DNA of 64,000 bases from contig NZ_LHZU01000146.1 in NCBI RefSeq assembly GCF_001580995.1, forward strand, positions 62,001-126,000, given 5' to 3'. The notes beneath the pieces were generated by a model. That model ran no database searches, was not told where the DNA came from, and was given only the letters and a program-made list of their open reading frames with translations. Positions 1 through 64,000 of this stretch are shown here, piece by piece. The DNA is from Acetobacter senegalensis. GTDB lineage: Bacteria; Pseudomonadota; Alphaproteobacteria; Acetobacterales; Acetobacteraceae. Numbering within the stretch: the stretch's first letter is position 1; every line of letters starts with the position of its first letter. Position numbers and translations under genes: made by a program.

Positions 1-24
1 CTTGAAAACCGGAAAACCGAATAA
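1..24 (+). other. possible 3' end of an upstream gene
   Basis: Frame 1 reads seven codons and then TAA at 22-24, followed at once by a hairpin. This is what the tail of a gene with its terminator would look like. Seven codons cannot identify a protein, so this is only a suggestion. Confidence 0.2.
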
Positions 25-25
25 G

Positions 26-50
26 GGCAGACTGCTCCGTCCAGTCTGCC
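26..50 (+). terminator. hairpin, possible terminator of the gene left of the window
   Basis: An 8-bp perfect stem (ggcagact 26-33, agtctgcc 43-50) encloses a 9-nt loop just after an in-frame TAA at 22-24. No strong T-run follows, so termination is an inference from position. Confidence 0.35.
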
Positions 51-78
51 ACGCAACTTCTGCATCAGAACCGGCTTA

Positions 79-133
79 GAGACTGTTTGAAATGTCTGTC
101 AGGGCGCGTGGCTGCGCTTTTCAAACAGTTCTC
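79..133. repeat. inverted repeat of an interspersed motif
   Basis: The arm gagactgtttgaaa (79-92) is nearly the exact reverse complement of tttcaaacagttctc (119-133), with one extra base and a 26-nt loop. Related single arms with the core AAC(A/G)GTCTCT occur at 27354-27370 and 54442-54457. It lies 30 bp upstream of the transporter start, so it could be a terminator, a 5'-leader structure or a short dispersed repeat. Confidence 0.4.
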
Positions 134-162
134 AGGCTTTTTAAAAACAACGGAGATCCGGA

Positions 163-1461
163 ATGACCACGGCGCAGCGTCTGCGTGGTATTCTGGCAGG
201 GTCCGCCGGGAACCTGCTGGAATATTATGACTGGTATGTTTACTCCTCTTTCACCATTTACTTCGCACACGCCTTTTTCCCCCGTGGCAATGAAACCGCA
301 GAACTTCTGAACGCTGCCGCCATTTTTGCCGTTGGCTTTTTCATGCGCCCCATCGGCGGCTGGCTGCTGGGCGTAGCGGCTGACCGCTATGGTCGTCGCT
401 GGGCTTTGACACTTTCTGTTACCGCCATGTGCCTGGGCTCTCTCGCCATTGCCGTCTGCCCCACCTATACGCAGATCGGCCTGCTGGCGCCCGCCGTGCT
501 GCTTGTGGCGCGCTTGGTGCAGGGCCTCAGCCTGGGGGGAGAATATGGAGCCTCCGCCACCTATCTGGCGGAGATGTCCAGCCCACAGAACCGCGGTTTC
601 TGGTCCGGTTTTCTCTACGTCACGCTTGTCATGGGCCAGTTGCTCGCGCTCATTATCCTGCTGCTGATGCAGTATGTGTTTCTGACGCCCCATCAGATTG
701 AAGTATGGGGCTGGCGTATTCCCTTCCTGCTGGGTGCTGCTGGTGCAGTGCTGATCTTCTGGCTTCGGCGGCAGATGCAGGAAAGTGAACGCTTTGAGCG
801 CAGCCATGAAAAACATGAACAAGGCGGCCTGCGCGTTCTGCTCCAGCATAAGCGCTCCGTCCTGACCGTATGCGGCATGACGCTGGGTGGCACGGTGGTG
901 TTCTATACGTACACCATCTACATGCAGAAATACCTCGCCAACACGCTTGGTTTCCCCAAGGACACCGCCACGCTGGTGTCCTCCGCGTCACTGCTTGCCT
1001 TCGCATTGATGCAGCCTGCGTTCGGGGCCTTGTCTGACCGGATCGGGCGTAAACCGCTTCTGCTTTATTTTGGCATTTGCGCAACGTTGGGCACTGTTCC
1101 GCTGCTGACACTCCTCTCCGGCGTCCATTCTCCATGGGCAGCCTTCGGGCTGATTACGGGAGCCCTGGGCATTGCCTCCGGCTATACATCCATCAACGCC
1201 ATCGTGAAGGCTGAACTGTTCCCTACGCAGGTCCGTGCATTGGGGGTGGCTCTGCCTTATGCCGTTACCGTTTCCCTGTTCGGGGGTACCACGGAGTATA
1301 TTGCGCTCTGGTGCCGTCAGGCCGGGCATGACATCTGGTTTGCCTATTATGTTTCCATCTGCGCGGCTGTCACATTGCTGACGGTGCTGACCCTGCGCAA
1401 AACCGATCGGCTCAGCGAAGAAAACGGCTCTTCCACGCCTCATACATTACAAAAAAATTAG
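163..1461 (+). CDS. kgtP: MFS 2-oxoglutarate:H+ symporter, KgtP-like
   Basis: A 432-residue, twelve-helix major facilitator protein of the metabolite:H+ symporter subfamily, which imports organic acids or osmolytes with protons across the inner membrane. It matches remembered E. coli KgtP (2-oxoglutarate permease, also 432 residues) through most of its length: the N-terminal GNLLEYYDWYVYS block, MRPIGGWL, LARLxQGLSxGGEYGxSATY and MQKYL. Motif A copies lie at residues 70-79 (GVAADRYGRR) and in the second half (GALSDRIGRK). The start follows a purine-rich cggagatccgga. The gene is monocistronic. Dicarboxylate import fits an acetic acid bacterium, but substrates vary within the subfamily, so 2-oxoglutarate is a likely rather than proven substrate. 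Confidence 0.85.
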   Translation: MTTAQRLRGILAGSAGNLLEYYDWYVYSSFTIYFAHAFFPRGNETAELLNAAAIFAVGFFMRPIGGWLLGVAADRYGRRWALTLSVTAMCLGSLAIAVCPTYTQIGLLAPAVLLVARLVQGLSLGGEYGASATYLAEMSSPQNRGFWSGFLYVTLVMGQLLALIILLLMQYVFLTPHQIEVWGWRIPFLLGAAGAVLIFWLRRQMQESERFERSHEKHEQGGLRVLLQHKRSVLTVCGMTLGGTVVFYTYTIYMQKYLANTLGFPKDTATLVSSASLLAFALMQPAFGALSDRIGRKPLLLYFGICATLGTVPLLTLLSGVHSPWAAFGLITGALGIASGYTSINAIVKAELFPTQVRALGVALPYAVTVSLFGGTTEYIALWCRQAGHDIWFAYYVSICAAVTLLTVLTLRKTDRLSEENGSSTPHTLQKN

Positions 1462-1578
1462 GAAGCGGCCAAAATCGCCCGCAATGGGCCTTTAAATTGC
1501 CATGAGCGAGCGCATTATTTGAAAGCAGAGAAGAGGAGTGGTTCGCCTCTCCCTTCCCGTTTTCAGGAGGCATACATC

Positions 1579-1968
1579 ATGCGCCGTATGACAAAACTTC
1601 TTCTTGCTCTGCCCATTATTGCTGGCACTGCGCTGGCAAGCGTTCCGGCAGCCGAGGCGCATCCTGGCCCCAATTGGGGCGGTGGCCCGCGCTGGCATTC
1701 TCCGCCGCCGCCGCGTGGCTACTGGGGCGGTGGCCCCCGCGGCTGGCACCGGGGTGGAAATGGCGGAGCCATTGCCGGAGCCGTTATTGGTGGGCTGGCT
1801 GTTGGGGCTCTGGCCGGAGCCGCCCTTGGCAATGCAGCACCACCCCCGCCCGTGGCCTATGCGCCGCCGCCACCTCCGCCGCCGCCGGTTTATGCTGTCC
1901 CGGCTGTGCCAGTGGCACCTGCACCCGGCTATTATGCTGCTCCGGGTGGCTATTACTCCGGCTGGTAA
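1579..1968 (+). CDS. small exported glycine-zipper, proline-rich protein
   Basis: A 129-residue protein. I start it at 1579, not at the upstream in-frame start at 1519, because AGGAGG sits 8 nt before this ATG and a good signal peptide begins here (residues 1-27, cleavage after AEA). The mature part is Gly/Pro/Trp/His-rich, then a glycine zipper (residues 62-84, repeated GxxxG and AxxxG), a polyproline run (about 95-103) and a Tyr/Gly-rich end. Glycine-zipper segments insert in or associate with membranes, so an envelope location is likely. Function is unknown. Two hairpins follow it (1997-2019 and 2112-2141). Confidence 0.75.
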   Translation: MRRMTKLLLALPIIAGTALASVPAAEAHPGPNWGGGPRWHSPPPPRGYWGGGPRGWHRGGNGGAIAGAVIGGLAVGALAGAALGNAAPPPPVAYAPPPPPPPPVYAVPAVPVAPAPGYYAAPGGYYSGW

Positions 1969-2111
1969 GACCCAGCCGGTTTCCGACTTTTTCTTCCCCA
2001 GCCGCACGGTTTGGCTGGGTTCATCCTGCTGAGCCACATCATCAGGAAATCTTACAGCGTCGGCTGGAAGCTGCATCTCGCCTCGCAGCTCAGGATCAAT
2101 CAGCGGGGGCT

Positions 2112-2141
2112 GACTATGGGCCTGAATGCAGCCCCATAGTC
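2112..2141. terminator. hairpin between convergent genes
   Basis: A 9-bp perfect stem (gactatggg 2112-2120, cccatagtc 2133-2141) lies between the convergent glycine-zipper gene and bcp, followed on the plus strand by tttg. A weaker stem (cccagcc/ggctggg, 1997-2019) lies just upstream. Either could end the plus-strand transcript. Confidence 0.45.
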
Positions 2142-2164
2142 TTTGTGCCCCGCAGATATATGAC

Positions 2165-2641
2165 TTACAGAGCTTGCGCCGCTTCCAGCACAGCCTCAAC
2201 ATGCCCCGGCACTTTGACCTTACGCCAGATGCGGGCAATTTTACCATCTGCGCCAATCAGAAACGTTGTACGATCAATACCCATATAGGTTTTTCCGTAC
2301 AGAGACTTCTCTCCCCACACGCCATAGGCTTCCGTCACGTCTCCTTTTTCATCAGATGCAAGCGGAAAGGTGAGATCAAATTTATCGGCAAAAGCATCCA
2401 GCTTTTTCACGGGATCACGAGAGACGCCAATAACGCTCAAACCGGCAGACTCAAACTGCTTTAGCGCCTCATTAAACCCGCATGCTTCCTTCGTGCAGCC
2501 GGGCGTGTCTGCCTTGGGGTAGAAATAGAGCACAAAGGGTTTGCCTTTAAAGTCAGCAAAGCTGACATGGCGGTCACGGCTGGCTGGCATGGAAAAATCA
2601 GGGGCGATATCCCCTTCCTGTAAAATCTGTTCATCGGCCAT
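2165..2641 (-). CDS. bcp: thioredoxin-dependent thiol peroxidase Bcp (atypical 2-Cys peroxiredoxin)
   Basis: A 158-residue cytoplasmic peroxiredoxin of the Bcp/PrxQ group, full length for the family (about 155). It reduces H2O2 and organic hydroperoxides using thioredoxin. The motif YPKADTPGCTKEAC places the peroxidatic Cys at 49 and the resolving Cys at 54, the normal five-residue spacing of the intramolecular-disulfide type. Thr46, Pro47 and the later Arg (around 118-124) complete the usual active-site pattern. Transcribed alone on the minus strand; its promoter must lie in 2642-2975. Protection against peroxide fits an obligate aerobe that oxidises ethanol and sugars. Confidence 0.93.
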   Translation of the reverse strand: MADEQILQEGDIAPDFSMPASRDRHVSFADFKGKPFVLYFYPKADTPGCTKEACGFNEALKQFESAGLSVIGVSRDPVKKLDAFADKFDLTFPLASDEKGDVTEAYGVWGEKSLYGKTYMGIDRTTFLIGADGKIARIWRKVKVPGHVEAVLEAAQAL

Positions 2642-2975
2642 GCTGGTTCTCCTTGTTCCGCGCGTTAGGGCACACGCTGTCTCTCAACCGTAGCGGCCAC
2701 AGGCGCAAACCGGAAGACACGCTTGCGGCAGCCTTCCGGCTTTCGCTCTCCCTAGAATGCAGTCAATGCCACACTGGCAGCCGCATCAAGCCGAGCATCT
2801 GAAAACATCGTCAGATTGGACTGGCTGCGCTTTCCGCGACCCAATGAAAATCAAGAATGTCCGTCCAGTCCTTCGTCTTGAGCTTGGAGGAGGACCCGCG
2901 TTCACTCCCCATCTTCCTCAACCCTTGACGTTAGTCTGCCCCTGATGGCTGCCGGAAGCCCCAACGCACACCGTC
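2642..2975. other. intergenic, bcp upstream region
   Basis: 334 bp between the end of glnE and the start of bcp, both minus strand. It should hold the bcp promoter. A 62-codon plus-strand ORF at 2757-2945 has no ribosome site or recognisable composition, and I do not accept it. Nothing else was seen. Confidence 0.5.
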
Positions 2976-5900
2976 CTACGTATGGGAATGCGGAAGGTTC
3001 GCTTCCACCATCACTTCGGCGAAGGCGTCTCCCTCCGCCACAGGGCCAACCACTCGGGCAAAACAGGCCCGCACATTGCGCGCCAGAGCTGTTGTGCGCG
3101 TGAGAAGTGTGACCACGCTTTCCATCTCCATGGCGTGAAGCAGAACAGCCAAGGTTGGCGGTGCAAGCTCCCGCTCCAGATCAAGCGGAGGAACCGGTCC
3201 GCACAGCAGACGCAGCAGACACTGGAGTCGCCGCCAGACGGCATCTGCCTCCAGCAGAAGGGCTGTGTCGTCAGGTGTTAGTAATCCAGCCTTACCCAGC
3301 CGGGTCAACGCCCGACGGGTGCAGGGATCACGCACACTTCTATCAGCCGCCACCAGTTGCAGGCTCTGGGCTACAAATTCCACTTCTATCAGGCCGCCTG
3401 CGCGCCGTTTGATATCCCATGGGCTGGAAGCAGGCAGATCGCGCGCCAGACGGGCCCGCATGGCCCGCGCATCTTCAAGCACGCCTGCGGGCACCGGAGC
3501 CTTGCTTTGTATCTCACCATCCAGAATACGCCGCAGATCGTCCTGCACCTCCCGCTTCAGGCCAACCGGCGCGCTGATGATACGGGCGCGCGTCAACGCC
3601 ATGCGCTCCCACGTCCAGGCGGCCTCCGTATGATATTTCAGAAAGGCACGGCGTGACACAGCCACTGGCCCCGCTGCGCCGGAGGGCCGCAACCGCATAT
3701 CTACGGCATAAAGCGGCCCCTCCGGCCCCGGGGCGGTTAGCGCTGCAATAAACGCATGCGCCAGACGCGTATAATATTGGGCCACGGCAACGGAGCGCGG
3801 GGCGGCCAATACAAGCCCTTCCGGCGTTTTCTGCGGCGGAGTTCTAGGCACAATACTGGCCTGAACCTCTTCCGGGTGGTCAAATATCAAAAGCAGATCA
3901 AGGTCTGAACCGGGCATCATTTCTCTGGAACCCGCCTTGCCCAGAGCAATAACCGTTATGCCACCACCGGGCACGCGCCCGTAACGGCGCACGTGATCTT
4001 TCTCTACCGCATGTTTTAGCACGATCATGATGGTATCAGCCAAGGCGGTGCGCGCACGCTCGGCCTCATTTTCGCTCATGCGCCCTTCCAGCACGGCTAC
4101 GGAAAGGCGAAACTCTTCTCCGCGCAGCAAGGGGCGCAGAGCAGTCACCAGCAGGTCTGTATGCTCCACTTCCGCCGCCAACTGGCGCAGGCGGGCCTGC
4201 ACGTTCCGCCCCTCTTCCGGTTCAGGCTCCAACAAGCCTTCAAGTGCTGAAGGCGTATCTGCCAGATGGTTGGCCAGAAAGGCAGAGGCATCAAAAAGGG
4301 CGGCAATACGGTCTATCAGCGCCGGATTGCGTTCAAACAGGGAGAGAAGCTGCACCCCGGCATGTTGACGGGCCAGCAAGGTATCAAACCGCCGTAAGCA
4401 GGCCAGCGGGTTACTGCGCGCGGCAAAGCTGGCCAGCAAGGCAGGTAACAGAGCCCGCAGCAGCGCATGGGCCCGCTCAGACCGCAGCGCCCGCAGACTG
4501 TTGCCTTGCCAGCGGGCCAGAACCTGCGCGGCTTCTGCCGCCTGATCGGCCGGAAAACCGACATTCTGAAGCAGCGTGGGGGAGTTTTCATCGTCCGGCG
4601 CAATGGCCAGCAGGGCCGTTTCCGCGTCTTCCGCCGCCTGTGGCTGGCTGACAAAATGGCGCTCAAAAATACGCCTTGCTTCACGCATACGCGGCAGCAG
4701 GTCCAGTGCCAGAGCTTCACCGTCTGCATAGTTCATGAACACGGCAAACGCGTGAAAGGCCTCCGGCTGTTCGGGCAGGGAGTGTGTCTGGTGGTCGGCC
4801 CGCATTTGCAGCCGGTGCTCGGCATCCCGCAGCAGGCGATAGGTGCGGGCCAGAACCTCGGCTTCCTCCCGCGGGATGTAAGCTGAGCCCACCAGTTTTT
4901 TCAGCGCGCCGAAGGTTGTTTTCTCACGCAAAGCAGGCACGCGACCACCCCACACAAGCTGCATGGCCTGCGCAATAAACTCAATTTCCCGAATACCGCC
5001 CTGCCCCAGCTTCAGGTTATGGCCTAGTAGCCATTGCATGCTGGCGGCTGGATCAGCCAGCACACTGTCTGGCATCTCGGCAAGGCCGGTGCGCCCGACA
5101 TTGCGGTAACGGTCAATCCGCGCCTTCATGGTGTGGATATCGTCAATCAGCGCGAAATCAAGATGCCGGCGCCAGACAAAAGGGCGGATGGCCGCCAGAA
5201 AATCCCGCCCCAGCTTGAGGTCTCCCGCCACCGGGCGCGCCTTGATCATGGCGGCGCGTTCCCACGTCTGGCCAAGGCTTTCATAATACAGGATGGCAGC
5301 CTGCACCGAGACTGCGGCTGGCGTGGAAGATGGGTCCGGCCTCAGACGAAGATCGGTACGGAAAACGTAGCCATTCGCATCCCGCGCTTCCATGAGGCTG
5401 ACAAGATCGCTAGTCATACGGATGAACACGCGCCGCACGGCATCCGGCTGCTTGTGACCTGAGGGGTCATACAGCACCATCAGGTCTATATCGGAGGAGA
5501 AATTCAGTTCCCGTGCCCCGAGCTTTCCCATCGCCAGAACAAAAAAACCACAACCGTATGTCGGGCGTTTGGGGTCACGTAACTGAAGCTGACCGGATTG
5601 ATGGGCGACCCATAACAAATGCCTGACCGAGACCTCCAACGCGGCCTCAGCCAGACGGCTGAGCGTTTGCGTTACGTCTTCCAGCGGCCAGAACCCGCCC
5701 AGATCAGCCACGGCACACAGCAGGGCCACCTGTTTTTTGGCACGCCGGAGTGTGGCGGCAACATACTCTCGCCCAGATGTAATGTCACACGCAGCCAATG
5801 CCGCAAACGCGTCTTTCGCGCAGGCCTCCGGGCCGTCCTGCAACAAGGCGGCAAAGGAGAGCGGATCTTGCCGGGCCAGATCAGACAGATACGGGCTGTT

Positions 5901-6128
5901 GCCCCCAAGGCAGGCCACCAGTTCCATGGCCCCCGGCAGTTCAAGAACCTCCCCCCGGCCCACATCCCGCAGAAGGGTGATCATGTCGTCCTCAAGATGC
6001 TGGGCGGCCTGCGCATCCGCCGCAGCGGGCCAACTGGCATCCGGCCAGACGCGATGCTCACCACGACGGGCGCGTACATCCTTGAACTGGGGCACATGTT
6101 TAAACTGGGACTGAATAACAGGCGTCAT
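2976..6128 (-). CDS. glnE: bifunctional glutamine synthetase adenylyltransferase/adenylyl-removing enzyme GlnE
   Basis: A 1050-residue enzyme that adenylylates glutamine synthetase to lower its activity when nitrogen is plentiful and deadenylylates it when nitrogen is scarce, answering to PII. Two nucleotidyltransferase domains are visible. The N-terminal (adenylyl-removing) domain has GKLGARELNFSSDIDL at residues 201-216. The C-terminal (adenylylating) domain, around residue 740, has GKAGSREMMPGSDLDL. Each keeps the paired Asp (DID, DLD) that binds metal. Helical GlnD-UR_UTase-like segments follow each. It is somewhat longer than E. coli GlnE (946). Its start is only 38 bp from the divergent AsmA-like gene. 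Confidence 0.95.
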   Translation of the reverse strand: MTPVIQSQFKHVPQFKDVRARRGEHRVWPDASWPAAADAQAAQHLEDDMITLLRDVGRGEVLELPGAMELVACLGGNSPYLSDLARQDPLSFAALLQDGPEACAKDAFAALAACDITSGREYVAATLRRAKKQVALLCAVADLGGFWPLEDVTQTLSRLAEAALEVSVRHLLWVAHQSGQLQLRDPKRPTYGCGFFVLAMGKLGARELNFSSDIDLMVLYDPSGHKQPDAVRRVFIRMTSDLVSLMEARDANGYVFRTDLRLRPDPSSTPAAVSVQAAILYYESLGQTWERAAMIKARPVAGDLKLGRDFLAAIRPFVWRRHLDFALIDDIHTMKARIDRYRNVGRTGLAEMPDSVLADPAASMQWLLGHNLKLGQGGIREIEFIAQAMQLVWGGRVPALREKTTFGALKKLVGSAYIPREEAEVLARTYRLLRDAEHRLQMRADHQTHSLPEQPEAFHAFAVFMNYADGEALALDLLPRMREARRIFERHFVSQPQAAEDAETALLAIAPDDENSPTLLQNVGFPADQAAEAAQVLARWQGNSLRALRSERAHALLRALLPALLASFAARSNPLACLRRFDTLLARQHAGVQLLSLFERNPALIDRIAALFDASAFLANHLADTPSALEGLLEPEPEEGRNVQARLRQLAAEVEHTDLLVTALRPLLRGEEFRLSVAVLEGRMSENEAERARTALADTIMIVLKHAVEKDHVRRYGRVPGGGITVIALGKAGSREMMPGSDLDLLLIFDHPEEVQASIVPRTPPQKTPEGLVLAAPRSVAVAQYYTRLAHAFIAALTAPGPEGPLYAVDMRLRPSGAAGPVAVSRRAFLKYHTEAAWTWERMALTRARIISAPVGLKREVQDDLRRILDGEIQSKAPVPAGVLEDARAMRARLARDLPASSPWDIKRRAGGLIEVEFVAQSLQLVAADRSVRDPCTRRALTRLGKAGLLTPDDTALLLEADAVWRRLQCLLRLLCGPVPPLDLERELAPPTLAVLLHAMEMESVVTLLTRTTALARNVRACFARVVGPVAEGDAFAEVMVEANLPHSHT

Positions 6129-6166
6129 GGTCTGACCATTCTGGTGAAGGACGAAGGGTTGCTGCG

Positions 6167-9100
6167 TTGACTTCCACAGGTCAAGACCTGCGCCGCCCGC
6201 TGCATAAGCGGGTTTTGCGTGTTTTAACTGTTCTGGCGCTGGCCGTCCTGCTTCTTCCGTTTCTGGTGGTGGCGGGACTTATGCTCCGCATGGTATTCGG
6301 GCCGGTCAACATCACACCTCTGGCGCGCCCGTTCCTGCCGGTAACCGTCATGCCGGGTGCCCCCCACCAGCCGCCTGCCGCACGTCTTACACTCGGCCGG
6401 GCGGAACTGCGTTGGAATGGTCTGCATGATGGCTGGAGCACGCCTGTTATGCTTGATCTGCATAACCTGCGTATTCTCAAAACAGACAGCACCCCGCCCG
6501 ACACAATTGAAGATGCCCGTATCACACTGGCACCGCTGGCCATGTTGCATGGCTCTCTTGCCTTGCGGACAGTGGATATTGAGGGCGTGCGTCTTGCGCT
6601 GCGCCGGGGCAAGGATGGCAGCGTAGGGCTGGACGTGAATGCTCCCTCCGTTCCACCCGATCAGTCACAGAACAATGCACTTGATCCGCTAGGCATTGAG
6701 CGGCTGAGCGTTCACAACGCCCGGGTAACGGTCAATGATCAGCTTACCGGCACCCGCTGGCTTGCCACGCCGTTTGACACTACCCTGCATCTTCTTCCCG
6801 TAGCGGGCAAAAATGGCGTGACGGGCACTGTCACGTTCAGCATCACCGGCGAGGAAACGCATGCCCGGCTGGATCTGACTGCATCGGGCACCCGCACACC
6901 TGAAAATACGGTTACGTGGCATCTATCTGTTGCCCCCACGCAACCGGCTGGTTTTGCCAAGCTGAGCCCCGCCCTGAAAGATGTGGGGAATACGGTCAGC
7001 CTGAACGGCGATGCCATTTTTGCACCCGCGCCACATAGTTTCTGGCTGCTGCCACATGCGCTGGATCTGCTGGCAGATATTGGCAAAGGACCGCTGACTG
7101 TCGCCCATTCGCACTACCTGCTGAACCACGGCACAGCAGCCGTGCATCTGGACCTCAACCACGCCTCGCAGTCTCATATTCCGGCAACGCTCTCCCTCAC
7201 CGCCCTGCGGCTTGATCTGCTTGACCCCAATCAGCCCGACGCCACAACAGAAGGTATTACCGTCAACGGTCATGCCACGCTCAGCGCCTCTGACCTGTTC
7301 AGTCCTCAGGCGCTTTCCGGCCAGGCAAGCCTTGAAATACCGCAGATTGATTTTGCCAATATTGCCCAGTTCTGGCCGGAAAAAGCCGCGAAGGGTGGCC
7401 GACTGTGGGTGAAGAAGAACATCACGCAGGGGCTGGCGCATGATCTGCATGTGGCTGCCAGCCTGCATAGTGATACAGGCTGGAATGGTCTGAATGTCAC
7501 GGGCATTACCGGCGGCGTGGACGCTACGGGCCTGACTGTCCACTGGTTGCGGCCCATCTCCCCCCTACAGGGGATGAATGCCCATCTGGAAGTGGATGGG
7601 ATGGATAAGCTCCACATCACATTTGACCACGCCTACCAACTGGTGAACCGTGCGGATAAAAATGTGGGCGCGACCGGCATTGGCCGGGTGGAGGCCGGGC
7701 CGGGCTCCATGGATATCACCGGGCTCACCAAAAAAGATCAGGACGGCACGATCAAAACCGCTTTGCGCGGCAATCTGCGCGATATTCTGGCTCTACTGGC
7801 CGAACCGCGGCTGCATCTTCTCTCACGCCACCCGATCAGCTTTACAAAACCATCGGGCAATGCGTCTGTCATGCTCTCTCTCACCTTACCGCTTGAGAGC
7901 GATGTCACGACCGATCAGATGACCATCAATGCCCACGCCGATCTGACCCGCACCTATCTGGGTAATGTTGTCATGGGCCGGGCCATCACCAATGGCCGCA
8001 TCCAGATTGATGCCACCGCCCAGAACCTGAACCTGACCGGTCATGCCGCATTAAGCAGTCTTCCGTCTGATGTCAGCTATTTCATGGATTTCCGCGCCCT
8101 CGCCCCGACCGAGGTTGCGGAGAAAGCCCATGTCATCACCCACATTACGCCCGCCACGGCCATTGCCAGTGGTTTTGCCGTAGGGGACCATTTTTACGGG
8201 AACGCTGAACTTCAGACAGATTATACGCGCCTCGCCAATAACACGGGAAAGGTTGAGCTTGCCCTGAACCTGACACCCGCAAAAATTCTCATCCCGCTAT
8301 GGCACAAGGCCGCAGGGCGCAAGGCGCAGGTTTCGGCTGAACTGGCGCTGGTGGATGGGCATATCACGGCCGTCAACAAACTGCTGGCGACAGGCCCCAA
8401 TCTGGATGTACGCGGACAGGCCCGCCTGCGCCCCAACCGCCCGCCTGAACTGCTGATTTCCTCTTTCCGGATTGATCGATCCACCGGGCACGCCCGGCTG
8501 GTGCTCCCATACGCCGCGCAAGACAAGACCATCCGCGTTGGCGTCTATGCCTCCACGCTGGACCTCTCTCCCCTGATGGAAGGAGACCCCACAGCCCCCA
8601 AACCCGCCAGCACCGGATACCATGTGCCAGAAGCGGCAACCGGCACCATCCACGGGCCGCCGGGAAATGCGTGGGTTATTGATCTGCAGGCGGATTCCCT
8701 GTTCTACAACCAGACCCGGCAGCCCCTGAAAGGTGTGAAGGCCCATTTTGAAGACAACGGCATGCGGCTGGAAAGCATGCATTTCACCATGCGCGGCCCC
8801 TCGCCGGTTGCCATGCATCTCACACCCAACGGCAGCAAACGCAGCCTGCATGTCGCTATTCCCGACATGGGCGCTTTTCTGGCAGCGTTCAACATTCTGC
8901 CCAACGTGGAAGGCGGGCAGGCTACCCTTCAAGGCAACTTTGACGATACCTTGCCCTCAGCCCCCTTCAAGGGCGTGCTGAACATCACACCTTTTGTTCT
9001 GACAAAAACACCCAGCACGGTGCTGATCGCCCGCAACCTCTCCCTTTACGGATGGATCAACGCCCGCAAAGCGCCGGAATTTGAAATCTCTCACCTGACC

Positions 9101-9415
9101 ATGCCCGTCACCTTCAAGGATGGCGTTCTGGGCATTCAGGATGGACGCGCAGGAAATGATGCCTTGGGCGCTACGCTGGAAGGCAAGATTGATCTGGACC
9201 GCAACGTGCTTGATCTGAACGGCACGGTGGTACCTGCCTTTGCCATCAACAAGCTGCCGGGCAAGCTACCTGCCATTGGCCGGTTGTTCAGCCCCGAAAA
9301 GGATGGAGGGCTTGTCGCCATGAAATTTGGCATTTCCGGCAAGCTGGACAACCCGGATCTTCACGTGAACCCGTATTCCATCTTCCTGCCCGGGATGTTG
9401 CGCAAGCTGTTCTAG
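6167..9415 (+). CDS. AsmA/YhdP-family inter-membrane protein
   Basis: A 1082-residue protein with one N-terminal membrane helix (about residues 17-40) and a very long periplasmic part rich in beta structure. It has repeated (D/N)-x-(T/S) beta segments, a DUF3971-like middle and an AsmA-like C-terminal region (around 930-1060). Family members (YhdP, TamB, AsmA) form grooved beta rods thought to move phospholipid between inner and outer membranes. The start is TTG at 6167, supported by AGGG at 6155-6158 eight bases upstream; no ATG precedes the membrane helix. Specific substrate unknown. The domain family is assigned from composition and architecture, so it could be closer to AsmA2 than YhdP. 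Confidence 0.8.
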   Translation: MTSTGQDLRRPLHKRVLRVLTVLALAVLLLPFLVVAGLMLRMVFGPVNITPLARPFLPVTVMPGAPHQPPAARLTLGRAELRWNGLHDGWSTPVMLDLHNLRILKTDSTPPDTIEDARITLAPLAMLHGSLALRTVDIEGVRLALRRGKDGSVGLDVNAPSVPPDQSQNNALDPLGIERLSVHNARVTVNDQLTGTRWLATPFDTTLHLLPVAGKNGVTGTVTFSITGEETHARLDLTASGTRTPENTVTWHLSVAPTQPAGFAKLSPALKDVGNTVSLNGDAIFAPAPHSFWLLPHALDLLADIGKGPLTVAHSHYLLNHGTAAVHLDLNHASQSHIPATLSLTALRLDLLDPNQPDATTEGITVNGHATLSASDLFSPQALSGQASLEIPQIDFANIAQFWPEKAAKGGRLWVKKNITQGLAHDLHVAASLHSDTGWNGLNVTGITGGVDATGLTVHWLRPISPLQGMNAHLEVDGMDKLHITFDHAYQLVNRADKNVGATGIGRVEAGPGSMDITGLTKKDQDGTIKTALRGNLRDILALLAEPRLHLLSRHPISFTKPSGNASVMLSLTLPLESDVTTDQMTINAHADLTRTYLGNVVMGRAITNGRIQIDATAQNLNLTGHAALSSLPSDVSYFMDFRALAPTEVAEKAHVITHITPATAIASGFAVGDHFYGNAELQTDYTRLANNTGKVELALNLTPAKILIPLWHKAAGRKAQVSAELALVDGHITAVNKLLATGPNLDVRGQARLRPNRPPELLISSFRIDRSTGHARLVLPYAAQDKTIRVGVYASTLDLSPLMEGDPTAPKPASTGYHVPEAATGTIHGPPGNAWVIDLQADSLFYNQTRQPLKGVKAHFEDNGMRLESMHFTMRGPSPVAMHLTPNGSKRSLHVAIPDMGAFLAAFNILPNVEGGQATLQGNFDDTLPSAPFKGVLNITPFVLTKTPSTVLIARNLSLYGWINARKAPEFEISHLTMPVTFKDGVLGIQDGRAGNDALGATLEGKIDLDRNVLDLNGTVVPAFAINKLPGKLPAIGRLFSPEKDGGLVAMKFGISGKLDNPDLHVNPYSIFLPGMLRKLF

Positions 9416-9436
9416 AAGCCCCACTTCCCGAAAAAA

Positions 9437-10081
9437 TCAGGGGGTTTCCGGCCCTGTCCCTGCGGAAGGGGCATCCGGGTCTTCAATGTCAGCGGGGCTT
9501 TCGCTCAGATAAACGGTGTCATGCAGCGGGCCTTCCACATGCGCGGTGATAATGCCTGCCTTCACCGCAGCCTGAAAGCCTGATGGTTCATCCTCAAAAG
9601 TCGTATCAACCCCGTTTCCACTCACTTCCCCCACGGGCTGGAATGTGACGTCCACCTGTGGACGGACAGGATTGATCAACCAGTGCCGCGTTTTGGACAC
9701 CAGCGTGGAGGCATCCGCCATGCCGCATGGCTGCATTTCTGTAAGGGTTACGGTTTCTGTGGTCACCAGCCCTTCCATTTGAGCAGGGTCTTTGCGGCCA
9801 TTCGCTGGCCTGCGCGCCACAAATACCGTGCCGGAGGGGATAACCATCAACGTATCAGGATGATCGCTTTTCTGATGCGCAAAACAGATATCCACGCCGC
9901 CCTGCCCGTTGAGGGACGGCGCTACGCCACCCAGCCCACCAACACCAGAAGATGCCACCCCAGAGGACTGCTTACCAGTCTGTGCCCACCCGGTGCCTGA
10001 CGGCGTGCTACCCAGCACGCCTATTGCCAGACCGGCCAATGCATAGGCCAGAACTCTGGTGTTTTGTGGCGTCATGCCCAT
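9437..10081 (-). CDS. exported protein of unknown function
   Basis: 214 residues, with an N-terminal signal-like segment (about residues 8-34, ending GWAQ) and a mature part with two Cys (in DICFAHQ and QPCGMAD) that could form a disulfide. The C-terminal tail is acidic and Pro-rich. I recognise no family. It is the last of three minus-strand genes for exported proteins (with 10112-10789 and 10846-11691), separated by 30 to 60 bp and probably co-transcribed. The start could also be the second Met (10075); both have purine-rich upstream sequence. Confidence 0.65.
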   Translation of the reverse strand: MGMTPQNTRVLAYALAGLAIGVLGSTPSGTGWAQTGKQSSGVASSGVGGLGGVAPSLNGQGGVDICFAHQKSDHPDTLMVIPSGTVFVARRPANGRKDPAQMEGLVTTETVTLTEMQPCGMADASTLVSKTRHWLINPVRPQVDVTFQPVGEVSGNGVDTTFEDEPSGFQAAVKAGIITAHVEGPLHDTVYLSESPADIEDPDAPSAGTGPETP

Positions 10082-10111
10082 TCCCTTTCCTTCTCAACAG
10101 GGCGGGCAAGG

Positions 10112-10789
<678 letters not shown>

Positions 10790-10845
10790 ACTCTTCCTGT
10801 CAGGCAATGCTCTTCCTTCTCCCTGCCGAGAGTGCCGAACACAAC

Positions 10846-11691
10846 TCATTGGGCGCTGCTCCCTTCAGGTGCCGTTGAGGCCCCGTCTCCTGCCGGAACC
10901 TGCGTTGTGGGGCCAACACCCGGGATGGGGCTACCCGAAGGCCCGCTGGGGGCCAATGAGCCTGCATTTCCCTCAACTCCTGAACCGGGACGTGGAGAAT
11001 GTGGCGTAATTTCCTGATATCCGGCGGGCGGCATGAAAGCGCTAGCTGGTACATCATCATAGGAAATATGCGTGGCTTTCAGGTGGCCATTCAGACCATC
11101 CACATCCACACCATCCTGCTCCAGAATAAAACCGTCATCCGTTACGCAGGCAGAGCCTGTTCCCTCCGTGGACTGCACACTCCAGATGGTGCAGGGCTGG
11201 CCTGTAACCTGAGACGTCCCCTTGCGCGCAAACTGCATGGACATATCCAGAAGGAACGGGCTGCGTGCCACCTCCTGCTGCACCAGCCGGGTGTAGATTT
11301 TTCTGTCATCCAGAATAATCAGAACTTCCTGCGCGGCACGGTTGATGACCACGGAACCCCGGCTGTCATCCCCTTCCATGCTTTTCATGTAACGGATGCG
11401 CATCAGGCCGCCATCGCCTGAAAACAGAACCTGCACATGGCGTTCTGGCAACGGACCTGGAGGCACCTTGCCCGCCTGAACCAGATCAGCTGGGGGTTTG
11501 GGCTGAAACACATAATCAATCACGGCATCCCGGCCCGGCGTAAGCCGCGGATGATCCGGCTGAACAGCAGCACCCTGATCAGCCCCATGGGCAGAAGAAG
11601 CCAGAGACAAACTCCATGCCAGAGGCGTTGCAGCCAGCAGGCCACACAAGGTTAGCTGGCGGAGTATGCGGCCCGGCTGGCGAGTCATCAT
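10846..11691 (-). CDS. exported protein of unknown function, Pro/Gly-rich tail
   Basis: 281 residues from the double ATG at 11691/11688 (upstream purine-rich GAAAGAAAGAAG). The open frame extends to 11847, but that would put 52 residues before the signal sequence. Signal peptide about residues 1-37 (ends AHG-AD). The core (about 40-220) is beta-rich with SxMQFARKGT and a Cys pair in PCTIW and SACVTDDG, shared with the downstream gene. The last 50 residues are Ser/Pro/Gly-rich and look disordered. First gene of a three-gene exported-protein cluster. Function unknown; an outer-membrane or periplasmic carrier role is speculation. Confidence 0.65.
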   Translation of the reverse strand: MMTRQPGRILRQLTLCGLLAATPLAWSLSLASSAHGADQGAAVQPDHPRLTPGRDAVIDYVFQPKPPADLVQAGKVPPGPLPERHVQVLFSGDGGLMRIRYMKSMEGDDSRGSVVINRAAQEVLIILDDRKIYTRLVQQEVARSPFLLDMSMQFARKGTSQVTGQPCTIWSVQSTEGTGSACVTDDGFILEQDGVDVDGLNGHLKATHISYDDVPASAFMPPAGYQEITPHSPRPGSGVEGNAGSLAPSGPSGSPIPGVGPTTQVPAGDGASTAPEGSSAQ

Positions 11692-12073
11692 GCGTTCGCT
11701 TCTTTCTTTCCGTCTCTGTCTCATAACTGTCTTACTACCGTGTTCATGAGTCTCTGCCAGCCCCACCAGCCGGAGAAACATGCCCATTGGGAGAGAGCCT
11801 GTGCACCGTTGGGGGTGTTGCCCATTAAGAGTGAGAATTGCGGCCAAGAGGTGATCGCCACGATAAAAATTTGGAAGATCAGCTTTTTACTGGAGGGTAG
11901 CTGCACAGCGACAAGGCGTGTTCGCTGATAACGTTTCTGAAGAAGAGAACGGACCTTTCCTACCAACAGTCAAGAACATGGACTTGCACGCTCAGGGCAC
12001 CCGACACCTGCCCAAAAGCCTATCCGGTGTCAGGCAACACACTGTGGGCTGATACCTGATATTTACTGAAAGC
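11692..12073. other. intergenic, 382 bp
   Basis: Upstream region of the three-gene exported-protein cluster and downstream of aat (both minus strand). Its middle (about 11840-11900) is relatively AT-rich and could hold the promoter. I found no convincing gene. Confidence 0.4.
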
Positions 12074-12730
12074 CTAGCTACCTTGCCGCATGGTTCTGAT
12101 CTCGGCTTCCAGTTGCTGGGGTGTGAAGTTAGCCTGCCAACATGGCGGCATGTGGACAGCGCGCTCCAATGTGGTTTTGTACTCTGCAGCCGGTATTTCC
12201 ACACCGCCAAAACGGGTGAGATGATCCGTGCCAAACTGGGTATCCAGCACCATGAAACCGGATAATCTGAGCCGCGCCACCAGATGCACCAGCGCCACCT
12301 TGGATGCATCAGTCACCCGGCTGAACATGCTTTCTCCAAAAAATGCACCGCCAAGGGCCACGCCATACAGACCACCAACCAGTTCACCATTCTGGCGACA
12401 CTCCACACTGTGGGCGTATCCCATCTCATGCAGGGCACAGAACAGACGGTAGATCTCGCTATTGATCCATGTCTGCTCCCGCCCCGGCGCAGGGGCAGCA
12501 CAGCCTTTCATGACAGCGGGAAAATCCTGATCGACCGTAACGTCAAACCGGCCAGAGAGCACCGTGCGGCGTAATCTGCGGGGAAGGTGGAACGCCTGTA
12601 GCGGCAAAACACCTCTTGGGTCGGGATCATACCATTGCAGGTCTTCATCCTCGGCATCCGCTGCCATGGGAAACAAGCCCACGGCATAGGCCCCCAACAT
12701 AAGTTCCGGCGTTAAACCCTGATCAGACAT
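12074..12730 (-). CDS. aat: leucyl/phenylalanyl-tRNA--protein transferase
   Basis: 218 residues, normal for alphaproteobacterial Aat. It transfers Leu or Phe from charged tRNA to proteins with N-terminal Lys or Arg, marking them for ClpAP through ClpS (bacterial N-end rule). Family blocks are clear: GLFPMA near residue 20, the WYDPDPRGVLPL block at 33-44, TWINSEI, GYAHSVE (family G-x-A-HSVE), GGLYGVALGGAFFGESMFSR and the DTQFGTDHL block. GGAGAG lies 8 nt before the start. It stands alone on the minus strand. Confidence 0.95.
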   Translation of the reverse strand: MSDQGLTPELMLGAYAVGLFPMAADAEDEDLQWYDPDPRGVLPLQAFHLPRRLRRTVLSGRFDVTVDQDFPAVMKGCAAPAPGREQTWINSEIYRLFCALHEMGYAHSVECRQNGELVGGLYGVALGGAFFGESMFSRVTDASKVALVHLVARLRLSGFMVLDTQFGTDHLTRFGGVEIPAAEYKTTLERAVHMPPCWQANFTPQQLEAEIRTMRQGS

Positions 12731-12953
12731 TCCTGAACGCTCTCCTTACGGCTTGCGGCGGGATGAGTTAGGCCTGAGCCCGAACACCCGGACAGAAGCA
12801 GACACCCCCGGCAGATAGTCACTCAAATGTTTACAGGCATGCACAACTCAGCGCTTTGCATTCCGTTTTGAGCACCTCATGGTTTTCCGCCGGGTTCATG
12901 CTAGTCTGCCTGCACGGAAACTCAAATCTGTCTCATCAGCAAGGTCTGTCCAT

Positions 12954-13928
12954 ATGTCTGATACCAAACCTCGTATTCTTCGCTCCGTCCGTCTGCTGAA
13001 CGCTGCTGAAAAACGTATCGAGACAGATTTCATTGCCCCACCGCCGCCCACTACGCCGCTTGATACCGCTGCCATTCTCAAACTGGCACATGAATTTCAA
13101 CCCGTTGCCATTCTGGTCACTCATCATTCTCCACTGAAAGGCGCTGATGTTGCGGCCCTGCCGGAAAGCGTAAAGCTGATCGCCACCGTAAGCGTAGGGC
13201 TGGACCATCTGGATGTTCCCGCCCTGCTGGCCCGTGGCATTGCCGTCTCCAACACGCCGGATGTGTTGACAGACTGCAACGCAGACCTTGCCATGATGTT
13301 GATTATCGCCGCCTGCCGCCGGGCTGCGGAATATTATACGCTCATGAAGAAAGGCTGGGGGCACACCCTCGGCATGGATGAAATGCTGGGCCACCGCGTA
13401 ACGGGTAAAACGCTTGGCATTATTGGCATGGGCCGCATTGGGCAGGCCGTGGCACGCCGCGCACGCGGGTTTGAGATGAACGTGCTCTACCACAACCGCC
13501 GCAGGCTGGACCCGGCACACGAGCAAGGGGCCACCTACTATGAAAGCCTTGAGGACATGCTGCCCAAATGCAACATCCTCAGCCTGCATCTGCCTGCTGC
13601 CCCGTCTGGCGGCCCCATTATGACCGCCCGCACGCTTGCTCTCCTGCCCCGTGGCAGTGTGCTGGTGAACGCGGCCCGTGGTGCGCTGGTTGATGAAACC
13701 GCTCTGATTGATGCCCTCCGTTCTGGTCACCTGTTCAGCGCAGGGCTGGATGTTTATCAGAACGAACCCAACCCGGACCCACGTATTCTGGCTCTGCCGA
13801 ACGTGTTCATGACACCCCATGCGGGCAGCGCCACGGTTGAAACCCGCACAGCCATGTGCATGCTCGCGCTGGATAACGTGACGGCCCTTGTTGCGGGCAA
13901 GCCTCTCCCCACCCCTGTTACCGCCTGA
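12954..13928 (+). CDS. D-isomer-specific 2-hydroxyacid dehydrogenase (glyoxylate/hydroxypyruvate reductase-like)
   Basis: 324 residues from ATG 12954 (an earlier in-frame start at 12879 lacks family similarity). It reduces 2-oxoacids such as glyoxylate or hydroxypyruvate to D-2-hydroxyacids with NAD(P)H. The Rossmann motif GMGRIG is at 158-163, followed by catalytic Arg242 (NAARG), Glu271 (NEPN) and His289 (PHAGSA). Arg-Arg at 182-184 just after the second strand suggests NADPH preference. It is followed 11 bp later by a small membrane protein gene, probably co-transcribed. Exact substrate not decidable from sequence; gluconate/2-ketogluconate reductases of acetic acid bacteria belong to the same group. 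Confidence 0.85.
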   Translation: MSDTKPRILRSVRLLNAAEKRIETDFIAPPPPTTPLDTAAILKLAHEFQPVAILVTHHSPLKGADVAALPESVKLIATVSVGLDHLDVPALLARGIAVSNTPDVLTDCNADLAMMLIIAACRRAAEYYTLMKKGWGHTLGMDEMLGHRVTGKTLGIIGMGRIGQAVARRARGFEMNVLYHNRRRLDPAHEQGATYYESLEDMLPKCNILSLHLPAAPSGGPIMTARTLALLPRGSVLVNAARGALVDETALIDALRSGHLFSAGLDVYQNEPNPDPRILALPNVFMTPHAGSATVETRTAMCMLALDNVTALVAGKPLPTPVTA

Positions 13929-13939
13929 GAACCGCCACT

Positions 13940-14125
13940 ATGCCCCTTACCCTGCGTCTGGCCTGCCTGATTGGTATTGGCGTTTGTACCCTGCTGGCTT
14001 TTTTTGCCCCGCACTACCATTTGACTGCGGAAATTATAGGCGGCGGCATGTTGCTGACCGCCCTGATTGCCACCGTTATTCTGGATGAAACTCCACCTAC
14101 ACCCAAGAAAGCCAAGCAGAAGTAA
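13940..14125 (+). CDS. small membrane protein, two helices
   Basis: 61 residues with two predicted membrane helices (about 4-23 and 29-47) and a basic tail (PKKAKQK). It starts 11 bp after the hydroxyacid dehydrogenase stop and is followed by a strong terminator, so the two probably form one transcript. No family recognised. Short but well formed; codon use resembles the neighbours. Confidence 0.6.
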   Translation: MPLTLRLACLIGIGVCTLLAFFAPHYHLTAEIIGGGMLLTALIATVILDETPPTPKKAKQK

Positions 14126-14270
14126 AGCTCCCGCCAGGAAGTCACGCAGCAGGAGCGAAAATCGCCTATCCCATCCACTCAGGCGGGGCCGCTGCAATCA
14201 CGGTATTCCGCGCCTAAATGTTTAGCTCCGCGAAAACAATGCCCCGTCAAATCTCAGGACTAAATATCAA

Positions 14271-14308
14271 AAGAAAAGGCCACCCGACTGAACGGGTGGC
14301 CTTTTCTT
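14271..14308. terminator. bidirectional intrinsic terminator
   Basis: A 16-bp stem (aagaaaaggccacccg 14271-14286, cgggtggccttttctt 14293-14308) with a 6-nt loop, A-rich on the left and T-rich on the right. It can end both the dehydrogenase transcript and anything read from the right. Confidence 0.9.
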
Positions 14309-14379
14309 ATCGAATGGAATTGGATTAGCGGCTCTCTGGTTAAGAACGTGTAGTGCGCTGTAAGTGCTGAGGCTTTCTG

Positions 14380-14517
14380 TTACCTCAGCCAAGCCCCCTC
14401 GCCCACGATCTGCCCACCAAACGGCCCTGCCGCTGCATCAAACACTTCGAGCCGCTTGGTGATAGACACAAAGGTCAGCGTTCCCCTCCTGCTGGATAAA
14501 AGCTTAGGGGACGAGAT
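14380..14517 (-). pseudogene. possible C-terminal remnant of a lost gene
   Basis: The minus strand is open for 45 residues and ends in TAA (14380-14382), but there is no start codon or ribosome site. The C-terminal part contains KRLEVFDAAAGPFGG and ends EGAWLR, which reads like a folded protein tail rather than random DNA. No family recognised. Confidence 0.25.
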
Positions 14518-14533
14518 TTAGCAGACCCCGCTG

Positions 14534-15367
14534 TTATTCCGCTTTTGCGCGGGCGTAGACTGTTTCCCGCATGGCCAAAGCGGTATCCCGCACCACTGGC
14601 CCGTGCTCCCGCTCAAGCCGTCGAATGGTGAAGTGCGCACGCGCCAAAGCCCGATAATGATTCAGGAACGCGGTGTTCAGAGAGGCCCCGCAGAGCGCAC
14701 CCGCAACGGGCATAAGCTGAAGGGAAACTTTCTGCCCCAGCGCAAGCCCGTAATGAGAAGCCACTTCCGCAATCAGCATCACAACAGGCCGGCCCCGCAA
14801 CAGGGCGCGGGCGGAGAAATAGCCAAGTTCGCTCTCATCACCCTGCCGCACATTGGGGAACGCCCGCAGCGCGAACACTTCCAGACACGCACGGCGCGCA
14901 TCCGGGTCAGACAGATCTTCCCCTTCTTCACGGGCAATACGGCCAATTTCACGCATGATGGTCAAGGTGGTGAAACCGATATCCGGAGCCAGCCCGGCCA
15001 GCCCGGCAAAGCCGCCGACAGCACCGGACACAGCAACCGCTGCCTGAAGGGCCGGTGTACGCCATGCCTTGGTTTCCACGGCGGCATCTTCTGTCGGGCG
15101 CAGGCCGAGGATGGCGACATCAAACGCCCGCGCAATGGAGGCCTCAGCCAGCCCGCGCAGCTTGTCTTCCATAGTGGGGGCCATACCGAGCCCACGCAGT
15201 CCAAGCCGCGCGGCATGCCCAACCGCGCCCCCCATCAGGTCCGCCAGCCTGACGAGCACGCCCTTGCCGGATTCAACCTGTGCCAGCGCCTGCTCAAGTT
15301 CGCCCAGATCCTGTCCGGTCAGCTTGAGGGAGACAATATCGCTGCCCGGCCTATCTACTGTGCTCAT
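14534..15367 (-). CDS. EcsC family protein
   Basis: 277 residues from the Met before STVDRPG (15367); the longer frame to 15412 adds a poorly supported 15-residue lead. The protein has the EcsC-family pattern: a small-residue-rich hydrophobic middle (GAVGGFAGLAGLAPDIGFTT, about 115-135), TIMREIGRIAREEGEDL, and a hydrophobic C-terminal third with LQLMPVAGALCGASLN. EcsC in Bacillus is linked to an ABC exporter, but the family's molecular role is not known. Stands alone on the minus strand. Confidence 0.8.
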   Translation of the reverse strand: MSTVDRPGSDIVSLKLTGQDLGELEQALAQVESGKGVLVRLADLMGGAVGHAARLGLRGLGMAPTMEDKLRGLAEASIARAFDVAILGLRPTEDAAVETKAWRTPALQAAVAVSGAVGGFAGLAGLAPDIGFTTLTIMREIGRIAREEGEDLSDPDARRACLEVFALRAFPNVRQGDESELGYFSARALLRGRPVVMLIAEVASHYGLALGQKVSLQLMPVAGALCGASLNTAFLNHYRALARAHFTIRRLEREHGPVVRDTALAMRETVYARAKAE

Positions 15368-15663
15368 CTGTGACCTTTCCGCTTTGTGTCCACCCTGCCA
15401 GACATACCGCACAGGGCCTTGGCGCCATCAGGCACCCTTCCGTAACTCATCTTGAGAAGCATAATTATCATACCGGCCATGAAAAGCGACATGACAGCCC
15501 CCCAGCCGTGCTTGCATCACGCATCTGCTCTTCAAAATGCCTGACACGTGCATAAGTTGCCCGCGGCACGGTAAACACAGCGTTGTAACGCTTGCCTGAA
15601 AGACTTAGACAGCAGGCACCAGTTCCCGCCTGCGCAGAGGCTGCGCCATCAAGGAGTCGAGCA
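15368..15663. other. divergent promoter region
   Basis: 296 bp between the minus-strand EcsC gene and the plus-strand lipoprotein gene; both promoters should be here. A minus-strand frame (15468-15675 from a GTG) encodes a plausible-looking 68-residue peptide but overlaps the lipoprotein start and lacks a clear ribosome site, so it is not called. Confidence 0.4.
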
Positions 15664-16368
15664 ATGTCAGTCACGGTGCGTTCTTCCGCTTCCTCCCCCA
15701 CCCGGAAGCCATTCAAGTGGGGAGCAGCCTTGCGTGTGGTTACTGTTCTGTCCGCTTTTGGCATTGCTGGCTGTGCGGAATCACCTGAACAGAAGGCCTA
15801 TCAGCAGACTCTGCAAACCGCGCAGACTGACCCCAATTTCTGCTATTCCAACCGTTATGACGGCGTTCTGGCAGAAGCATGGCAGCGCGCGCACTCCACA
15901 CAGGGCAATGGCCAGAAGGATAAAACCCCGGCAGAGGCAGCGCCGTTGCCCGCAGTTTCCGTAACAGGCGCTACCGCCATGCCGGAACTCAGCGTGCCGC
16001 CCTACAGCCAGCGCTCCTGCCGCCTGAGCGTGAAAGTAGGAGACGCTGCACCGGAAACGGGCTTCCTGACCTTCACCTATCTGGTACGCGATAACGTGAC
16101 CAAATCCGCACTGGCAGAATGGCACCCGGATACGGAAATCACGGAAAAATATGATGCCCTGATGGAAAAGATCAAAGCCGGGGTAAACATGAATGATCCG
16201 GACCTGAAAGCCTGCATCACCCGCTACCCTGCCTTCAATGCGCCCTCTTCTGATCCGATGGTGCAGAAAGCGGCAGTTGATCTTCGCGCCCATCTGGTGC
16301 GCCGTTGCCTCGCAAACCGGGCCGCGCTGAAAAATCTGTATTCAGACCTGTATTTCATTCATCGCTGA
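15664..16368 (+). CDS. lipoprotein of unknown function
   Basis: 234 residues from ATG 15664, which has AAGGAG about 8 nt upstream. The N-terminus is basic, then hydrophobic with a lipobox-like FGIAGC around residue 37, so the mature protein is probably a lipoprotein. The body has several Cys (CYSNRYDG, RSCRLSV, KACITRY, RRCLANR) in even number, suggesting disulfides in the periplasm. No family recognised. It stands 68 bp before a DUF442 gene. Confidence 0.65.
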   Translation: MSVTVRSSASSPTRKPFKWGAALRVVTVLSAFGIAGCAESPEQKAYQQTLQTAQTDPNFCYSNRYDGVLAEAWQRAHSTQGNGQKDKTPAEAAPLPAVSVTGATAMPELSVPPYSQRSCRLSVKVGDAAPETGFLTFTYLVRDNVTKSALAEWHPDTEITEKYDALMEKIKAGVNMNDPDLKACITRYPAFNAPSSDPMVQKAAVDLRAHLVRRCLANRAALKNLYSDLYFIHR

Positions 16369-16436
16369 GGGCGCGAGTCTGATTGTCATCCCCTCCCCAC
16401 AGCGGGAGGGCCATTCATTGCAAAGGAGTCGTATTC

Positions 16437-16775
16437 ATGACCCATTACCGTAGCCTCACCGCCGATTTTGCTGTTGCCCCCCAGATTTCCACCTCTGACA
16501 TTCCTGCCATCAAGGATGCTGGTTTCAAAACCGTTATCTGCACCCGTCCTGATGGTGAAGAACCCGGCCAGCCATCTGCTGAAACCATTGGCGAAGCCGC
16601 ACGCGCTGCCGGGCTGGCCTTCATTTCCATTCCGGTTGCCGCTGGCCATGCGCCGTCTTCCGATGCCGTGATTGAAATGCAGGAAGCCCTGAACACCCTG
16701 CCCGGGCCTGTCTTCAGCTATTGTCGCTCTGGCAACCGTGCTGGCCAGTTGTGGACTCTCGCCACACAGGGCTGA
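16437..16775 (+). CDS. TIGR01244/DUF442-family phosphatase-like protein
   Basis: 112 residues from ATG 16437 with AAGGAG upstream. It has the DUF442 fold: TADFAVAPQIS near the start, a central VICTRPDGEEPGQP block and the P-loop CRSGNRA (Cys96, Arg101), a dual-specificity-phosphatase-like active-site loop. In rhizobial and Xylella Blh proteins this domain is fused to a persulfide dioxygenase-type metallo-beta-lactamase and is tied to sulfide or thiosulfate handling. Here it is free-standing. The precise reaction is not known. Confidence 0.85.
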   Translation: MTHYRSLTADFAVAPQISTSDIPAIKDAGFKTVICTRPDGEEPGQPSAETIGEAARAAGLAFISIPVAAGHAPSSDAVIEMQEALNTLPGPVFSYCRSGNRAGQLWTLATQG

Positions 16776-16805
16776 GCCATACTTCCGGACGAATAACCCG
16801 GCGTT

Positions 16806-16838
16806 AAAAAAGGCGGCCTCGCACGGGCCGCCTTTTTT
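16806..16838. terminator. bidirectional intrinsic terminator
   Basis: A 13-bp stem (aaaaaaggcggcc 16806-16818, ggccgcctttttt 16826-16838) with a 7-nt loop. It ends the DUF442 gene on the plus strand and the EVE gene on the minus strand. Confidence 0.92.
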
Positions 16839-16868
16839 ATGGCTTTAACGGATAATGAGCACAGCCTG

Positions 16869-17288
16869 TCAGGCTGACTCCTGCCAGCCGCCCATCTGGC
16901 ACAATACCTGCCAGTGCGCCTCGGACACCGGACAGACAGAGAGCCGGGACTGCCTGACTAGGGCCAGTTCTTCCAGTTCCGGGCTCTGCTTGATCTCCGC
17001 CAGAGTAACAGGCCGAGGCATGGGGCCAATGGCCTTGACATCCACGCAGACCCAGGCCCCGCTTTCCGCCGTGGGGTCTGGATAGGCTTCACGCACAATT
17101 TCAACCACACCCACAATGGCCCGCTGCACGTTGGAGTGATAGAAAAACGCGCGGTCTCCCACCTTCATGGCAGCAAGGTTTTTCTTGGCCTGATGGTTCC
17201 GAACCCCGGTCCAGGGTTCGACATCGTTTGCAACCTGCTCATCCCAGCTAAAGGCGTCAGGCTCGCTTTTCACCAACCAGAATGCCAT
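16869..17288 (-). CDS. EVE domain protein
   Basis: 139 residues, a complete single EVE domain (PUA-like fold, thymocyte nuclear protein 1 family). Motifs: WLVKSEPDAFSWD at the start, WTGVRNHQAKKNL (aromatic ligand-cage region), GDRAFFYHSN, GVVEIVREAYPDP. EVE domains bind modified nucleobases in DNA or RNA; bacterial stand-alone copies are thought to act on modified RNA. The start lies 2 bp after the stop of the YciI gene, so the pair is one transcript. Confidence 0.9.
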   Translation of the reverse strand: MAFWLVKSEPDAFSWDEQVANDVEPWTGVRNHQAKKNLAAMKVGDRAFFYHSNVQRAIVGVVEIVREAYPDPTAESGAWVCVDVKAIGPMPRPVTLAEIKQSPELEELALVRQSRLSVCPVSEAHWQVLCQMGGWQESA

Positions 17289-17290
17289 GG

Positions 17291-17584
17291 CTATTCCGCC
17301 AGCGCGCCGTCACGGAACACTGTCCGCAGCGGGCGCACAATCACGCTCTCAAACAGATTGATTTTTGCATACGGGTCTGCCGCCGCAAAACCTTCAGCTT
17401 CGGCACGGTCTTTCACATCAATCAGAATCAGGCTGCCGCAGGGTTTGCCATTGATATCCAGTTGAGGCCCGGCAAACTGGATAGACGCTTTATACTGCTC
17501 CAGAAATGCCAGATGGTGCTCCCGCGTGGCCATGCGCGTTTCAAGCGCGCCGGGGCGGTCTGTACAGATGATGGCAAACAGCAT
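17291..17584 (-). CDS. YciI-family protein
   Basis: 97 residues from ATG 17584, which has GGAGGAAG immediately upstream; the open frame to 17695 has no such signal. The YciI dimeric alpha-beta barrel is recognisable: MLFAIICTDRPGALETRMATREHHLAFL with the conserved His (REHH) and the ADPYAKINLFESV block. YciI proteins resemble dehydrochlorinases and muconolactone isomerases, but most have no known reaction. Pairing YciI with an EVE-domain gene is common in alphaproteobacteria. Confidence 0.88.
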   Translation of the reverse strand: MLFAIICTDRPGALETRMATREHHLAFLEQYKASIQFAGPQLDINGKPCGSLILIDVKDRAEAEGFAAADPYAKINLFESVIVRPLRTVFRDGALAE

Positions 17585-17750
17585 GTCTTCCTCCGTTGTG
17601 TTGTGTGGGCAGGACGCCCATGAACAACGGCCTCGTGTCAAGAGGCTTATAATGATATAGGAGAGAGCCCGAGCACACTTATCCGCGCCCCCCATACAGC
17701 CGGATGATGTTGCGGCTCATCTGGTTGTGACACACGAAACGGACTGACAT

Positions 17751-18524
17751 TTGAGCGCCTCACCGACCCTTGTCGCGCGTACTGGTAGTTTCTTTCACCG
17801 GTATGCCAATCCCGGCCGGTTTCTGAAGCTGGGCGCACGCATCCAGCCCTGGCTGACATGGACCGCGCTGCTCTTCACCCTCGCAGGGCTTGGGTGGGGA
17901 CTGTTCTATTCCCCGGCTGACTGGCAGCAGGGCGATTCCGTGCGCATCATGTATGTGCATGTGCCCGCCGCCATTCTGGCATCCAGCGGCTATGCGGCGC
18001 TGGCAGTGTGCGGCCTGCTCTCCCTTGTCTGGCGGCATCCACTGGCAGACCTTGCAGCCGTGGAGATCGGGCCGGTAGGCGCGTGCATTACCGCACTCTG
18101 TCTGGCCACGGGCTCACTATGGGGTAAACCCATGTGGGGCACCTGGTGGGTGTGGGATGCCCGGCTGACCTCCGTGCTGGTGCTGTTTTTCCTGTATCTG
18201 GGCCATATTGCCCTGATCCGCGCATTTGATGATCCGCAGCGTGGCTACCGGGCCGCCGCCATTCTGGCTTTGGCTGGCGCGGTTGATCTGCCCATCATCA
18301 AGTTCAGTGTGCAGTGGTGGAACACTCTGCACCAGCCAGACAGCATCACGCTGACAGGTGCCCCCACCATGTCCAGCAGCATGCTGTGGCCGCTGGCTCT
18401 TTCCATGATCGGCATTTCTCTTGGGTTTGCTGCCATCGTGGTGGCGCGCCTGCGGGCAGCTGTCATGGAAAACCGGATCCGCAGCCTGCTCTCCAGCCCC
18501 CGCCGCCGTGGAGGCGCTGCATGA
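17751..18524 (+). CDS. ccmC: haem exporter membrane protein CcmC
   Basis: 257 residues, six membrane helices. CcmC presents haem on the periplasmic side and loads it on CcmE in cytochrome c maturation. The WWD haem-handling motif is at 124-141 (WGKPMWGTWWVWDARLTS), flanked by the two axial-ligand His, His70 (YVHVP) and His194 (TLHQP), equivalent to E. coli His60 and His184. The only plausible start is TTG at 17751, with weak ribosome-site support. First gene of the coupled ccm operon; its stop overlaps ccmD (ATGA). Confidence 0.94.
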   Translation: MSASPTLVARTGSFFHRYANPGRFLKLGARIQPWLTWTALLFTLAGLGWGLFYSPADWQQGDSVRIMYVHVPAAILASSGYAALAVCGLLSLVWRHPLADLAAVEIGPVGACITALCLATGSLWGKPMWGTWWVWDARLTSVLVLFFLYLGHIALIRAFDDPQRGYRAAAILALAGAVDLPIIKFSVQWWNTLHQPDSITLTGAPTMSSSMLWPLALSMIGISLGFAAIVVARLRAAVMENRIRSLLSSPRRRGGAA

Positions 18525-18682
18525 CACACCTTCCTTATATTCTTGCCAGCTACGGGCTGTTTGCTGGCATGGCGCTTGTGCTGTCCGTTGGTGCGGCCCT
18601 GCGCCTCAAAAAAGCCCGTGCCCGGCTTGCCACGCTTGAACGCACTTCCTCCCGGCCTTCAGGAGCCCCCCTTACTCCATGA
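18521..18682 (+). CDS. ccmD: haem exporter protein CcmD
   Basis: A 53-residue single-helix protein (helix about 6-28) with a basic LKKARARL stretch, as in CcmD, which holds the CcmC-CcmE haem complex together for release. Its start overlaps ccmC and its stop overlaps ccmE, each by ATGA, so translation is coupled. Identified by position, size and topology more than by sequence, which is poorly conserved in this family. Confidence 0.88.
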   Translation: MTHLPYILASYGLFAGMALVLSVGAALRLKKARARLATLERTSSRPSGAPLTP

Positions 18683-19218
18683 CCCGCAAGACCCGCCGCC
18701 TCTGGCTTATCATTGCCTGCGTTGCCTGCCTTGGAGCCGCCGCGGCCCTGATGCTCCGGGCGTTTTCCTCCGATATCGTGTTTTTTGTCACGCCCTCCCA
18801 GGTTGCAACCAAACCGCCACCGGCTGACCGCACTGTGCGGCTGGGCGGCATGGTGGTGGCTGGCTCTGTCAAACGTGAAAAGCACGGTGAAACACCCGTT
18901 GCCCGTTTTGACGTAACCGATGGGCAGGCCGCCGTAACCGTGCGGTATGAAGGTATTCTGCCTGATCTGTTCCGGGAGGGGCAGAGTGTTGTGGCCGTGG
19001 GTACCATGCAGAAGGACGGCTTTGTGGCCAGCGAGGTTCTTGCCAAGCATGATGAGACCTACATGCCCAAGGAAGTAGCCGAAGCCCTCAAGAAGTCAGG
19101 TAAATGGGACCCCCGCTTCGGGCCGCCGCCCAGTGCCGCAAGCTGGAACAGCATGACCGTGCAGGACGCGAAAAAAGATCTTTCTCCCAAAGAACCCGCA
19201 GCGCCCTCCACCAACTAA
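18679..19218 (+). CDS. ccmE: cytochrome c maturation haem chaperone CcmE
   Basis: A 179-residue periplasmic haem chaperone anchored by one N-terminal helix (about 7-27). The haem-binding motif LAKHDETYMP gives His124 as the covalent haem ligand and Tyr128 as the axial ligand, the standard H-x3-Y CcmE type. The beta-barrel domain starts near 40 (VRLGGMV, VTVRYEGILPDLFREGQ). The C-terminal tail is Pro/Lys-rich and flexible. It receives haem from CcmC and passes it to CcmF/H. Confidence 0.96.
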   Translation: MTRKTRRLWLIIACVACLGAAAALMLRAFSSDIVFFVTPSQVATKPPPADRTVRLGGMVVAGSVKREKHGETPVARFDVTDGQAAVTVRYEGILPDLFREGQSVVAVGTMQKDGFVASEVLAKHDETYMPKEVAEALKKSGKWDPRFGPPPSAASWNSMTVQDAKKDLSPKEPAAPSTN

Positions 19219-19268
19219 GCCCTTCTTTTCATACCGTTACCCAGAACACCGGGAGTCACCCCCCTGAT

Positions 19269-21254
19269 ATGCTGAGCCCCGAACTCGGACATTATGCCCT
19301 GGCACTTGCCTGTATTTTTGCTGCTGCACAGGGCATCCTGCCTCTGATTGGCGCACATCGGCGGGATAGGCGTGTGATGATGCTGGCACCGGGGCTTGCC
19401 CTTGGTCAGCTTTTTGCCCTTGTGGTGTCCTTCCTGTGTCTTGTGAACGCTGCTGTTACGGATGATTTTTCCGTGCAGAACGTGGCGGCAAACAGCGCTG
19501 TCACCAAACCGCTTCTGTATAAAATCACCGGTGTATGGGGCAACCATGAAGGCTCAGTGCTCCTCTGGGCGCTTATTCTGGGCATCTGCGGTGCGGCGGT
19601 TGCGGCCTTCGGGCGGAACCTTCCCTCTGCCCTGCGGGCGCGCGTCATTGCTGTCCTGGGTGCCGTCGCTGCCGGGTTTGAACTGTTCTGCCTGACTACG
19701 TCAGACCCATTTGCCCGCGTGTGGCCTGCCCCCATGGATGGGCAGGGCATGAACCCCCTGTTGCAGGACCCCGGCCTCGCCTTCCACCCGCCCATTCTCT
19801 ACACGGGTTACGTGGGGTTTGCGGTGCCTTTCGCCTTCGCCATCGCCGCGCTGATGGAAGGCCGGGTGGATGCCGCATGGGGCCGTTGGGTGCGCCCATG
19901 GGCCGTGGCAGCATGGTGCTTCCTGACATGCGGGATCGCCCTTGGTTCCTGGTGGTCCTATTACGTGCTCGGCTGGGGTGGCTACTGGTTCTGGGACCCG
20001 GTGGAAAACGCATCCCTCATTCCGTGGCTGACCGGCACCGCGCTGATTCACTCCGCCATTGTGGTGGAAAAGCGTGAAGGGCTGAAAATCTGGACCGTTC
20101 TGCTGGCCATCGCCACGTTCTCATTCTCCCTGTCCGGCACCTTCCTTGTGCGCTCGGGCATTCTGAATTCCGTGCATGCCTTCGCTAACGATCCGGCCCG
20201 CGGTATCTTCATTCTGGGGCTTCTGGCGCTGGTCATCGGCGGCTCTCTGGCGCTGTTCGCCTATCGGGCACCATCGCTCACGGCGGGTGGCCTGTTCGCC
20301 CCGGTCTCGCGTGAAGGTGCACTGGTGCTGAACAACATCCTGCTGTGCTCCATCTGCGCAGTGGTTGTCACCGGCACCATGTATCCGCCCTTCATGTCCC
20401 TGCTGTTTGACCGCACCATTTCTGTTGGCAAACCGTTCTTTGATGCCACCACCATTCCGTTGGCGCTGCCCCTGTTCATCTTCATGGGCTTTGGCCCCAT
20501 GCTGCCATGGAAGCGCGCGCAGTTATGGCCGGTGCTTCAGCGGCTCTGGCTGGCCGCCATTGTCACCGCCATTGCGTTTCTGGTAGCTGCGTTTGGTGTG
20601 TCCGGTCTGCTGCCTATGCTCTCCTGTGGTGTCGCGGTATGGATCATTGCCGCCAGCGTTACGGATATTACAGAGCGCGTGCGCCTGTTCCGTATGCCGC
20701 TGGCTGGCAGCCTGCAACGCGCCCGCATGCTGCCCCGCTCCATTTTTGGCACAGCCCTTGCTCATGCCGGTGTGGGCATTACCGTGCTAGGGCTGGCAGC
20801 TATGTCTCAGGCCCAGCATAAAATTGTGGAAGTGCCAGTGGGCACCACCGAGCATCTTGCGGGCTATGACTGGACCCTGACCAACGTAACGCAGGAGCCC
20901 GGCCCCAACTATTCCGCCCTTGTTGCCACCATTGAAATCCGCCACCACGGCAAACTTGTGACCGTGATGCATCCGTCAAAACGCAGCTTCAACAGCCAGA
21001 ACCAGACCACCACGGAAGTGTCCATCCACACCAATCTGCTGGCCGATCTGTATGGTGTGTTAGGTGATAAGCACGGCACGGATGCCGCCCCCACATACGT
21101 GTTGCGGCTGCATTACAATCCGCTAGCCCCATGGATGTGGCTGGGGGCATTGGTCATGGCCATTGGCGGTGCGCTTTCCCTGTCTGACCGCCGCATGCGC
21201 GTGGGCGCTCCCCGCCGTGCCAAACTTTCCGCAGAAACGGTAACAGCAGCATGA
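19269..21254 (+). CDS. ccmF: haem lyase subunit CcmF
   Basis: 661 residues, a polytopic membrane protein that with CcmH/CcmI attaches haem to apocytochrome c. I start at ATG 19269 (MLSPELGHYAL), the usual CcmF N-terminus; the open frame begins at 19104 inside ccmE. The WWD domain is at 236-249 (WGGYWFWDPVENAS), with conserved WGNHEGS (90-96) and His173 (FHPP). A 50-bp gap after ccmE is the only gap before ccmG; the ccmG start overlaps its stop. Confidence 0.96.
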   Translation: MLSPELGHYALALACIFAAAQGILPLIGAHRRDRRVMMLAPGLALGQLFALVVSFLCLVNAAVTDDFSVQNVAANSAVTKPLLYKITGVWGNHEGSVLLWALILGICGAAVAAFGRNLPSALRARVIAVLGAVAAGFELFCLTTSDPFARVWPAPMDGQGMNPLLQDPGLAFHPPILYTGYVGFAVPFAFAIAALMEGRVDAAWGRWVRPWAVAAWCFLTCGIALGSWWSYYVLGWGGYWFWDPVENASLIPWLTGTALIHSAIVVEKREGLKIWTVLLAIATFSFSLSGTFLVRSGILNSVHAFANDPARGIFILGLLALVIGGSLALFAYRAPSLTAGGLFAPVSREGALVLNNILLCSICAVVVTGTMYPPFMSLLFDRTISVGKPFFDATTIPLALPLFIFMGFGPMLPWKRAQLWPVLQRLWLAAIVTAIAFLVAAFGVSGLLPMLSCGVAVWIIAASVTDITERVRLFRMPLAGSLQRARMLPRSIFGTALAHAGVGITVLGLAAMSQAQHKIVEVPVGTTEHLAGYDWTLTNVTQEPGPNYSALVATIEIRHHGKLVTVMHPSKRSFNSQNQTTTEVSIHTNLLADLYGVLGDKHGTDAAPTYVLRLHYNPLAPWMWLGALVMAIGGALSLSDRRMRVGAPRRAKLSAETVTAA

Positions 21255-21832
21255 GCACCTCCCCTCAAAACGAGAACCTCACCCGCCGACGGCTGATGAT
21301 GGGCCTGCCTCTGGCCGGGGCTGCCGTGCTGGGTGTGGGGTTCTGGAAAATGCTGGCGGGCATGCAGCATGGCTCCTTCAATCCGCATGACATCAATGCG
21401 CCGGTGCTCAACCGCCCGGTGCCAGACTTCACCCTGACCGCCCAGCCGCCCGGCCAGGGCTTTGGCGCACAGGATCTGCGCAGCCTGACCAAGCCGGTTC
21501 TGGTGAACTTCTTTGCCTCCTGGTGCATTCCGTGTCTGGCTGAAATGCCCACACTGATGAGCCTGAAAGACGATGTGACCCTCTGGGGCATTGCTTACAA
21601 GGACCGCCCTGAAAACGCCGCCAACTTCCTGAAACATTCCGGTAACCCCTTCACCCGCCTGGGTAGCGATCATGAAGGCCGCGTGGGGATCGAATGGGGT
21701 ATTTCGGGTGTGCCTGAAACCTTCCTGATTGGCCCCGGCGGCATTATCCGCTGGCATACGGCCTCTCCACTGGATGTTGATACCATCCGCAACACACTCG
21801 CCCCTCTGCTTGAAAAGCTGAAAACAGCATGA
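21251..21832 (+). CDS. dsbE: thiol:disulfide interchange protein CcmG/DsbE
   Basis: 193-residue membrane-anchored thioredoxin facing the periplasm. Active site WCIPC (Cys92, Cys95) with the cis-Pro in GVPET, as in CcmG. It reduces the CxxCH disulfides of apocytochrome c together with CcmH. The anchor (about 17-37) follows TRRRLMM, a twin-arginine-like stretch, though this is probably just a positive-inside flank. Overlaps ccmF and ccmH by ATGA. Confidence 0.95.
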   Translation: MSTSPQNENLTRRRLMMGLPLAGAAVLGVGFWKMLAGMQHGSFNPHDINAPVLNRPVPDFTLTAQPPGQGFGAQDLRSLTKPVLVNFFASWCIPCLAEMPTLMSLKDDVTLWGIAYKDRPENAANFLKHSGNPFTRLGSDHEGRVGIEWGISGVPETFLIGPGGIIRWHTASPLDVDTIRNTLAPLLEKLKTA

Positions 21833-22323
21833 GCCGCCTGCGCCTGACCTCCCTGCGCCGCCTTGTTCCGGCGTTTCTGATCGGCCTGAGTGTGCTGCTG
21901 GCCCCGGCTCTGGTGATGGCTGTGGATGATCCATCCGAAATGCTGCCGGACCCCAAACAGGAATCCCGCGCGGAAGCCATTGGCTCCCAGTTGCGGTGCC
22001 TTGTCTGTCAGAATGAATCGATTGAAGACAGCAGTGCAGGACTGGCGCGGGACCTCCGCCGCGTGGTGCGTGAACATGTGGCCAAGGGCGAAACCAACAA
22101 GCAGATTATGGATTGGATGGTGGACCGCTACGGCAACTTCATCCGCCTCAGCCCGCCGCTTTCTGTTGGCACCCTGCTGTTATGGAGCATGCCGGTTCTG
22201 GCCCTGCTGCTTGGCCTGACACTGGCATTCTTTGCCTATCGCCGCCGTGCCGCTGCCCCTGCGGCTCCGCCCCCGCTTTCAGACGAAGAAAAGGCCCGTC
22301 TGGCCAAGCTGACAAAGGACTGA
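21829..22323 (+). CDS. ccmH: cytochrome c maturation protein CcmH
   Basis: 164 residues: signal peptide (about 1-31), periplasmic three-helix domain with the redox motif LRCLVCQN (Cys57, Cys60), then a C-terminal helix (about 107-130) and a cytoplasmic tail. This is the short CcmH/CycL form; the TPR part is the separate ccmI gene 4 bp downstream. It works with CcmG to keep the apocytochrome Cys reduced. Confidence 0.95.
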   Translation: MSRLRLTSLRRLVPAFLIGLSVLLAPALVMAVDDPSEMLPDPKQESRAEAIGSQLRCLVCQNESIEDSSAGLARDLRRVVREHVAKGETNKQIMDWMVDRYGNFIRLSPPLSVGTLLLWSMPVLALLLGLTLAFFAYRRRAAAPAAPPPLSDEEKARLAKLTKD

Positions 22324-22327
22324 GCAC

Positions 22328-23059
22328 ATGATCTGGCTCTCCATTGCCCTGTTAAGCCTGCTGGCTCTGGCCCCGGCGGCCATACCGCTGTGGCGGCGCA
22401 CCCGCCAGGTGCGGGATGAACGCAGCGCGGCCCTCGCCCTGCACGAAGCCCAGCTTTCTGAAATTGACCGTGATCTTGCCATCGGCCTGATTGCCCCAGC
22501 CGAGCATGATATTGCGCGGCTGGAAATCCAGCGCCGCATTCTGGTGGCGGATACCGCACCGGCAGAGGCAGCGGACGCCATTTCTCCCGCTTTGGTCTGG
22601 GTCGCGCTCGGGCTTATCCCTCTGGTGGCCGTAGGGCTTTATCTGACCAACGGTGTGCCATCCCTACCAGCCCAGCCTCTTGGCCCGCGTCTGGTGGCAC
22701 AGCATGAGCAGAACACCAAGAATGACACCATTCTGAACAAACTGAAGCAGACACTGGCACAGTTGCCAGCAGACGACCCTAATCTGCGGCAGGGTTACCT
22801 GCTTCTGGGGCAGGCTGAAGCCTCCCGCGAACATTATGCAGAAGCCGCAGCTGCGTGGCAGCATGCGCTTGATCTGAGCTTTGACCCCGAAATTGCCGCC
22901 CGCACCGGGGAAGCTCTTACCCGCGCAAACGGCCACGTAACGCCAGAGGCTCTCGCCCTGTTCCGCAAAGCACTGGACGCCGCCCCCAAGGATGCCCCGT
23001 GGCGTGGGGCCGCACAGGCCCGCATTGCCCAAGGCGAGCACGATCAGGATAACCCCTGA
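22328..23059 (+). CDS. ccmI: apocytochrome c chaperone CcmI
   Basis: 243 residues: an N-terminal helix (1-20), a short cytoplasmic coiled segment (RDLAIGLIAPAEHDIARLEIQRR), a second helix (about 84-103) and a C-terminal TPR region (about 145-240) that should bind apocytochrome c. It is shorter than many alphaproteobacterial CcmI proteins. Last gene of the ccm operon, followed 37 bp later by a strong terminator. Confidence 0.88.
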   Translation: MIWLSIALLSLLALAPAAIPLWRRTRQVRDERSAALALHEAQLSEIDRDLAIGLIAPAEHDIARLEIQRRILVADTAPAEAADAISPALVWVALGLIPLVAVGLYLTNGVPSLPAQPLGPRLVAQHEQNTKNDTILNKLKQTLAQLPADDPNLRQGYLLLGQAEASREHYAEAAAAWQHALDLSFDPEIAARTGEALTRANGHVTPEALALFRKALDAAPKDAPWRGAAQARIAQGEHDQDNP

Positions 23060-23096
23060 GCCGCCCACCACAGCGGAACAGCCCTAGCAGCAGACC

Positions 23097-23131
23097 AAAA
23101 AGCCGGGACCATTATGGTATCCCGGCTTTTT
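23097..23131 (+). terminator. intrinsic terminator of the ccm operon
   Basis: A 12-bp stem (aaaaagccggga 23097-23108, tcccggcttttt 23120-23131) with an 11-nt loop and further T residues. Confidence 0.92.
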
Positions 23132-23597
23132 CTTTGCCTAATTCTCATCCCGGAAAAGCAGCCCAAGACGCTGTACCCGAACACGGGTGAGGAAGTCTCT
23201 ATGCAGGGCATAGCAGCGTCAGAGCAGTTTTCTTTCCCACCGTTGCCAACGCGCGCTTTCTGCCAGCAGATTGGGCCGCCCCACCTCTCCGCCACGCACT
23301 TTGCCTCTTACGATCCTGCATTAGAGATCTTCCCAAACGTTAGAAGACATTGAGAGGTGGCAAAAAATTTTGAGACTAAGAAGGCAAATGTGAAAGCTTG
23401 GCACGGTGGCCATCGGGACGAAAAACCCAAAGGTTCCCGCCACAAAAAGCCCTCCCAACATGGGAAACCATTCAAACAGCCTTTTTTCATGAAAACCGCA
23501 GAGGCATTGGACGCACCTGATCAAGTGCCTATCAGTAGGCACAAAAAAAGCCGCACCTCTGTGCGGCCTTCTTTGAATGAAAACGGTGTTTTGCGCC
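23132..23597. other. intergenic, no accepted gene
   Basis: About 465 bp between the ccm terminator and a minus-strand gene. A plus-strand frame from GTG 23357 encodes a very basic Lys/His-rich peptide, but it runs through the terminator at 23550-23567 and into the next gene, so I do not call it. The only firm element is that terminator. Confidence 0.4.
23550..23567 (-). terminator. intrinsic terminator
   Basis: Stem gccgcac (23550-23556) and gtgcggc (23561-23567) with a ctct loop. On the minus strand the stem is followed by a run of seven T, ending the membrane protein gene at 23598-24125. Confidence 0.88.
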
Positions 23598-24125
23598 CTA
23601 ACCCGTGCCAACCTCACGCAGGTGCGCTCGGGCCCAGATATCTTCCCGCGCGCGGGCCTTCGGCGGTCGCGGCTGACAGGAAATGAAATACAGCCCCACA
23701 ACGAACACAAGATTAGAGAGCGCATTGAACCACATGGCGATGCGAAAAGGTGGCGGTGTCGTGGATGCCTGATACAGCACATACAGGGTGAACGGAATGG
23801 AAACCAGCCGCACCCCCTGCAACATGTAACGGAAAGGATTAGGCCGCCCCGGCTTGACCAGCACGCGCATGCGGCTCAGCCCGATGAAAAACGTTACACA
23901 CAGGCACCACACCAGCACATTGAAGGCCATGTTGGTAAAGTCCATCATGCCGCCAAGAACAAAAACCGCGATGATGGAAACAGCCGAAAACAGGAGGGAG
24001 CCGAACTGAAAGCTCATGCCCACTTCAAGAGCAGGAAGCCGCTCGGGCAGACGGTCAGCCAGAGGCTGGCACACATCATCCAGCAGCCAGCTATCCACTC
24101 GGGTAATACGCTCGCCTAGGTTCAT
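23598..24125 (-). CDS. membrane protein of unknown function
   Basis: 175 residues with about four membrane helices (roughly 44-60, 66-84, 105-121, 130-150), a cytoplasmic N-terminus and a basic tail. A repeated Arg/Pro-rich loop (RMRVLVKPGRPNPFRY) lies between the two helix pairs. No family recognised. It has its own terminator (23550-23567) and no close neighbours on the same strand. Confidence 0.7.
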   Translation of the reverse strand: MNLGERITRVDSWLLDDVCQPLADRLPERLPALEVGMSFQFGSLLFSAVSIIAVFVLGGMMDFTNMAFNVLVWCLCVTFFIGLSRMRVLVKPGRPNPFRYMLQGVRLVSIPFTLYVLYQASTTPPPFRIAMWFNALSNLVFVVGLYFISCQPRPPKARAREDIWARAHLREVGTG

Positions 24126-24412
24126 CTCATCATCATAACGGAATATGAAGACAAACGCACCTGCTGAATTCCCCCGTATGCCAAGGCACTCTGCGGATGT
24201 TCTCTTTACCGCTGCTTATGGCTGACTGACACGGCATACTGCACTGCCTCAACCCGCCACATAAAAGGGCATATCATCAGTAAGGATGATGACAGTGCGG
24301 CCCTCGTCTCGAGAGCCGCCGTCCTACGGAAAAGCGACGCAGCAAGAGACGCATCCCCCACTTTGCCGCTTAAGATCAATCGACCCTTGGCTCAGGCCAG
24401 CGCGGAGCGCAA

Positions 24413-24787
24413 TCAGGCTTCCTTGGGCGCAGGTGCCACGGCAGGCACTTCCCCGGCGGGCGTGGTTTTATCAACGGCTTCCGGCAGGTAGTGCGAGAGC
24501 GTGGTCAGCACGGTATCCGCAGGCAGGCCGGTACGCGCCACCAGATCATGCACAACGGAACTGCCAAGAATTTCGCGGATTTCATCCGTGGTGGCAGGCA
24601 GATTTTCTCCATGCCCAACCCAGGAGCGCACCTTGTCTCCCAGTCCGGCCTGATCAGCCTGTGCCAGAATAGCCTGCAGGTTTTCCGGCTGGAGCAACTT
24701 CTGAAGCTGCTGCTGTAATGCGCCCTGCAAATCTACACCCAGTGCGCTTTCCACCTTACCAACCAGGTTAGAAAGGAAATCGGACAT
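24413..24787 (-). CDS. YidB-family protein (DUF937)
   Basis: 124 residues. The C-terminal half has the YidB signature: GLGDKVRSWVGHGENLPATTDEIREILG and a helical VHDLVARTGLPADTVLTTLSHYLPEAVD block. The N-terminal 40 residues are amphipathic and Gln/Leu-rich (QGALQQQLQKLLQPENLQ, 21-38). The family's role is unknown. The tail is Pro/Ala-rich. Monocistronic. Confidence 0.88.
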   Translation of the reverse strand: MSDFLSNLVGKVESALGVDLQGALQQQLQKLLQPENLQAILAQADQAGLGDKVRSWVGHGENLPATTDEIREILGSSVVHDLVARTGLPADTVLTTLSHYLPEAVDKTTPAGEVPAVAPAPKEA

Positions 24788-25043
24788 CTAGACTTTCTCC
24801 GCTCGTCTGTTTTGCTGCACCCGTAAGCCCAGTATTGCACACACGCACTACCAGCGCATTTCATCATGGACCAAATAGCTGACATATGCGAGAGCTATAA
24901 ACGCGATAAATATGCCCTTCTGGACAGACCGTAGGAAGCCGGTTGGCTGATATGCATCTGACACTACAAGGAAATTTTCGGGAATCGCGCTACTTTCCTT
25001 ATCAGACACGCACCTTCCAGCCGTAGCCAGTAAAGTATCCGCT

Positions 25044-27224
25044 TTGCCAAGCCTTCCGCTCTTCCTTTTTGATCGCATTGGCCCCCTGCGCCATTTCCGC
25101 CCCCTCCGGCGGCCCGGGCAGCAGAGCGCGGCGCGCCTGCAATGGCTGTTTGCGCCATCTCTTTCCGCCGTTGGTTTTGCCGTTCGCACCACAGCCGCCG
25201 CACTGATCGCGCTGGTGATCGCCTTGTGGATGGAGCTGGATGATCCGCAATGGGCGGCCATGACCGTCTGGATTGTGGCGCAGGGTTCACGCGGGGAAAG
25301 TCTTTCCAAGGCGCGTTGGCGTCTGGTTGGCACTGCCATTGGGGTGGTGATGTCCATCACCCTGATTTCCGCCTTCATTCAGCAGGCGTGGCTGTTCTTC
25401 CCTGCCTTGGCCATATGGGTGGGCGTCTGCTGTACACTGGCCACCATTGTGCGCAATTTCCGATCCTACGCGCTGGTTCTGGCCGGTTATACCTGCGCCA
25501 TTATTGCCATTGGGGCCATTCCCAACCCTGCCAATGTGTTCATGACGGCCATGTCCCGCGCCACATACATTGTGCTGGGTATTGTCTGTGAAAGTGCCGT
25601 CGCGGGGTTGTTCGCCCACAATCTGGCCGCCACCGCGCGGAAAAACATCCGCGATAAGCTACGCACCGCGCTGGGGAACGTCTCGAACTCTGTCGCAAGT
25701 CTGTTGTCTGGTGATGATGAAGCGTTGGTGCAGTCTCGCGCCATGTTTGGCCCGCTGCTGTCCATCAATGACCAGATCGAATTTTCAGAAGTGGAAATGG
25801 GCCCCCACGGCCACGAGGGCGATCACGCCCGCGCAGCGCTGGCCGCTGTTTCCGTCCTGCTTTCACGCGGTCTTGGGATGGCAGTGCGCCTGCAATGGCT
25901 GGACACGGATCAGGCTGCTTTTCGCGAAACGGCGACCCGCGTCAGCACATTTCTGAACGGTCTGGCGCCACGGCTTGAAACGGATGAAAGCACCCAGGCT
26001 CTGCTGCGTGATCTGCAATTATTACGGGCCGGGTGCCGCCAGCAGATTGTGGATGCCCTGACGGCTGAAATCAGCACGCCCTATGAGGACCGCACGGCTG
26101 AAAAAATTCAGGTTCTGCTGGATGGCCGCATTCTGCACAACGCGCTGGATGAACTTCTGGGCGAACTGGAACAGGCCATTCGGGAATATGATGCCAGCCA
26201 GCATGTAATCCGCGGCGACCATTTCCATTTCCGGCTTCAGTCCCACGTTGATAAGCGGGAAGCCATCTATAATGGTATTCGCGCCACTGTGGCCATTACC
26301 GCGGCAGGGCTGGTGTGGGAAATTACCGCCTGGCCTGCTGGCCTGGGCTTCATCACGTTTGTCGCCATTGTCTGCGGCCTGTTCGCCACACGTGAAAACC
26401 CGGTTGTTGCCACCACCCAGTTCATGGTTGGTGGCCTGTGGGCGGCATTTGTCTCCTTCTTTCTGGTGTTCTGGATCCTGCCCACACAGGCGGATTATGA
26501 AATGCTGGTGGCAACCCTCGCCCTGCCCATGATTGCAGGTGGGCTGGCAGCCCGAAATGCCGCTACGGCGCTGCATTCTGCCGCTTATACTCTTCTGCTT
26601 CCCAACTTTGTTCACCCTCTCAATCAGGGCCGCCAGAACGAGGTCGCGTGGTTCAACTCCACGGCAGCCGTGCTGCTGGGGGTTGCATTTGCGGTTATCG
26701 TGTTCCGCGCCATTCTGCCCTTTAACAGCGCGGCGGAACGGTGGCGTATGCGCCGCACGCTGCTTAGAGATCTTCGCACACTGGCCTCCGCCGAGCCCAT
26801 GCCGCAGACACGGGACTGGATTGGTCGCAATATTGACCGTTTCGCCCGTTTGATCCGTCATGCTGGCCCCACGCCCAGCCCGACCATTGAAGGCTGCCTG
26901 CAAGGCACCCTTGCCGCCATGACCATAGGGCTGAACATCATCCGGCTACGCGTTCTGCTTGAACGCAACCAGATTCCGCCCTCAGCCCGCAGGCCCATTG
27001 AAGTCGTGATGCAACGCATGAGCCGCTTTACCGGCAAATATGGCCGCACCTCACGCTCGGCACGCATTGCCACCCAGACATTGCGACGCATTGAAGCGGT
27101 GGAACCCAACATCACAACCCGCATCGAACTGACACGCGCCATTGCCTACTTGATTGTGGTCTCCCACGAACTGGAAGCCAACGCCGTCTTCCTGGACGCC
27201 ACCAAGCCATACCGCGCCGTATAA
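25044..27224 (+). CDS. FUSC-family aromatic acid/fusaric acid exporter (AaeB-like)
   Basis: 726 residues with the FUSC/ArAE layout: a membrane block of about six helices (about 45-200), a cytoplasmic helical domain (200-400), a second membrane block (about 410-560) and a cytoplasmic tail. Signature WMELDDPQWAAMTVWIVAQ matches the family W-x-x-(Q)-S-R-G block. Such proteins export aromatic acids or similar toxins. The TTG at 25044 is the only reasonable start in frame, with poor ribosome-site support. No HlyD-type partner (AaeA) is next to it. It is a paralog of the next gene. Confidence 0.8.
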   Translation: MPSLPLFLFDRIGPLRHFRPLRRPGQQSAARLQWLFAPSLSAVGFAVRTTAAALIALVIALWMELDDPQWAAMTVWIVAQGSRGESLSKARWRLVGTAIGVVMSITLISAFIQQAWLFFPALAIWVGVCCTLATIVRNFRSYALVLAGYTCAIIAIGAIPNPANVFMTAMSRATYIVLGIVCESAVAGLFAHNLAATARKNIRDKLRTALGNVSNSVASLLSGDDEALVQSRAMFGPLLSINDQIEFSEVEMGPHGHEGDHARAALAAVSVLLSRGLGMAVRLQWLDTDQAAFRETATRVSTFLNGLAPRLETDESTQALLRDLQLLRAGCRQQIVDALTAEISTPYEDRTAEKIQVLLDGRILHNALDELLGELEQAIREYDASQHVIRGDHFHFRLQSHVDKREAIYNGIRATVAITAAGLVWEITAWPAGLGFITFVAIVCGLFATRENPVVATTQFMVGGLWAAFVSFFLVFWILPTQADYEMLVATLALPMIAGGLAARNAATALHSAAYTLLLPNFVHPLNQGRQNEVAWFNSTAAVLLGVAFAVIVFRAILPFNSAAERWRMRRTLLRDLRTLASAEPMPQTRDWIGRNIDRFARLIRHAGPTPSPTIEGCLQGTLAAMTIGLNIIRLRVLLERNQIPPSARRPIEVVMQRMSRFTGKYGRTSRSARIATQTLRRIEAVEPNITTRIELTRAIAYLIVVSHELEANAVFLDATKPYRAV

Positions 27225-27791
27225 GGGTAACCCCATAACGTCTGGCACCCGTATTTGAGAGACATTCCTGCTTATGGCGGCGTTAAGCCGTATGGTCCGG
27301 CCCAACGCCTGAGCATCCAGCTTGGAAATTCGCCTTTTCAGGCTTTGAAGTTGTTTGAACAGTCTCTCAACTCACTTTAGCGGGTCTTTTTGTGGCTTAT
27401 TGCTTGGCAGCTTTTGGAGCCAGAAGGCTTCGCGCCGCACATTCATCTCTACCTATTAAATCACAAAACTCTCTCGCCATCGCTCAACTACTGAGGCTTC
27501 AAGCAGCCTTATAGGAACTCCTCATTCATCCATCGGCGGAAAGTCCTTTTTCAAACGATCTTCCAGCAGGCTGATCATCCAAAGATGGCATTGCACCCAG
27601 AGTGTTTTCGGGCTGCATCAATCCATACCACTCCATCCTCTAAGGGCGGATCGGCCCTAGGGAACAGGAGCATGCACCACGCATCTTGCAGCTCCGGATT
27701 CAGAAAATCTCTCGTTTTTGAAAAACTATTTTAATATGCGCCCAGCCCTCACTTTTCTGTTATAACAACAAAAGGGAGGACTGATTGGTTC
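27225..27791. other. 567-bp intergenic region between the two FUSC genes
   Basis: It contains an inverted repeat (ttgagagac 27254-27262, gtctctcaa 27362-27370) whose right part belongs to the dispersed motif seen at 79-133 and 54442-54457. A minus-strand open stretch at 27522-27617 ends with a protein-like LEDRLKKDFPPMDE and may be a gene remnant. AT-rich sequence with AAAGGGAGG (about 27771-27779) precedes the next gene. Confidence 0.4.
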
Positions 27792-30008
27792 GTGCACGCA
27801 TTTTCTTTCTCTGAGCACCTGCCCCTGCGTTTGCGGACATGGATCATCAGAGCAACCGAGGGCTTGAAAGGCCTGCCAGAAACAGCGCCATTGGCGTGGC
27901 TTGTTGCGCCTTCTCCCAGTAATCTGGGGTTTGCCATCAGAACAACATGTGCGGCGCTACTGGCGCTGACCATTGCCCTGTGGATGGAAATGGACAGCCC
28001 CCAATGGGCCCCCATGACAGCCTGGATCGTGGCGCAGAACTCCCGCGGGCAAAGTCTTTCAAAAGCAAAGTGGCGTCTTACCGGCACATGCATTGGGGCT
28101 GTTGCGGGTGTGGCTTTTCTGGCCGCCTTTCCGCAAAGTCCGTGGCTGCTGTTTCCCTCTCTGGCACTTGGGGCCGGGCTGTGCTGCGCTTACGCCACGT
28201 TTTTACGCAACTTCCGCTCTTACGCTCTGGTTCTGATAGCCTTTACCTGCACCATTATTGTGCTGAGTGCTGCCAACCAGCCAGACAACGTGTTCATGAT
28301 CGCCCTTTCCCGCACCACCTACATCACGCTGGGTATTCTGTGCGAGAGCGCGCTTGCCATGCTGTTCGCCCCCCGGCTTGATCGTGTTGCAAAACAGGAA
28401 ATATGCTCGCGGCTTCAGGATGCATTAAGCGGCGCCTGCCGCAGCATGACCGACCTTCTGCTTGGCCAGCAGGACGGACTCTTCCGCTCACAGGCCCTGA
28501 TGGGAAGCATTCCCTCACTGGCTGACCAGATTGAGTTCAGCGATATTGAAATGGGCCCACACTCCCATGCCGGAGATCATGCGCGTGCCGCGTTGGGTGC
28601 CATTTCCACTTTCCTCTCACGCGGGCTCACCTTGCATATTCACATGCAGGCAGCAGCCCCGCTGCCTGAGTCTTTTCAAAGCATCCTTCGCAAACTGTCA
28701 CTACTGCTCAGTCAGGTTCCCAACGAGATCAAGAGCGACAACCCGGTTGCCGCCGCCATCGCCATCCGGCGGGAGTTCACCCGTTACCGCACAGATTGCC
28801 TGCAACGCTCCGTAGATGATCTGATCGCGTTTGAGCAGCTAAGGCTTCAGTCAGAGCAGCCAACGCAGGCCATGCGCGACCTGCTTGAAAGCCGCATTCT
28901 GGAAGCCGCACTAGCTAAACTGCTTCTGGAACTGGATATTGCGCTTGCTCATTTCATTGCAACGCAAGACCCCATTCCCAAAGATCATTTCCGGTTTGAT
29001 CGCCATCCCGAAAAAGATTTCACACTTGCCTTAAACAACGGTCTGCGCTCGGCAGCAGCCATCTGCATGGGCGGCTTGCTATGGGAAGTTACGGCCTGGC
29101 CGGAGGGCTCAACCGTCGCCATGTTTGTGGCCGTTACCAGCACCCGTTTTTCTTCTTTTGAAAATCCGGTTCAGGCGTCGGGTGGTTTTCTGAGGGGGGC
29201 TATATGGGCTGCTATTGTCTCCTTCTTTCTGGTCTTTCTGGTTTTGCCGGAACAGGCGAGCAATGAAACCTTACTCGCCTCCCTGTTTTTCCCCATGCTG
29301 GTTGGTGGTTTAGCGCTTCGTGCACCAAACGCCACGGGCACCGCCGCGGCCTATAACAACTTTCTGCCTTTTATGGTCGGCCCAGCAAACCACACACGCA
29401 TGGATGAGATGATGTGGTTCAACACAACACCCGCCGTTGTGTTTGGCATTGGGCTGGGTGTCTGGGCGTTCAGGCTGGTTCTTCCTTTTGATGCCGCGGC
29501 CGAACGGTGGCGTATTCGGCGCAAGCTGGTCAGAGACCTTCGTGCTCTTGCGGCATCTGACACCGCTTTTTCCACATCTGACTGGATAGCCCGCTCTGGG
29601 GGAAGACTGGCGCAGATTATCCGCCATGCAGGTTCAAAACCAGATGCCGTAACGGAAGCCTATCTGGCGGGCGCAATGGGCCTGATGTCCGTGGGGTTAC
29701 TGATCCTGCGGCTGCACCATGTTCTGGCTTACAGGGATCTGCCACCAGAACTGGCCCAAACATTGCGTACTGTTCTGCACGCCATTGCACATCTGCGTGG
29801 GTATTCGCTAACGCCTGCGCAAACAGCCTCAGATGCTTTAGCAAAACTTCTGGCGGCCACACTGAAAGAGAAAAATCTTTCCACTCACCTTGAACTCACC
29901 CGCGCTGTCAGCAGTCTGGAAGTCATGCGTAAGGAGCTGGCTCAAAATGCTGTTTTCCTGGATACCACAAGGCGCTTTCATGTGCCGTCCAGCAAGAAGG
30001 CACCTTAG
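27792..30008 (+). CDS. FUSC-family exporter, tandem paralog
   Basis: 738 residues, same two-block membrane layout as the gene before it. The first block is closely similar: WMEMDSPQWAPMTAWIVAQ here against WMELDDPQWAAMTVWIVAQ there, then S-R-G-x-SLSKA-(K/R)-WRL. The start is GTG 27792, with GGGAGG about 13 nt upstream. The C-terminus is basic. The pair looks like an old duplication, and each copy has its own long upstream region, so they may be regulated separately. Substrates unknown; aromatic acids are the family norm. Confidence 0.85.
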   Translation: MHAFSFSEHLPLRLRTWIIRATEGLKGLPETAPLAWLVAPSPSNLGFAIRTTCAALLALTIALWMEMDSPQWAPMTAWIVAQNSRGQSLSKAKWRLTGTCIGAVAGVAFLAAFPQSPWLLFPSLALGAGLCCAYATFLRNFRSYALVLIAFTCTIIVLSAANQPDNVFMIALSRTTYITLGILCESALAMLFAPRLDRVAKQEICSRLQDALSGACRSMTDLLLGQQDGLFRSQALMGSIPSLADQIEFSDIEMGPHSHAGDHARAALGAISTFLSRGLTLHIHMQAAAPLPESFQSILRKLSLLLSQVPNEIKSDNPVAAAIAIRREFTRYRTDCLQRSVDDLIAFEQLRLQSEQPTQAMRDLLESRILEAALAKLLLELDIALAHFIATQDPIPKDHFRFDRHPEKDFTLALNNGLRSAAAICMGGLLWEVTAWPEGSTVAMFVAVTSTRFSSFENPVQASGGFLRGAIWAAIVSFFLVFLVLPEQASNETLLASLFFPMLVGGLALRAPNATGTAAAYNNFLPFMVGPANHTRMDEMMWFNTTPAVVFGIGLGVWAFRLVLPFDAAAERWRIRRKLVRDLRALAASDTAFSTSDWIARSGGRLAQIIRHAGSKPDAVTEAYLAGAMGLMSVGLLILRLHHVLAYRDLPPELAQTLRTVLHAIAHLRGYSLTPAQTASDALAKLLAATLKEKNLSTHLELTRAVSSLEVMRKELAQNAVFLDTTRRFHVPSSKKAP

Positions 30009-30057
30009 GCATCAGGCATTATGAAGATCAACGCAAGAAAATGATCTATGAGAAGCC

Positions 30058-30405
30058 CTATTTGGGGGCAGCGACAGTCACGTGCAGGCGAACAATCTTC
30101 GTTTTTCCATTAAAGATAACGTCCACTCGCCCCGGTTTTTGGGCAATGATTTCTGCAACACGGGGAGACGTAATATTGATTAAGACAACTCCCGGCAAAG
30201 CGGACGCAGACTTCACGTTCTCAGGCAATTCAACGATCTGAGAGCCTCCAGGAACAAGCGTAAGCGTGCTATCCTCGACTGTCATATCGCCCACTTTTGA
30301 AACCGTTGGCTTTGAGATATCAGCGAGCGCTATAGACGGAAGCATTGCCCCCACAAAAACGATCATGCCGAGGAGCCGGATTGAAGGTGCAAATCGATAG
30401 ATCAA
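30058..30405 (-). CDS. secreted pilus-assembly N-terminal domain protein (CpaC/RcpA N-domain-like)
   Basis: 115 residues: signal peptide (about 1-28, ending ALA-DI), then one compact beta-rich domain with SQIVELPENVKSASALPG and PRVAEIIAQKPGRVDVIFNG, the pattern of the T2SS-T3SS pilus N-terminal domain (PF13629) found at the front of CpaC/RcpA secretins. Here it stands alone, with no secretin or Tad pilus gene in the window. An AT-rich upstream region (30420-30480) should hold its promoter. Role unknown: it may bind another secretin, or be a relic. Confidence 0.75.
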   Translation of the reverse strand: MIYRFAPSIRLLGMIVFVGAMLPSIALADISKPTVSKVGDMTVEDSTLTLVPGGSQIVELPENVKSASALPGVVLINITSPRVAEIIAQKPGRVDVIFNGKTKIVRLHVTVAAPK

Positions 30406-30794
30406 ATCACTTCATCCCTTTTACTAAAATAACGTAATAAATAGATAAATTTCGAAGAGAGACGATGTCAAACAGAAAAAAATACTGCCCTTCATATTAA
30501 AGTGTGAGACCGACAAACATCTTCAAACTAAGAACGTGTATTCCTTGCGGTAACGAATGCCACAAACAGGATAACAACACTCAGCACGAGCGTTGCAGAC
30601 ACAATCCGTTGCCGTGCTTGTGTTGTTAACCCCGTCTTTAAGTCTTTCAAGTGTAGCCGTTCGTCATGCCTGCAATAGCGGAGTGGTAACGATCAAAAAA
30701 CCGCTTCCACAAAAACCGAACTCACGTTCAACGTGTACAGCCAGAGACAACACTGTTCCAAGACCATCCTGCCGCACTGACGCAAAGCCGCAGA
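30406..30794. other. intergenic, AT-rich part plus a possible tiny gene
   Basis: 389 bp between two minus-strand genes. The part nearest the pilus-domain gene is markedly AT-rich. A 40-codon minus-strand ORF with a membrane helix lies at 30528-30650. Confidence 0.45.
30528..30650 (-). CDS. possible 40-residue single-helix membrane protein
   Basis: Read from TTG 30650 to TAG 30528. It has a charged N-terminal segment (MKDLKTGLTTQARQRIV), one hydrophobic helix (about 18-34, LVLSVVILFVAFV) and a basic end. Topology is that of a real small membrane protein, but the start is TTG without a clear ribosome site, so it could be chance. Confidence 0.3.
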   Translation of the reverse strand: MKDLKTGLTTQARQRIVSATLVLSVVILFVAFVTARNTRS

Positions 30795-31808
30795 TCAGTG
30801 TTCTTCAATATCGTGAAAACGGGTGTAATCCACGGCAATTCTTCCATCGGGCCGGGATGCCACAATATCCACAAACCGATGATTATGGCGCACCCGATCA
30901 AACCGGTAAGCGGTCCGGGCAAAAACAGTCTGCCCCAACGCTTCATCTGTCCCGGTGACTGTCACCATGATTTCGGCTTCTTCATGCTCAAGCTCGGCAA
31001 CTGTTTTGCCATGCAAGGGGCTATCCGGCCCAATGACATGCGCCATCACAAAGGCAAAACGTAAAACGGGCACATGGGACTGCACCAGCAGAAGCTGATC
31101 AAACCGGCGCACCAGATGGCCATTTTCACTCACAACAAGGCGCGAGAGCGCAACCTCGACATCAACAGATAAAATCACGCTGATCCGCAGGTTGGCAATC
31201 CGGATGCACAGGGCCGGAACGCCGTTCTCGTTACTGATAACCGCCGTGTTGCTGAACATGATCCGTGCGCGCGGCCGAGCAAAACGGGCAAACACAACCC
31301 CCGTTGCCAGCGCGTTGATCATCATACCCACCAGCACTTCAAACGAAACAACCGTATTGGCATACAGACCAATCGGGGCCATGCCCCCATACCCCACGGT
31401 GGACAACGTCTGCACGCTAAAGAAAAACAAAGAAAGCAGGGTATGCTGTCCGTCCCCTGTCACCTGATCTGGCGCAAACCAGTATAGAACGGCAAAAAAC
31501 AGATTGATCAGGAAATAGGAAATAACGGCCGTATAAGCAAAAGCAGGCCAGCTTGCGGTAAGCGCGTGATGGTAAAGGTCTGTCCAGACACTATCGCGCA
31601 GCCCCACCCGCACCACATCGCGGTGACTTTTTTCTTCAACCAAAGCATGAGCACGGAAGCGGCGTACTGCCTCGTTGGTTGTGAAATGAATTTTCTTCTC
31701 ACCATTCCGCGCACCTGCCCCGGTGGGGGGAAGTTCATCCAGTTTGGTGTAACGATCTCGCTGCTTTGCCTCACGTTTTTCTTTCAACCGCTGCCATAAG
31801 CTTTTCAT
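30795..31808 (-). CDS. inward-rectifier potassium channel (KirBac-like)
   Basis: 337 residues, the size and layout of bacterial Kir channels: cytoplasmic N-terminus with slide helix (DLYHHALTASWP, 77-88), outer helix (about 90-112), pore helix and selectivity filter TVGYG (137-141), inner helix (about 150-172, MMINALATG) and a large cytoplasmic immunoglobulin-like domain (about 180-330). It conducts K+ across the inner membrane, gated by lipids, pH or ligands. Divergent from guaD with 173 bp between the starts. Confidence 0.93.
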   Translation of the reverse strand: MKSLWQRLKEKREAKQRDRYTKLDELPPTGAGARNGEKKIHFTTNEAVRRFRAHALVEEKSHRDVVRVGLRDSVWTDLYHHALTASWPAFAYTAVISYFLINLFFAVLYWFAPDQVTGDGQHTLLSLFFFSVQTLSTVGYGGMAPIGLYANTVVSFEVLVGMMINALATGVVFARFARPRARIMFSNTAVISNENGVPALCIRIANLRISVILSVDVEVALSRLVVSENGHLVRRFDQLLLVQSHVPVLRFAFVMAHVIGPDSPLHGKTVAELEHEEAEIMVTVTGTDEALGQTVFARTAYRFDRVRHNHRFVDIVASRPDGRIAVDYTRFHDIEEH

Positions 31809-31981
31809 GTCCGCTCTTCCTGTGCCAGAGCCGCCATGTTCTCGCCATGGCTACGCGCTCGCACGGTGATACACCCGCAGCTTTTGCGGCGCTCCGGCCA
31901 TTTACGCATGGAACCGTTGCGAAAACCCGCGTAACAAGGGCGAGATCACACCTTGCCATTCTTGATATCTCAGGAGCCTGT

Positions 31982-33316
31982 ATGCCTGCCTCTTCCCGTC
32001 ATGCCGCGTTGCGCGGGTGCGTTGTCACGTTTCGCGCCAACCCTTTCCTGACAGCGCCGGAAGACGCGCTTCATGTGGAAGAAGACGGCCTGATCCTGAT
32101 CACGGATGGCAAGATCACGCATTCTGGGCCTTATACGCAGACACGCGCTTTCCTGCCGGAAGGCGTTTCCGTTACGCATTACCCCAACAAATTGATCAGT
32201 GCCGGGTTTATTGACAGCCACGTTCATTATCCCCAACTGCCCGTTATCGCATCCTGGGGGGAAGAACTGCTGGCCTGGCTGCAACAGTATGTTTTCCCGG
32301 CAGAGGCCAAGTTTTCAGACAAGGATGTGGCACAGGCTGTTGCCAAATCCTTCCTGACAGAACTGCTGCGCAACGGCACAACCACCGCCGCTGTGTATTG
32401 CACGGTGCATCCAGAATCTGTTGACGCATTCTTTGAAGAATCTGCGCGGATTGGCACGCGTATGATTGCAGGCAAAGTGCTGATGGACCGCAATGCGCCC
32501 GATACCCTGCGTGATACAGCCCGCACCGGGTATGAGCAGTCCCGTAGCCTGATTGAGCGCTGGCATGGCAAAGGGCGGCAGCTTTACGCCGTAACACCCC
32601 GTTTTGCCATTACCAGCACGCCTGAACAGCTTGAACTGGCCGGAGACCTCTACCGCAGTCAGGATGATCTGTTCATGCAGACCCATCTTTCCGAAAACAG
32701 GGAAGAGATCGCCACCGTTGCGCGCCTCTTCCCCAACAGCGCCTCCTATCTGGATGTTTATGACAAAGCCGGACTGGTTGGCCCGCGCGCCATCTTCGGC
32801 CACGGCATTCATCTGCATGAGCATGATTTCCAGCACTGCCATGATACAGGATGCGCACTGGCCCATTGCCCGACATCCAACTTCTTTCTGGGGAGTGGCC
32901 TGTTCCGACTGTTCGACGCAAAAGCCACCAACCGCCCTGTGCATGTCGGGTTGGGAACAGACGTAGGCGCAGGCACCAGCCTCTCCCTTCTGGCCACCAT
33001 GGGGGAAGCCTACAAGGTCTCTCTCATGGCCTCGCCTCAACGGCTCCACGCCATTCAGGCCTTCTGGCTGGCCACCAGAGGAGGAGCAGAAGCCCTGCAT
33101 CTTGAAGACCGGATTGGCACCATTGCCCCCGGTATGGAGGCTGACCTATGTGTGCTTGACCCACAGGCCACACCGCTGCTGGCTCTCCGCACGCGTGAAA
33201 GCAAGACTGTCGCGGATATGCTGTTTGTCTTGATGACACTGGGAGACGACCGCTGTGTGGATGCCACATGGGTGAATGGCCAGTGCGTGCATCAACGTCC
33301 TTCATCAGAGGCATAA
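31982..33316 (+). CDS. guaD: guanine deaminase
   Basis: 444 residues, a zinc amidohydrolase that converts guanine to xanthine and ammonia in purine salvage and catabolism. The start at 31982 has AGGAG just upstream; the open frame to 31766 crosses the promoter region. Motifs: FIDSHVHYPQ (zinc ligands His80, His82), CTVHPESVD, QTHLSEN (His ligand), FGHGIHL (His) and GLGTDVGAG (catalytic Asp), plus CPTSNFFLGSGLF, typical of GuaD rather than other cytosine/guanine deaminases. No purine catabolic neighbours in the window. Confidence 0.94.
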   Translation: MPASSRHAALRGCVVTFRANPFLTAPEDALHVEEDGLILITDGKITHSGPYTQTRAFLPEGVSVTHYPNKLISAGFIDSHVHYPQLPVIASWGEELLAWLQQYVFPAEAKFSDKDVAQAVAKSFLTELLRNGTTTAAVYCTVHPESVDAFFEESARIGTRMIAGKVLMDRNAPDTLRDTARTGYEQSRSLIERWHGKGRQLYAVTPRFAITSTPEQLELAGDLYRSQDDLFMQTHLSENREEIATVARLFPNSASYLDVYDKAGLVGPRAIFGHGIHLHEHDFQHCHDTGCALAHCPTSNFFLGSGLFRLFDAKATNRPVHVGLGTDVGAGTSLSLLATMGEAYKVSLMASPQRLHAIQAFWLATRGGAEALHLEDRIGTIAPGMEADLCVLDPQATPLLALRTRESKTVADMLFVLMTLGDDRCVDATWVNGQCVHQRPSSEA

Positions 33317-33762
33317 AGGGTTACACCTGGCCTCAGGCCAAGGCTTTCAGCGCCCCGCAGAAAGAAAGGTATGAAACAGTGAATGATTTCAAGCCTGTTT
33401 CAAAAAAGAGCTTTCCTGCATGGAAAGTGCTGATAGCCGTCCTGTCCCTGTCGTTCCCGGCCAGGGGCTGCCGGAAGCTTCACGGTACTCCGGCACGCTC
33501 CTGCCTGTGAGCATGGCTTCTTAACACATCAACAGAGTGCTGCTTTGAAAGCGCAGGCCATTTCCTGCCTGAACACATCTATCAAAAGGCACATCTGGGC
33601 CATCTGATGCGCCTTTTGAAATACCTCTCCAACATTTTGCTGGCGCACACAGCATGAGTTGTTGAGTCGAATAGTCTTTCCAGCAATTCCGCACAGGCAC
33701 ATGTCCCACGGGATGGCGCGTTTTCCCGCGCCCCTCCGAAGCTGAAGTCAGAGCGTCTTTTC
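33317..33762. other. intergenic, 446 bp
   Basis: Between convergent guaD and the five-gene MCE operon. A small plus-strand frame (GTG 33379 to TGA 33510, 43 codons) has a hydrophobic stretch but a poor lipobox and no firm ribosome site; I do not call it. No clear terminator for either side was found. Confidence 0.4.
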
Positions 33763-34689
33763 CTACTTGGTGTCAGTCTCAAACGGATGCAAGGAAATAC
33801 CACCAGCCAGACGCGCCCATTGTTCCGCATCAGTTTCTGCCGTGCGGGTGCCGCCTTTGGCCAGAGCACCATGCGCCACCGTGGTGGCATCCACTTTTCC
33901 AGCCGCGTTTGCCTGAATGGCCGCACTCTGTGCCGCACGAGCCCAGAGCGTCGCCGCTTTCTGATGATCTCCGGCGCGATCTGTTGCCGTTGCGGCCAGT
34001 GCCAACGCGCGCGACATATCCCGATAAGAGGCATCGTCCCGCCGCAAGTCAGCAGCATTCTGCGCAAGTTGTGCTGCCTGTGTGGGGTCAGACGCCAGAA
34101 GAACCCGCGCCGCAATCTCGGCCTTGTCCGCCTGCATGGAGCGCGAAAGCGGTGGCTTCATGCCTTGCAGATACACGTTCGCCTTCTGAAGGGCTGCACT
34201 ATCTCCCCCTTCCGAAGCCGAGAGGCCAGCCACAAAGGCCGCCCGACTGGCGAGCGCTGTCTCTGACGCGCCCATAGCCTGCTCCGCCAGCGCAACAGAT
34301 TGCGGATACTGCTTCAGCCGATAATCAGCCGCAGCCTCCACCAGATCAAACGCGGCGTGCATCCCCTCACCGCGAACACGTGCAGCCTGCCGCGCGGCCT
34401 GTACCGTGCGCACCGCATCCGCTGGCAGGTCAGCCGCAAGCTGGGCAACTGCCAGATTGTAGCCTGCCTCGGCCGCTGCTTTTCCATCATCGCGCATCAG
34501 GGCCAGATCAGCCGCTTTCCGATACTGGGTAATGGCAACGCTATAGCGGCCCAGATCAAAGGAATCCTGCCCCGCTGTCATGGCCTGATCCCACTGGGCA
34601 TCGTCTCGAGCAGAGGGCGCTTCCTTGGTGCCGCCGCAACCCGAAAGAAGCAGCGGGCCAAGCAGCATCACGGCATGCAGGCGCTTCAT
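33763..34689 (-). CDS. TPR-like lipoprotein of the MCE operon
   Basis: 308 residues from ATG 34689, which overlaps the mlaD-like stop by ATGA. The signal ends in LLLSGC (Cys18), a good lipobox, so the protein is anchored in the envelope. The mature part is almost wholly alpha-helical and Ala-rich, with TPR-like pairs (for example GQDSFDLGRYSVAITQYRKA, then EAGYNLAVAQL, YRLKQYPQSVALAEQA). In Mla-type systems an outer-membrane or periplasmic partner completes the route; this lipoprotein could be that part (inference). Last gene of the operon. Confidence 0.75.
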   Translation of the reverse strand: MKRLHAVMLLGPLLLSGCGGTKEAPSARDDAQWDQAMTAGQDSFDLGRYSVAITQYRKAADLALMRDDGKAAAEAGYNLAVAQLAADLPADAVRTVQAARQAARVRGEGMHAAFDLVEAAADYRLKQYPQSVALAEQAMGASETALASRAAFVAGLSASEGGDSAALQKANVYLQGMKPPLSRSMQADKAEIAARVLLASDPTQAAQLAQNAADLRRDDASYRDMSRALALAATATDRAGDHQKAATLWARAAQSAAIQANAAGKVDATTVAHGALAKGGTRTAETDAEQWARLAGGISLHPFETDTK

Positions 34690-35636
34690 GGCCGCACCTG
34701 CCGCGGTGCGAGGCGCGTCTTTTTCTGAACCTTCGAGCCACCCAGCAGCCACATGCCGCGTAACTGGTCAGTCAGCTTTTCAAGCCCATACAGAGTGGTT
34801 TGCGCCTGCGCCAGCAGAACGGGCAGATCTGCCGTGCTGGCCTCCACATTGCCCGCAATGGCCGGCAGATGCGGCGTGGCGCCTTTCAGATCCTGCGATG
34901 CCGAGCGCAGATTGCCCATAGTGGCATCCGTCTTGTTCATCACACCCGAAATCTGTTTTTCAATGGGTTTCAGCCGGTCAATAACCGTGTTGAGCGAAAC
35001 CGCAGCCGCCTGCGCCTGACGGATCAGTTCATCATTGGTCATCAACTGCCCGACGGTGCCTTTGCCCGCATGCATGTCTGTAATGGTGGCATCAAGCTGC
35101 GCCATCATGTGGCGGGCGCTGGCAATGGCAGGCATGATCTGGGCCTGAATATCGTTCAGGGTGGCGGTAATCATATCTGCCGGGTTGGGGGCTGGAGTGG
35201 CGCTGATCACAGCGTAACTCCAGTCCATGGGGTCCCCATGCCCTTTGTTCAGTTCCAGATAGGCGGCCCCTGTCACAATAAACTGCTTGCGGATCACCGC
35301 CGTGCTATCGCGCCGAATGAACGGTTTGGCCTGAGGGTCCAGATCAACAATGGCATACATGTCGCCCGAAGGGTTCAGCTTGACGGAACGGATCGTGCCC
35401 GCATGTGCGCCCAGAAGCTGCACATCGCCCCCCACTGTCAGGCCCCCCACCCCGCCTGCTGGCAATGTCACCCGCAAGGTGGCGGGCGGCGTCAGCCAGT
35501 CTCGCAACACGCCTGCCTCCACCACGGCACCGGCAAACAGCACCACGCTGAGAAGCACAAGGAAGCCCACCCACTCATCCGCATAGCGGAGAGAGATCAG
35601 CGGTTTTACTTTCTGTCGTAAGCGGATCTGGAACAT
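34686..35636 (-). CDS. MCE-domain substrate-binding protein (MlaD-like)
   Basis: 316 residues: cytoplasmic N-terminus, one helix (about 23-45), an MCE domain (about 53-135; LPAGGVGGLTVGGDVQLLGAHAG then GAAYLELNKG), and a long helical tail (about 155-300) that should form coiled-coil. MCE proteins form hexameric rings that bind lipid in the periplasm. It starts by TAATG overlap with the ABC-like gene and ends by ATGA overlap with the lipoprotein gene, so all are translated together. Confidence 0.88.
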   Translation of the reverse strand: MFQIRLRQKVKPLISLRYADEWVGFLVLLSVVLFAGAVVEAGVLRDWLTPPATLRVTLPAGGVGGLTVGGDVQLLGAHAGTIRSVKLNPSGDMYAIVDLDPQAKPFIRRDSTAVIRKQFIVTGAAYLELNKGHGDPMDWSYAVISATPAPNPADMITATLNDIQAQIMPAIASARHMMAQLDATITDMHAGKGTVGQLMTNDELIRQAQAAAVSLNTVIDRLKPIEKQISGVMNKTDATMGNLRSASQDLKGATPHLPAIAGNVEASTADLPVLLAQAQTTLYGLEKLTDQLRGMWLLGGSKVQKKTRLAPRQVRP

Positions 35637-36337
35637 TACCCCGTCCGTACTGCTACAAGCCCGTCATCGGCAAGACGCCACATACTGGTTACACCCTGCC
35701 GGTAGCCCTGCCATATGGCATTATTGCGTACCAGCCAGATCACACCTGCCCCCTTATCCCGCGCATCTGTCAACGCGCTGAGAAACGCATTTTCCAGTTC
35801 CACGGGACTTGCTTCCAGCGGGTCTTCCAGAAGCAGTAAACGGGGGCGTCCCATAAAAGCCCTAACACATTCCGCCCGCACCAGATCCGCCGGAGACAGC
35901 AGGGCTGGCCGGAGCACCGGCAGGCCCGGCAGGCCAAACTGTTCGCTCAGGCGGGTTGCCTCGGCCACTACATCATCCATCGGGCGGTTGGTATGATGCA
36001 ACTGCTGCAACGTGATGGCCAGATGCGTGCCCAGAAACGTGGGCCAGCTTGGCCTGCGCGTAATGCGGCCAATACGCCCACGCAGGGCATTGACCTCCCT
36101 GTCATGCAGTTCTGCCCAATCCAGCCCCATGAATTTCACGCTGCCATCATCAAGCGGCACAAGCCCGGAACACATATCTGCAAACTGGATTGCATTTTCC
36201 GGGTCTCGTGCTTCAACCACCACGCATTCCCCCGGCATCAGCCGCATGCTGAACGGCACGGGCGGAAGGCCGCTTTCATCAAAGGAAGGAACTGCCTTGT
36301 TCAGTTCCAGCAGGGGGCCAACGGTGCGTGTCTCCAT
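35636..36337 (-). CDS. degenerate ABC ATPase-like protein (MlaF-like pseudo-ATPase)
   Basis: 233 residues in the MlaF position and of MlaF-like fold, but its catalytic motifs are gone. Aligned by eye with E. coli MlaF, the P-loop MGPSGIGKTT corresponds to residues 42-51 here (EARDPENAIQ), so the Walker A Lys is Ala49. The Q-loop Gln is Arg94, the LSGGM signature is LSPAD (147-151), Walker B DEP is EDP (171-173) and the switch His is Arg204. The surrounding beta strands and helices are kept, and the frame is intact and coupled to its neighbours, so this is not ordinary decay. It may be a structural or regulatory subunit, or dimerise with an ATPase encoded elsewhere. Confidence 0.8.
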   Translation of the reverse strand: METRTVGPLLELNKAVPSFDESGLPPVPFSMRLMPGECVVVEARDPENAIQFADMCSGLVPLDDGSVKFMGLDWAELHDREVNALRGRIGRITRRPSWPTFLGTHLAITLQQLHHTNRPMDDVVAEATRLSEQFGLPGLPVLRPALLSPADLVRAECVRAFMGRPRLLLLEDPLEASPVELENAFLSALTDARDKGAGVIWLVRNNAIWQGYRQGVTSMWRLADDGLVAVRTG

Positions 36338-36339
36338 CT

Positions 36340-37233
36340 TTACAGATCCAGACTGAACAGAACGCTGACAGCCATCACAATCAGCATCCCGCGGGAGAAA
36401 CCACGCGGCAGAAGCGTGCGCAGATTGTCCTCATTGGTAGCGGTCAGGCCTGTCAGACAGCCCCCCAGCCCCACCACAAACCCGACCGTGATGAATTTGA
36501 GCGGAATGACCAGATAATCCGTGGAGGACATAGCCACCACCACATCATAAAAGAACGTCCAGACCGGATTGGTGATCACCCCGGAAATACGGCTGATGAT
36601 GTAACCGGTCAGCAGCGCTGCGAACGAGAACAGAATGCCCAGCGTAAAGCCACCAACCGTAAATGCCAGTGTGCGCGGCATGACCAGCAGCAGGAACGGG
36701 TCCAGCCCCTGCGCCTGCATGGACCGGATCTGGCCGCCGGTTGTCAGCAGCCCCAACTCCGTCACGGACAACATGCCGTTACGGCCCAACAGAAGAATAC
36801 CCACCAGAATGGGGGCAATTTCGCGAATGACCACGTTGACAAGAATGGAGCCTGTCATTTTGGCAAGGCCCGCAAGCCCCAGCCAGTATATGGTCTGGGA
36901 AACAGCCGCCACACCCGTAAGTGTGCCCGCAAACAGGGTGGCAATCAGACCGCCGCCGATTACGCTGTTCAGCGTTACACCAAACTCGTAGCAGACGGTT
37001 CTGCGCCATGAGTGAGAGCGGAAGCTTTCATAAATAACGCCCCATGATGCCCCGAGCATGATGAGGAAAAAGCGTGCCTGATGCCGGGTGATGTGCCCAA
37101 GCCACGCCAGTTTTTCCCTGATCCATTCGTGCAGCACAAAAGGTCTGCGCTGACGGTGCGGGGTGGCATCCCCTTCCAGAATGGGGTCCCGGTCTCCTCC
37201 GCCTTCGCGTGGGGCAATGTTATCCTCGCTCAT
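36340..37233 (-). CDS. MlaE-like ABC transporter permease
   Basis: 297 residues: a long polar N-terminus (about 1-50), an amphipathic segment and about five membrane helices. MlaE family features: VIREIAPILVGILLLGRNG, then VTELGLLTTGGQIRSMQAQGLDP, then PRTLAF. The usual T-E-Q of the coupling region is T-G-G here. Its start overlaps the cyclase-like gene (ATGA 37230-37233) and its stop is 2 bp before the ABC-like gene. It would be the membrane core of the lipid transporter. Confidence 0.88.
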   Translation of the reverse strand: MSEDNIAPREGGGDRDPILEGDATPHRQRRPFVLHEWIREKLAWLGHITRHQARFFLIMLGASWGVIYESFRSHSWRRTVCYEFGVTLNSVIGGGLIATLFAGTLTGVAAVSQTIYWLGLAGLAKMTGSILVNVVIREIAPILVGILLLGRNGMLSVTELGLLTTGGQIRSMQAQGLDPFLLLVMPRTLAFTVGGFTLGILFSFAALLTGYIISRISGVITNPVWTFFYDVVVAMSSTDYLVIPLKFITVGFVVGLGGCLTGLTATNEDNLRTLLPRGFSRGMLIVMAVSVLFSLDL

Positions 37234-39566
37234 CGGCGGGCTGCCAGAACATAGGCCTGCCCCAGACCAAGATGAGGGGCGAAGAATGTTCCGCGGCTTC
37301 GGAACAGGTAACGGTCACGCAAAGCCGCATAAACACGCTCGGTTACCTGAATAGTGCCCGCATCCGACGCACCCTGCGCCATGAGTTCGGCCAGAGAAAC
37401 CGTCTGCCCCCACAGGTTGAACACTTGCGGGTCTGCACCAACCGGCCCACCAAAGGCGGCCCCGTAGTCCAGCCCCATGGTGAACACGGGCTCCAGATCT
37501 GCTGCAGCAAGGGCTGCCATCAGCGTTTCACGCATGGTCAGCGCGGCATCAGCCATCCGGATAATAGCCGTAGCGTCTTCCTCGGTTGAGCAGCCCGCCA
37601 TGCAAATCAGGCGGTGCCCGGCCACTTCCACCGCGAACAGTTTTCTGTCCTGCGCAATGCGCTGCACATCGGAAGCAAGCTGATTGATGAGCGCCAGCAG
37701 AGCCTGCGTTTCTGATTCTCCGTCCACCACGGGATCAGAGAACGTGATGACCAGAACAGCCACGGCAGGATAGATGCCGGATGTTGTAACCGCAGCCACT
37801 TCCGGCGCACGCATCAGCATGTTGTCAAACTGCGTGGTCGGCAGAGAGGATGCCTGTTGCACGGCCTGAGTGCTGTGGTCCGCTCCGGCCTCGTTCGGAT
37901 GATCAATTTCCGGCGTATTCTGCGCTGCCGCAGCCAACCGCATGCCGGCAATAGCCGCAATGAGATCGACAAAATACACCAGATGCGGGGCCATGTTCGC
38001 ATCTTCCAGCACCACGGCCCCCGCTACGCCCCCGGCTTCATGAATGGGGTAGACGGAGAGCATGCGGGTTCCGGCCTCACGCATGACCAGCCGTTCAAAT
38101 TGCGTGGTGCGTTCGTCAACCGCTGCATCTGCAACCGTAAAGGGCTCGCCTTCTTCCACCGCCTTGAAAAACGCATCCAGTTCAGTCCGCGACATTTCAA
38201 ACCCGCCAGAATGGGCATCCTGCTTTTCATCATACGAATCATTGCAGACCATGGCGGACCCATCATGCAGGAAGCGCCAGATACTCGCGCGACGGGCGTG
38301 GGTAACGTAGGCCAACTGCTCTGTCAGCACGAGGGAATCATTGGTCGGGTCAAACAGGCGCGGCGTGGACGCCACCTGCTGCACGGCACCTGTCTCATGC
38401 GTCACCTGAGCTTTCTGGCGAGCAAGAAGACGTGCGTTCCGTTCAGACCGCCTGACCTGACGGATCAGCAACCCGGCCAAGATCAGGGAAAACGTAATAA
38501 TCACGCCCGCAAACTGGAGACTTTGCTGGCTGCTCTGTTTGGCAAAGCTGGCAAAATCACTTTCCGGCGCGGACAGCAATAGAATCCAGCCTTCAGAAGA
38601 CCCCGGCAGCGGCGAGGCAATGGTCACATAGCGTTTCTTGTTCAGGGTAAAGGTCCGGGGGCCAAATCCACGCACCCGGTAATGATCATACCCACGGGCA
38701 AACACGGGGTGCGTTTTGGGGTCCAGCACCATCTTGTTGGGGTCCCACCCGGCCGCTTCGGCAAGCTGCATCAGGTTTCGGCCGGCCATGACACGGCCCT
38801 TGCTATCAAGCACAATGGCGTTGCCGCTTTTCCCCACCTTGATGTTGTCAAGAAACGCGCTGAGTTCGTTCAACGAGATATTGGTCGCAAAAACCAGTGT
38901 GTGCCCATCCTGCCCCTTGAACCGCAGGGAACTGGTCATGACAAACTGCTTATCTGTGGGGAACAGATAAGGCTGCGTCCATTTTATCTGGTTGGTGCCA
39001 TTTGTGTTCTGGTACCAGGCCCGTTTGCGCGGATCATAATCCTTGGCATCATCATCAGCTTCACCCGTCTTGGTGCCATCAATGGTGTAATAGTCATGAT
39101 GGAAAACCTGATGCCCATCCTTCACCTGCAAGGTGGTGCGTTCCTGCTCCTTCCCATCCTTGCCGTGGCGGGTAATCAGGGTGAAGCGCCCGCTATCATC
39201 TGCCAGGTAAAAGGACTGAAGCTGCGGCACGCTGCGCAACATGGCCCCACCATAGGAATAGAACACCTTGTCCTGCACTGCGGGCGGCACGTGTTCGATC
39301 ATGCCGCTGGCAATCACATTCCCAGCCGAGGCCGGCATGATGTAATCGGATACTTCCTGCGCAATATAATGCTGCACTGCTCCCAGCAGGTCATGCGTGA
39401 GAGATTCCACGCCCGCCCGCGTGGTACGATAGGAATGCAGGCCGATTACGATAACGGCCACAATACCCAGAACAAGCGCCAGCAAAGGCAGGACCAGATG
39501 CAGCAGCACACGCCGCACGGACACATCGTGCTGGAGAGTTGGATCGACTATCTCATCAGAAGACAC
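37230..39566 (-). CDS. membrane sensor with dCACHE, GAF and degenerate class III cyclase domain
   Basis: 778 residues: helix (about 19-42), periplasmic double-CACHE sensor (about 45-340; YDPRKRAWYQ at 177-186 is the CACHE motif), second helix (about 351-368), a GAF domain (about 405-545) and a C-terminal adenylate/guanylate cyclase homology domain (about 595-778). The cyclase frame is clear (FNLWGQTVSLAE, then GTIQVTERVYAALRDRYLFRSRG) but the first metal Asp is Thr608, the second is His651 (AGH for GD), the base-specifying Asp is Asn717, the Asn is Ser724 and the Arg is Leu728. It should not make cAMP or cGMP. First gene of the MCE operon, coupled to the permease. Confidence 0.85.
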   Translation of the reverse strand: MSSDEIVDPTLQHDVSVRRVLLHLVLPLLALVLGIVAVIVIGLHSYRTTRAGVESLTHDLLGAVQHYIAQEVSDYIMPASAGNVIASGMIEHVPPAVQDKVFYSYGGAMLRSVPQLQSFYLADDSGRFTLITRHGKDGKEQERTTLQVKDGHQVFHHDYYTIDGTKTGEADDDAKDYDPRKRAWYQNTNGTNQIKWTQPYLFPTDKQFVMTSSLRFKGQDGHTLVFATNISLNELSAFLDNIKVGKSGNAIVLDSKGRVMAGRNLMQLAEAAGWDPNKMVLDPKTHPVFARGYDHYRVRGFGPRTFTLNKKRYVTIASPLPGSSEGWILLLSAPESDFASFAKQSSQQSLQFAGVIITFSLILAGLLIRQVRRSERNARLLARQKAQVTHETGAVQQVASTPRLFDPTNDSLVLTEQLAYVTHARRASIWRFLHDGSAMVCNDSYDEKQDAHSGGFEMSRTELDAFFKAVEEGEPFTVADAAVDERTTQFERLVMREAGTRMLSVYPIHEAGGVAGAVVLEDANMAPHLVYFVDLIAAIAGMRLAAAAQNTPEIDHPNEAGADHSTQAVQQASSLPTTQFDNMLMRAPEVAAVTTSGIYPAVAVLVITFSDPVVDGESETQALLALINQLASDVQRIAQDRKLFAVEVAGHRLICMAGCSTEEDATAIIRMADAALTMRETLMAALAAADLEPVFTMGLDYGAAFGGPVGADPQVFNLWGQTVSLAELMAQGASDAGTIQVTERVYAALRDRYLFRSRGTFFAPHLGLGQAYVLAARR

Positions 39567-39965
39567 GTGATATTTTCCACTGACTTAACTGGCCACTGAT
39601 CCCCTTTTCCCGCAGGGTGTTGACCCAATTCCTGCCTGAAAATCAGACAGATGCCGGAGCAGGCGTAAGAATTACAGGGTGCCCAGAAGTCACTGGCTTG
39701 TCCACCCTAAAGCGGGTGGCCCTCCCGTTCCACGCATTGCTTACCTGCGTGCGCTGTTATTGCGCAGGCGGCCTTTCCATTGAGAGGCCTGCTGCTTAAG
39801 GGGCTTCACCCCATCCTCAGTTTTTCATGGAAAAAACAGGAAGACGGAACAAAACGGCGTTTGTCCGCCCGCCTGCCCACTCAGTACGTGCCCGTTTTTC
39901 CGGCAGGCACTGAGGGAGAAATCGTCAGGTCCGTTACATCTATCTCTGGCCGATAACGCCAGAGA
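39567..39965. other. upstream region of the sensor-MCE operon
   Basis: 399 bp between ppx and the operon start, both minus strand. It should hold the operon promoter. A 9-bp stem (39942-39950 with 39958-39966) overlaps the ppx stop codon but has no T-run. No gene seen. Confidence 0.4.
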
Positions 39966-41459
39966 TCACTTTTTGTCGGGTTCTGCATCCAGCCGGACAG
40001 AGACATCCAGCGCCTGCCCGAGGCGATTCAGCCCCCGGCCCACGCTTTCCCCCCGCACAGCAACACATGCAGCGCCAAGGCTCAGCATCAGATCCTTGCG
40101 GTCCCATGTCAGAGCAGTTCCTTCAAGCAGCGCTGCCGTCCCGCCGGAAACAGAGTAGGCCAACCGTAGCGCCAGCCCCAGAACCACGGCTTTCTTCCAC
40201 TGTTTTTCATCCAGCAATGTGCGGGAGGTAGAGAGAAACTCCGCATCCAGATCAGCCGCATACCGAACAGCCAGCGCCAGGGAGAGCCAGGCGCGGGCTT
40301 CATGGTCAAACCCCACCCCTTGCAGGCGAAGAATACGCCAATACGTCTGCTCGGCCCGATATTCCGGGTGGTCATGACTTCCTACATCAGAAAGCCAGCA
40401 GGCAATCCGGCGTAAATGGGTCTGGCGTTGTGTCTCGTCAGCAAAAAGGGCGTTGGTCCACCGCATCAACACATCAGGCAGTTTGATGCTGCGGCCCAGC
40501 CGGGCACACATATCCTGTGCCACTACGGTCATGGGGTCCTGCGTCAGGCAATCAGGGGCTACATTCAGCATGTACCACCCTTCACGCAGGCCATCCACGC
40601 AGAACACAACCCGGTCAGGCTGAACCTTGCGCAAAAGCCGACGCAGAACGGTTGCGGCAAAGGGAATATCATCCAGCCGCTTTTTGGGTGCCCCCGGCAG
40701 GCGTTCCAGACTGCGGCGTGGCGCATGCAGCAGCCAGCCGGTCATTTCCCGCGCTTCTTCCAAGCCCAGCGTATAGTAATGAACAATGTTGAGGGGGTAG
40801 TTCATGCGGGCGATGTGCAGCCGTGCGAGCGCACGGAAAGCGCCCCCCACCAGATACAGCGTTCCGCCCTTGACGGTAGGGAGCCAGCTTACCGCCCCGA
40901 TATCCGCATCCGCCAACGCCTTGGCGGTATTGAGATCACCCTTGGCCCGATCGCTCAGACGGATCACGCCAAGCGGCAGGGTATTGGCATCATGACGGCC
41001 ATCACTGGTGATGCGGATAAGTTCAAGAGAACCGCCCCCAACATCAGCCACCAGACCACTTGCACCGGGAATACCGCACATCACGCCAATGGCGGAATGA
41101 TCGGCCTCTTCCTCGCCGGACAGAATACGAATAGGCACGTCGGGCATGTTGGCGCGGAGTGCAGCCACAAAATCCGGACCATTTGCGGCGTCCCGCACGG
41201 CGGCTGTCGCCAGAATTTCAAACGGTTCCGCATTCATGGCGCGGGCAATGGCATGGAAGCGGTCCAGCACCTCCATGGCCATGCTCACCCCTTCCTCATT
41301 CAGGCGGCCAGTGGCTGTCAGGCCGCGCCCAAGGCGCAGCACCGCTTTTTCATTGAAAATAGGAACAGGGTTACGGGAAACGCCCTCGAACACAACGAGG
41401 CGCACCGAATTGGACCCAAGATCGACAACGGCCGAACGGCGCGGCGTATCAGTTTGCAT
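39966..41459 (-). CDS. ppx: exopolyphosphatase / Ppx-GppA family
   Basis: 497 residues. Ppx releases phosphate from polyphosphate ends and may also hydrolyse pppGpp. ASKHA-fold motifs: VVDLGSNSVRLVVFEG (9-24, phosphate 1), SGEEEADHSAIG (about 114-125) and VADVGGGSLELI (phosphate 2). A C-terminal HD-like helical domain follows (about 320-480; the WLSDVGSHDHPEYR block). It is 65 bp after ppk on the same strand, so synthesis and breakdown of polyphosphate are encoded side by side. Confidence 0.93.
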   Translation of the reverse strand: MQTDTPRRSAVVDLGSNSVRLVVFEGVSRNPVPIFNEKAVLRLGRGLTATGRLNEEGVSMAMEVLDRFHAIARAMNAEPFEILATAAVRDAANGPDFVAALRANMPDVPIRILSGEEEADHSAIGVMCGIPGASGLVADVGGGSLELIRITSDGRHDANTLPLGVIRLSDRAKGDLNTAKALADADIGAVSWLPTVKGGTLYLVGGAFRALARLHIARMNYPLNIVHYYTLGLEEAREMTGWLLHAPRRSLERLPGAPKKRLDDIPFAATVLRRLLRKVQPDRVVFCVDGLREGWYMLNVAPDCLTQDPMTVVAQDMCARLGRSIKLPDVLMRWTNALFADETQRQTHLRRIACWLSDVGSHDHPEYRAEQTYWRILRLQGVGFDHEARAWLSLALAVRYAADLDAEFLSTSRTLLDEKQWKKAVVLGLALRLAYSVSGGTAALLEGTALTWDRKDLMLSLGAACVAVRGESVGRGLNRLGQALDVSVRLDAEPDKK

Positions 41460-41524
41460 GCTGGCGTTATTACTCTGGAACGCGCGCCGGGAAAACCCCG
41501 GTCACGCTGGCTGAGGCGGCCTGT

Positions 41525-43861
41525 TCACTCATCAAACATCAGATCCTTTGAAGACGGAAGAGACGCCGGTGTACGGATGGGTGCTTCATGCGCAGCAGAC
41601 CCCCTGCCGGAAAGGGACGGATGCGTCATGAACCACTCATGCGCGGAGAACGGGCGCGCACCAGGTGTCAGCCTGCGCCACGCGCCATTCTGTTCCAGAA
41701 TCCAGGACTGAAGATTGTCCTTGAGGTTGGACACCATGATCTGCCCCACCATCTGTGCATGCACGGTTGGATTGGTGACCGGCACCATGCTTTCCACACG
41801 CCAGTCCATGTTGCGTGTCATCCAGTCGGCTGAGGACAGGTAAACCTTGGCGTAACGAGATGGCAGACGATGGCCATTACCAAAAGCAAAAATACGGGAA
41901 TGTTCCAGAAAACGCCCGACAATGGATTTGATCCGGATGTTTTCTGAAAGACCCGGCACGCCCGGCCGCAGACAACAGATCCCGCGAATGACCCCTATGA
42001 TTTTCACCCCGGCGCAGGACGCCCGATACAGATGATCAATCAACGCCGGGTCCACCAGCGAGTTCATTTTCAGCCAGATGGTGCCGGGTCTGCCCGCTTT
42101 GACATGGGCAATCTCTTCCTCAATCAGTTCCACCAACGTACGGCGGATGGTGATGGGGGAAAAGGAAATTGCTTCCATTTCCGCAGGCAGGGCATAGCCG
42201 GTGACATAGTTGAACAGGCGGGCGGAATCCCGCGCCAGTTCCGGCTTGCAGGTAAAGAACGACAGATCAGTATAAATTTTGGCGGTAATGGGGTGATAGT
42301 TGCCGGTGCCAAAATGCGCGTAAGACCGAACCTGTCCGCCTTCCCTGCGCACAACAAGGCTGAGCTTGGCGTGGGTTTTCAGGTCAGCAAACCCGAACAC
42401 AACCTGCACTCCGGCAGCTTCCAGCGCACGGGCCAGCCGGATATTGGCTTCCTCATCAAAGCGCGCCCGCAGTTCCACCATGGCCGTAACAGATTTCCCG
42501 GCCTCGGCGGCCTCGATCAGCGCTTTGACAATGGGAGAGTCGCGCGATGTCCGATACAAGGTCTGCTTGATGGCAATCACGTTCGGATCAAGCGCTGCCT
42601 GACGCAGGAACTGCACCACCACGTCAAAGCTCTCGAACGGATGATGCACCAGCAGATCCTTGGCGCGGATGGCGGCAAAGCAATCGCCATTAAAGTCGAG
42701 TATCCGTTCAGGAAAGCGCGGTGTGTAGGGGGTAAACAGCAGATCGGGGCGGTCATCCACAATCATCTGCTTCAGATCCACCACGCCGATCATGCCGGAA
42801 TGGACGGCTATTTCCTCGGATGGCAGATCAAGGCCGGAGGCTATGGCGTCCGCCAGTTCTGCTGGCACCCGTTTTTCCATGTCCAGATGAATGACCACGC
42901 CGCGACGGCGCCGCTTAAGCGCACTTTCATATGAGCGGACAAGGTCTTCGGCCTCATCTTCAAACTCAACGTCCGTGTCGCGCACCACGCGCAGCATGCC
43001 GCTTTCCCCCACCGTCAGACCGGGGAAAAGTTTGTCCATGCACAAGGTGATCAGATCTTCCAGACGGATAAACCGCACAACACGGGTGCCGGTAGCCTCA
43101 CCTGGCTCAGTGGGGAGGCGGATAAAGCGTTCAACCTGTGCGGGCAACAGAATAAGAGCGTTCATGGCGAACGCGCCGTTCTCGGCCGAAAGCAGGCGCA
43201 GACCAAGCGCCAGCCCCATGTTGGGAATAAAGGGCAATGGATGCGCCGGGTCCACTGCCAGAGGGGTCAGAACCGGGAAAACACGGTCCATGAAGCAGGT
43301 TTCAAGCCATGAACGGTCTGCGGCGGACAAATCATCCGGCTCACACAGCACAACGCCAGCCTCATTCAGCAGGCCACGCAGTTCTGTCCAGATACGCTGT
43401 TGTTCCCGCAGCAGGGCGGCGCAGCGTTCCCGCACAGCTTCAAGCTGCTCAACGGGTGTCAGGCCGTCCGGGGAAAGTGCAACAAGCCCTTCACGCACCT
43501 GACCGACCAGACCGGCCACGCGCACGGAATAGAATTCATCCAGATTGCTGGCGCTGATGGACAGAAACCGCAGGCGCTCCAGCAGGGGATTGCGGGCATT
43601 ATCAGCTTCTTCCACCACGCGCTGATTGAAATCCAGCCAGGAAAGCTCACGGTTGATGAACCGTTGCGGGGTTTCCAGAGTAATTGGTGGGGGAACATTT
43701 TTTTTGCGGGGTGCGCGCGGGGCGCGGGGTGTGGTTTGTGTGGCGCGCCGCCTGCGGGCAGGCCGCGTGGCACCGGTGGATTTTGGTCGCTGCTTCCCCT
43801 GTGCCGTCACAAATATTTCTCCCTCGCCACTGTCACATTCCGGTGGCCGAATGACGCTCAT
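41525..43861 (-). CDS. ppk: polyphosphate kinase Ppk1
   Basis: 778 residues, Ppk1 with an extra basic N-terminus (about 1-60, Arg/Lys/Pro-rich) before the family start [15 protein letters not shown]. It polymerises ATP gamma-phosphate into polyphosphate. Catalytic region: [21 protein letters not shown] (phosphorylated His in TGNYH) and the second His in [11 protein letters not shown], followed by [17 protein letters not shown]. Length without the tail matches the usual 690-720. A later start is possible. Precedes ppx. Confidence 0.95.
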
Positions 43862-43968
43862 TCAGCCCGTTTCTTTTGCCCAAGCAAAGCATACTGCAAA
43901 GCATTTGCACAGGAAAAGCGCCCGATATGTTACGGTTTTGTGTCAGCAGCACCCATCACAAAACGGAA

Positions 43969-43998
43969 CAGGCCCGCCGGATTTCCCCGGCGGGCCTG
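43969..43998 (-). terminator. intrinsic terminator of the S46 peptidase gene
   Basis: A 12-bp perfect GC-rich stem (caggcccgccgg 43969-43980, ccggcgggcctg 43987-43998), loop atttcc. On the minus strand it is followed by TTCCGTTTTG, so it separates the peptidase transcript from ppk. Confidence 0.8.
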
Positions 43999-44036
43999 CT
44001 GTTGAGGGGCAGATAAAAGCTGGAAGAAAGAACAGC

Positions 44037-46127
44037 TTACAGGTGTCCTTTAACCAGTTCATCCGCCAGCGCCTGATTTTTATAAACAGACTTCAGCGAT
44101 TCCAGAATGGCAGCACTGTCCACGGCCACGGCGCGGTTGGTGCTTTCATCATAATAGAAATCCCCGCCCAGCGAGTGAATATTGCCATCAAAGATCAGGC
44201 CAACGGCATGACCCTGCGCATCAATCACCGGAGAGCCTGAGTTGCCACCAATAATATCGTTCGTGGAGACAAAATCGAACGGTGTTTTGAGGTTCACCCG
44301 TCCCTTGGCGTCCAGCCACGGCTTGCTCAGCTTGAACGGATCAGACCCAGTGGCGCGGTCATACAACCCCGCGAAGGTCGTGAACGGCGCAACCTGTTTG
44401 CCGTTTTCATCCCAGCCCTTGACCTGCCCGAAGGACAGACGCTGCGTAAAAGTGGCATCCGGATAAGAAGAAACACCATCACGTGCAAAACGGGCTTTGG
44501 CCATGGCTTCCGTTGCCTGACGGGATGGCGCTGCCACCTCATCATCCATGCGCTTACGCAGCGCACGCGCCTGCGGCTCGATCTTGCGGGCCAGCACGAT
44601 CATGGGGTCTTGAGAGGCCTCAATGGCTTTTGCGCCCCCTTTCCAAAGCGCCAGACGCACTTTGGGGTCTGCCAGCTTGCTGCCATTGACCAGAGAGACC
44701 GCCAGATCATCCGGAGCCGCCTTGCCCAGCACCTGTTTGACGCTTTCATCATCCGCGCCCAGCACCTGCCGCAGCTTGGTGAGCGAGAATGCCAGCTCCG
44801 TTTTTTCAAGGTCAGGATAGACCGGAGCAATGGACCCCAGTTCCGCTTCCAGCGCAGGCAGACGGCCATCATGGAACGCGGTCAGGCGCTCGGCATCGGG
44901 CTTCTGGCGTTCATATGCGCCACGCACCAGCAGCTTGGCGTAGGAGAACAGATCTCCCTGAAGGCCGAAAGAGCCTTCCAGCATGATGTACGGCTTGAAA
45001 ATCTGCTGTTTGACGGCCAGAGCTTGTGCGTTTTTAGCCCATGGGTCCCCATAGGTTTTCTTGCGCCCCTCATCCGCGTTGATCCAGTCACGCAAACTGG
45101 CTTCGCTTTTGGCTTTGGCGTCCAGCAGTTTGGGGTCGGCCAGCACCGGCACGCGCCCACGATACACTTTCAGGCTGTTTTCAATCCCAAAAATACGTTC
45201 CTGCGCTTCCTGATGGTGCGCAATACTTTCGCGGCTGTACTGCCACAAAGCGCCATCCAGTGCAGAGTAATTGTCAATAACAAAAGGCACTGTCACGTTT
45301 CTGGAAAATTCCAGATCAGCCAGTGGCACTTCGCGCTCGGTGGAACCGGGGTTGCCGGATGTGAACACAAGTTCTCCATCCTTGGGGCCTTCCGCATCAA
45401 ACGGCAGATAGGCCGCAACCTTGCCGGGCTTGCCGTTTTCATAAACCCGCAGGAACGCCATATCGAGGTCATAGCGCGGGAAGTTGAAGTTATCCGGGTC
45501 CCCACCAAAGAAGGCCGTGTTCTGATCTGGCGCCATGACCATACGCACATCCTGATACCGCCGATAGCGATACAGCGCTGTGCGCCCACCATGATACAGG
45601 CTGATCACATCGCATCGCCACGTCTTGGCGTCCGCACCGGCGCACTCTTTCTCAATGGCGCTTTCTTCTGCCTGACGCGCCTTGGTATAGGCTTCGCCTT
45701 CCTTGCCCTTGAGGGCTGCCTGCATGCGGTCCGTCACATCCGTGATGGAATCAAGCTGGTTGAGCTCCATCGCCGGGCAGCGCTGTTCAGCCGCCGGATT
45801 TTTGGCGCTGTAGCCGTCCTGAAAATAGTTGTGAGTCTTGTCAGATAGTTGCTGCAAACATTCATTCGCGCAGTGATGGTTGGTCATCACCAGCCCATCT
45901 GCTGAGACAAAAGAAGCGGAACACCCAAGCGCCAGCCGGGCAGACGCCTTGGTGACACGATCAATCCACTCTTTGGATGGCGTGAAGTGATACCGGTCCT
46001 GCATCTGCTTTACGGGCAGGTTATCCATGGTCCACATGCCTTCATCAGCATGGGCGTAGGGCACTATGGCGGGCGCACAGGCCAGCAGTGCCATGGGCAC
46101 AAGTGCGTGCCTCAAAATTTTTGCCAT
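44037..46127 (-). CDS. S46 family dipeptidyl-peptidase
   Basis: 696 residues with a signal peptide (about 1-27). S46 peptidases (DPP7/DPP11) remove dipeptides from the N-terminus of peptides in the periplasm. Chymotrypsin-like triad visible: His in MTNHHC (81-86), Asp in the FPRYDLDMAFLRVY block, Ser in GGNSGSP (about residue 640). The FGGDPDNFNFPR block is characteristic. Length is normal (about 700). Its own terminator lies downstream and a 152-bp upstream gap separates it from hda. Located between hda and ppk, normally close neighbours in related genomes. Confidence 0.92.
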   Translation of the reverse strand: MAKILRHALVPMALLACAPAIVPYAHADEGMWTMDNLPVKQMQDRYHFTPSKEWIDRVTKASARLALGCSASFVSADGLVMTNHHCANECLQQLSDKTHNYFQDGYSAKNPAAEQRCPAMELNQLDSITDVTDRMQAALKGKEGEAYTKARQAEESAIEKECAGADAKTWRCDVISLYHGGRTALYRYRRYQDVRMVMAPDQNTAFFGGDPDNFNFPRYDLDMAFLRVYENGKPGKVAAYLPFDAEGPKDGELVFTSGNPGSTEREVPLADLEFSRNVTVPFVIDNYSALDGALWQYSRESIAHHQEAQERIFGIENSLKVYRGRVPVLADPKLLDAKAKSEASLRDWINADEGRKKTYGDPWAKNAQALAVKQQIFKPYIMLEGSFGLQGDLFSYAKLLVRGAYERQKPDAERLTAFHDGRLPALEAELGSIAPVYPDLEKTELAFSLTKLRQVLGADDESVKQVLGKAAPDDLAVSLVNGSKLADPKVRLALWKGGAKAIEASQDPMIVLARKIEPQARALRKRMDDEVAAPSRQATEAMAKARFARDGVSSYPDATFTQRLSFGQVKGWDENGKQVAPFTTFAGLYDRATGSDPFKLSKPWLDAKGRVNLKTPFDFVSTNDIIGGNSGSPVIDAQGHAVGLIFDGNIHSLGGDFYYDESTNRAVAVDSAAILESLKSVYKNQALADELVKGHL

Positions 46128-46279
46128 GTTTCAATTACTCTTTCTGCAATAATGTTACACCATAACATTCGGTGAGCCGACTTTGGCTCAGTCGCTCCCT
46201 CAGAGCAAGCCTGTCATGCAGTTTGCAGGCGCATGTTTTGTGGCGCATCAAATGCAGCCCATGCTGCCAGACCAGACGT

Positions 46280-47143
46280 TCAGTCCCGGTCTGTTTCCTG
46301 TTGCAGCAGGGTTTCCAGCACGGAACCAGCCAGTGCACGGGTCACTTTACCACCCGAGGCCAACGCTGCCTGATCCAGAAGCGCGGCCATATCCCTGATA
46401 GCCCGGGCGTTACGGGGCAAGCGCCGCAGCAGCCACTCCGTAACGGGCTGCGCCACAACAATCTGCCGCTCCGCCAACAGGCGCAGAAACAGGCGGTGCA
46501 GCAATTCTTCTTCCGCCTGCCCGATCGGGACGGAAGCCGTTGCCCGCACACGGCTGGCAAGGTCAGGCAACCTGATTGCCCAGCGGGCGGGGGGCAAACG
46601 TGCGGCCAACAGCAACGCCATGCGTTGCTCCCGCACAAGATTGATCAGATGCAGCAGATCATGCTCATCCCGCACGTGGTCCGCATTATCCAGCGCCAGC
46701 GCCCGAAATCCGCCCTCGCTGAACAGATCAGCTACATCCCGCTCGTTCAGGCGGCTGCCTTCAATAACAGGCGCACCATGCCGTGCCGCCCAAACGGATA
46801 ACAGGTGTGTCTTGCCGGTGCCGCTTGCTCCCCACAGCGCCATCCGTCCCTCCGGCCAGCGCCACAGGGCTTCAGCATCCAGCACCCACGCCCGCGCAGC
46901 CGCATTGGAACGGGCCGCGACAAAATCGGACCTACCGAATCGGGGGCGATAAGCAAACGGCAGGGCAATCTGCTCGGCGCGCGCACGCTCCCGCCTGCTT
47001 TCCGCACCCGGTGCGGAAGACTGCGCTGGTGGCACGCCTGCCATATCTTCGGCCCCCACACCGGGCTGCACGGGGGCATCCGCCTCCCTTTCCGGGCCAT
47101 TAGGGGCGTCTGACGCCGCTTTTGTTCCTACAATCCGTTTCAT
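46280..47143 (-). CDS. hda: Hda-like DnaA regulatory protein
   Basis: 287 residues, DnaA-related AAA+ protein. The clamp-binding hexapeptide QIALPF (58-63) and Walker [10 protein letters not shown] (105-113), with LALDNADHV as Walker B, fit Hda, which with the sliding clamp switches DnaA-ATP to DnaA-ADP to prevent re-initiation. The 57 residues before the clamp motif are long (E. coli Hda has it near residue 6) and Pro/Ala-rich, so the real start may be internal. Its neighbourhood (hda, ppk, ppx on one strand, purMN divergent) is a common alphaproteobacterial arrangement. Confidence 0.88.
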
Positions 47144-47245
47144 GCCGCTTTGCGTGTCGCTTCACCTGCCGTAAAGACTGTCCGCAGGGAAGCTACCCTA
47201 CCCTGCCTGTTGCATCGACCCCTTATTCAGACCAAGAGCGCCCGC

Positions 47246-48331
47246 ATGACGTCCAATTCTGCCAACACCCCGCCTTCTCCCCTGACATACCGTGACTCTG
47301 GCGTGGATATTGAAGCAGGCGAAGCTTTGATTGACGCCATCCGCCCGGCTGCCAAGGCAACAGACCGCCCCGGCACCATGGGAGGACTAGGCGGTTTTGG
47401 CGCGCTGTTTGATCTGAAAGCCGCCGGGTTCAAGGACCCCGTTCTTGTTTCCTGCACTGATGGCGTAGGCACCAAACTGACCTTGGCCATTGATACCGGC
47501 CTGCACGAAACCGTGGGCATTGATCTGGTGGCCATGTGCGTGAATGACCTGATTGTGCAGGGCGCGGAGCCACTTTTCTTTCTGGACTACTTCGCCACGG
47601 GGCGTCTGTCTGTAGAAAACGCAGCCAAGGTTGTACGTGGCATTGCGCAGGGATGTGAGCAGTCAGGCTGCGCGCTGGTGGGTGGTGAAACCGCCGAAAT
47701 GCCCGGCATGTATGCAGACGGGCATTATGATCTGGCCGGGTTCTCGGTTGGGGCGGCTGAACGGAACGCCCTGCTGCCGGGCGCCATTGCCGAAGGGGAT
47801 GCGCTGATCGCCCTGCCATCCTCCGGCGTGCATTCCAACGGTTTTTCTCTGGTGCGCCGCATTGTGGCCGATGCCCATCTGGCATGGACAGACCCCGCCG
47901 CCTTTGCACCGGGCCATAATTTGGGTGAAGCCCTGCTGGTGCCCACACGCCTTTATGTACAGCCGGTTCTGGCCCTGCATCGTGCGGGCCTGCTGCATGC
48001 AGCCGCCCACATTACTGGTGGCGGGCTGCCCGGCAACCTGCCCCGCATCCTGCCAGACGGGCTTGATGCCGTGATTGATGCCACATGGCCGGTTCCCCCC
48101 GTGTTCAACTGGCTGGCCCGCACCGGCAATGTCGCCAATGATGAAATGCTGCGCGTCTTCAACTGCGGCGTTGGCATGGTGCTGGCAACCCCCAAGCCTG
48201 ATGAGGTTCTGGCCAGCCTGAAAGACATGGGTGAAACCGCAACGCTGATCGGCCATATTGCCAAAGCAGCAGAGAGCACAGCCAAAGCTGGCCTGCGCAT
48301 GAAGGCCTGTCCGGATTTTCACGCAGCATGA
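47246..48331 (+). CDS. purM: phosphoribosylformylglycinamidine cyclo-ligase
   Basis: 361 residues from ATG 47246 (an earlier frame start at 47150 adds unconserved residues). PurM makes AIR from FGAM with ATP in purine synthesis. Motifs: [64 protein letters not shown] and [13 protein letters not shown]. Overlaps purN by ATGA. Divergent from hda with 102 bp between the starts. Confidence 0.96.
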
Positions 48332-48951
48332 GTGTTGAAAAAACACCGGTCGCCCTGCTTTTAAGCGGCCGGGGCAGCAATGCCACCGCCCTGATCCACG
48401 CCTGTGAAGCGCCGGATTTTCCAGCCCGTATCTGTCTTGTTCTCAGCAACAACCCGCAGGCTCCGGGTCTGGACATGGCGCGCAAGGCTGGCCTTCCTGC
48501 CAAAGCCATAGATCACCGTCCCTTCGGGAAAGACCGCGCAGCCCATGAGCAGGCCATTCATGCCTGCCTTGAAGAATCTGGCGCGCAAGCCGTGTGCCTT
48601 GCCGGTTACATGCGCCTGCTAACATCGTTTCTGACCACCGCATGGGCGGGAAGGATGCTGAACATTCACCCCAGCCTGCTCCCCTCCTTCCCCGGCCTGC
48701 ACACGCATGAACGGGCTTTGGAAGCCGGAGTGCGCATTCATGGGTGCACCGTGCATCTGGTAACGGAAGGCATGGATGAAGGGCCCATTCTGGGGCAGGC
48801 CGCCGTTCCTGTGCTCCCCGGCGATACGCCGGATGATCTGGCGGCACGTGTTCTGCACGAAGAACACCGGCTTTATCCGCTTGCCCTGCGCCGCTTTCTG
48901 GACAAAGGCGCGCCTTCCTGCCAAGCCCAGAGCGTGCTGCTGGTGGCCTGA
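48328..48951 (+). CDS. purN: phosphoribosylglycinamide formyltransferase
   Basis: 207 residues. PurN formylates GAR with 10-formyl-THF. Motifs: LLLSGRGSN (phosphate loop), [21 protein letters not shown] (catalytic Asn and His) and [13 protein letters not shown] (catalytic Asp). It starts inside the purM stop (ATGA), the usual coupled purMN pair. Confidence 0.96.
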
Positions 48952-49013
48952 GCCTCAGCGCGCTTCCTTTTACGTTTTAGCCAGACCCGATAGCCAGACC
49001 TGATAGTGAGTTG

Positions 49014-50345
49014 ATGACAGCAGAATCCCGCCCCCGCAAACCCAGACAGCGCGGCGCTTCCCGCCCGGGAAACGCCCCTCAGCCTGCTGATCCGACGCGG
49101 GATGTGGCCTTTGATATCCTGTGCGGCGTGGTGGAACACCGCCGCATGCTGGAAAACAGCCTCTCACGCTCGGCTTCGGAGCATGACGCCCCACCACGTG
49201 ACCGGGCCGCGGCACATCGTCTGGCTGCCGCCACGCTGCGCCATATGGGCACATTGCGTATGGTGCTGGAGCCATTTCTGCGTAAGGAACCGCCGGAACC
49301 TGTACGCGTGGCGCTGATGATGGGCTGCGCCCAACTGCTGTTTCTTGAAACACCACCCCATGCCGCAGTAGGCACCACCGTCTCTCTGTTGCGCCGCCGC
49401 AAGCTGGCTCCCTTTGCAGGCTTGGCTAACGCCGTATTGCGTAAGGTGGCTGATCAGGGGCCGGCCCTGCTTGAAGGGCTTGATCAGGCACGGCTGGATA
49501 TTCCCGCATGGCTGTGGAGTTCATGGAGCACCCTCGGCAAAGGTGTGCCGCGCGCCATTGCCCGTGGCATCAGTCAGGAAGCGCCGCTGGATATCACGCT
49601 ACGCCCCGGCGCGCCTGTGCCTGAAGGCGGAGAAGTTCTGCCCAACGGATCTGTGCGGTTCCCCGCCGGGACGCGCGTGACGGAACTGCCGGGGTATGAG
49701 GAAGGGGCATTCTGGGTGCAGGATGCCGCTGCAACGCTCCCTGCCCGCCTACTGAACGCCCAGCCGGGTGAAAGCGTGGCCGATCTATGCGCCGCACCGG
49801 GCGGCAAAACCGCCCAGCTTGCTGCAACAGGCGCCAGCGTGACTGCGGTTGAACAGAACGCCAACCGCATGACCCGCCTGCGTGAAAATCTGACGCGCCT
49901 GTCCTACCCCGTAGAGATTGTGCAGGCCGATGCCGCCACATGGAAACCGGACGCCCTGTTTGACGCCATTCTGCTGGATGCCCCCTGCTCCGCCACAGGC
50001 ACGGCGCGCCGCCACCCGGATGTGCTGTGGGTCAAACGCCCGCGCGACCTTACAGCCCTGACCGCCGGGCAGGACCGTCTTCTGGCAGCAGCAAAAGCCA
50101 TGCTCAAACCGGGTGGGCGGCTGATCTACGCCGTATGCTCGCTGCAAGAGGAAGAAGGGCCCGCCCGCGCCCGTACGGCAGCGGCCATGGGGCTGGAACC
50201 TTCACCCTTCACGCCAGAAGAACTGCCTTTTCTGACCGAAGCGCTGACACCGGAAGGCTGGCTGCGCACGCATCCCGGCCTGTGGGCTGACAAAGGCGGA
50301 ATGGACGGCTTTTTTGCGGCCCGGTTTACGTTGCCCAAAGCGTGA
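49014..50345 (+). CDS. rsmB: RsmB-type 16S rRNA m5C methyltransferase
   Basis: 443 residues from ATG 49014 (a TTG lies directly before it). An N-terminal NusB-like RNA-binding domain (about 22-150) precedes a Rossmann methyltransferase. SAM site: DLCAAPGGKTAQLA. Catalytic Cys in YAVCSLQEEEGP and the helper Cys in DAPCSATGTARRHPD, as in the RsmB/Nop2 family. It methylates a 16S rRNA cytosine (C967 in E. coli). Assigned to RsmB rather than RsmF from the NusB domain. First of a plus-strand set with rpe. Confidence 0.92.
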   Translation: MTAESRPRKPRQRGASRPGNAPQPADPTRDVAFDILCGVVEHRRMLENSLSRSASEHDAPPRDRAAAHRLAAATLRHMGTLRMVLEPFLRKEPPEPVRVALMMGCAQLLFLETPPHAAVGTTVSLLRRRKLAPFAGLANAVLRKVADQGPALLEGLDQARLDIPAWLWSSWSTLGKGVPRAIARGISQEAPLDITLRPGAPVPEGGEVLPNGSVRFPAGTRVTELPGYEEGAFWVQDAAATLPARLLNAQPGESVADLCAAPGGKTAQLAATGASVTAVEQNANRMTRLRENLTRLSYPVEIVQADAATWKPDALFDAILLDAPCSATGTARRHPDVLWVKRPRDLTALTAGQDRLLAAAKAMLKPGGRLIYAVCSLQEEEGPARARTAAAMGLEPSPFTPEELPFLTEALTPEGWLRTHPGLWADKGGMDGFFAARFTLPKA

Positions 50346-50426
50346 TACCATCACAACGCAGAAAAGACGTTAAAACCCCACTCAACGGAGTTGCGCGGCA
50401 CGGCGGGATTGCGGATAACCAGTCTT

Positions 50427-51101
50427 ATGACTTCCTTAACGCGCCCGCTCATTGCCCCCAGTATCCTTGCCGCTGACTTCGCCCGTCTGGGTGAAGAAGT
50501 TGACGCCGTTATCAAAGCCGGAGCGGACTGGATCCATCTGGATGTGATGGACGGGCATTTTGTGCCCAACATTTCCTTCGGCCCGCAAATTGTCAAAGCG
50601 CTGCGCCCCCGCACCACTTTGCCCTTTGACGTGCACCTGATGATTGAACCGGCAGACCCGTATCTGGAAGCCTTTGCCAAGGCCGGGGCCGATCATATTC
50701 TCATCCATATTGAAGCCGGGCCGCACGCACACCGCTCCCTCCAGCAGATCCGTGCGTTGGGTGCCAAGCCGGGCATTGTGCTCTGCCCTGCCACGCCGCC
50801 GGAAGCGATAAGCGAAATTCTGGATATGGTGGACGTTATTCTGGTCATGACCGTGAACCCCGGCTTTGGCGGCCAGAAATTCCTGTCCAGCCAGTTGCCC
50901 AAAATCCGCCGCCTCCGCCAGATGATTGCGGAAAGTGGACGGGATATCCGGCTGGCAGTGGATGGCGGGATCGATTCTCACACAGCGCCTCAGGCCATTG
51001 CGGCAGGGGCAGACGTGCTGATTGCAGGCAGCGCCATTTACGCCCAACCGGATTACAGCGCCGCTATTGCCGCATTACGGCAAGAAATTACCGTATCCTG
51101 A
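50427..51101 (+). CDS. rpe: ribulose-phosphate 3-epimerase
   Basis: 224 residues from ATG 50427. Converts D-ribulose 5-phosphate to D-xylulose 5-phosphate in the pentose phosphate pathway, the main sugar route in acetic acid bacteria lacking complete glycolysis. TIM-barrel motifs: [21 protein letters not shown] (metal His and Asp), [17 protein letters not shown] and VDGGI (second Asp). 81 bp after rsmB and 81 bp before the heparinase-like gene. Confidence 0.96.
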
Positions 51102-51182
51102 ACCTTCTTTTTCGTCTTGTGGGGCGTTTATTCTGAACCCCCGCAGTCAGATCACCTCTAGCCCCGGAGCACCCACCATCTG

Positions 51183-53312
51183 ATGCCCCTGCGCCGCTGG
51201 ACCCGAACCGCCCGCCTTGCCTACGCCATGCGTAATCCCTTGGGCGGCTTTGGCCGTGTGCCGGAAGGCCCGGCCCAGACCTTGCGGGACCCATGGCCCG
51301 GTGATGCAATTGTGGGCGAAAAACTGGTGCGCAACCAGACGCTTTTTCAAGGCGAGCTCCGCAACCTGCAACATCGGCAGTGGGATAATCCTGCATGGCC
51401 GGATGCCTACCGCAGATGGCTGCAAAGCTTTGTCTGGCTGCGGGATCTGCGGGAACTGGGGGCAGAATCCGCCCGCATCAAAGCACGCAGTCTGGTGGCA
51501 ACATGGATTGCCATGCCTGCGGCCGACCGCCCCATTTCCGACCCGTCCATCACCGGCGCACGTCTGGCCGCATGGCTGTCCTATTACGAATTTTTTGCCG
51601 CCGCCGCTGATGACGGATTTCGGAAATCCCTGATGGCAGCTCTCATGATGGAAGCCCGCTCCATCATGGCTCTCATGCCCGAAGAGGTACAAGGCTGGCA
51701 TGCTCTGACCGCCCTGAAAGGCCTGCTTGCGGTTGCTGTCGCCATTCCAGATCAGCCGGAATTTCTCTCCCGCTATCTCCGGTTGATTGATAACGCTATC
51801 AGCGAGCAGTTTCTGCCGGATGGTGGCCCTGTAACCCGCTGCCCGGAAGACCAGTTTCAGGCTGTGCGTGAACTGGCTGAAATGCTCAGCATCCTTCAAC
51901 TGGCGCGCCTGCCGCTCCCCACCACTCTAATGGAAGCGGCAAACCGCGCTGCTCCCGCCCTGCGCGCCATGCGCCATGGAGACGGCGGGCTGATGCTGTT
52001 TAACGGCAGTGCGGAACAAAACCCCCTGCTGGTAGAACATGTGCTCAACCGGGCCTCTCGCAGCCGCGTTCTGGCCGCAAGCCTGCCGGAGACTGGCTTC
52101 CTGCGGTTGGCCAGTGGGCGTGCTCTGCTGCTTGTGGATGCAGGTGCCCCTGCCGCGCCGGGGCATGACAAAACCGCCCACGCGGGCATGTTATCCTTTG
52201 AATTCTCGTCTGGCAGGCAACGCCTGATTGTTAATTGTGGTGCCAGCACCCAACGCGGATGGGCTCAGGCGTTGCGGCAGGCGGCAGCGCATTCCGTGCT
52301 GGAATTTGCAGATATCTCCCCCATGGTGGTTGACGCCACGGGGGCCGTTATCAAACGGCCAAAAATCACCCGCACCCATGTTACGCAGGATGGCGCACAC
52401 TGGCTGCAAATGACGCATGATGGCTATCAGCCACAAGGCGGTGGCCTCTATTCCCGCCAGCTTTATCTGGGCAAGGATGGCCAGACCCTCCGGGGTGAGG
52501 AAACACTGCATGGCGGCACGCGGGCGGATTTCTGTGTCAGGTTCCATCTGCACCCCGAAGTTATGGTTGAGCAGGTAGAAAATGGTTTTCTGCTTTATAC
52601 GCAGGAAGAAAGCTGGCTCTTCCAGTCAGATGCTCACGCAAGCGTAGAAGAGAGCGTGTATCTGGGTGGCCCGGAACGGGTGGCAACGCTCCAGATTGTT
52701 CTGTTCCCCACGCTGCCCCCTGAGCCGGAACCGCCGCCCGTGGAAGAAGAAAGCGCCGCTTCCGTGGAAAATGGTGAGGGAGCGCCAGCAGAACACGCGG
52801 TTGACTCCTTGCCAGTGGCCGAAGACACGGGCGTTCTGGAGCCACAGGACACGGCCAACGACGCTCCCCCTTTCATACCAGAAGAGCCGAGCGCCCCCCC
52901 ACAGGATGACGCCTCTCTCTCCCCTTTGCCGGAAGAAGAAGAACCCCTTCCGCCCTTGCAGGAAGAGCCTGCGGCCGAGCAGTCTCCCCTGCAGGAAGAA
53001 GAGGATGAATACGCACCGATCATGCGCGATCCTCCTCCAGCCGATAGCGTGCCCTCTCTGCTCGCCGGGGTTGCGCATCTGCATTACACACCACGGCAGA
53101 ACACCGCGAGCATGGCGGAATCCCTGTTTGCCGAACAGAACCGCACCCCGGCGGCAGAAGCCGCTGCGGCACGGCAGGCCAGAAAGGCAGAAGCCGCTCG
53201 CGCCTCTAGTGCGGAGCCGGTTTCTGCTCCTTCCAGCTTGACGCCGCAGGCCGCGTTGCAACCACCGCTCTGCCCGCCTATCCGCTGGGCATTGTCTCTG
53301 GTGAGTGAATAA
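51183..53312 (+). CDS. heparinase II/III-like protein with long acidic insert
   Basis: 709 residues. Alpha/alpha toroid part about 40-300 (LPDGGPVTRCPEDQ with conserved Arg and Glu/Gln) and a beta-sandwich part about 310-510 (VDAGAPAAPGHDKTAHAGMLSFE). Relatives beside rsmB are common in alphaproteobacteria and may act on envelope polysaccharide or peptidoglycan-like polymers. Between the last sandwich strand (QIVLFPT, about 504-510) and the terminal strand PPIRWALSL (698-706) lies a Glu/Pro/Ala-rich disordered segment (511-697) absent from relatives I recall. The stop is 11 bp before the glycosyltransferase start. Confidence 0.85.
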   Translation: MPLRRWTRTARLAYAMRNPLGGFGRVPEGPAQTLRDPWPGDAIVGEKLVRNQTLFQGELRNLQHRQWDNPAWPDAYRRWLQSFVWLRDLRELGAESARIKARSLVATWIAMPAADRPISDPSITGARLAAWLSYYEFFAAAADDGFRKSLMAALMMEARSIMALMPEEVQGWHALTALKGLLAVAVAIPDQPEFLSRYLRLIDNAISEQFLPDGGPVTRCPEDQFQAVRELAEMLSILQLARLPLPTTLMEAANRAAPALRAMRHGDGGLMLFNGSAEQNPLLVEHVLNRASRSRVLAASLPETGFLRLASGRALLLVDAGAPAAPGHDKTAHAGMLSFEFSSGRQRLIVNCGASTQRGWAQALRQAAAHSVLEFADISPMVVDATGAVIKRPKITRTHVTQDGAHWLQMTHDGYQPQGGGLYSRQLYLGKDGQTLRGEETLHGGTRADFCVRFHLHPEVMVEQVENGFLLYTQEESWLFQSDAHASVEESVYLGGPERVATLQIVLFPTLPPEPEPPPVEEESAASVENGEGAPAEHAVDSLPVAEDTGVLEPQDTANDAPPFIPEEPSAPPQDDASLSPLPEEEEPLPPLQEEPAAEQSPLQEEEDEYAPIMRDPPPADSVPSLLAGVAHLHYTPRQNTASMAESLFAEQNRTPAAEAAAARQARKAEAARASSAEPVSAPSSLTPQAALQPPLCPPIRWALSLVSE

Positions 53313-53323
53313 GTCGCGGTGTC

Positions 53324-54439
53324 GTGAAAATTCTGGAAATCACGAACGTCGATTTTTCACTCACCCATTTCCTGCTGCCGCTGATGCGCGCCTTGCGGGA
53401 AGACGGCCATGATGTGGTGGGGGTCTGCGCGGAAGGCCCTCTTCTTGCCCAGCCGCGCGCGGAAGGTTTCCGGGTGGAGGCCCAGCCATTTGCGCGGTCC
53501 TTTTCCCCGTTGGCGCAGGCCCGCGCCTTTCTGGCGCTTGTCCGCCTCATACGGCGCGAAAAGCCTGATCTGGTCCACGCACACATGCCCATAAGCGGCG
53601 TGCTGGCGCGGCTGGCAGCAAAGCTGTGCGGCGTGCCGCGTATTGCCTACACATGCCATGGGTTTCTGTTCAATCAACCCGGCTCGCACACACGCCGTAT
53701 TCTGGCATTGGTGCTGGAAAAACTCTGCGGGCATGTCACGGATATTTTCCTGACGGTGTCACAGGAAGAAGCTGAGGACGCACGCCGTCTCCACATTCAT
53801 CCGCACCCCATCGCCATTGGTAACGGGCGGGACAGTACACGCTTCCGCCCTGATGATGCCGCGCGCGCGCGTATCCGGCGGGAAGTGGGCACATCAGAGC
53901 ATACACCCGTTATCATTGTTGTCTCCCGCCTGGTGCGCCACAAAGGCTATCCGGAATTGCTGGAAGCCATGCGCGCCGTGCCGCAGGCAGAACTCTGGGT
54001 GGTAGGGGAACGCCTGCCGTCCGACCATGGCAGCATGCTGGATACCTGTTTTGAACAGGCCCGCATTGCCCTCGGCCCGCGCTTGAAATGCCTTGGCTAC
54101 CGCACGGATATTCCCGCCCTTCTGGCGGCGGCTGATATCTTTACGCTGCCCAGCCACTTTGAGGGACTGCCCATGTCCATCATTGAGGCCATGCTGACAG
54201 AACTGCCCGTGGTCAGCACCGATATCCGCGGCCCGCGCGAACAGGTGGTGCAGAACGTAACGGGCCTGCTGGTTCCTCCCGCCAACGCGCCCCGACTAGC
54301 TGAGGCTTTGCGTATCCTCACACAGAACGCCGCGCTTCGGGCTCAGATGGGCACCGCCGCCCGCGCGCGTGCCCTCGCCCTGTTTGACGAACGCGTCGTG
54401 CTGACCAGAACGGTGCGCCTTCTGACAGAAACGGCCTGA
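53324..54439 (+). CDS. GT4-family glycosyltransferase
   Basis: 371 residues from GTG 53324 (MKILEITNVDFSLTHFLLP). Two Rossmann-type domains typical of retaining GT-B enzymes: acceptor domain (1-185), donor domain (185-371) with VVSRLVRHKGYPELLEA, LGYRTDIPALLAAADIF and the nucleotide-sugar Glu motif EGLPMSIIEAM, then STDIRGPREQV. Close to the WcaK/WbnK capsule-type set; sugar and acceptor unknown. It starts 11 bp after the heparinase-like stop, so it belongs to the same transcript. Confidence 0.9.
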   Translation: MKILEITNVDFSLTHFLLPLMRALREDGHDVVGVCAEGPLLAQPRAEGFRVEAQPFARSFSPLAQARAFLALVRLIRREKPDLVHAHMPISGVLARLAAKLCGVPRIAYTCHGFLFNQPGSHTRRILALVLEKLCGHVTDIFLTVSQEEAEDARRLHIHPHPIAIGNGRDSTRFRPDDAARARIRREVGTSEHTPVIIVVSRLVRHKGYPELLEAMRAVPQAELWVVGERLPSDHGSMLDTCFEQARIALGPRLKCLGYRTDIPALLAAADIFTLPSHFEGLPMSIIEAMLTELPVVSTDIRGPREQVVQNVTGLLVPPANAPRLAEALRILTQNAALRAQMGTAARARALALFDERVVLTRTVRLLTETA

Positions 54440-54460
54440 CAAGAGACCGTTTAAAAAGCA

Positions 54461-54478
54461 CGCCAGAATGGTCTGGCG
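54461..54478 (+). terminator. intrinsic terminator of the glycosyltransferase gene
   Basis: A 7-bp stem (cgccaga 54461-54467, tctggcg 54472-54478) with loop atgg, followed by catcttttg. It lies 22 bp after the stop. Confidence 0.65.
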
Positions 54479-54602
54479 CATCTTTTGCAGCGAAATACAC
54501 TGTGTTTTGCCAGAGAACACGCGACTACGCTTTTAGAGCCGCGTTCTCTCCCTCACCTATTTCAGAAGAAAGACCCGGCGCTCTCAACGGTCAGCGGCTC
54601 AA

Positions 54603-54722
54603 TCAGCCTCTTACTGACCAGCCACAATAGTCCTTGCCCCCATAGCAACGATACAGCGAAGTGAGCCCGCCATCGCCGCTTGTGCGACCATTTTCATCTG
54701 GCCATTTCGTCAAACATGTCAT
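54603..54722 (-). CDS. possible 39-residue protein or protein remnant
   Basis: ATG 54722 to TGA 54603. The peptide contains WPDENGRTSGDGG, then two Cys in RCYGGKDYCGW, and looks protein-like rather than random. No ribosome site is clear and the frame is open further upstream, so it may be the end of a decayed gene. No family recognised. Confidence 0.25.
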   Translation of the reverse strand: MTCLTKWPDENGRTSGDGGLTSLYRCYGGKDYCGWSVRG

Positions 54723-54789
54723 GAAAATGTCGTACCCATCGCGCAATAATATCTGTAGCGCCACGGGTGGCACTGTTACACTTGGCTCC

Positions 54790-56031
54790 ATGAAAAAATT
54801 CCTTCCAAGCCTGTTAGGCGCGGCTCTTCTGGCGCTCACCAGTGGCTGCGCTTCCTCCCCCACATCCACCACTGCCTGGCAGGGACCACCTGCCGTTATT
54901 CTGGTGTCTCTGGATGGGTTCCGTGCGGACTATTTATCCCGCGGGCTGACACCCCATATTCAGGCTCTGGCGCAGGATGGCGTAACCACGGAGGGCATGC
55001 ACCCGTCTTTTCCCTCCATCACATTCCCCAATCATTATACGCTGGTCACGGGCCTGCGGCCCGATCACCACGGGATTGTTGGCAACACCTTTTATGATCC
55101 GGACCATCCCGGCCAGAAATTCACCATGCGGAGCACGGATTCCTTCTGGTGGAGTGAAGCCGACCCGATCTGGGTCACAGCCAAGCAGCATGGCCTGAAT
55201 GTGGGAACATTGTTCTGGCCCGGCTCTGAAAGTGCCGTGCATGATACACGGCCCGATGAATGGTTGCCCTTTGACTACAAGATGTCTGACACGGACCGCG
55301 TGGACAAACTGCTCTCCTGGTATGATGCCCCGGCAGAAAAGCGTCCGCATTTTTCAACCCTGTATTTTAACGTGGTTGATACGGCGGGCCATCATTTCGG
55401 GCCGGAGTCTCCTGAGGTCAACGCAGCGCTTCAGGATGTGGATGCGGGAATTGGCCGTCTGGTGGACGGTCTGAAGAAGCGTCACATTCCAGCCGATATC
55501 ATTGTTGTGGCTGACCACGGCATGGCCAGTGTGGGCAACGGCCAAATTATTGAAATGGACAAGGTTGCGCCCTCTTCCAGCTACAGGTGGGTGACTGGCG
55601 GGGCCTATGCCGGGGTTGATCCCCTTCCCGGTAAGCAGGCAAAGCTGGAAAAAGCATTGCTGCGCCCGCATGACCATATGGAATGCTGGAAAAAGGAGGC
55701 TCTCCCCGCCCGCTTCCACTACGGTACAAACCCGCGTGTTCCCGCCTATATCTGCCTTGCCCAGCAAGGGTGGGTTATTCTGGAAACCACGCCCGATGCG
55801 TCAAAAGCCCCCATTCGTGGCGAACATGGGTATGATCCTGCCCTGCCGGATATGAGCGCTCTTTTTGTTGCGCACGGCCCTGACTTCAAGCAGCATCAGG
55901 TTCTGCCTCCGTTTGACAACGTGGATGTCTATTCCCTTGTCATGGCGCTTCTGCATATTCCCGCCAACCCGAGTGACGGCAACCTGAAGCCCTTTGAATC
56001 TGTGCTCACCTCCTCAACGCAAGCGCAGTGA
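54790..56031 (+). CDS. lipoprotein nucleotide pyrophosphatase/phosphodiesterase (ENPP/alkaline phosphatase superfamily)
   Basis: 413 residues from ATG 54790, lipobox LTSGC (Cys20), so a periplasm-facing lipoprotein. Zinc phosphodiesterase of the ENPP family: first metal Asp42 (LVSLDGFRADYL), nucleophile Thr78 in FPSITFPNHYTLVTG, later metal ligands in VVDTAGHHFGP (Asp, His) and VVADHGM (Asp, His) and GEHGYDP (His). It probably cleaves nucleotide or phospholipid phosphodiesters; substrate unknown. Followed by a strong terminator. Confidence 0.92.
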   Translation: MKKFLPSLLGAALLALTSGCASSPTSTTAWQGPPAVILVSLDGFRADYLSRGLTPHIQALAQDGVTTEGMHPSFPSITFPNHYTLVTGLRPDHHGIVGNTFYDPDHPGQKFTMRSTDSFWWSEADPIWVTAKQHGLNVGTLFWPGSESAVHDTRPDEWLPFDYKMSDTDRVDKLLSWYDAPAEKRPHFSTLYFNVVDTAGHHFGPESPEVNAALQDVDAGIGRLVDGLKKRHIPADIIVVADHGMASVGNGQIIEMDKVAPSSSYRWVTGGAYAGVDPLPGKQAKLEKALLRPHDHMECWKKEALPARFHYGTNPRVPAYICLAQQGWVILETTPDASKAPIRGEHGYDPALPDMSALFVAHGPDFKQHQVLPPFDNVDVYSLVMALLHIPANPSDGNLKPFESVLTSSTQAQ

Positions 56032-56065
56032 ACCAGTCCAGACAACGCTCCGGCTCCTGAAACAG

Positions 56066-56101
56066 AAAAAGCCCGACCACCATCCGATGTTCGGGCTTTT
56101 T
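56066..56101 (+). terminator. intrinsic terminator
   Basis: An 11-bp stem (aaaaagcccga 56066-56076, tcgggcttttt 56091-56101) with a 14-nt loop, between convergent genes; the T-run and A-run let it work both ways. Confidence 0.9.
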
Positions 56102-56143
56102 TATTGGGCTGCCTGAAATATCAGCCGAAAACTGTAAAACCGA

Positions 56144-56641
56144 TCAGGAATGCGCAGCCGGTGCCGGGTGTGCGCTGTCCGTAGCGGGTTTGGACGGCTT
56201 GAGCAGACGGACGGTCAAACGGGAAGGAGACGCAGCAAAGCGGGCTCCGCTGCGGGTATAATCCAGCCGGATGCGCACGCCGTTATCATTTTCCATCAGC
56301 ACACCGCTTACACCGCGACCCACCGTGGCCTCTCCTGAAAGCGCCCAGAAGGTGCCCTGAAAATCTTCAATCCGCTGAAGGTTGTACACCTTGCCGACAC
56401 TATCACCCGAGGAATAGCCAACCGCTGCGGCAGAAGCACCCTTGACGGAAAAAGGATATGTGCGGCCACCGTAGGTCAGCACCCCGGTTCCCCATGTGTA
56501 GCCCAGACCCAGATCAGCAGAACGTGTGTGGAAAGAAACCTCGCCGGTTACAGGTCCCAGCGGAGACTGGGCACACGCGGTAAGGGACCACGAGCCGCAC
56601 AGGGCCAAGGCAGCAACAACGCGAACAGATGCAGAGCGCAT
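56144..56641 (-). CDS. lipoprotein of unknown function
   Basis: 165 residues from ATG 56641 (the open frame extends to 56740 without support). The signal ends with LTAC (Cys23), a perfect lipobox. The mature part is beta-rich and Gly-rich (LGLGYTWGTGVLTYGG, then KGASAAAVGYSSGDSVGKVYNL), compatible with a small outer-membrane-facing lipoprotein. No family recognised. 50 bp of AT-containing sequence downstream holds the shared terminator. Confidence 0.7.
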   Translation of the reverse strand: MRSASVRVVAALALCGSWSLTACAQSPLGPVTGEVSFHTRSADLGLGYTWGTGVLTYGGRTYPFSVKGASAAAVGYSSGDSVGKVYNLQRIEDFQGTFWALSGEATVGRGVSGVLMENDNGVRIRLDYTRSGARFAASPSRLTVRLLKPSKPATDSAHPAPAAHS

Positions 56642-56791
56642 CAAGAGGCTCCTTACTTCAAACAGACGGGCCGCAAAATTTCCGGGGGTCCAGAGGCAGC
56701 GTCTGTTTGTTGTGCCATGTTTTCCAGAAAGAAGAAACATGGCAGACTCAACAAATGACCACAGTTTTTTAAAAACTGAAGCAGGAAACCG

Positions 56792-57466
56792 TTACGCGTT
56801 CCACACGGGTTCTTTGATCTTGGCAACAAACGCGGCGTGTGCCGCCAGTTCCTCCGCCGTGGGCACAACGCGCACCACGCGGCGCTGAGCCGGGCCTTCA
56901 TATGTGACGGAGGGGGCCTGCTCACCATCCGCCACCAGCCCCAACCCGTGCTGACGGCCGCCCATCAGCTCCAGATACACATCGGCCAGCAGCTTGCAGT
57001 CCAGCAGCGCATTATGTGTGGTTCGGGCAGACAGATCCACGCCAAAGCGGCGGCAGAGCGCATCCAGGCTGTTGGGCATGCCGGGAAAACGTTCCCGCGC
57101 CATGTCCAGCGTATCCACCATCCGCGCCATATCCAGCGGCTTGTAGCCCGCGCGCTTCAGTTCCGCATTCAGAAAGCCAAAGTCAAAACGTGCGTTGTGG
57201 GCAATCAGCGGGTCATCGCCAATAAAGGCCAGAAACTCATCTGCAATTTCGGCAAATTTGGGCTGCCCTTCCAGATCCGCCGCCGTGAACCCATGCACGC
57301 GGGAGGCTTCTTCCGGCACGTCACGCTCAGGGTCTATCAGGACACGAAAATTTTTGCCGGTGGGCAGGTCCCCCACCAGTTCCACCGCTGCAATTTCAAT
57401 CACCCTGTCCCCGGTGGCCGGATCAAGGCCGGTGGTTTCCGTATCAAACAGGATGGAACGTTTCAT
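56792..57466 (-). CDS. dnaQ: DNA polymerase III epsilon subunit (3'-5' exonuclease)
   Basis: 224 residues, proofreading subunit of the replicase. Exo I LFDTETTGLD (Asp8, Glu10), Exo II IAHNARFDFGFLN (Asp), Exo III HNALLDCKLLADVY (His, Asp), the DEDDh type. A clamp-binding QxxxLxLF-type segment is not obvious, but the C-terminal polymerase-binding tail is present. The start overlaps the coaE stop (ATGA). Confidence 0.95.
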   Translation of the reverse strand: MKRSILFDTETTGLDPATGDRVIEIAAVELVGDLPTGKNFRVLIDPERDVPEEASRVHGFTAADLEGQPKFAEIADEFLAFIGDDPLIAHNARFDFGFLNAELKRAGYKPLDMARMVDTLDMARERFPGMPNSLDALCRRFGVDLSARTTHNALLDCKLLADVYLELMGGRQHGLGLVADGEQAPSVTYEGPAQRRVVRVVPTAEELAAHAAFVAKIKEPVWNA

Positions 57467-58068
57467 TGCTTCAATGCCTTGAGTAAGCAGCGCACCTGCC
57501 GTCTGGTTTCGGGCAGCGCCACGCCTGTTTCTATCACTGTGTCAGCCAGCCGCCGTTTTCTGGCGTCCGGCATCTGGCGTGCAATCAGCTTTCGGGCTTC
57601 GGCCATAGGCACCCCGCGCCGCCGCGCCACGCGCGCCGCCTGTACCCGGGCAGGAGCGGAGACCACCAGAACATGATCACACATTTTCTGGCCCCCGGTC
57701 TCAAACAGCAGGGGCACATCCAGCACCACCCACGGCGTGCCGACACGCCGATAGTGGGCCAGAAAACGGTTACGGGCTGCCCATACCATGGGGTGAATCA
57801 CCCGTTCAAGCTGCTTCAACAAGCCCGGATTGCCTGTAACAGCGCGCCGCAACACGGCACGATCCAACCGCCCATTCTGCACGGCATCCGGCACCAGTCT
57901 GGCTATGGCAGGCAATGCAGGACCATGATCGGCCTGCAGGCGGCGCACGGTCTCATCCGAATCAAAAACAGGCATCCCCGCTTTTTTCAACATGGTGGCC
58001 ACGGTGCTTTTGCCCATGCCCATGCCGCCTGTAAGCCCCAGAATATGCATGCCCCGATGCGTACGCAC
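57463..58068 (-). CDS. coaE: dephospho-CoA kinase
   Basis: 201 residues from GTG 58068, which has GGCAGGG about 6 nt upstream; ATG 58050 (MHILGLTGG) is an equally possible start and fits the family N-terminus better. It phosphorylates dephospho-CoA in the last step of CoA synthesis. P-loop GLTGGMGMGKST, FDSDETVRRL, then HPMVWAARNRFL, VVLDVPLLFETG and VVSAPARVQAARVARRRG. Coupled to dnaQ; 23 bp after aroE. Confidence 0.94.
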   Translation of the reverse strand: MRTHRGMHILGLTGGMGMGKSTVATMLKKAGMPVFDSDETVRRLQADHGPALPAIARLVPDAVQNGRLDRAVLRRAVTGNPGLLKQLERVIHPMVWAARNRFLAHYRRVGTPWVVLDVPLLFETGGQKMCDHVLVVSAPARVQAARVARRRGVPMAEARKLIARQMPDARKRRLADTVIETGVALPETRRQVRCLLKALKQ

Positions 58069-58091
58069 GTCTTGCCCTGCCTTTGTTCCGC

Positions 58092-58961
58092 TCAGACGCT
58101 GGCGCGCACGTAGGCTTCCAGATCAGCATCCACTTCCGGGTCGTGCCCGAACCATTCCCGAAAGCCCAGACGCGCCTGATGCAACAGCATTCCCAGCCCA
58201 CCCAGCGTTTTGAGGCGGTGCTGTTCTGCCTCGGCCAGCAAAGGTGTCAGGCGCGGTACATAAACAATATCCGCCACCACCAGATGGCGGGCGGCATGGC
58301 GCAGGCTGGGCCGGAACATCGGGTCCGGTCCGCCTTCCATACCAAGGGATGTGGTGTTGACGAGCAGGGTATACGCGCCAAGCTGCTCCTCCCACACGGA
58401 CCACGGCACCACGCCCAGTCCGGGCAGAGCCTCGGCCAGTTGTTCCGCGCGCTCCGCCGTGCGGTTGGTCACAGCCACCTCCATGCCATGATCCTGCAAC
58501 GCTGCGGCGACCGAGCGGGCCGCGCCCCCCGCCCCGAGCAGAAGGGCACGCCCTTTGGGGGCCAGTCCTTCCGCTTCCATGCTGGCTACAAAACCATCCC
58601 CATCCGTGGAGACCCCGCGAATACGCCCATCCGGCTGAAACACCAGCGTATTCACAGCCCCGGCACGCAGCGCGGAATGATCCAGATCATCCGCTATGGC
58701 ATATGCTGCTTCCTTGTGAGGAAGGGTCACGTTAGCCCCTCTAAACCCCACGGCCTGCAACCCCCGCACCGCCTGCACAAAATGGGCGGGCTCCACAGGC
58801 AAGGGCACATACGCGCCATCAATCTGATAACGGGAAAGCCAGTAATTATGCAGCGCGGGTGAGCGTGAGTGCGAAACGGGCCAGCCCAGCACGCCAGCCA
58901 GCCGGGCTTTGCCTGTCAGAATTTGGCGAGGCAAAGGAGGCATTTTCGGGTGTGCGGTCAT
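58092..58961 (-). CDS. aroE: shikimate dehydrogenase
   Basis: 289 residues. Reduces 3-dehydroshikimate with NADPH in aromatic amino acid synthesis. Motifs: GWPVSHSRSPALHN (shikimate-binding Ser pair), GANVTLPHKEAAY (catalytic Lys), GAGGAARSVAAAL (nucleotide loop) and TNRTAERAEQL (NADPH Arg). It overlaps the N-formylglutamate amidohydrolase stop by ATGA. The 58092-58961 part is of normal length for the family. Confidence 0.95.
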   Translation of the reverse strand: MTAHPKMPPLPRQILTGKARLAGVLGWPVSHSRSPALHNYWLSRYQIDGAYVPLPVEPAHFVQAVRGLQAVGFRGANVTLPHKEAAYAIADDLDHSALRAGAVNTLVFQPDGRIRGVSTDGDGFVASMEAEGLAPKGRALLLGAGGAARSVAAALQDHGMEVAVTNRTAERAEQLAEALPGLGVVPWSVWEEQLGAYTLLVNTTSLGMEGGPDPMFRPSLRHAARHLVVADIVYVPRLTPLLAEAEQHRLKTLGGLGMLLHQARLGFREWFGHDPEVDADLEAYVRASV

Positions 58962-59779
58962 GCCATAGCCCCTTCCGCATCAGCTTGCGCACCAGGTGTT
59001 ACCCCATAGGTCTGGCAGAAGAGCGCCCATGCCTGCGGCAGCAACCGCGCCAGCCGTGCAGCCCACTCCTCCTGCCCGGCGGGGTGATCAATCAGATCCT
59101 GTCGGATTTCAATTTCCACATGTGGTAACTGCCGTTTTTCTCCATGTGTGGGAACCGTGTAATCAGAGGTATCTGTCAGGGCGTAAGGCTCATTATCGCC
59201 TACGGTCAGCCCTTCCTTGCGCAGCAGTTCCATCAGAAGAACGGCCAGCCGTTTATCATGATTATGGAGCAACCCTACTTGCCACGGGCGCTTCAGGCCG
59301 CCCATTTCCGGTGTAAAACTATGCAGCGCCACCACCACGGTCGGTCGCCCTGCCTTTAGCCGCGCATCCAGCTCCTGCGTAATGCGCGCATGGTAAGGAT
59401 GGAGAATGGTATCTTCCCGATACGCAATCTGCTCCGCCGTAAGCGCATGGTTGGCTGGAACTGGTGTGCCATCACTGATTTTGACAATGGAGGTGGGGTG
59501 GCCGGGCGCGCGGTTACAATCAATCACCAACCGCGAATAAACCTGTTCTATCAGCACGGCCTGAAGCTTCTGCGCCAGAGCACGCCCCACACCGTCTATG
59601 CCAATATCCCAGCCAATATGGCGGGCACGGTCTTCGGCGCTCACGCCCAGATCAGCCAGATAAGAAGGCACAGCCCGCCCAGCGTGATCGCTGACCAACA
59701 CAAACGGGCCGCCGCCATCCGTTCCGTAAACTGCCACGCAGGGCGCTTCCTTCTCGTCCGTCATTGCCTCGCCCGTCAT
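58958..59779 (-). CDS. N-formylglutamate amidohydrolase family protein
   Basis: 273 residues from ATG 59779 (GAGAGAGG just upstream; Met at 59764 is an alternative). The family hydrolyses N-formyl-L-glutamate, the last step of one histidine degradation route, and is related to zinc carboxypeptidase-like folds. Motifs: VLVSDHAGRAVP (His), ALHSFTPEM (His), LLHNHDKRLAVLL and VEIRQDLI (Glu, Arg). No hut gene is nearby; being coupled to aroE-coaE-dnaQ it may be a generic deformylase-like amidohydrolase, and true substrate is uncertain. Confidence 0.82.
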   Translation of the reverse strand: MTGEAMTDEKEAPCVAVYGTDGGGPFVLVSDHAGRAVPSYLADLGVSAEDRARHIGWDIGIDGVGRALAQKLQAVLIEQVYSRLVIDCNRAPGHPTSIVKISDGTPVPANHALTAEQIAYREDTILHPYHARITQELDARLKAGRPTVVVALHSFTPEMGGLKRPWQVGLLHNHDKRLAVLLMELLRKEGLTVGDNEPYALTDTSDYTVPTHGEKRQLPHVEIEIRQDLIDHPAGQEEWAARLARLLPQAWALFCQTYGVTPGAQADAEGAMA

Positions 59780-60315
59780 GCCCTCTCTCAATCCTGCTCT
59801 TTCACTATCATTCTGCCGCAACCCGCATACTGATGGCGGCGTTAGCAGACACCACCAGCAAGGAAAATCCATTCTTCTTGAAAGGGGCAGCCCGGAACAA
59901 ACCAGCTCTGAACAGCCAACCCTTTCAGAATGATCGTCCCGAAAGGTCTTCCTTGCCGGTGTTCTCCTCGCGGGTGCCGATCACAAAGCGCCTTTCGAAC
60001 GTGGCCCTACTCAACCTTGCTCCTAAAGTTGGATCAAAACTCGCCCCTATTGAACGAGTGATCGCCTCACCTGAGAAGGCCATCCACCCCGCCGCCGTAC
60101 GCGAGAGCAGGACAACCATAGCTGAGCAGCCGCTTTCCGCTACGCTCTTGCGGTGAAAGGCGTAAAGCCACGCCCTCCGTCATTCTCATTCTGAACCGGA
60201 CGCCTCACAAGATTCGTCCGAAAAATGCTCCTTATTGTGCGCCTGCCGTCCGATTGAGGAGGCAGACGCAAAATCCCCATCCGCCCGATAGGGCAGACGC
60301 GCTACGCGCAGCCTC
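59780..60315. other. 536-bp intergenic region, weak candidates only
   Basis: Between two minus-strand genes. A plus-strand frame (59833-60156, 107 codons) and a minus-strand frame (59925-60119) overlap head to tail; neither has a ribosome site or family likeness, and one may shadow the other. I see no RNA gene or clear repeat here. Confidence 0.35.
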
Positions 60316-60639
60316 TTAGCTGGTAGCTTTGGGGGAAGAGACAAATACGCCGACTTCATCGGCGCTTTCACGCACCAGACCGGCATCATCACGGGTCAGG
60401 CCTTCGGCGTCCAAGCCGGAGTCGTCAAGCGTATAGACCCAATAAACGGGGTCCGTGCCGTTGAGCGATTCTTCCCCGCCCTGCGCATAGGTGCGAGATG
60501 CCACATACTCCGCGCCCCGCATTTTTTCTTCCAGCCGTTTTACGGCTTCAATAGCGCTGGGGGAGCGAATCACTTCAAGCAGGATGTTGGTGCCTGGATC
60601 AATCACACCAAAGGTTTCAAGGTTTTTTGTGGCAGTCAT
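60316..60639 (-). CDS. protein of unknown function
   Basis: 107 residues from ATG 60639, with AGGAG 10 nt upstream; the open frame to 60786 has no such signal. The protein is acidic and soluble, with IEAVKRLEEKMRGAEYVASR as a helix and a Gly/Asp/Glu-rich C-terminal half. No family recognised. It lies divergent from argH. Confidence 0.65.
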   Translation of the reverse strand: MTATKNLETFGVIDPGTNILLEVIRSPSAIEAVKRLEEKMRGAEYVASRTYAQGGEESLNGTDPVYWVYTLDDSGLDAEGLTRDDAGLVRESADEVGVFVSSPKATS

Positions 60640-60850
60640 TATAAGAAGCTCCTGAAATTCAAGTCCTTGTTCCTGCGGAGGATACGGCCACTCCTGTCGG
60701 GCAGAAACCATTCCGCGCAACAGGGCAGCCCCGCCCCCACAACAGGCTTGGAATGCATCATGCCCTGCGTCTAGCGTTTGCGCCACAGGGCACGCATCAG
60801 TAGGGTGCGTGCTTTCGTATCAGGTTTAAGGACACGGGTTGGGGCATGAC

Positions 60851-62314
60851 ATGTCTCTGAGCAGCGCAAGCAAGACAGAAACCGCATCACAGAAAGATGC
60901 CAACATGCAATGGGGCGGCCGCTTTGCCGGTGGCCCTTCAGAGATCATGCAGGCCATCAACGCCTCCATCAGCTTTGATAAAGCCCTGTGGAAACAGGAT
61001 ATTGCGGGATCACTCGCCCATGCGGCCATGCTGGCGCATGTGGGCATCATCTCCAAGGATGATGAAACTGCCATCCGCAATGGTCTGACCGCCATCGGGC
61101 AGGATATTGAAGCGGGCCGGTTTGAATTTTCAGAAGCGCTGGAAGATATTCACATGAATATCGAAGCGCGCCTGTCCGATCGGATTGGCGAGGCGGGCAA
61201 ACGCCTGCATACCGCCCGCTCCCGTAACGATCAGGTAGCGACAGATTTCCGCCTGTGGGTGCGTGACGCCATTGACGGGGTGGACCAGCAGGTGGCCTCC
61301 CTGATGCGGGCCCTTGCCCGCCGTGCAGAAGAACACGCCGCAGACCCCATGCCCGGCTTCACGCATCTGCAAACCGCGCAGCCTGTCACGTTTGGCCATC
61401 ACCTTATGGCGTATGTGGAAATGCTGGCGCGTGACCGGGGCCGTCTGGCTGACACCCGCAAACGCCTGAACGAATGCCCACTGGGGTCCGCCGCGCTGGC
61501 GGGAACGTCCTTCCCCATTGACCGCAGCATGACCGCTGGCCTGCTGGGCTTTGACCGCCCGACCGCCAATTCGCTCGATTCTGTGTCTGATCGAGATTTT
61601 GCGCTGGAATATCTGTCCGCGCTGTCCATCATGGCCATGCATCTCTCCCGGCTGGCGGAAGAGATTGTTATCTGGTGTTCTTCCCCCTTCTCCTTCATCC
61701 GTCTGTCTGATGCGTTCACCACCGGCTCTTCCATCATGCCGCAGAAGCGCAACCCGGATGCTGCCGAACTGGTACGCGCCAAAACGGGCCGCATTACCGG
61801 CAGCCTTGTCAGCCTGCTGACGGTAATGAAAGGCCTGCCGCTGGCCTACGCGAAGGACATGCAGGAAGACAAAGAACCCGTTTTTGCTGCGACCGATGCC
61901 GCCACCCTGTCCCTTGCCGCCTGTGACGGCATGATCAGGGACATGACGGCCAACACAAAGCAGATGCGGGCTCTGGCAGGCTCGGGTTACTCCACGGCCA
62001 CAGACATTGCGGACTGGCTGGTACGAGTGCTCAAGGTGCCCTTCCGCACTGCACACCATGTAACAGGTCGTCTGGTTGCCAAGGCTGAAGAAAAGGGCGT
62101 TGATCTGGCGGATCTTTCTCTGGCTGAAATGCAGGCGGAAGAACCGGGCATTACGGATGACATCTATTCCGTTCTGACTGTTGAAGCCTCCATTGCCTCC
62201 CGCACCAGCGAGGGCGGCACCGCCTCCACCAATGTTCTGCGGGAAGCCCGGAAATGGCAGAAAGCCCTTGCGGCGGATGCACCTTCCACCTCAGCAAATA
62301 GCGCAGCCAAATAG
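60851..62314 (+). CDS. argH: argininosuccinate lyase
   Basis: 487 residues from ATG 60851 (GGGG about 8 nt upstream; a TTG four codons earlier is also in frame). Last step of arginine synthesis, splitting argininosuccinate to arginine and fumarate. Motifs: [23 protein letters not shown] (binding), [15 protein letters not shown] (catalytic His) and the fumarase-superfamily signature [12 protein letters not shown]. The last 20 residues are a short Ala/Ser-rich tail. First gene of argH-lptM-lysA. Confidence 0.96.
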
Positions 62315-62335
62315 CCCCGAAAGGACGCCACAGGC

Positions 62336-62476
62336 ATGACACGCTTCACCTTGGGCTTTCTGGCGCTTGTTCTTCTTGCCCTGCCTTTGAGCGGATGCGG
62401 CAAGAAGGGCTCGCCCCATGCGCCCGGCCCATCGGACAGGATTACCTACCCACGGACTTATCCGCCGAACGATTAA
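62336..62476 (+). CDS. lptM: LPS translocon maturation chaperone LptM-like small lipoprotein
   Basis: 46 residues: signal (1-20), lipobox LSGC with Cys21, then CGKKGSPHAPG and a Tyr/Pro-rich end (YPRTYPPN). This is the pattern of LptM/YifL: lipid-modified Cys followed by GxKGP-like residues. LptM helps fold the LptDE outer-membrane LPS translocon. It lies 21 bp after argH, and small LptM genes between argH and lysA are the alphaproteobacterial norm. Identification rests on pattern and position. Confidence 0.85.
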   Translation: MTRFTLGFLALVLLALPLSGCGKKGSPHAPGPSDRITYPRTYPPND

Positions 62477-62629
62477 GCCTGAAAAAACACTGCCTGCCAT
62501 TGCCTTCCACCCACTGCACCATGGGCAAAGGCAGGTGAGTCTGGCATGATCCGGGGTGATACTTCCGGCATACATATCAAAAACGGTATGTGTGGCGGGA
62601 ATATCGCTGTGCTGTTCCGTTCTCCCACG

Positions 62630-62661
62630 CTGCGGCATTCTGACAGAAGCCGCAGTTTCTT
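62630..62661 (+). terminator. hairpin upstream of lysA, possible terminator or attenuator
   Basis: A 7-bp stem (ctgcggc 62630-62636, gccgcag 62649-62655) followed by tttctt, in the 212 bp between lptM and lysA. It could end the argH-lptM transcript or sit in the lysA leader. Confidence 0.4.
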
Positions 62662-62688
62662 ATTCGACTTCAAGGCTTCCCTCATCCA

Positions 62689-64000
62689 ATGGCCGACGTT
62701 CTTCCCTATACTGATGCAGACCCTTCCGTTGCAGAGCTTCTGGCCACGCATCCGCACCTGAAAATGGATGTTCATAGCGGCCTGATGCTGGAAGGCGTGC
62801 CCCTGAACGCCATAGCCGATGCCGTGGGCACGCCCTGTTGGGTAATTGGCGGGAACACGCTCCGCAGCCGTATGCACCGTATGCAGTCTGCCATGCAGCA
62901 GGCCGGGCTGGATGTCGCCATCCATTACGCCGTGAAGGCCAATGATCATCTGGCCATTCTGTCCCTTCTCCGCGCCGAGAGGTTTGGTGCGGATATTGTC
63001 AGCGGCGGAGAGCTGGCCCGCGCCATAAAGGCCGGCATGCCAGCCGAGCGGATTGTGTTCTCCGGCGTGGGAAAAACAGACGCGGAACTGGAACAAGCCA
63101 TTGGGCTGGGCGTGGGCCAGATCAATGTGGAAAGCGCGGAAGAACTGGATGTTATTTCCGCCATTGCCCAAAAGCTGGGCCGCACCGCCACCATAACCCT
63201 GCGCGTCAACCCGGACGTGGATGCCAAAACCCATGCCAAGATCACCACGGGGCTGGCGGCGAACAAATTTGGCATTCCGTTTCATGATGCGGCCTCTCTC
63301 TACGCGCACGCAGCCAGCCTGCCCGGCATCCGGGCCGTGGGATTTTCCACCCATATTGGCAGTCAGATTCTCTCCACCGCCCCTTATCGCGCCGCCTATG
63401 CACGCATAGCGGAGTTGGTGCAGACCGTCCGCGCTGCGGGCCAGACGGTGGAAGTCATTGATTGCGGCGGCGGCCTTGGCATTTCCTACCGCAATGAGCC
63501 TGAGGGCCAGCCGGAAGCATTGGCCGGAGCCATAAAGGCGGAGCTTGGGCATCTGAACGTGCGTCTGGCCATTGAGCCGGGCCGCTGGCCCATCGGCCCG
63601 GCGGGTGTGCTGTTGGGAAGCGTCATCCTGCACAAGGCACGCGGAAACGAAGCGCCATTTCTGGTGTTGGATACCGCCATGAATGATCTGTTGCGCCCCA
63701 GCATGTATGATGCATGGCATGGCATCGTGCCGCTCAGCGCGCATGAGGCCGCTTTGCCAGCGGCCCACGCGCATGTTGTTGGCCCGGTGTGTGAAAGTGG
63801 TGATACCTTTGCACGGGACCGTCTATTGCCCCCCATGCAGCGCGGTTCCCGCATAGCTATTCTGGACACGGGCGCTTATGGTGCGGTTATGAGCTCCACC
63901 TACAACAGCCGCCCACTGGCGGCGGAAGTGCTGGTGGACAATGGAACATGGCAGGTTATCCGCAGCAGGCAGACCGTTGAAGAACTATGGCAGGATGAAA
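62689..64000 (+). CDS. lysA: diaminopimelate decarboxylase, cut by the right edge
   Basis: 437 codons from ATG 62689 to the window end without a stop. PLP-dependent fold-type III enzyme making L-lysine from meso-diaminopimelate. YAVKAND holds the PLP Lys (about residue 84), then FGADIVSGGELARA, the HIGSQ block, DCGGGLGI (PLP phosphate loop), EPGRWPIG, GPVCESGD (catalytic Cys and specificity site) and DTGAYGAVMSSTYNSRP. The sequence reaches EELW, near the usual C-terminus, so only about ten codons seem missing. Confidence 0.94.
   Translation, partial: MADVLPYTDADPSVAELLATHPHLKMDVHSGLMLEGVPLNAIADAVGTPCWVIGGNTLRSRMHRMQSAMQQAGLDVAIHYAVKANDHLAILSLLRAERFGADIVSGGELARAIKAGMPAERIVFSGVGKTDAELEQAIGLGVGQINVESAEELDVISAIAQKLGRTATITLRVNPDVDAKTHAKITTGLAANKFGIPFHDAASLYAHAASLPGIRAVGFSTHIGSQILSTAPYRAAYARIAELVQTVRAAGQTVEVIDCGGGLGISYRNEPEGQPEALAGAIKAELGHLNVRLAIEPGRWPIGPAGVLLGSVILHKARGNEAPFLVLDTAMNDLLRPSMYDAWHGIVPLSAHEAALPAAHAHVVGPVCESGDTFARDRLLPPMQRGSRIAILDTGAYGAVMSSTYNSRPLAAEVLVDNGTWQVIRSRQTVEELWQDE

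Follow-up and report, generated by a model that had tools for sequence, protein, structure and literature searches.

Five genes occupy positions 33763 to 39566 of the window, by which we mean the whole 64,000-nucleotide stretch of Acetobacter senegalensis DNA analyzed here, and they encode a sensor, an MlaE-family permease, an ABC protein, an MCE protein and a lipoprotein (Table 1). The genes are tightly packed. Sensor and permease genes overlap in an ATGA (37230-37233), a 2-bp gap follows the permease gene (36338-36339), a TAATG at 35636 joins the ABC and MCE genes, and a second ATGA (34686-34689) leads into the lipoprotein gene. An earlier note on this DNA had described five open reading frames with four such junctions, all overlapping or 2 bp apart, and the window sequence agreed with it throughout. 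Elsewhere in the window, a gene for an inward-rectifier-type potassium channel (30795-31808; IRK_C, 83 bits) adjoins an amidohydrolase gene (31766-33316), which we take to encode a guanine deaminase.

Table 1. Genes of the operon and features within them, in window coordinates.
Feature	Extent	Position	Strand	Description
Sensor (SEN)	778 aa	37230..39566	-	Membrane-anchored dCache - GAF - class III cyclase-like
Periplasmic dCache domain of sensor	aa 110-330	38577..39239	-	PctA-spaced amino-acid motif, last Asp replaced by Asn
Pseudo-cyclase domain of sensor	aa 618-761 (Pfam extent)	37284..37715	-	Catalytic residues gone
Permease (PERM)	297 aa	36340..37233	-	MlaE-family
Predicted coupling helix of permease	aa 162-178	36700..36750	-	Located by aligning with MlaE; G-Q-I-R-S in place of the EExDA-type motif
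ABC	233 aa	35636..36337	-	MlaF-like pseudo-ATPase; full NBD fold, ATP motifs gone
Lost Walker A place of ABC	aa 43-50	36188..36211	-	Model: strand 38-43, helix from 46
MCE/MlaD-domain protein	316 aa	34686..35636	-	Single MCE domain (aa 54-132) and long C-terminal part
Lipoprotein (LIP)	308 aa	33763..34689	-	TPR-like superhelix

The identities proposed earlier for the five products held up, by Pfam for the sensor, MlaE and MlaD proteins and by fold for the ABC-like protein and the lipoprotein. Above cut-off, the sensor matched Guanylate_cyc (57 bits), GAF (31 bits) and MCP-like_PDC_1 (30 bits), with dCache_1 just short (44.3 against a cut-off of 45). The permease matched MlaE (PF02405; 107 bits, cut-off 22.5) and PDB chain 7ch8_G (E 2.2e-20), and the MCE protein matched MlaD (PF02470; 44.7 bits, cut-off 25.1). 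The lipoprotein had no Pfam family above cut-off and a TPR match below it. Its model was all-helical, a TPR-like superhelix with a pLDDT of 86.7, and TPR domains made up most of the top Foldseek matches (best E 1.8e-4, TM 0.3-0.6). Its lipobox cysteine, C18, was invariant in an alignment of 32 sequences. An NCBIfam search with the five proteins gave matches below cut-off only, and none of the five matched STAS in Pfam, indicating that the MlaB regulator is absent from the locus.

The ABC subunit scored 15 bits with ABC_tran, against a cut-off of 25. Its model has an intact, full NBD fold, and the confident model leaves only two residues between strand and helix at the P-loop place. A profile alignment with 21 canonical MlaF proteins set the MlaF P-loop residues G45-K46-S47 against N48-A49-I50, the Q-loop Gln against R94 and the H-loop His against R204, while Walker B DE had become ED. 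Profile alignment thus confirmed the loss of catalytic residues that had been claimed for both the ABC subunit and the cyclase domain. We then compared the ABC subunits of 86 loci, comprising the window, 75 from an ABC protein search, two more from the Acetobacteraceae and eight from two other families. The Walker A Lys was found at none of the 85 sites covered and the Walker B Asp-Glu pair in none of the 86 subunits; an LSGG signature occurred once. As a control, canonical MlaF had Walker A in 31 of 31 proteins and LSGG in 26 of 31. The earlier note had held that intact ATP motifs in relatives would speak against its reading, and not one of the 86 subunits had the complete set.

Single ATP-site residues do persist among the 86 subunits. 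The signature still has its Ser in 62, and 24 carry a Gln where the Q-loop would be; the catalytic Glu has a counterpart in 11 and the H-loop His in two, and 84 retain an acidic residue at the position of the Walker B Asp. Some residual nucleotide role of the subunit may therefore remain, and these residues would count against an ATP-free explanation. The family has also acquired conserved residues of its own, namely R91 (74/76), W98 (73/76), D151 (74/76) and R159 (76/76). We considered whether these four positions might let the subunit bind a nucleotide, or some other phosphate ligand, and be regulated by it. Their high conservation and the acidic Walker B place are in favor of such unorthodox nucleotide use, but the shortened P-loop place and the missing Walker A Lys speak against it, and we regard it as improbable. 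In E. coli, the MlaF variants K47A and E170Q do not complement, and Walker A or Walker B mutation abolishes function (described in PMC7367683), so the pseudo-ATPase family would have to differ in how it is driven.

The permease has changed at the matching place. The MlaE coupling helix connects TM2 and TM3 and touches MlaF (as described in PMC7790496 and PMC7784689), and MceG has been proposed to bind an EExDA motif in a cytosolic loop of Mce permeases (PMC9947336). Among 32 canonical MlaE proteins, the EExDA Asp was present in all and the Glu in 29. In 83 operon permeases, three broken ones being left out, the Asp place was R in 60, K in eight, A in seven, D in one and other residues in seven; the Glu place was G in 74, E in one and other residues in eight. 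No permease of the 83 had Asp and Glu together. Motor and docking place are thus both altered, which would argue against the simple use of an ordinary MlaF. Separately, we noted two highly divergent MlaE-like matches, G361:C61:2506-3147 (44.5 bits) and G376:C3:361463-362071 (38.5 bits), in frames of 539 and 706 aa; both score far under the canonical set and the operon family alike.

The second enzyme-like protein is the sensor. Its profile matched PctA chain 5ltx (E 1.3e-21), and residues Y177, R182, W184, Y200 and N229 have the spacing (+5, +7, +23, +52) of the PctA motif residues Y121, R126, W128, Y144 and D173 (given in PMC10104139). The sensor is thus like PctA (dCache_1AA) in profile and motif spacing, but departs from it at the last Asp. 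Among 82 sensors, two broken ones being left out, that position was N in 52, as in the window, D in 24 and S in six. The first four motif residues were kept in 52 of the 82, and in those the last residue was D in 23, N in 24 and S in five. Some of the sensors therefore look like amino-acid sensors by their motifs, with the window sensor an Asn variant. A D-to-N change in a purine receptor that shares this fold lowered affinity 80-fold (reported in PMC11245519), so with Asn in the last place an amino acid is not assured as the ligand of the window sensor. The adjoining guanine deaminase gene suggested a purine sensor instead; this idea is not supported, as the pocket spacing is that of the amino-acid motif and the neighbor is rare, at three of 159 loci.

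The cyclase-like domain matched the bacterial-type class III adenylate cyclase 7yz9 by profile (E 6.6e-33), but its cyclase residues are lost. In the alignment with 7yz9 the first metal Asp lies within a 3-residue deletion; in the window sensor, H651 replaces the second metal Asp, and S724 and L728 stand where the transition-state Asn and Arg would be. Across the 82 sensors, position 651 was Asp in three, Asn724 was found in four and Arg728 in five, never both together. An Asp near the first-metal place, at 611, occurred in 47. The sensors of L102, L105 and L252 combine an Asp at or next to 611 with an Asp at 651, and partial metal binding is possible in these few.

The earlier note had asked whether the five genes always occur together. 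They largely do, and the unlinking in relatives that it had named as a refutation was not seen: all five lay in order on the same strand at 83 of the 86 loci, but the sensor is not strictly obligatory. At L103 and L113, from one genus, the permease, ABC, MCE and lipoprotein genes are kept and an adjoining sensor is absent at the locus. The third exception to the five-gene order is L089, where the contig ends within the operon. Eight loci had low profile coverage of at least one gene, five of them at contig ends (L065, L089, L104, L106 and L107) and three, L049, L072 and L110, with broken frames. A gap of about 1 kb lies between the sensor and the permease at L082; one other locus has a similar gap, and the rest have at most 263 bases between domains.

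A search of 249 Acetobacteraceae genomes with the ABC protein matched 76, the strain's own included, at E 3.6e-24 or below, the next match being at 7.9e-11. These 76 fall in 35 of 102 Acetobacteraceae genera, and the gene was present in all sampled members of g1, g32, g40, g42, g54, g60, g73, g85, g100 and g101. It is retained even in genomes as small as about 1.7-2.0 Mb. Among named genera, the permease was found in Acetobacter, Gluconacetobacter, Komagataeibacter, Novacetimonas, Gluconobacter, Asaia, Swaminathania, Tanticharoenia and Ameyamaea. At the named permease loci (80 of 143 confirmed), the sensor was found at 80 of 80, ABC and MCE at 79 each and the lipoprotein at 78; the misses were at L115 and L169, both ending at a contig end. 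The best named match to the window among these 80 of 143 was Acetobacter tropicalis LMG 19825 (permease, 93%). In a class-wide sample, the profile search matched six of 385 genomes, two of them outside the Acetobacteraceae, and within the two outside families, matches came from 3 of 39 genomes in one and 5 of 17 in the other. A phylum-wide sample (6 of 398 genomes) yielded no additional family. In a FastTree tree of concatenated permease, ABC and MCE proteins, L099 of the Acetobacteraceae paired with L111 of another family (support 1.0), so the operon has probably also been transferred horizontally as a unit.

Background synteny was rejected as the cause of the linkage. Across 159 loci (sets of 79 and 80 that overlap in species), tblastn found ppx at 30, ppk at 28 and the guanine deaminase at the three mentioned above. 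tblastn with the window proteins overlooked the lipoprotein at several loci, where a profile search recovered it. Of 10 flanking genes sampled at six loci, seven had a Pfam match (SulP at two related loci, CAF17 at two and three singletons). Neighbors of the operon are common within clades, not across them. Co-evolution scores (mutual information with APC, 159 sequences, Neff 68) were as high between proteins as within them.

Judged by its low dN/dS in Acetobacter, the operon is under purifying selection, the MCE protein having the lowest value of the five (median 0.08). Three operons are visibly broken: all five genes are damaged at L110, the sensor and permease frames are interrupted at L072 and the permease frame is interrupted at L049. 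These cases, and the motif loss itself, could suggest recent decay or sequencing error, but the losses are identical in three families, the frames are open and dN/dS is low in Acetobacter. For the window this explanation is refuted, and we give it practically no weight.

The earlier note had also proposed a search for an ordinary Mla locus in the same genome, and two turned up. The genome (G000; 3.93 Mb in 148 contigs) has three MlaE permeases, that of the window and two ordinary ones, and both ordinary genes are followed by an MlaF with intact motifs. Elsewhere it encodes two MlaC-family proteins and additional MCE domains. The main rival explanation starts from here: a canonical MlaF from elsewhere might power the operon permease, either by itself or paired with the pseudo-NBD in a heterodimer, as mycobacterial Mce1 and Mce4 are described as sharing MceG (PMC9947336). 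The two intact MlaF proteins and the MceG precedent make this conceivable, but each MlaF adjoins its own MlaE, and a canonical MlaF profile scored 405 and 288 bits for the two and 202 for the next ABC protein, leaving no unlinked spare ATPase of the MlaF/MceG class in this genome. The operon, moreover, retains an NBD-like subunit of its own, and in a heterodimer one site would combine an intact Walker A and a degenerate signature, while the other would have its signature intact but no Walker A. With the docking-type EExDA motif lost and no third MlaF found, the borrowed motor is weakened as an explanation, and we consider it unlikely.

Since the motor and the cyclase have both lost their catalytic residues, the system is probably driven or gated otherwise than by its own ATP hydrolysis. 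We favor the following scheme. A small periplasmic ligand on the dCache domain would open or close a passive path formed by the permease, MCE protein and lipoprotein. The pseudo-NBD pair would still cap the permease as a scaffold and provide a structural link to the sensor, so that an MCE lipid conduit would be gated independently of ATP. The sensor's pseudo-cyclase pair, if it docks there, would act on the pseudo-NBD or the permease and stand in for both the missing MlaB/STAS regulator and the ATP cycle. Passive flow would require a downhill lipid gradient. On sequence and structure models, we see about an even chance that the five-gene set is a conserved Mla/MCE-type envelope lipid-transfer complex with a pseudo-ATPase motor and a pseudo-cyclase sensor that gates a passive lipid path. 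More tentatively, and with the balance somewhat against it, this may be an ABC-type lipid transporter that gave up ATP, in which a ligand gates the MCE conduit through dCache, pseudo-cyclase and pseudo-NBD and the whole runs on ligand binding and a lipid gradient. The ligand-sensing lipid transport machine with unusual drive or gating suggested earlier fits, but its transport, ligand and complex are all inferred. The sensorless loci L103 and L113 count against a sensor-gated explanation.

The same parts could instead form a signaling device, in which permease, pseudo-NBD and MCE protein sense the lipid state of the envelope and exchange signals with the sensor by protein contacts, moving no bulk lipid. 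That the sensor is the first gene, that both enzyme-like parts are pseudoenzymes and that the operon retains no output enzyme would suit such a device. However, of the five proteins the MCE protein is under the strongest constraint, the other four genes are kept at the two sensorless loci, and the scanned flanks hold no partner gene common to all clades; we think a signaling device distinctly unlikely.

An NBD driven by ATP is the defining part of an ABC transporter. In acetic acid bacteria of many genera, and in some related bacteria, an MlaF-like subunit has been kept that folds completely but has no recognizable ATP site, alongside a permease that has lost its coupling motif. The joint catalytic loss of sensor and motor points to a function in the envelope that is gated by a ligand. 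The operon offers a natural test case for NBD roles beyond hydrolysis and for whether MlaE-type MCE systems can work without an ATPase of their own. In the PMC literature covered, outside which most subscription journals fall, we found no account of the five-gene operon or of a conserved dead MlaF.

PqiABC and LetAB are MCE systems that lack an ABC ATPase, and their inner-membrane partner is PqiA or LetA, not MlaE; the five window proteins, in contrast, matched no PqiA or LetA family in Pfam. The mycobacterial Mce1 and Mce4 systems resemble the window operon in that their own loci do not supply a working ATPase, but their MceG is intact and shared, and their permeases retain the EExDA loop (as described in PMC9947336). 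Within the same genome, locus L035 encodes an MlaE with a STAS-like N-terminal part (20.8 bits, cut-off 29.2), an MlaF, an MlaD and a PF03886 lipoprotein. It shares with the window operon the order permease, ABC, MCE, lipoprotein and differs from it in its intact MlaF, in the STAS-like part fused to MlaE and in a lipoprotein that is ABC_trans_aux rather than TPR-like. Compared with MlaFEDB of E. coli and P. aeruginosa, the window operon lacks the ATPase motifs, the coupling motif and STAS, and adds a sensor and a TPR-like lipoprotein. Because it has the Mla parts list but neither the ATPase nor the coupling motif, we class it as a pseudo-ATPase variant of the Mla transporter.
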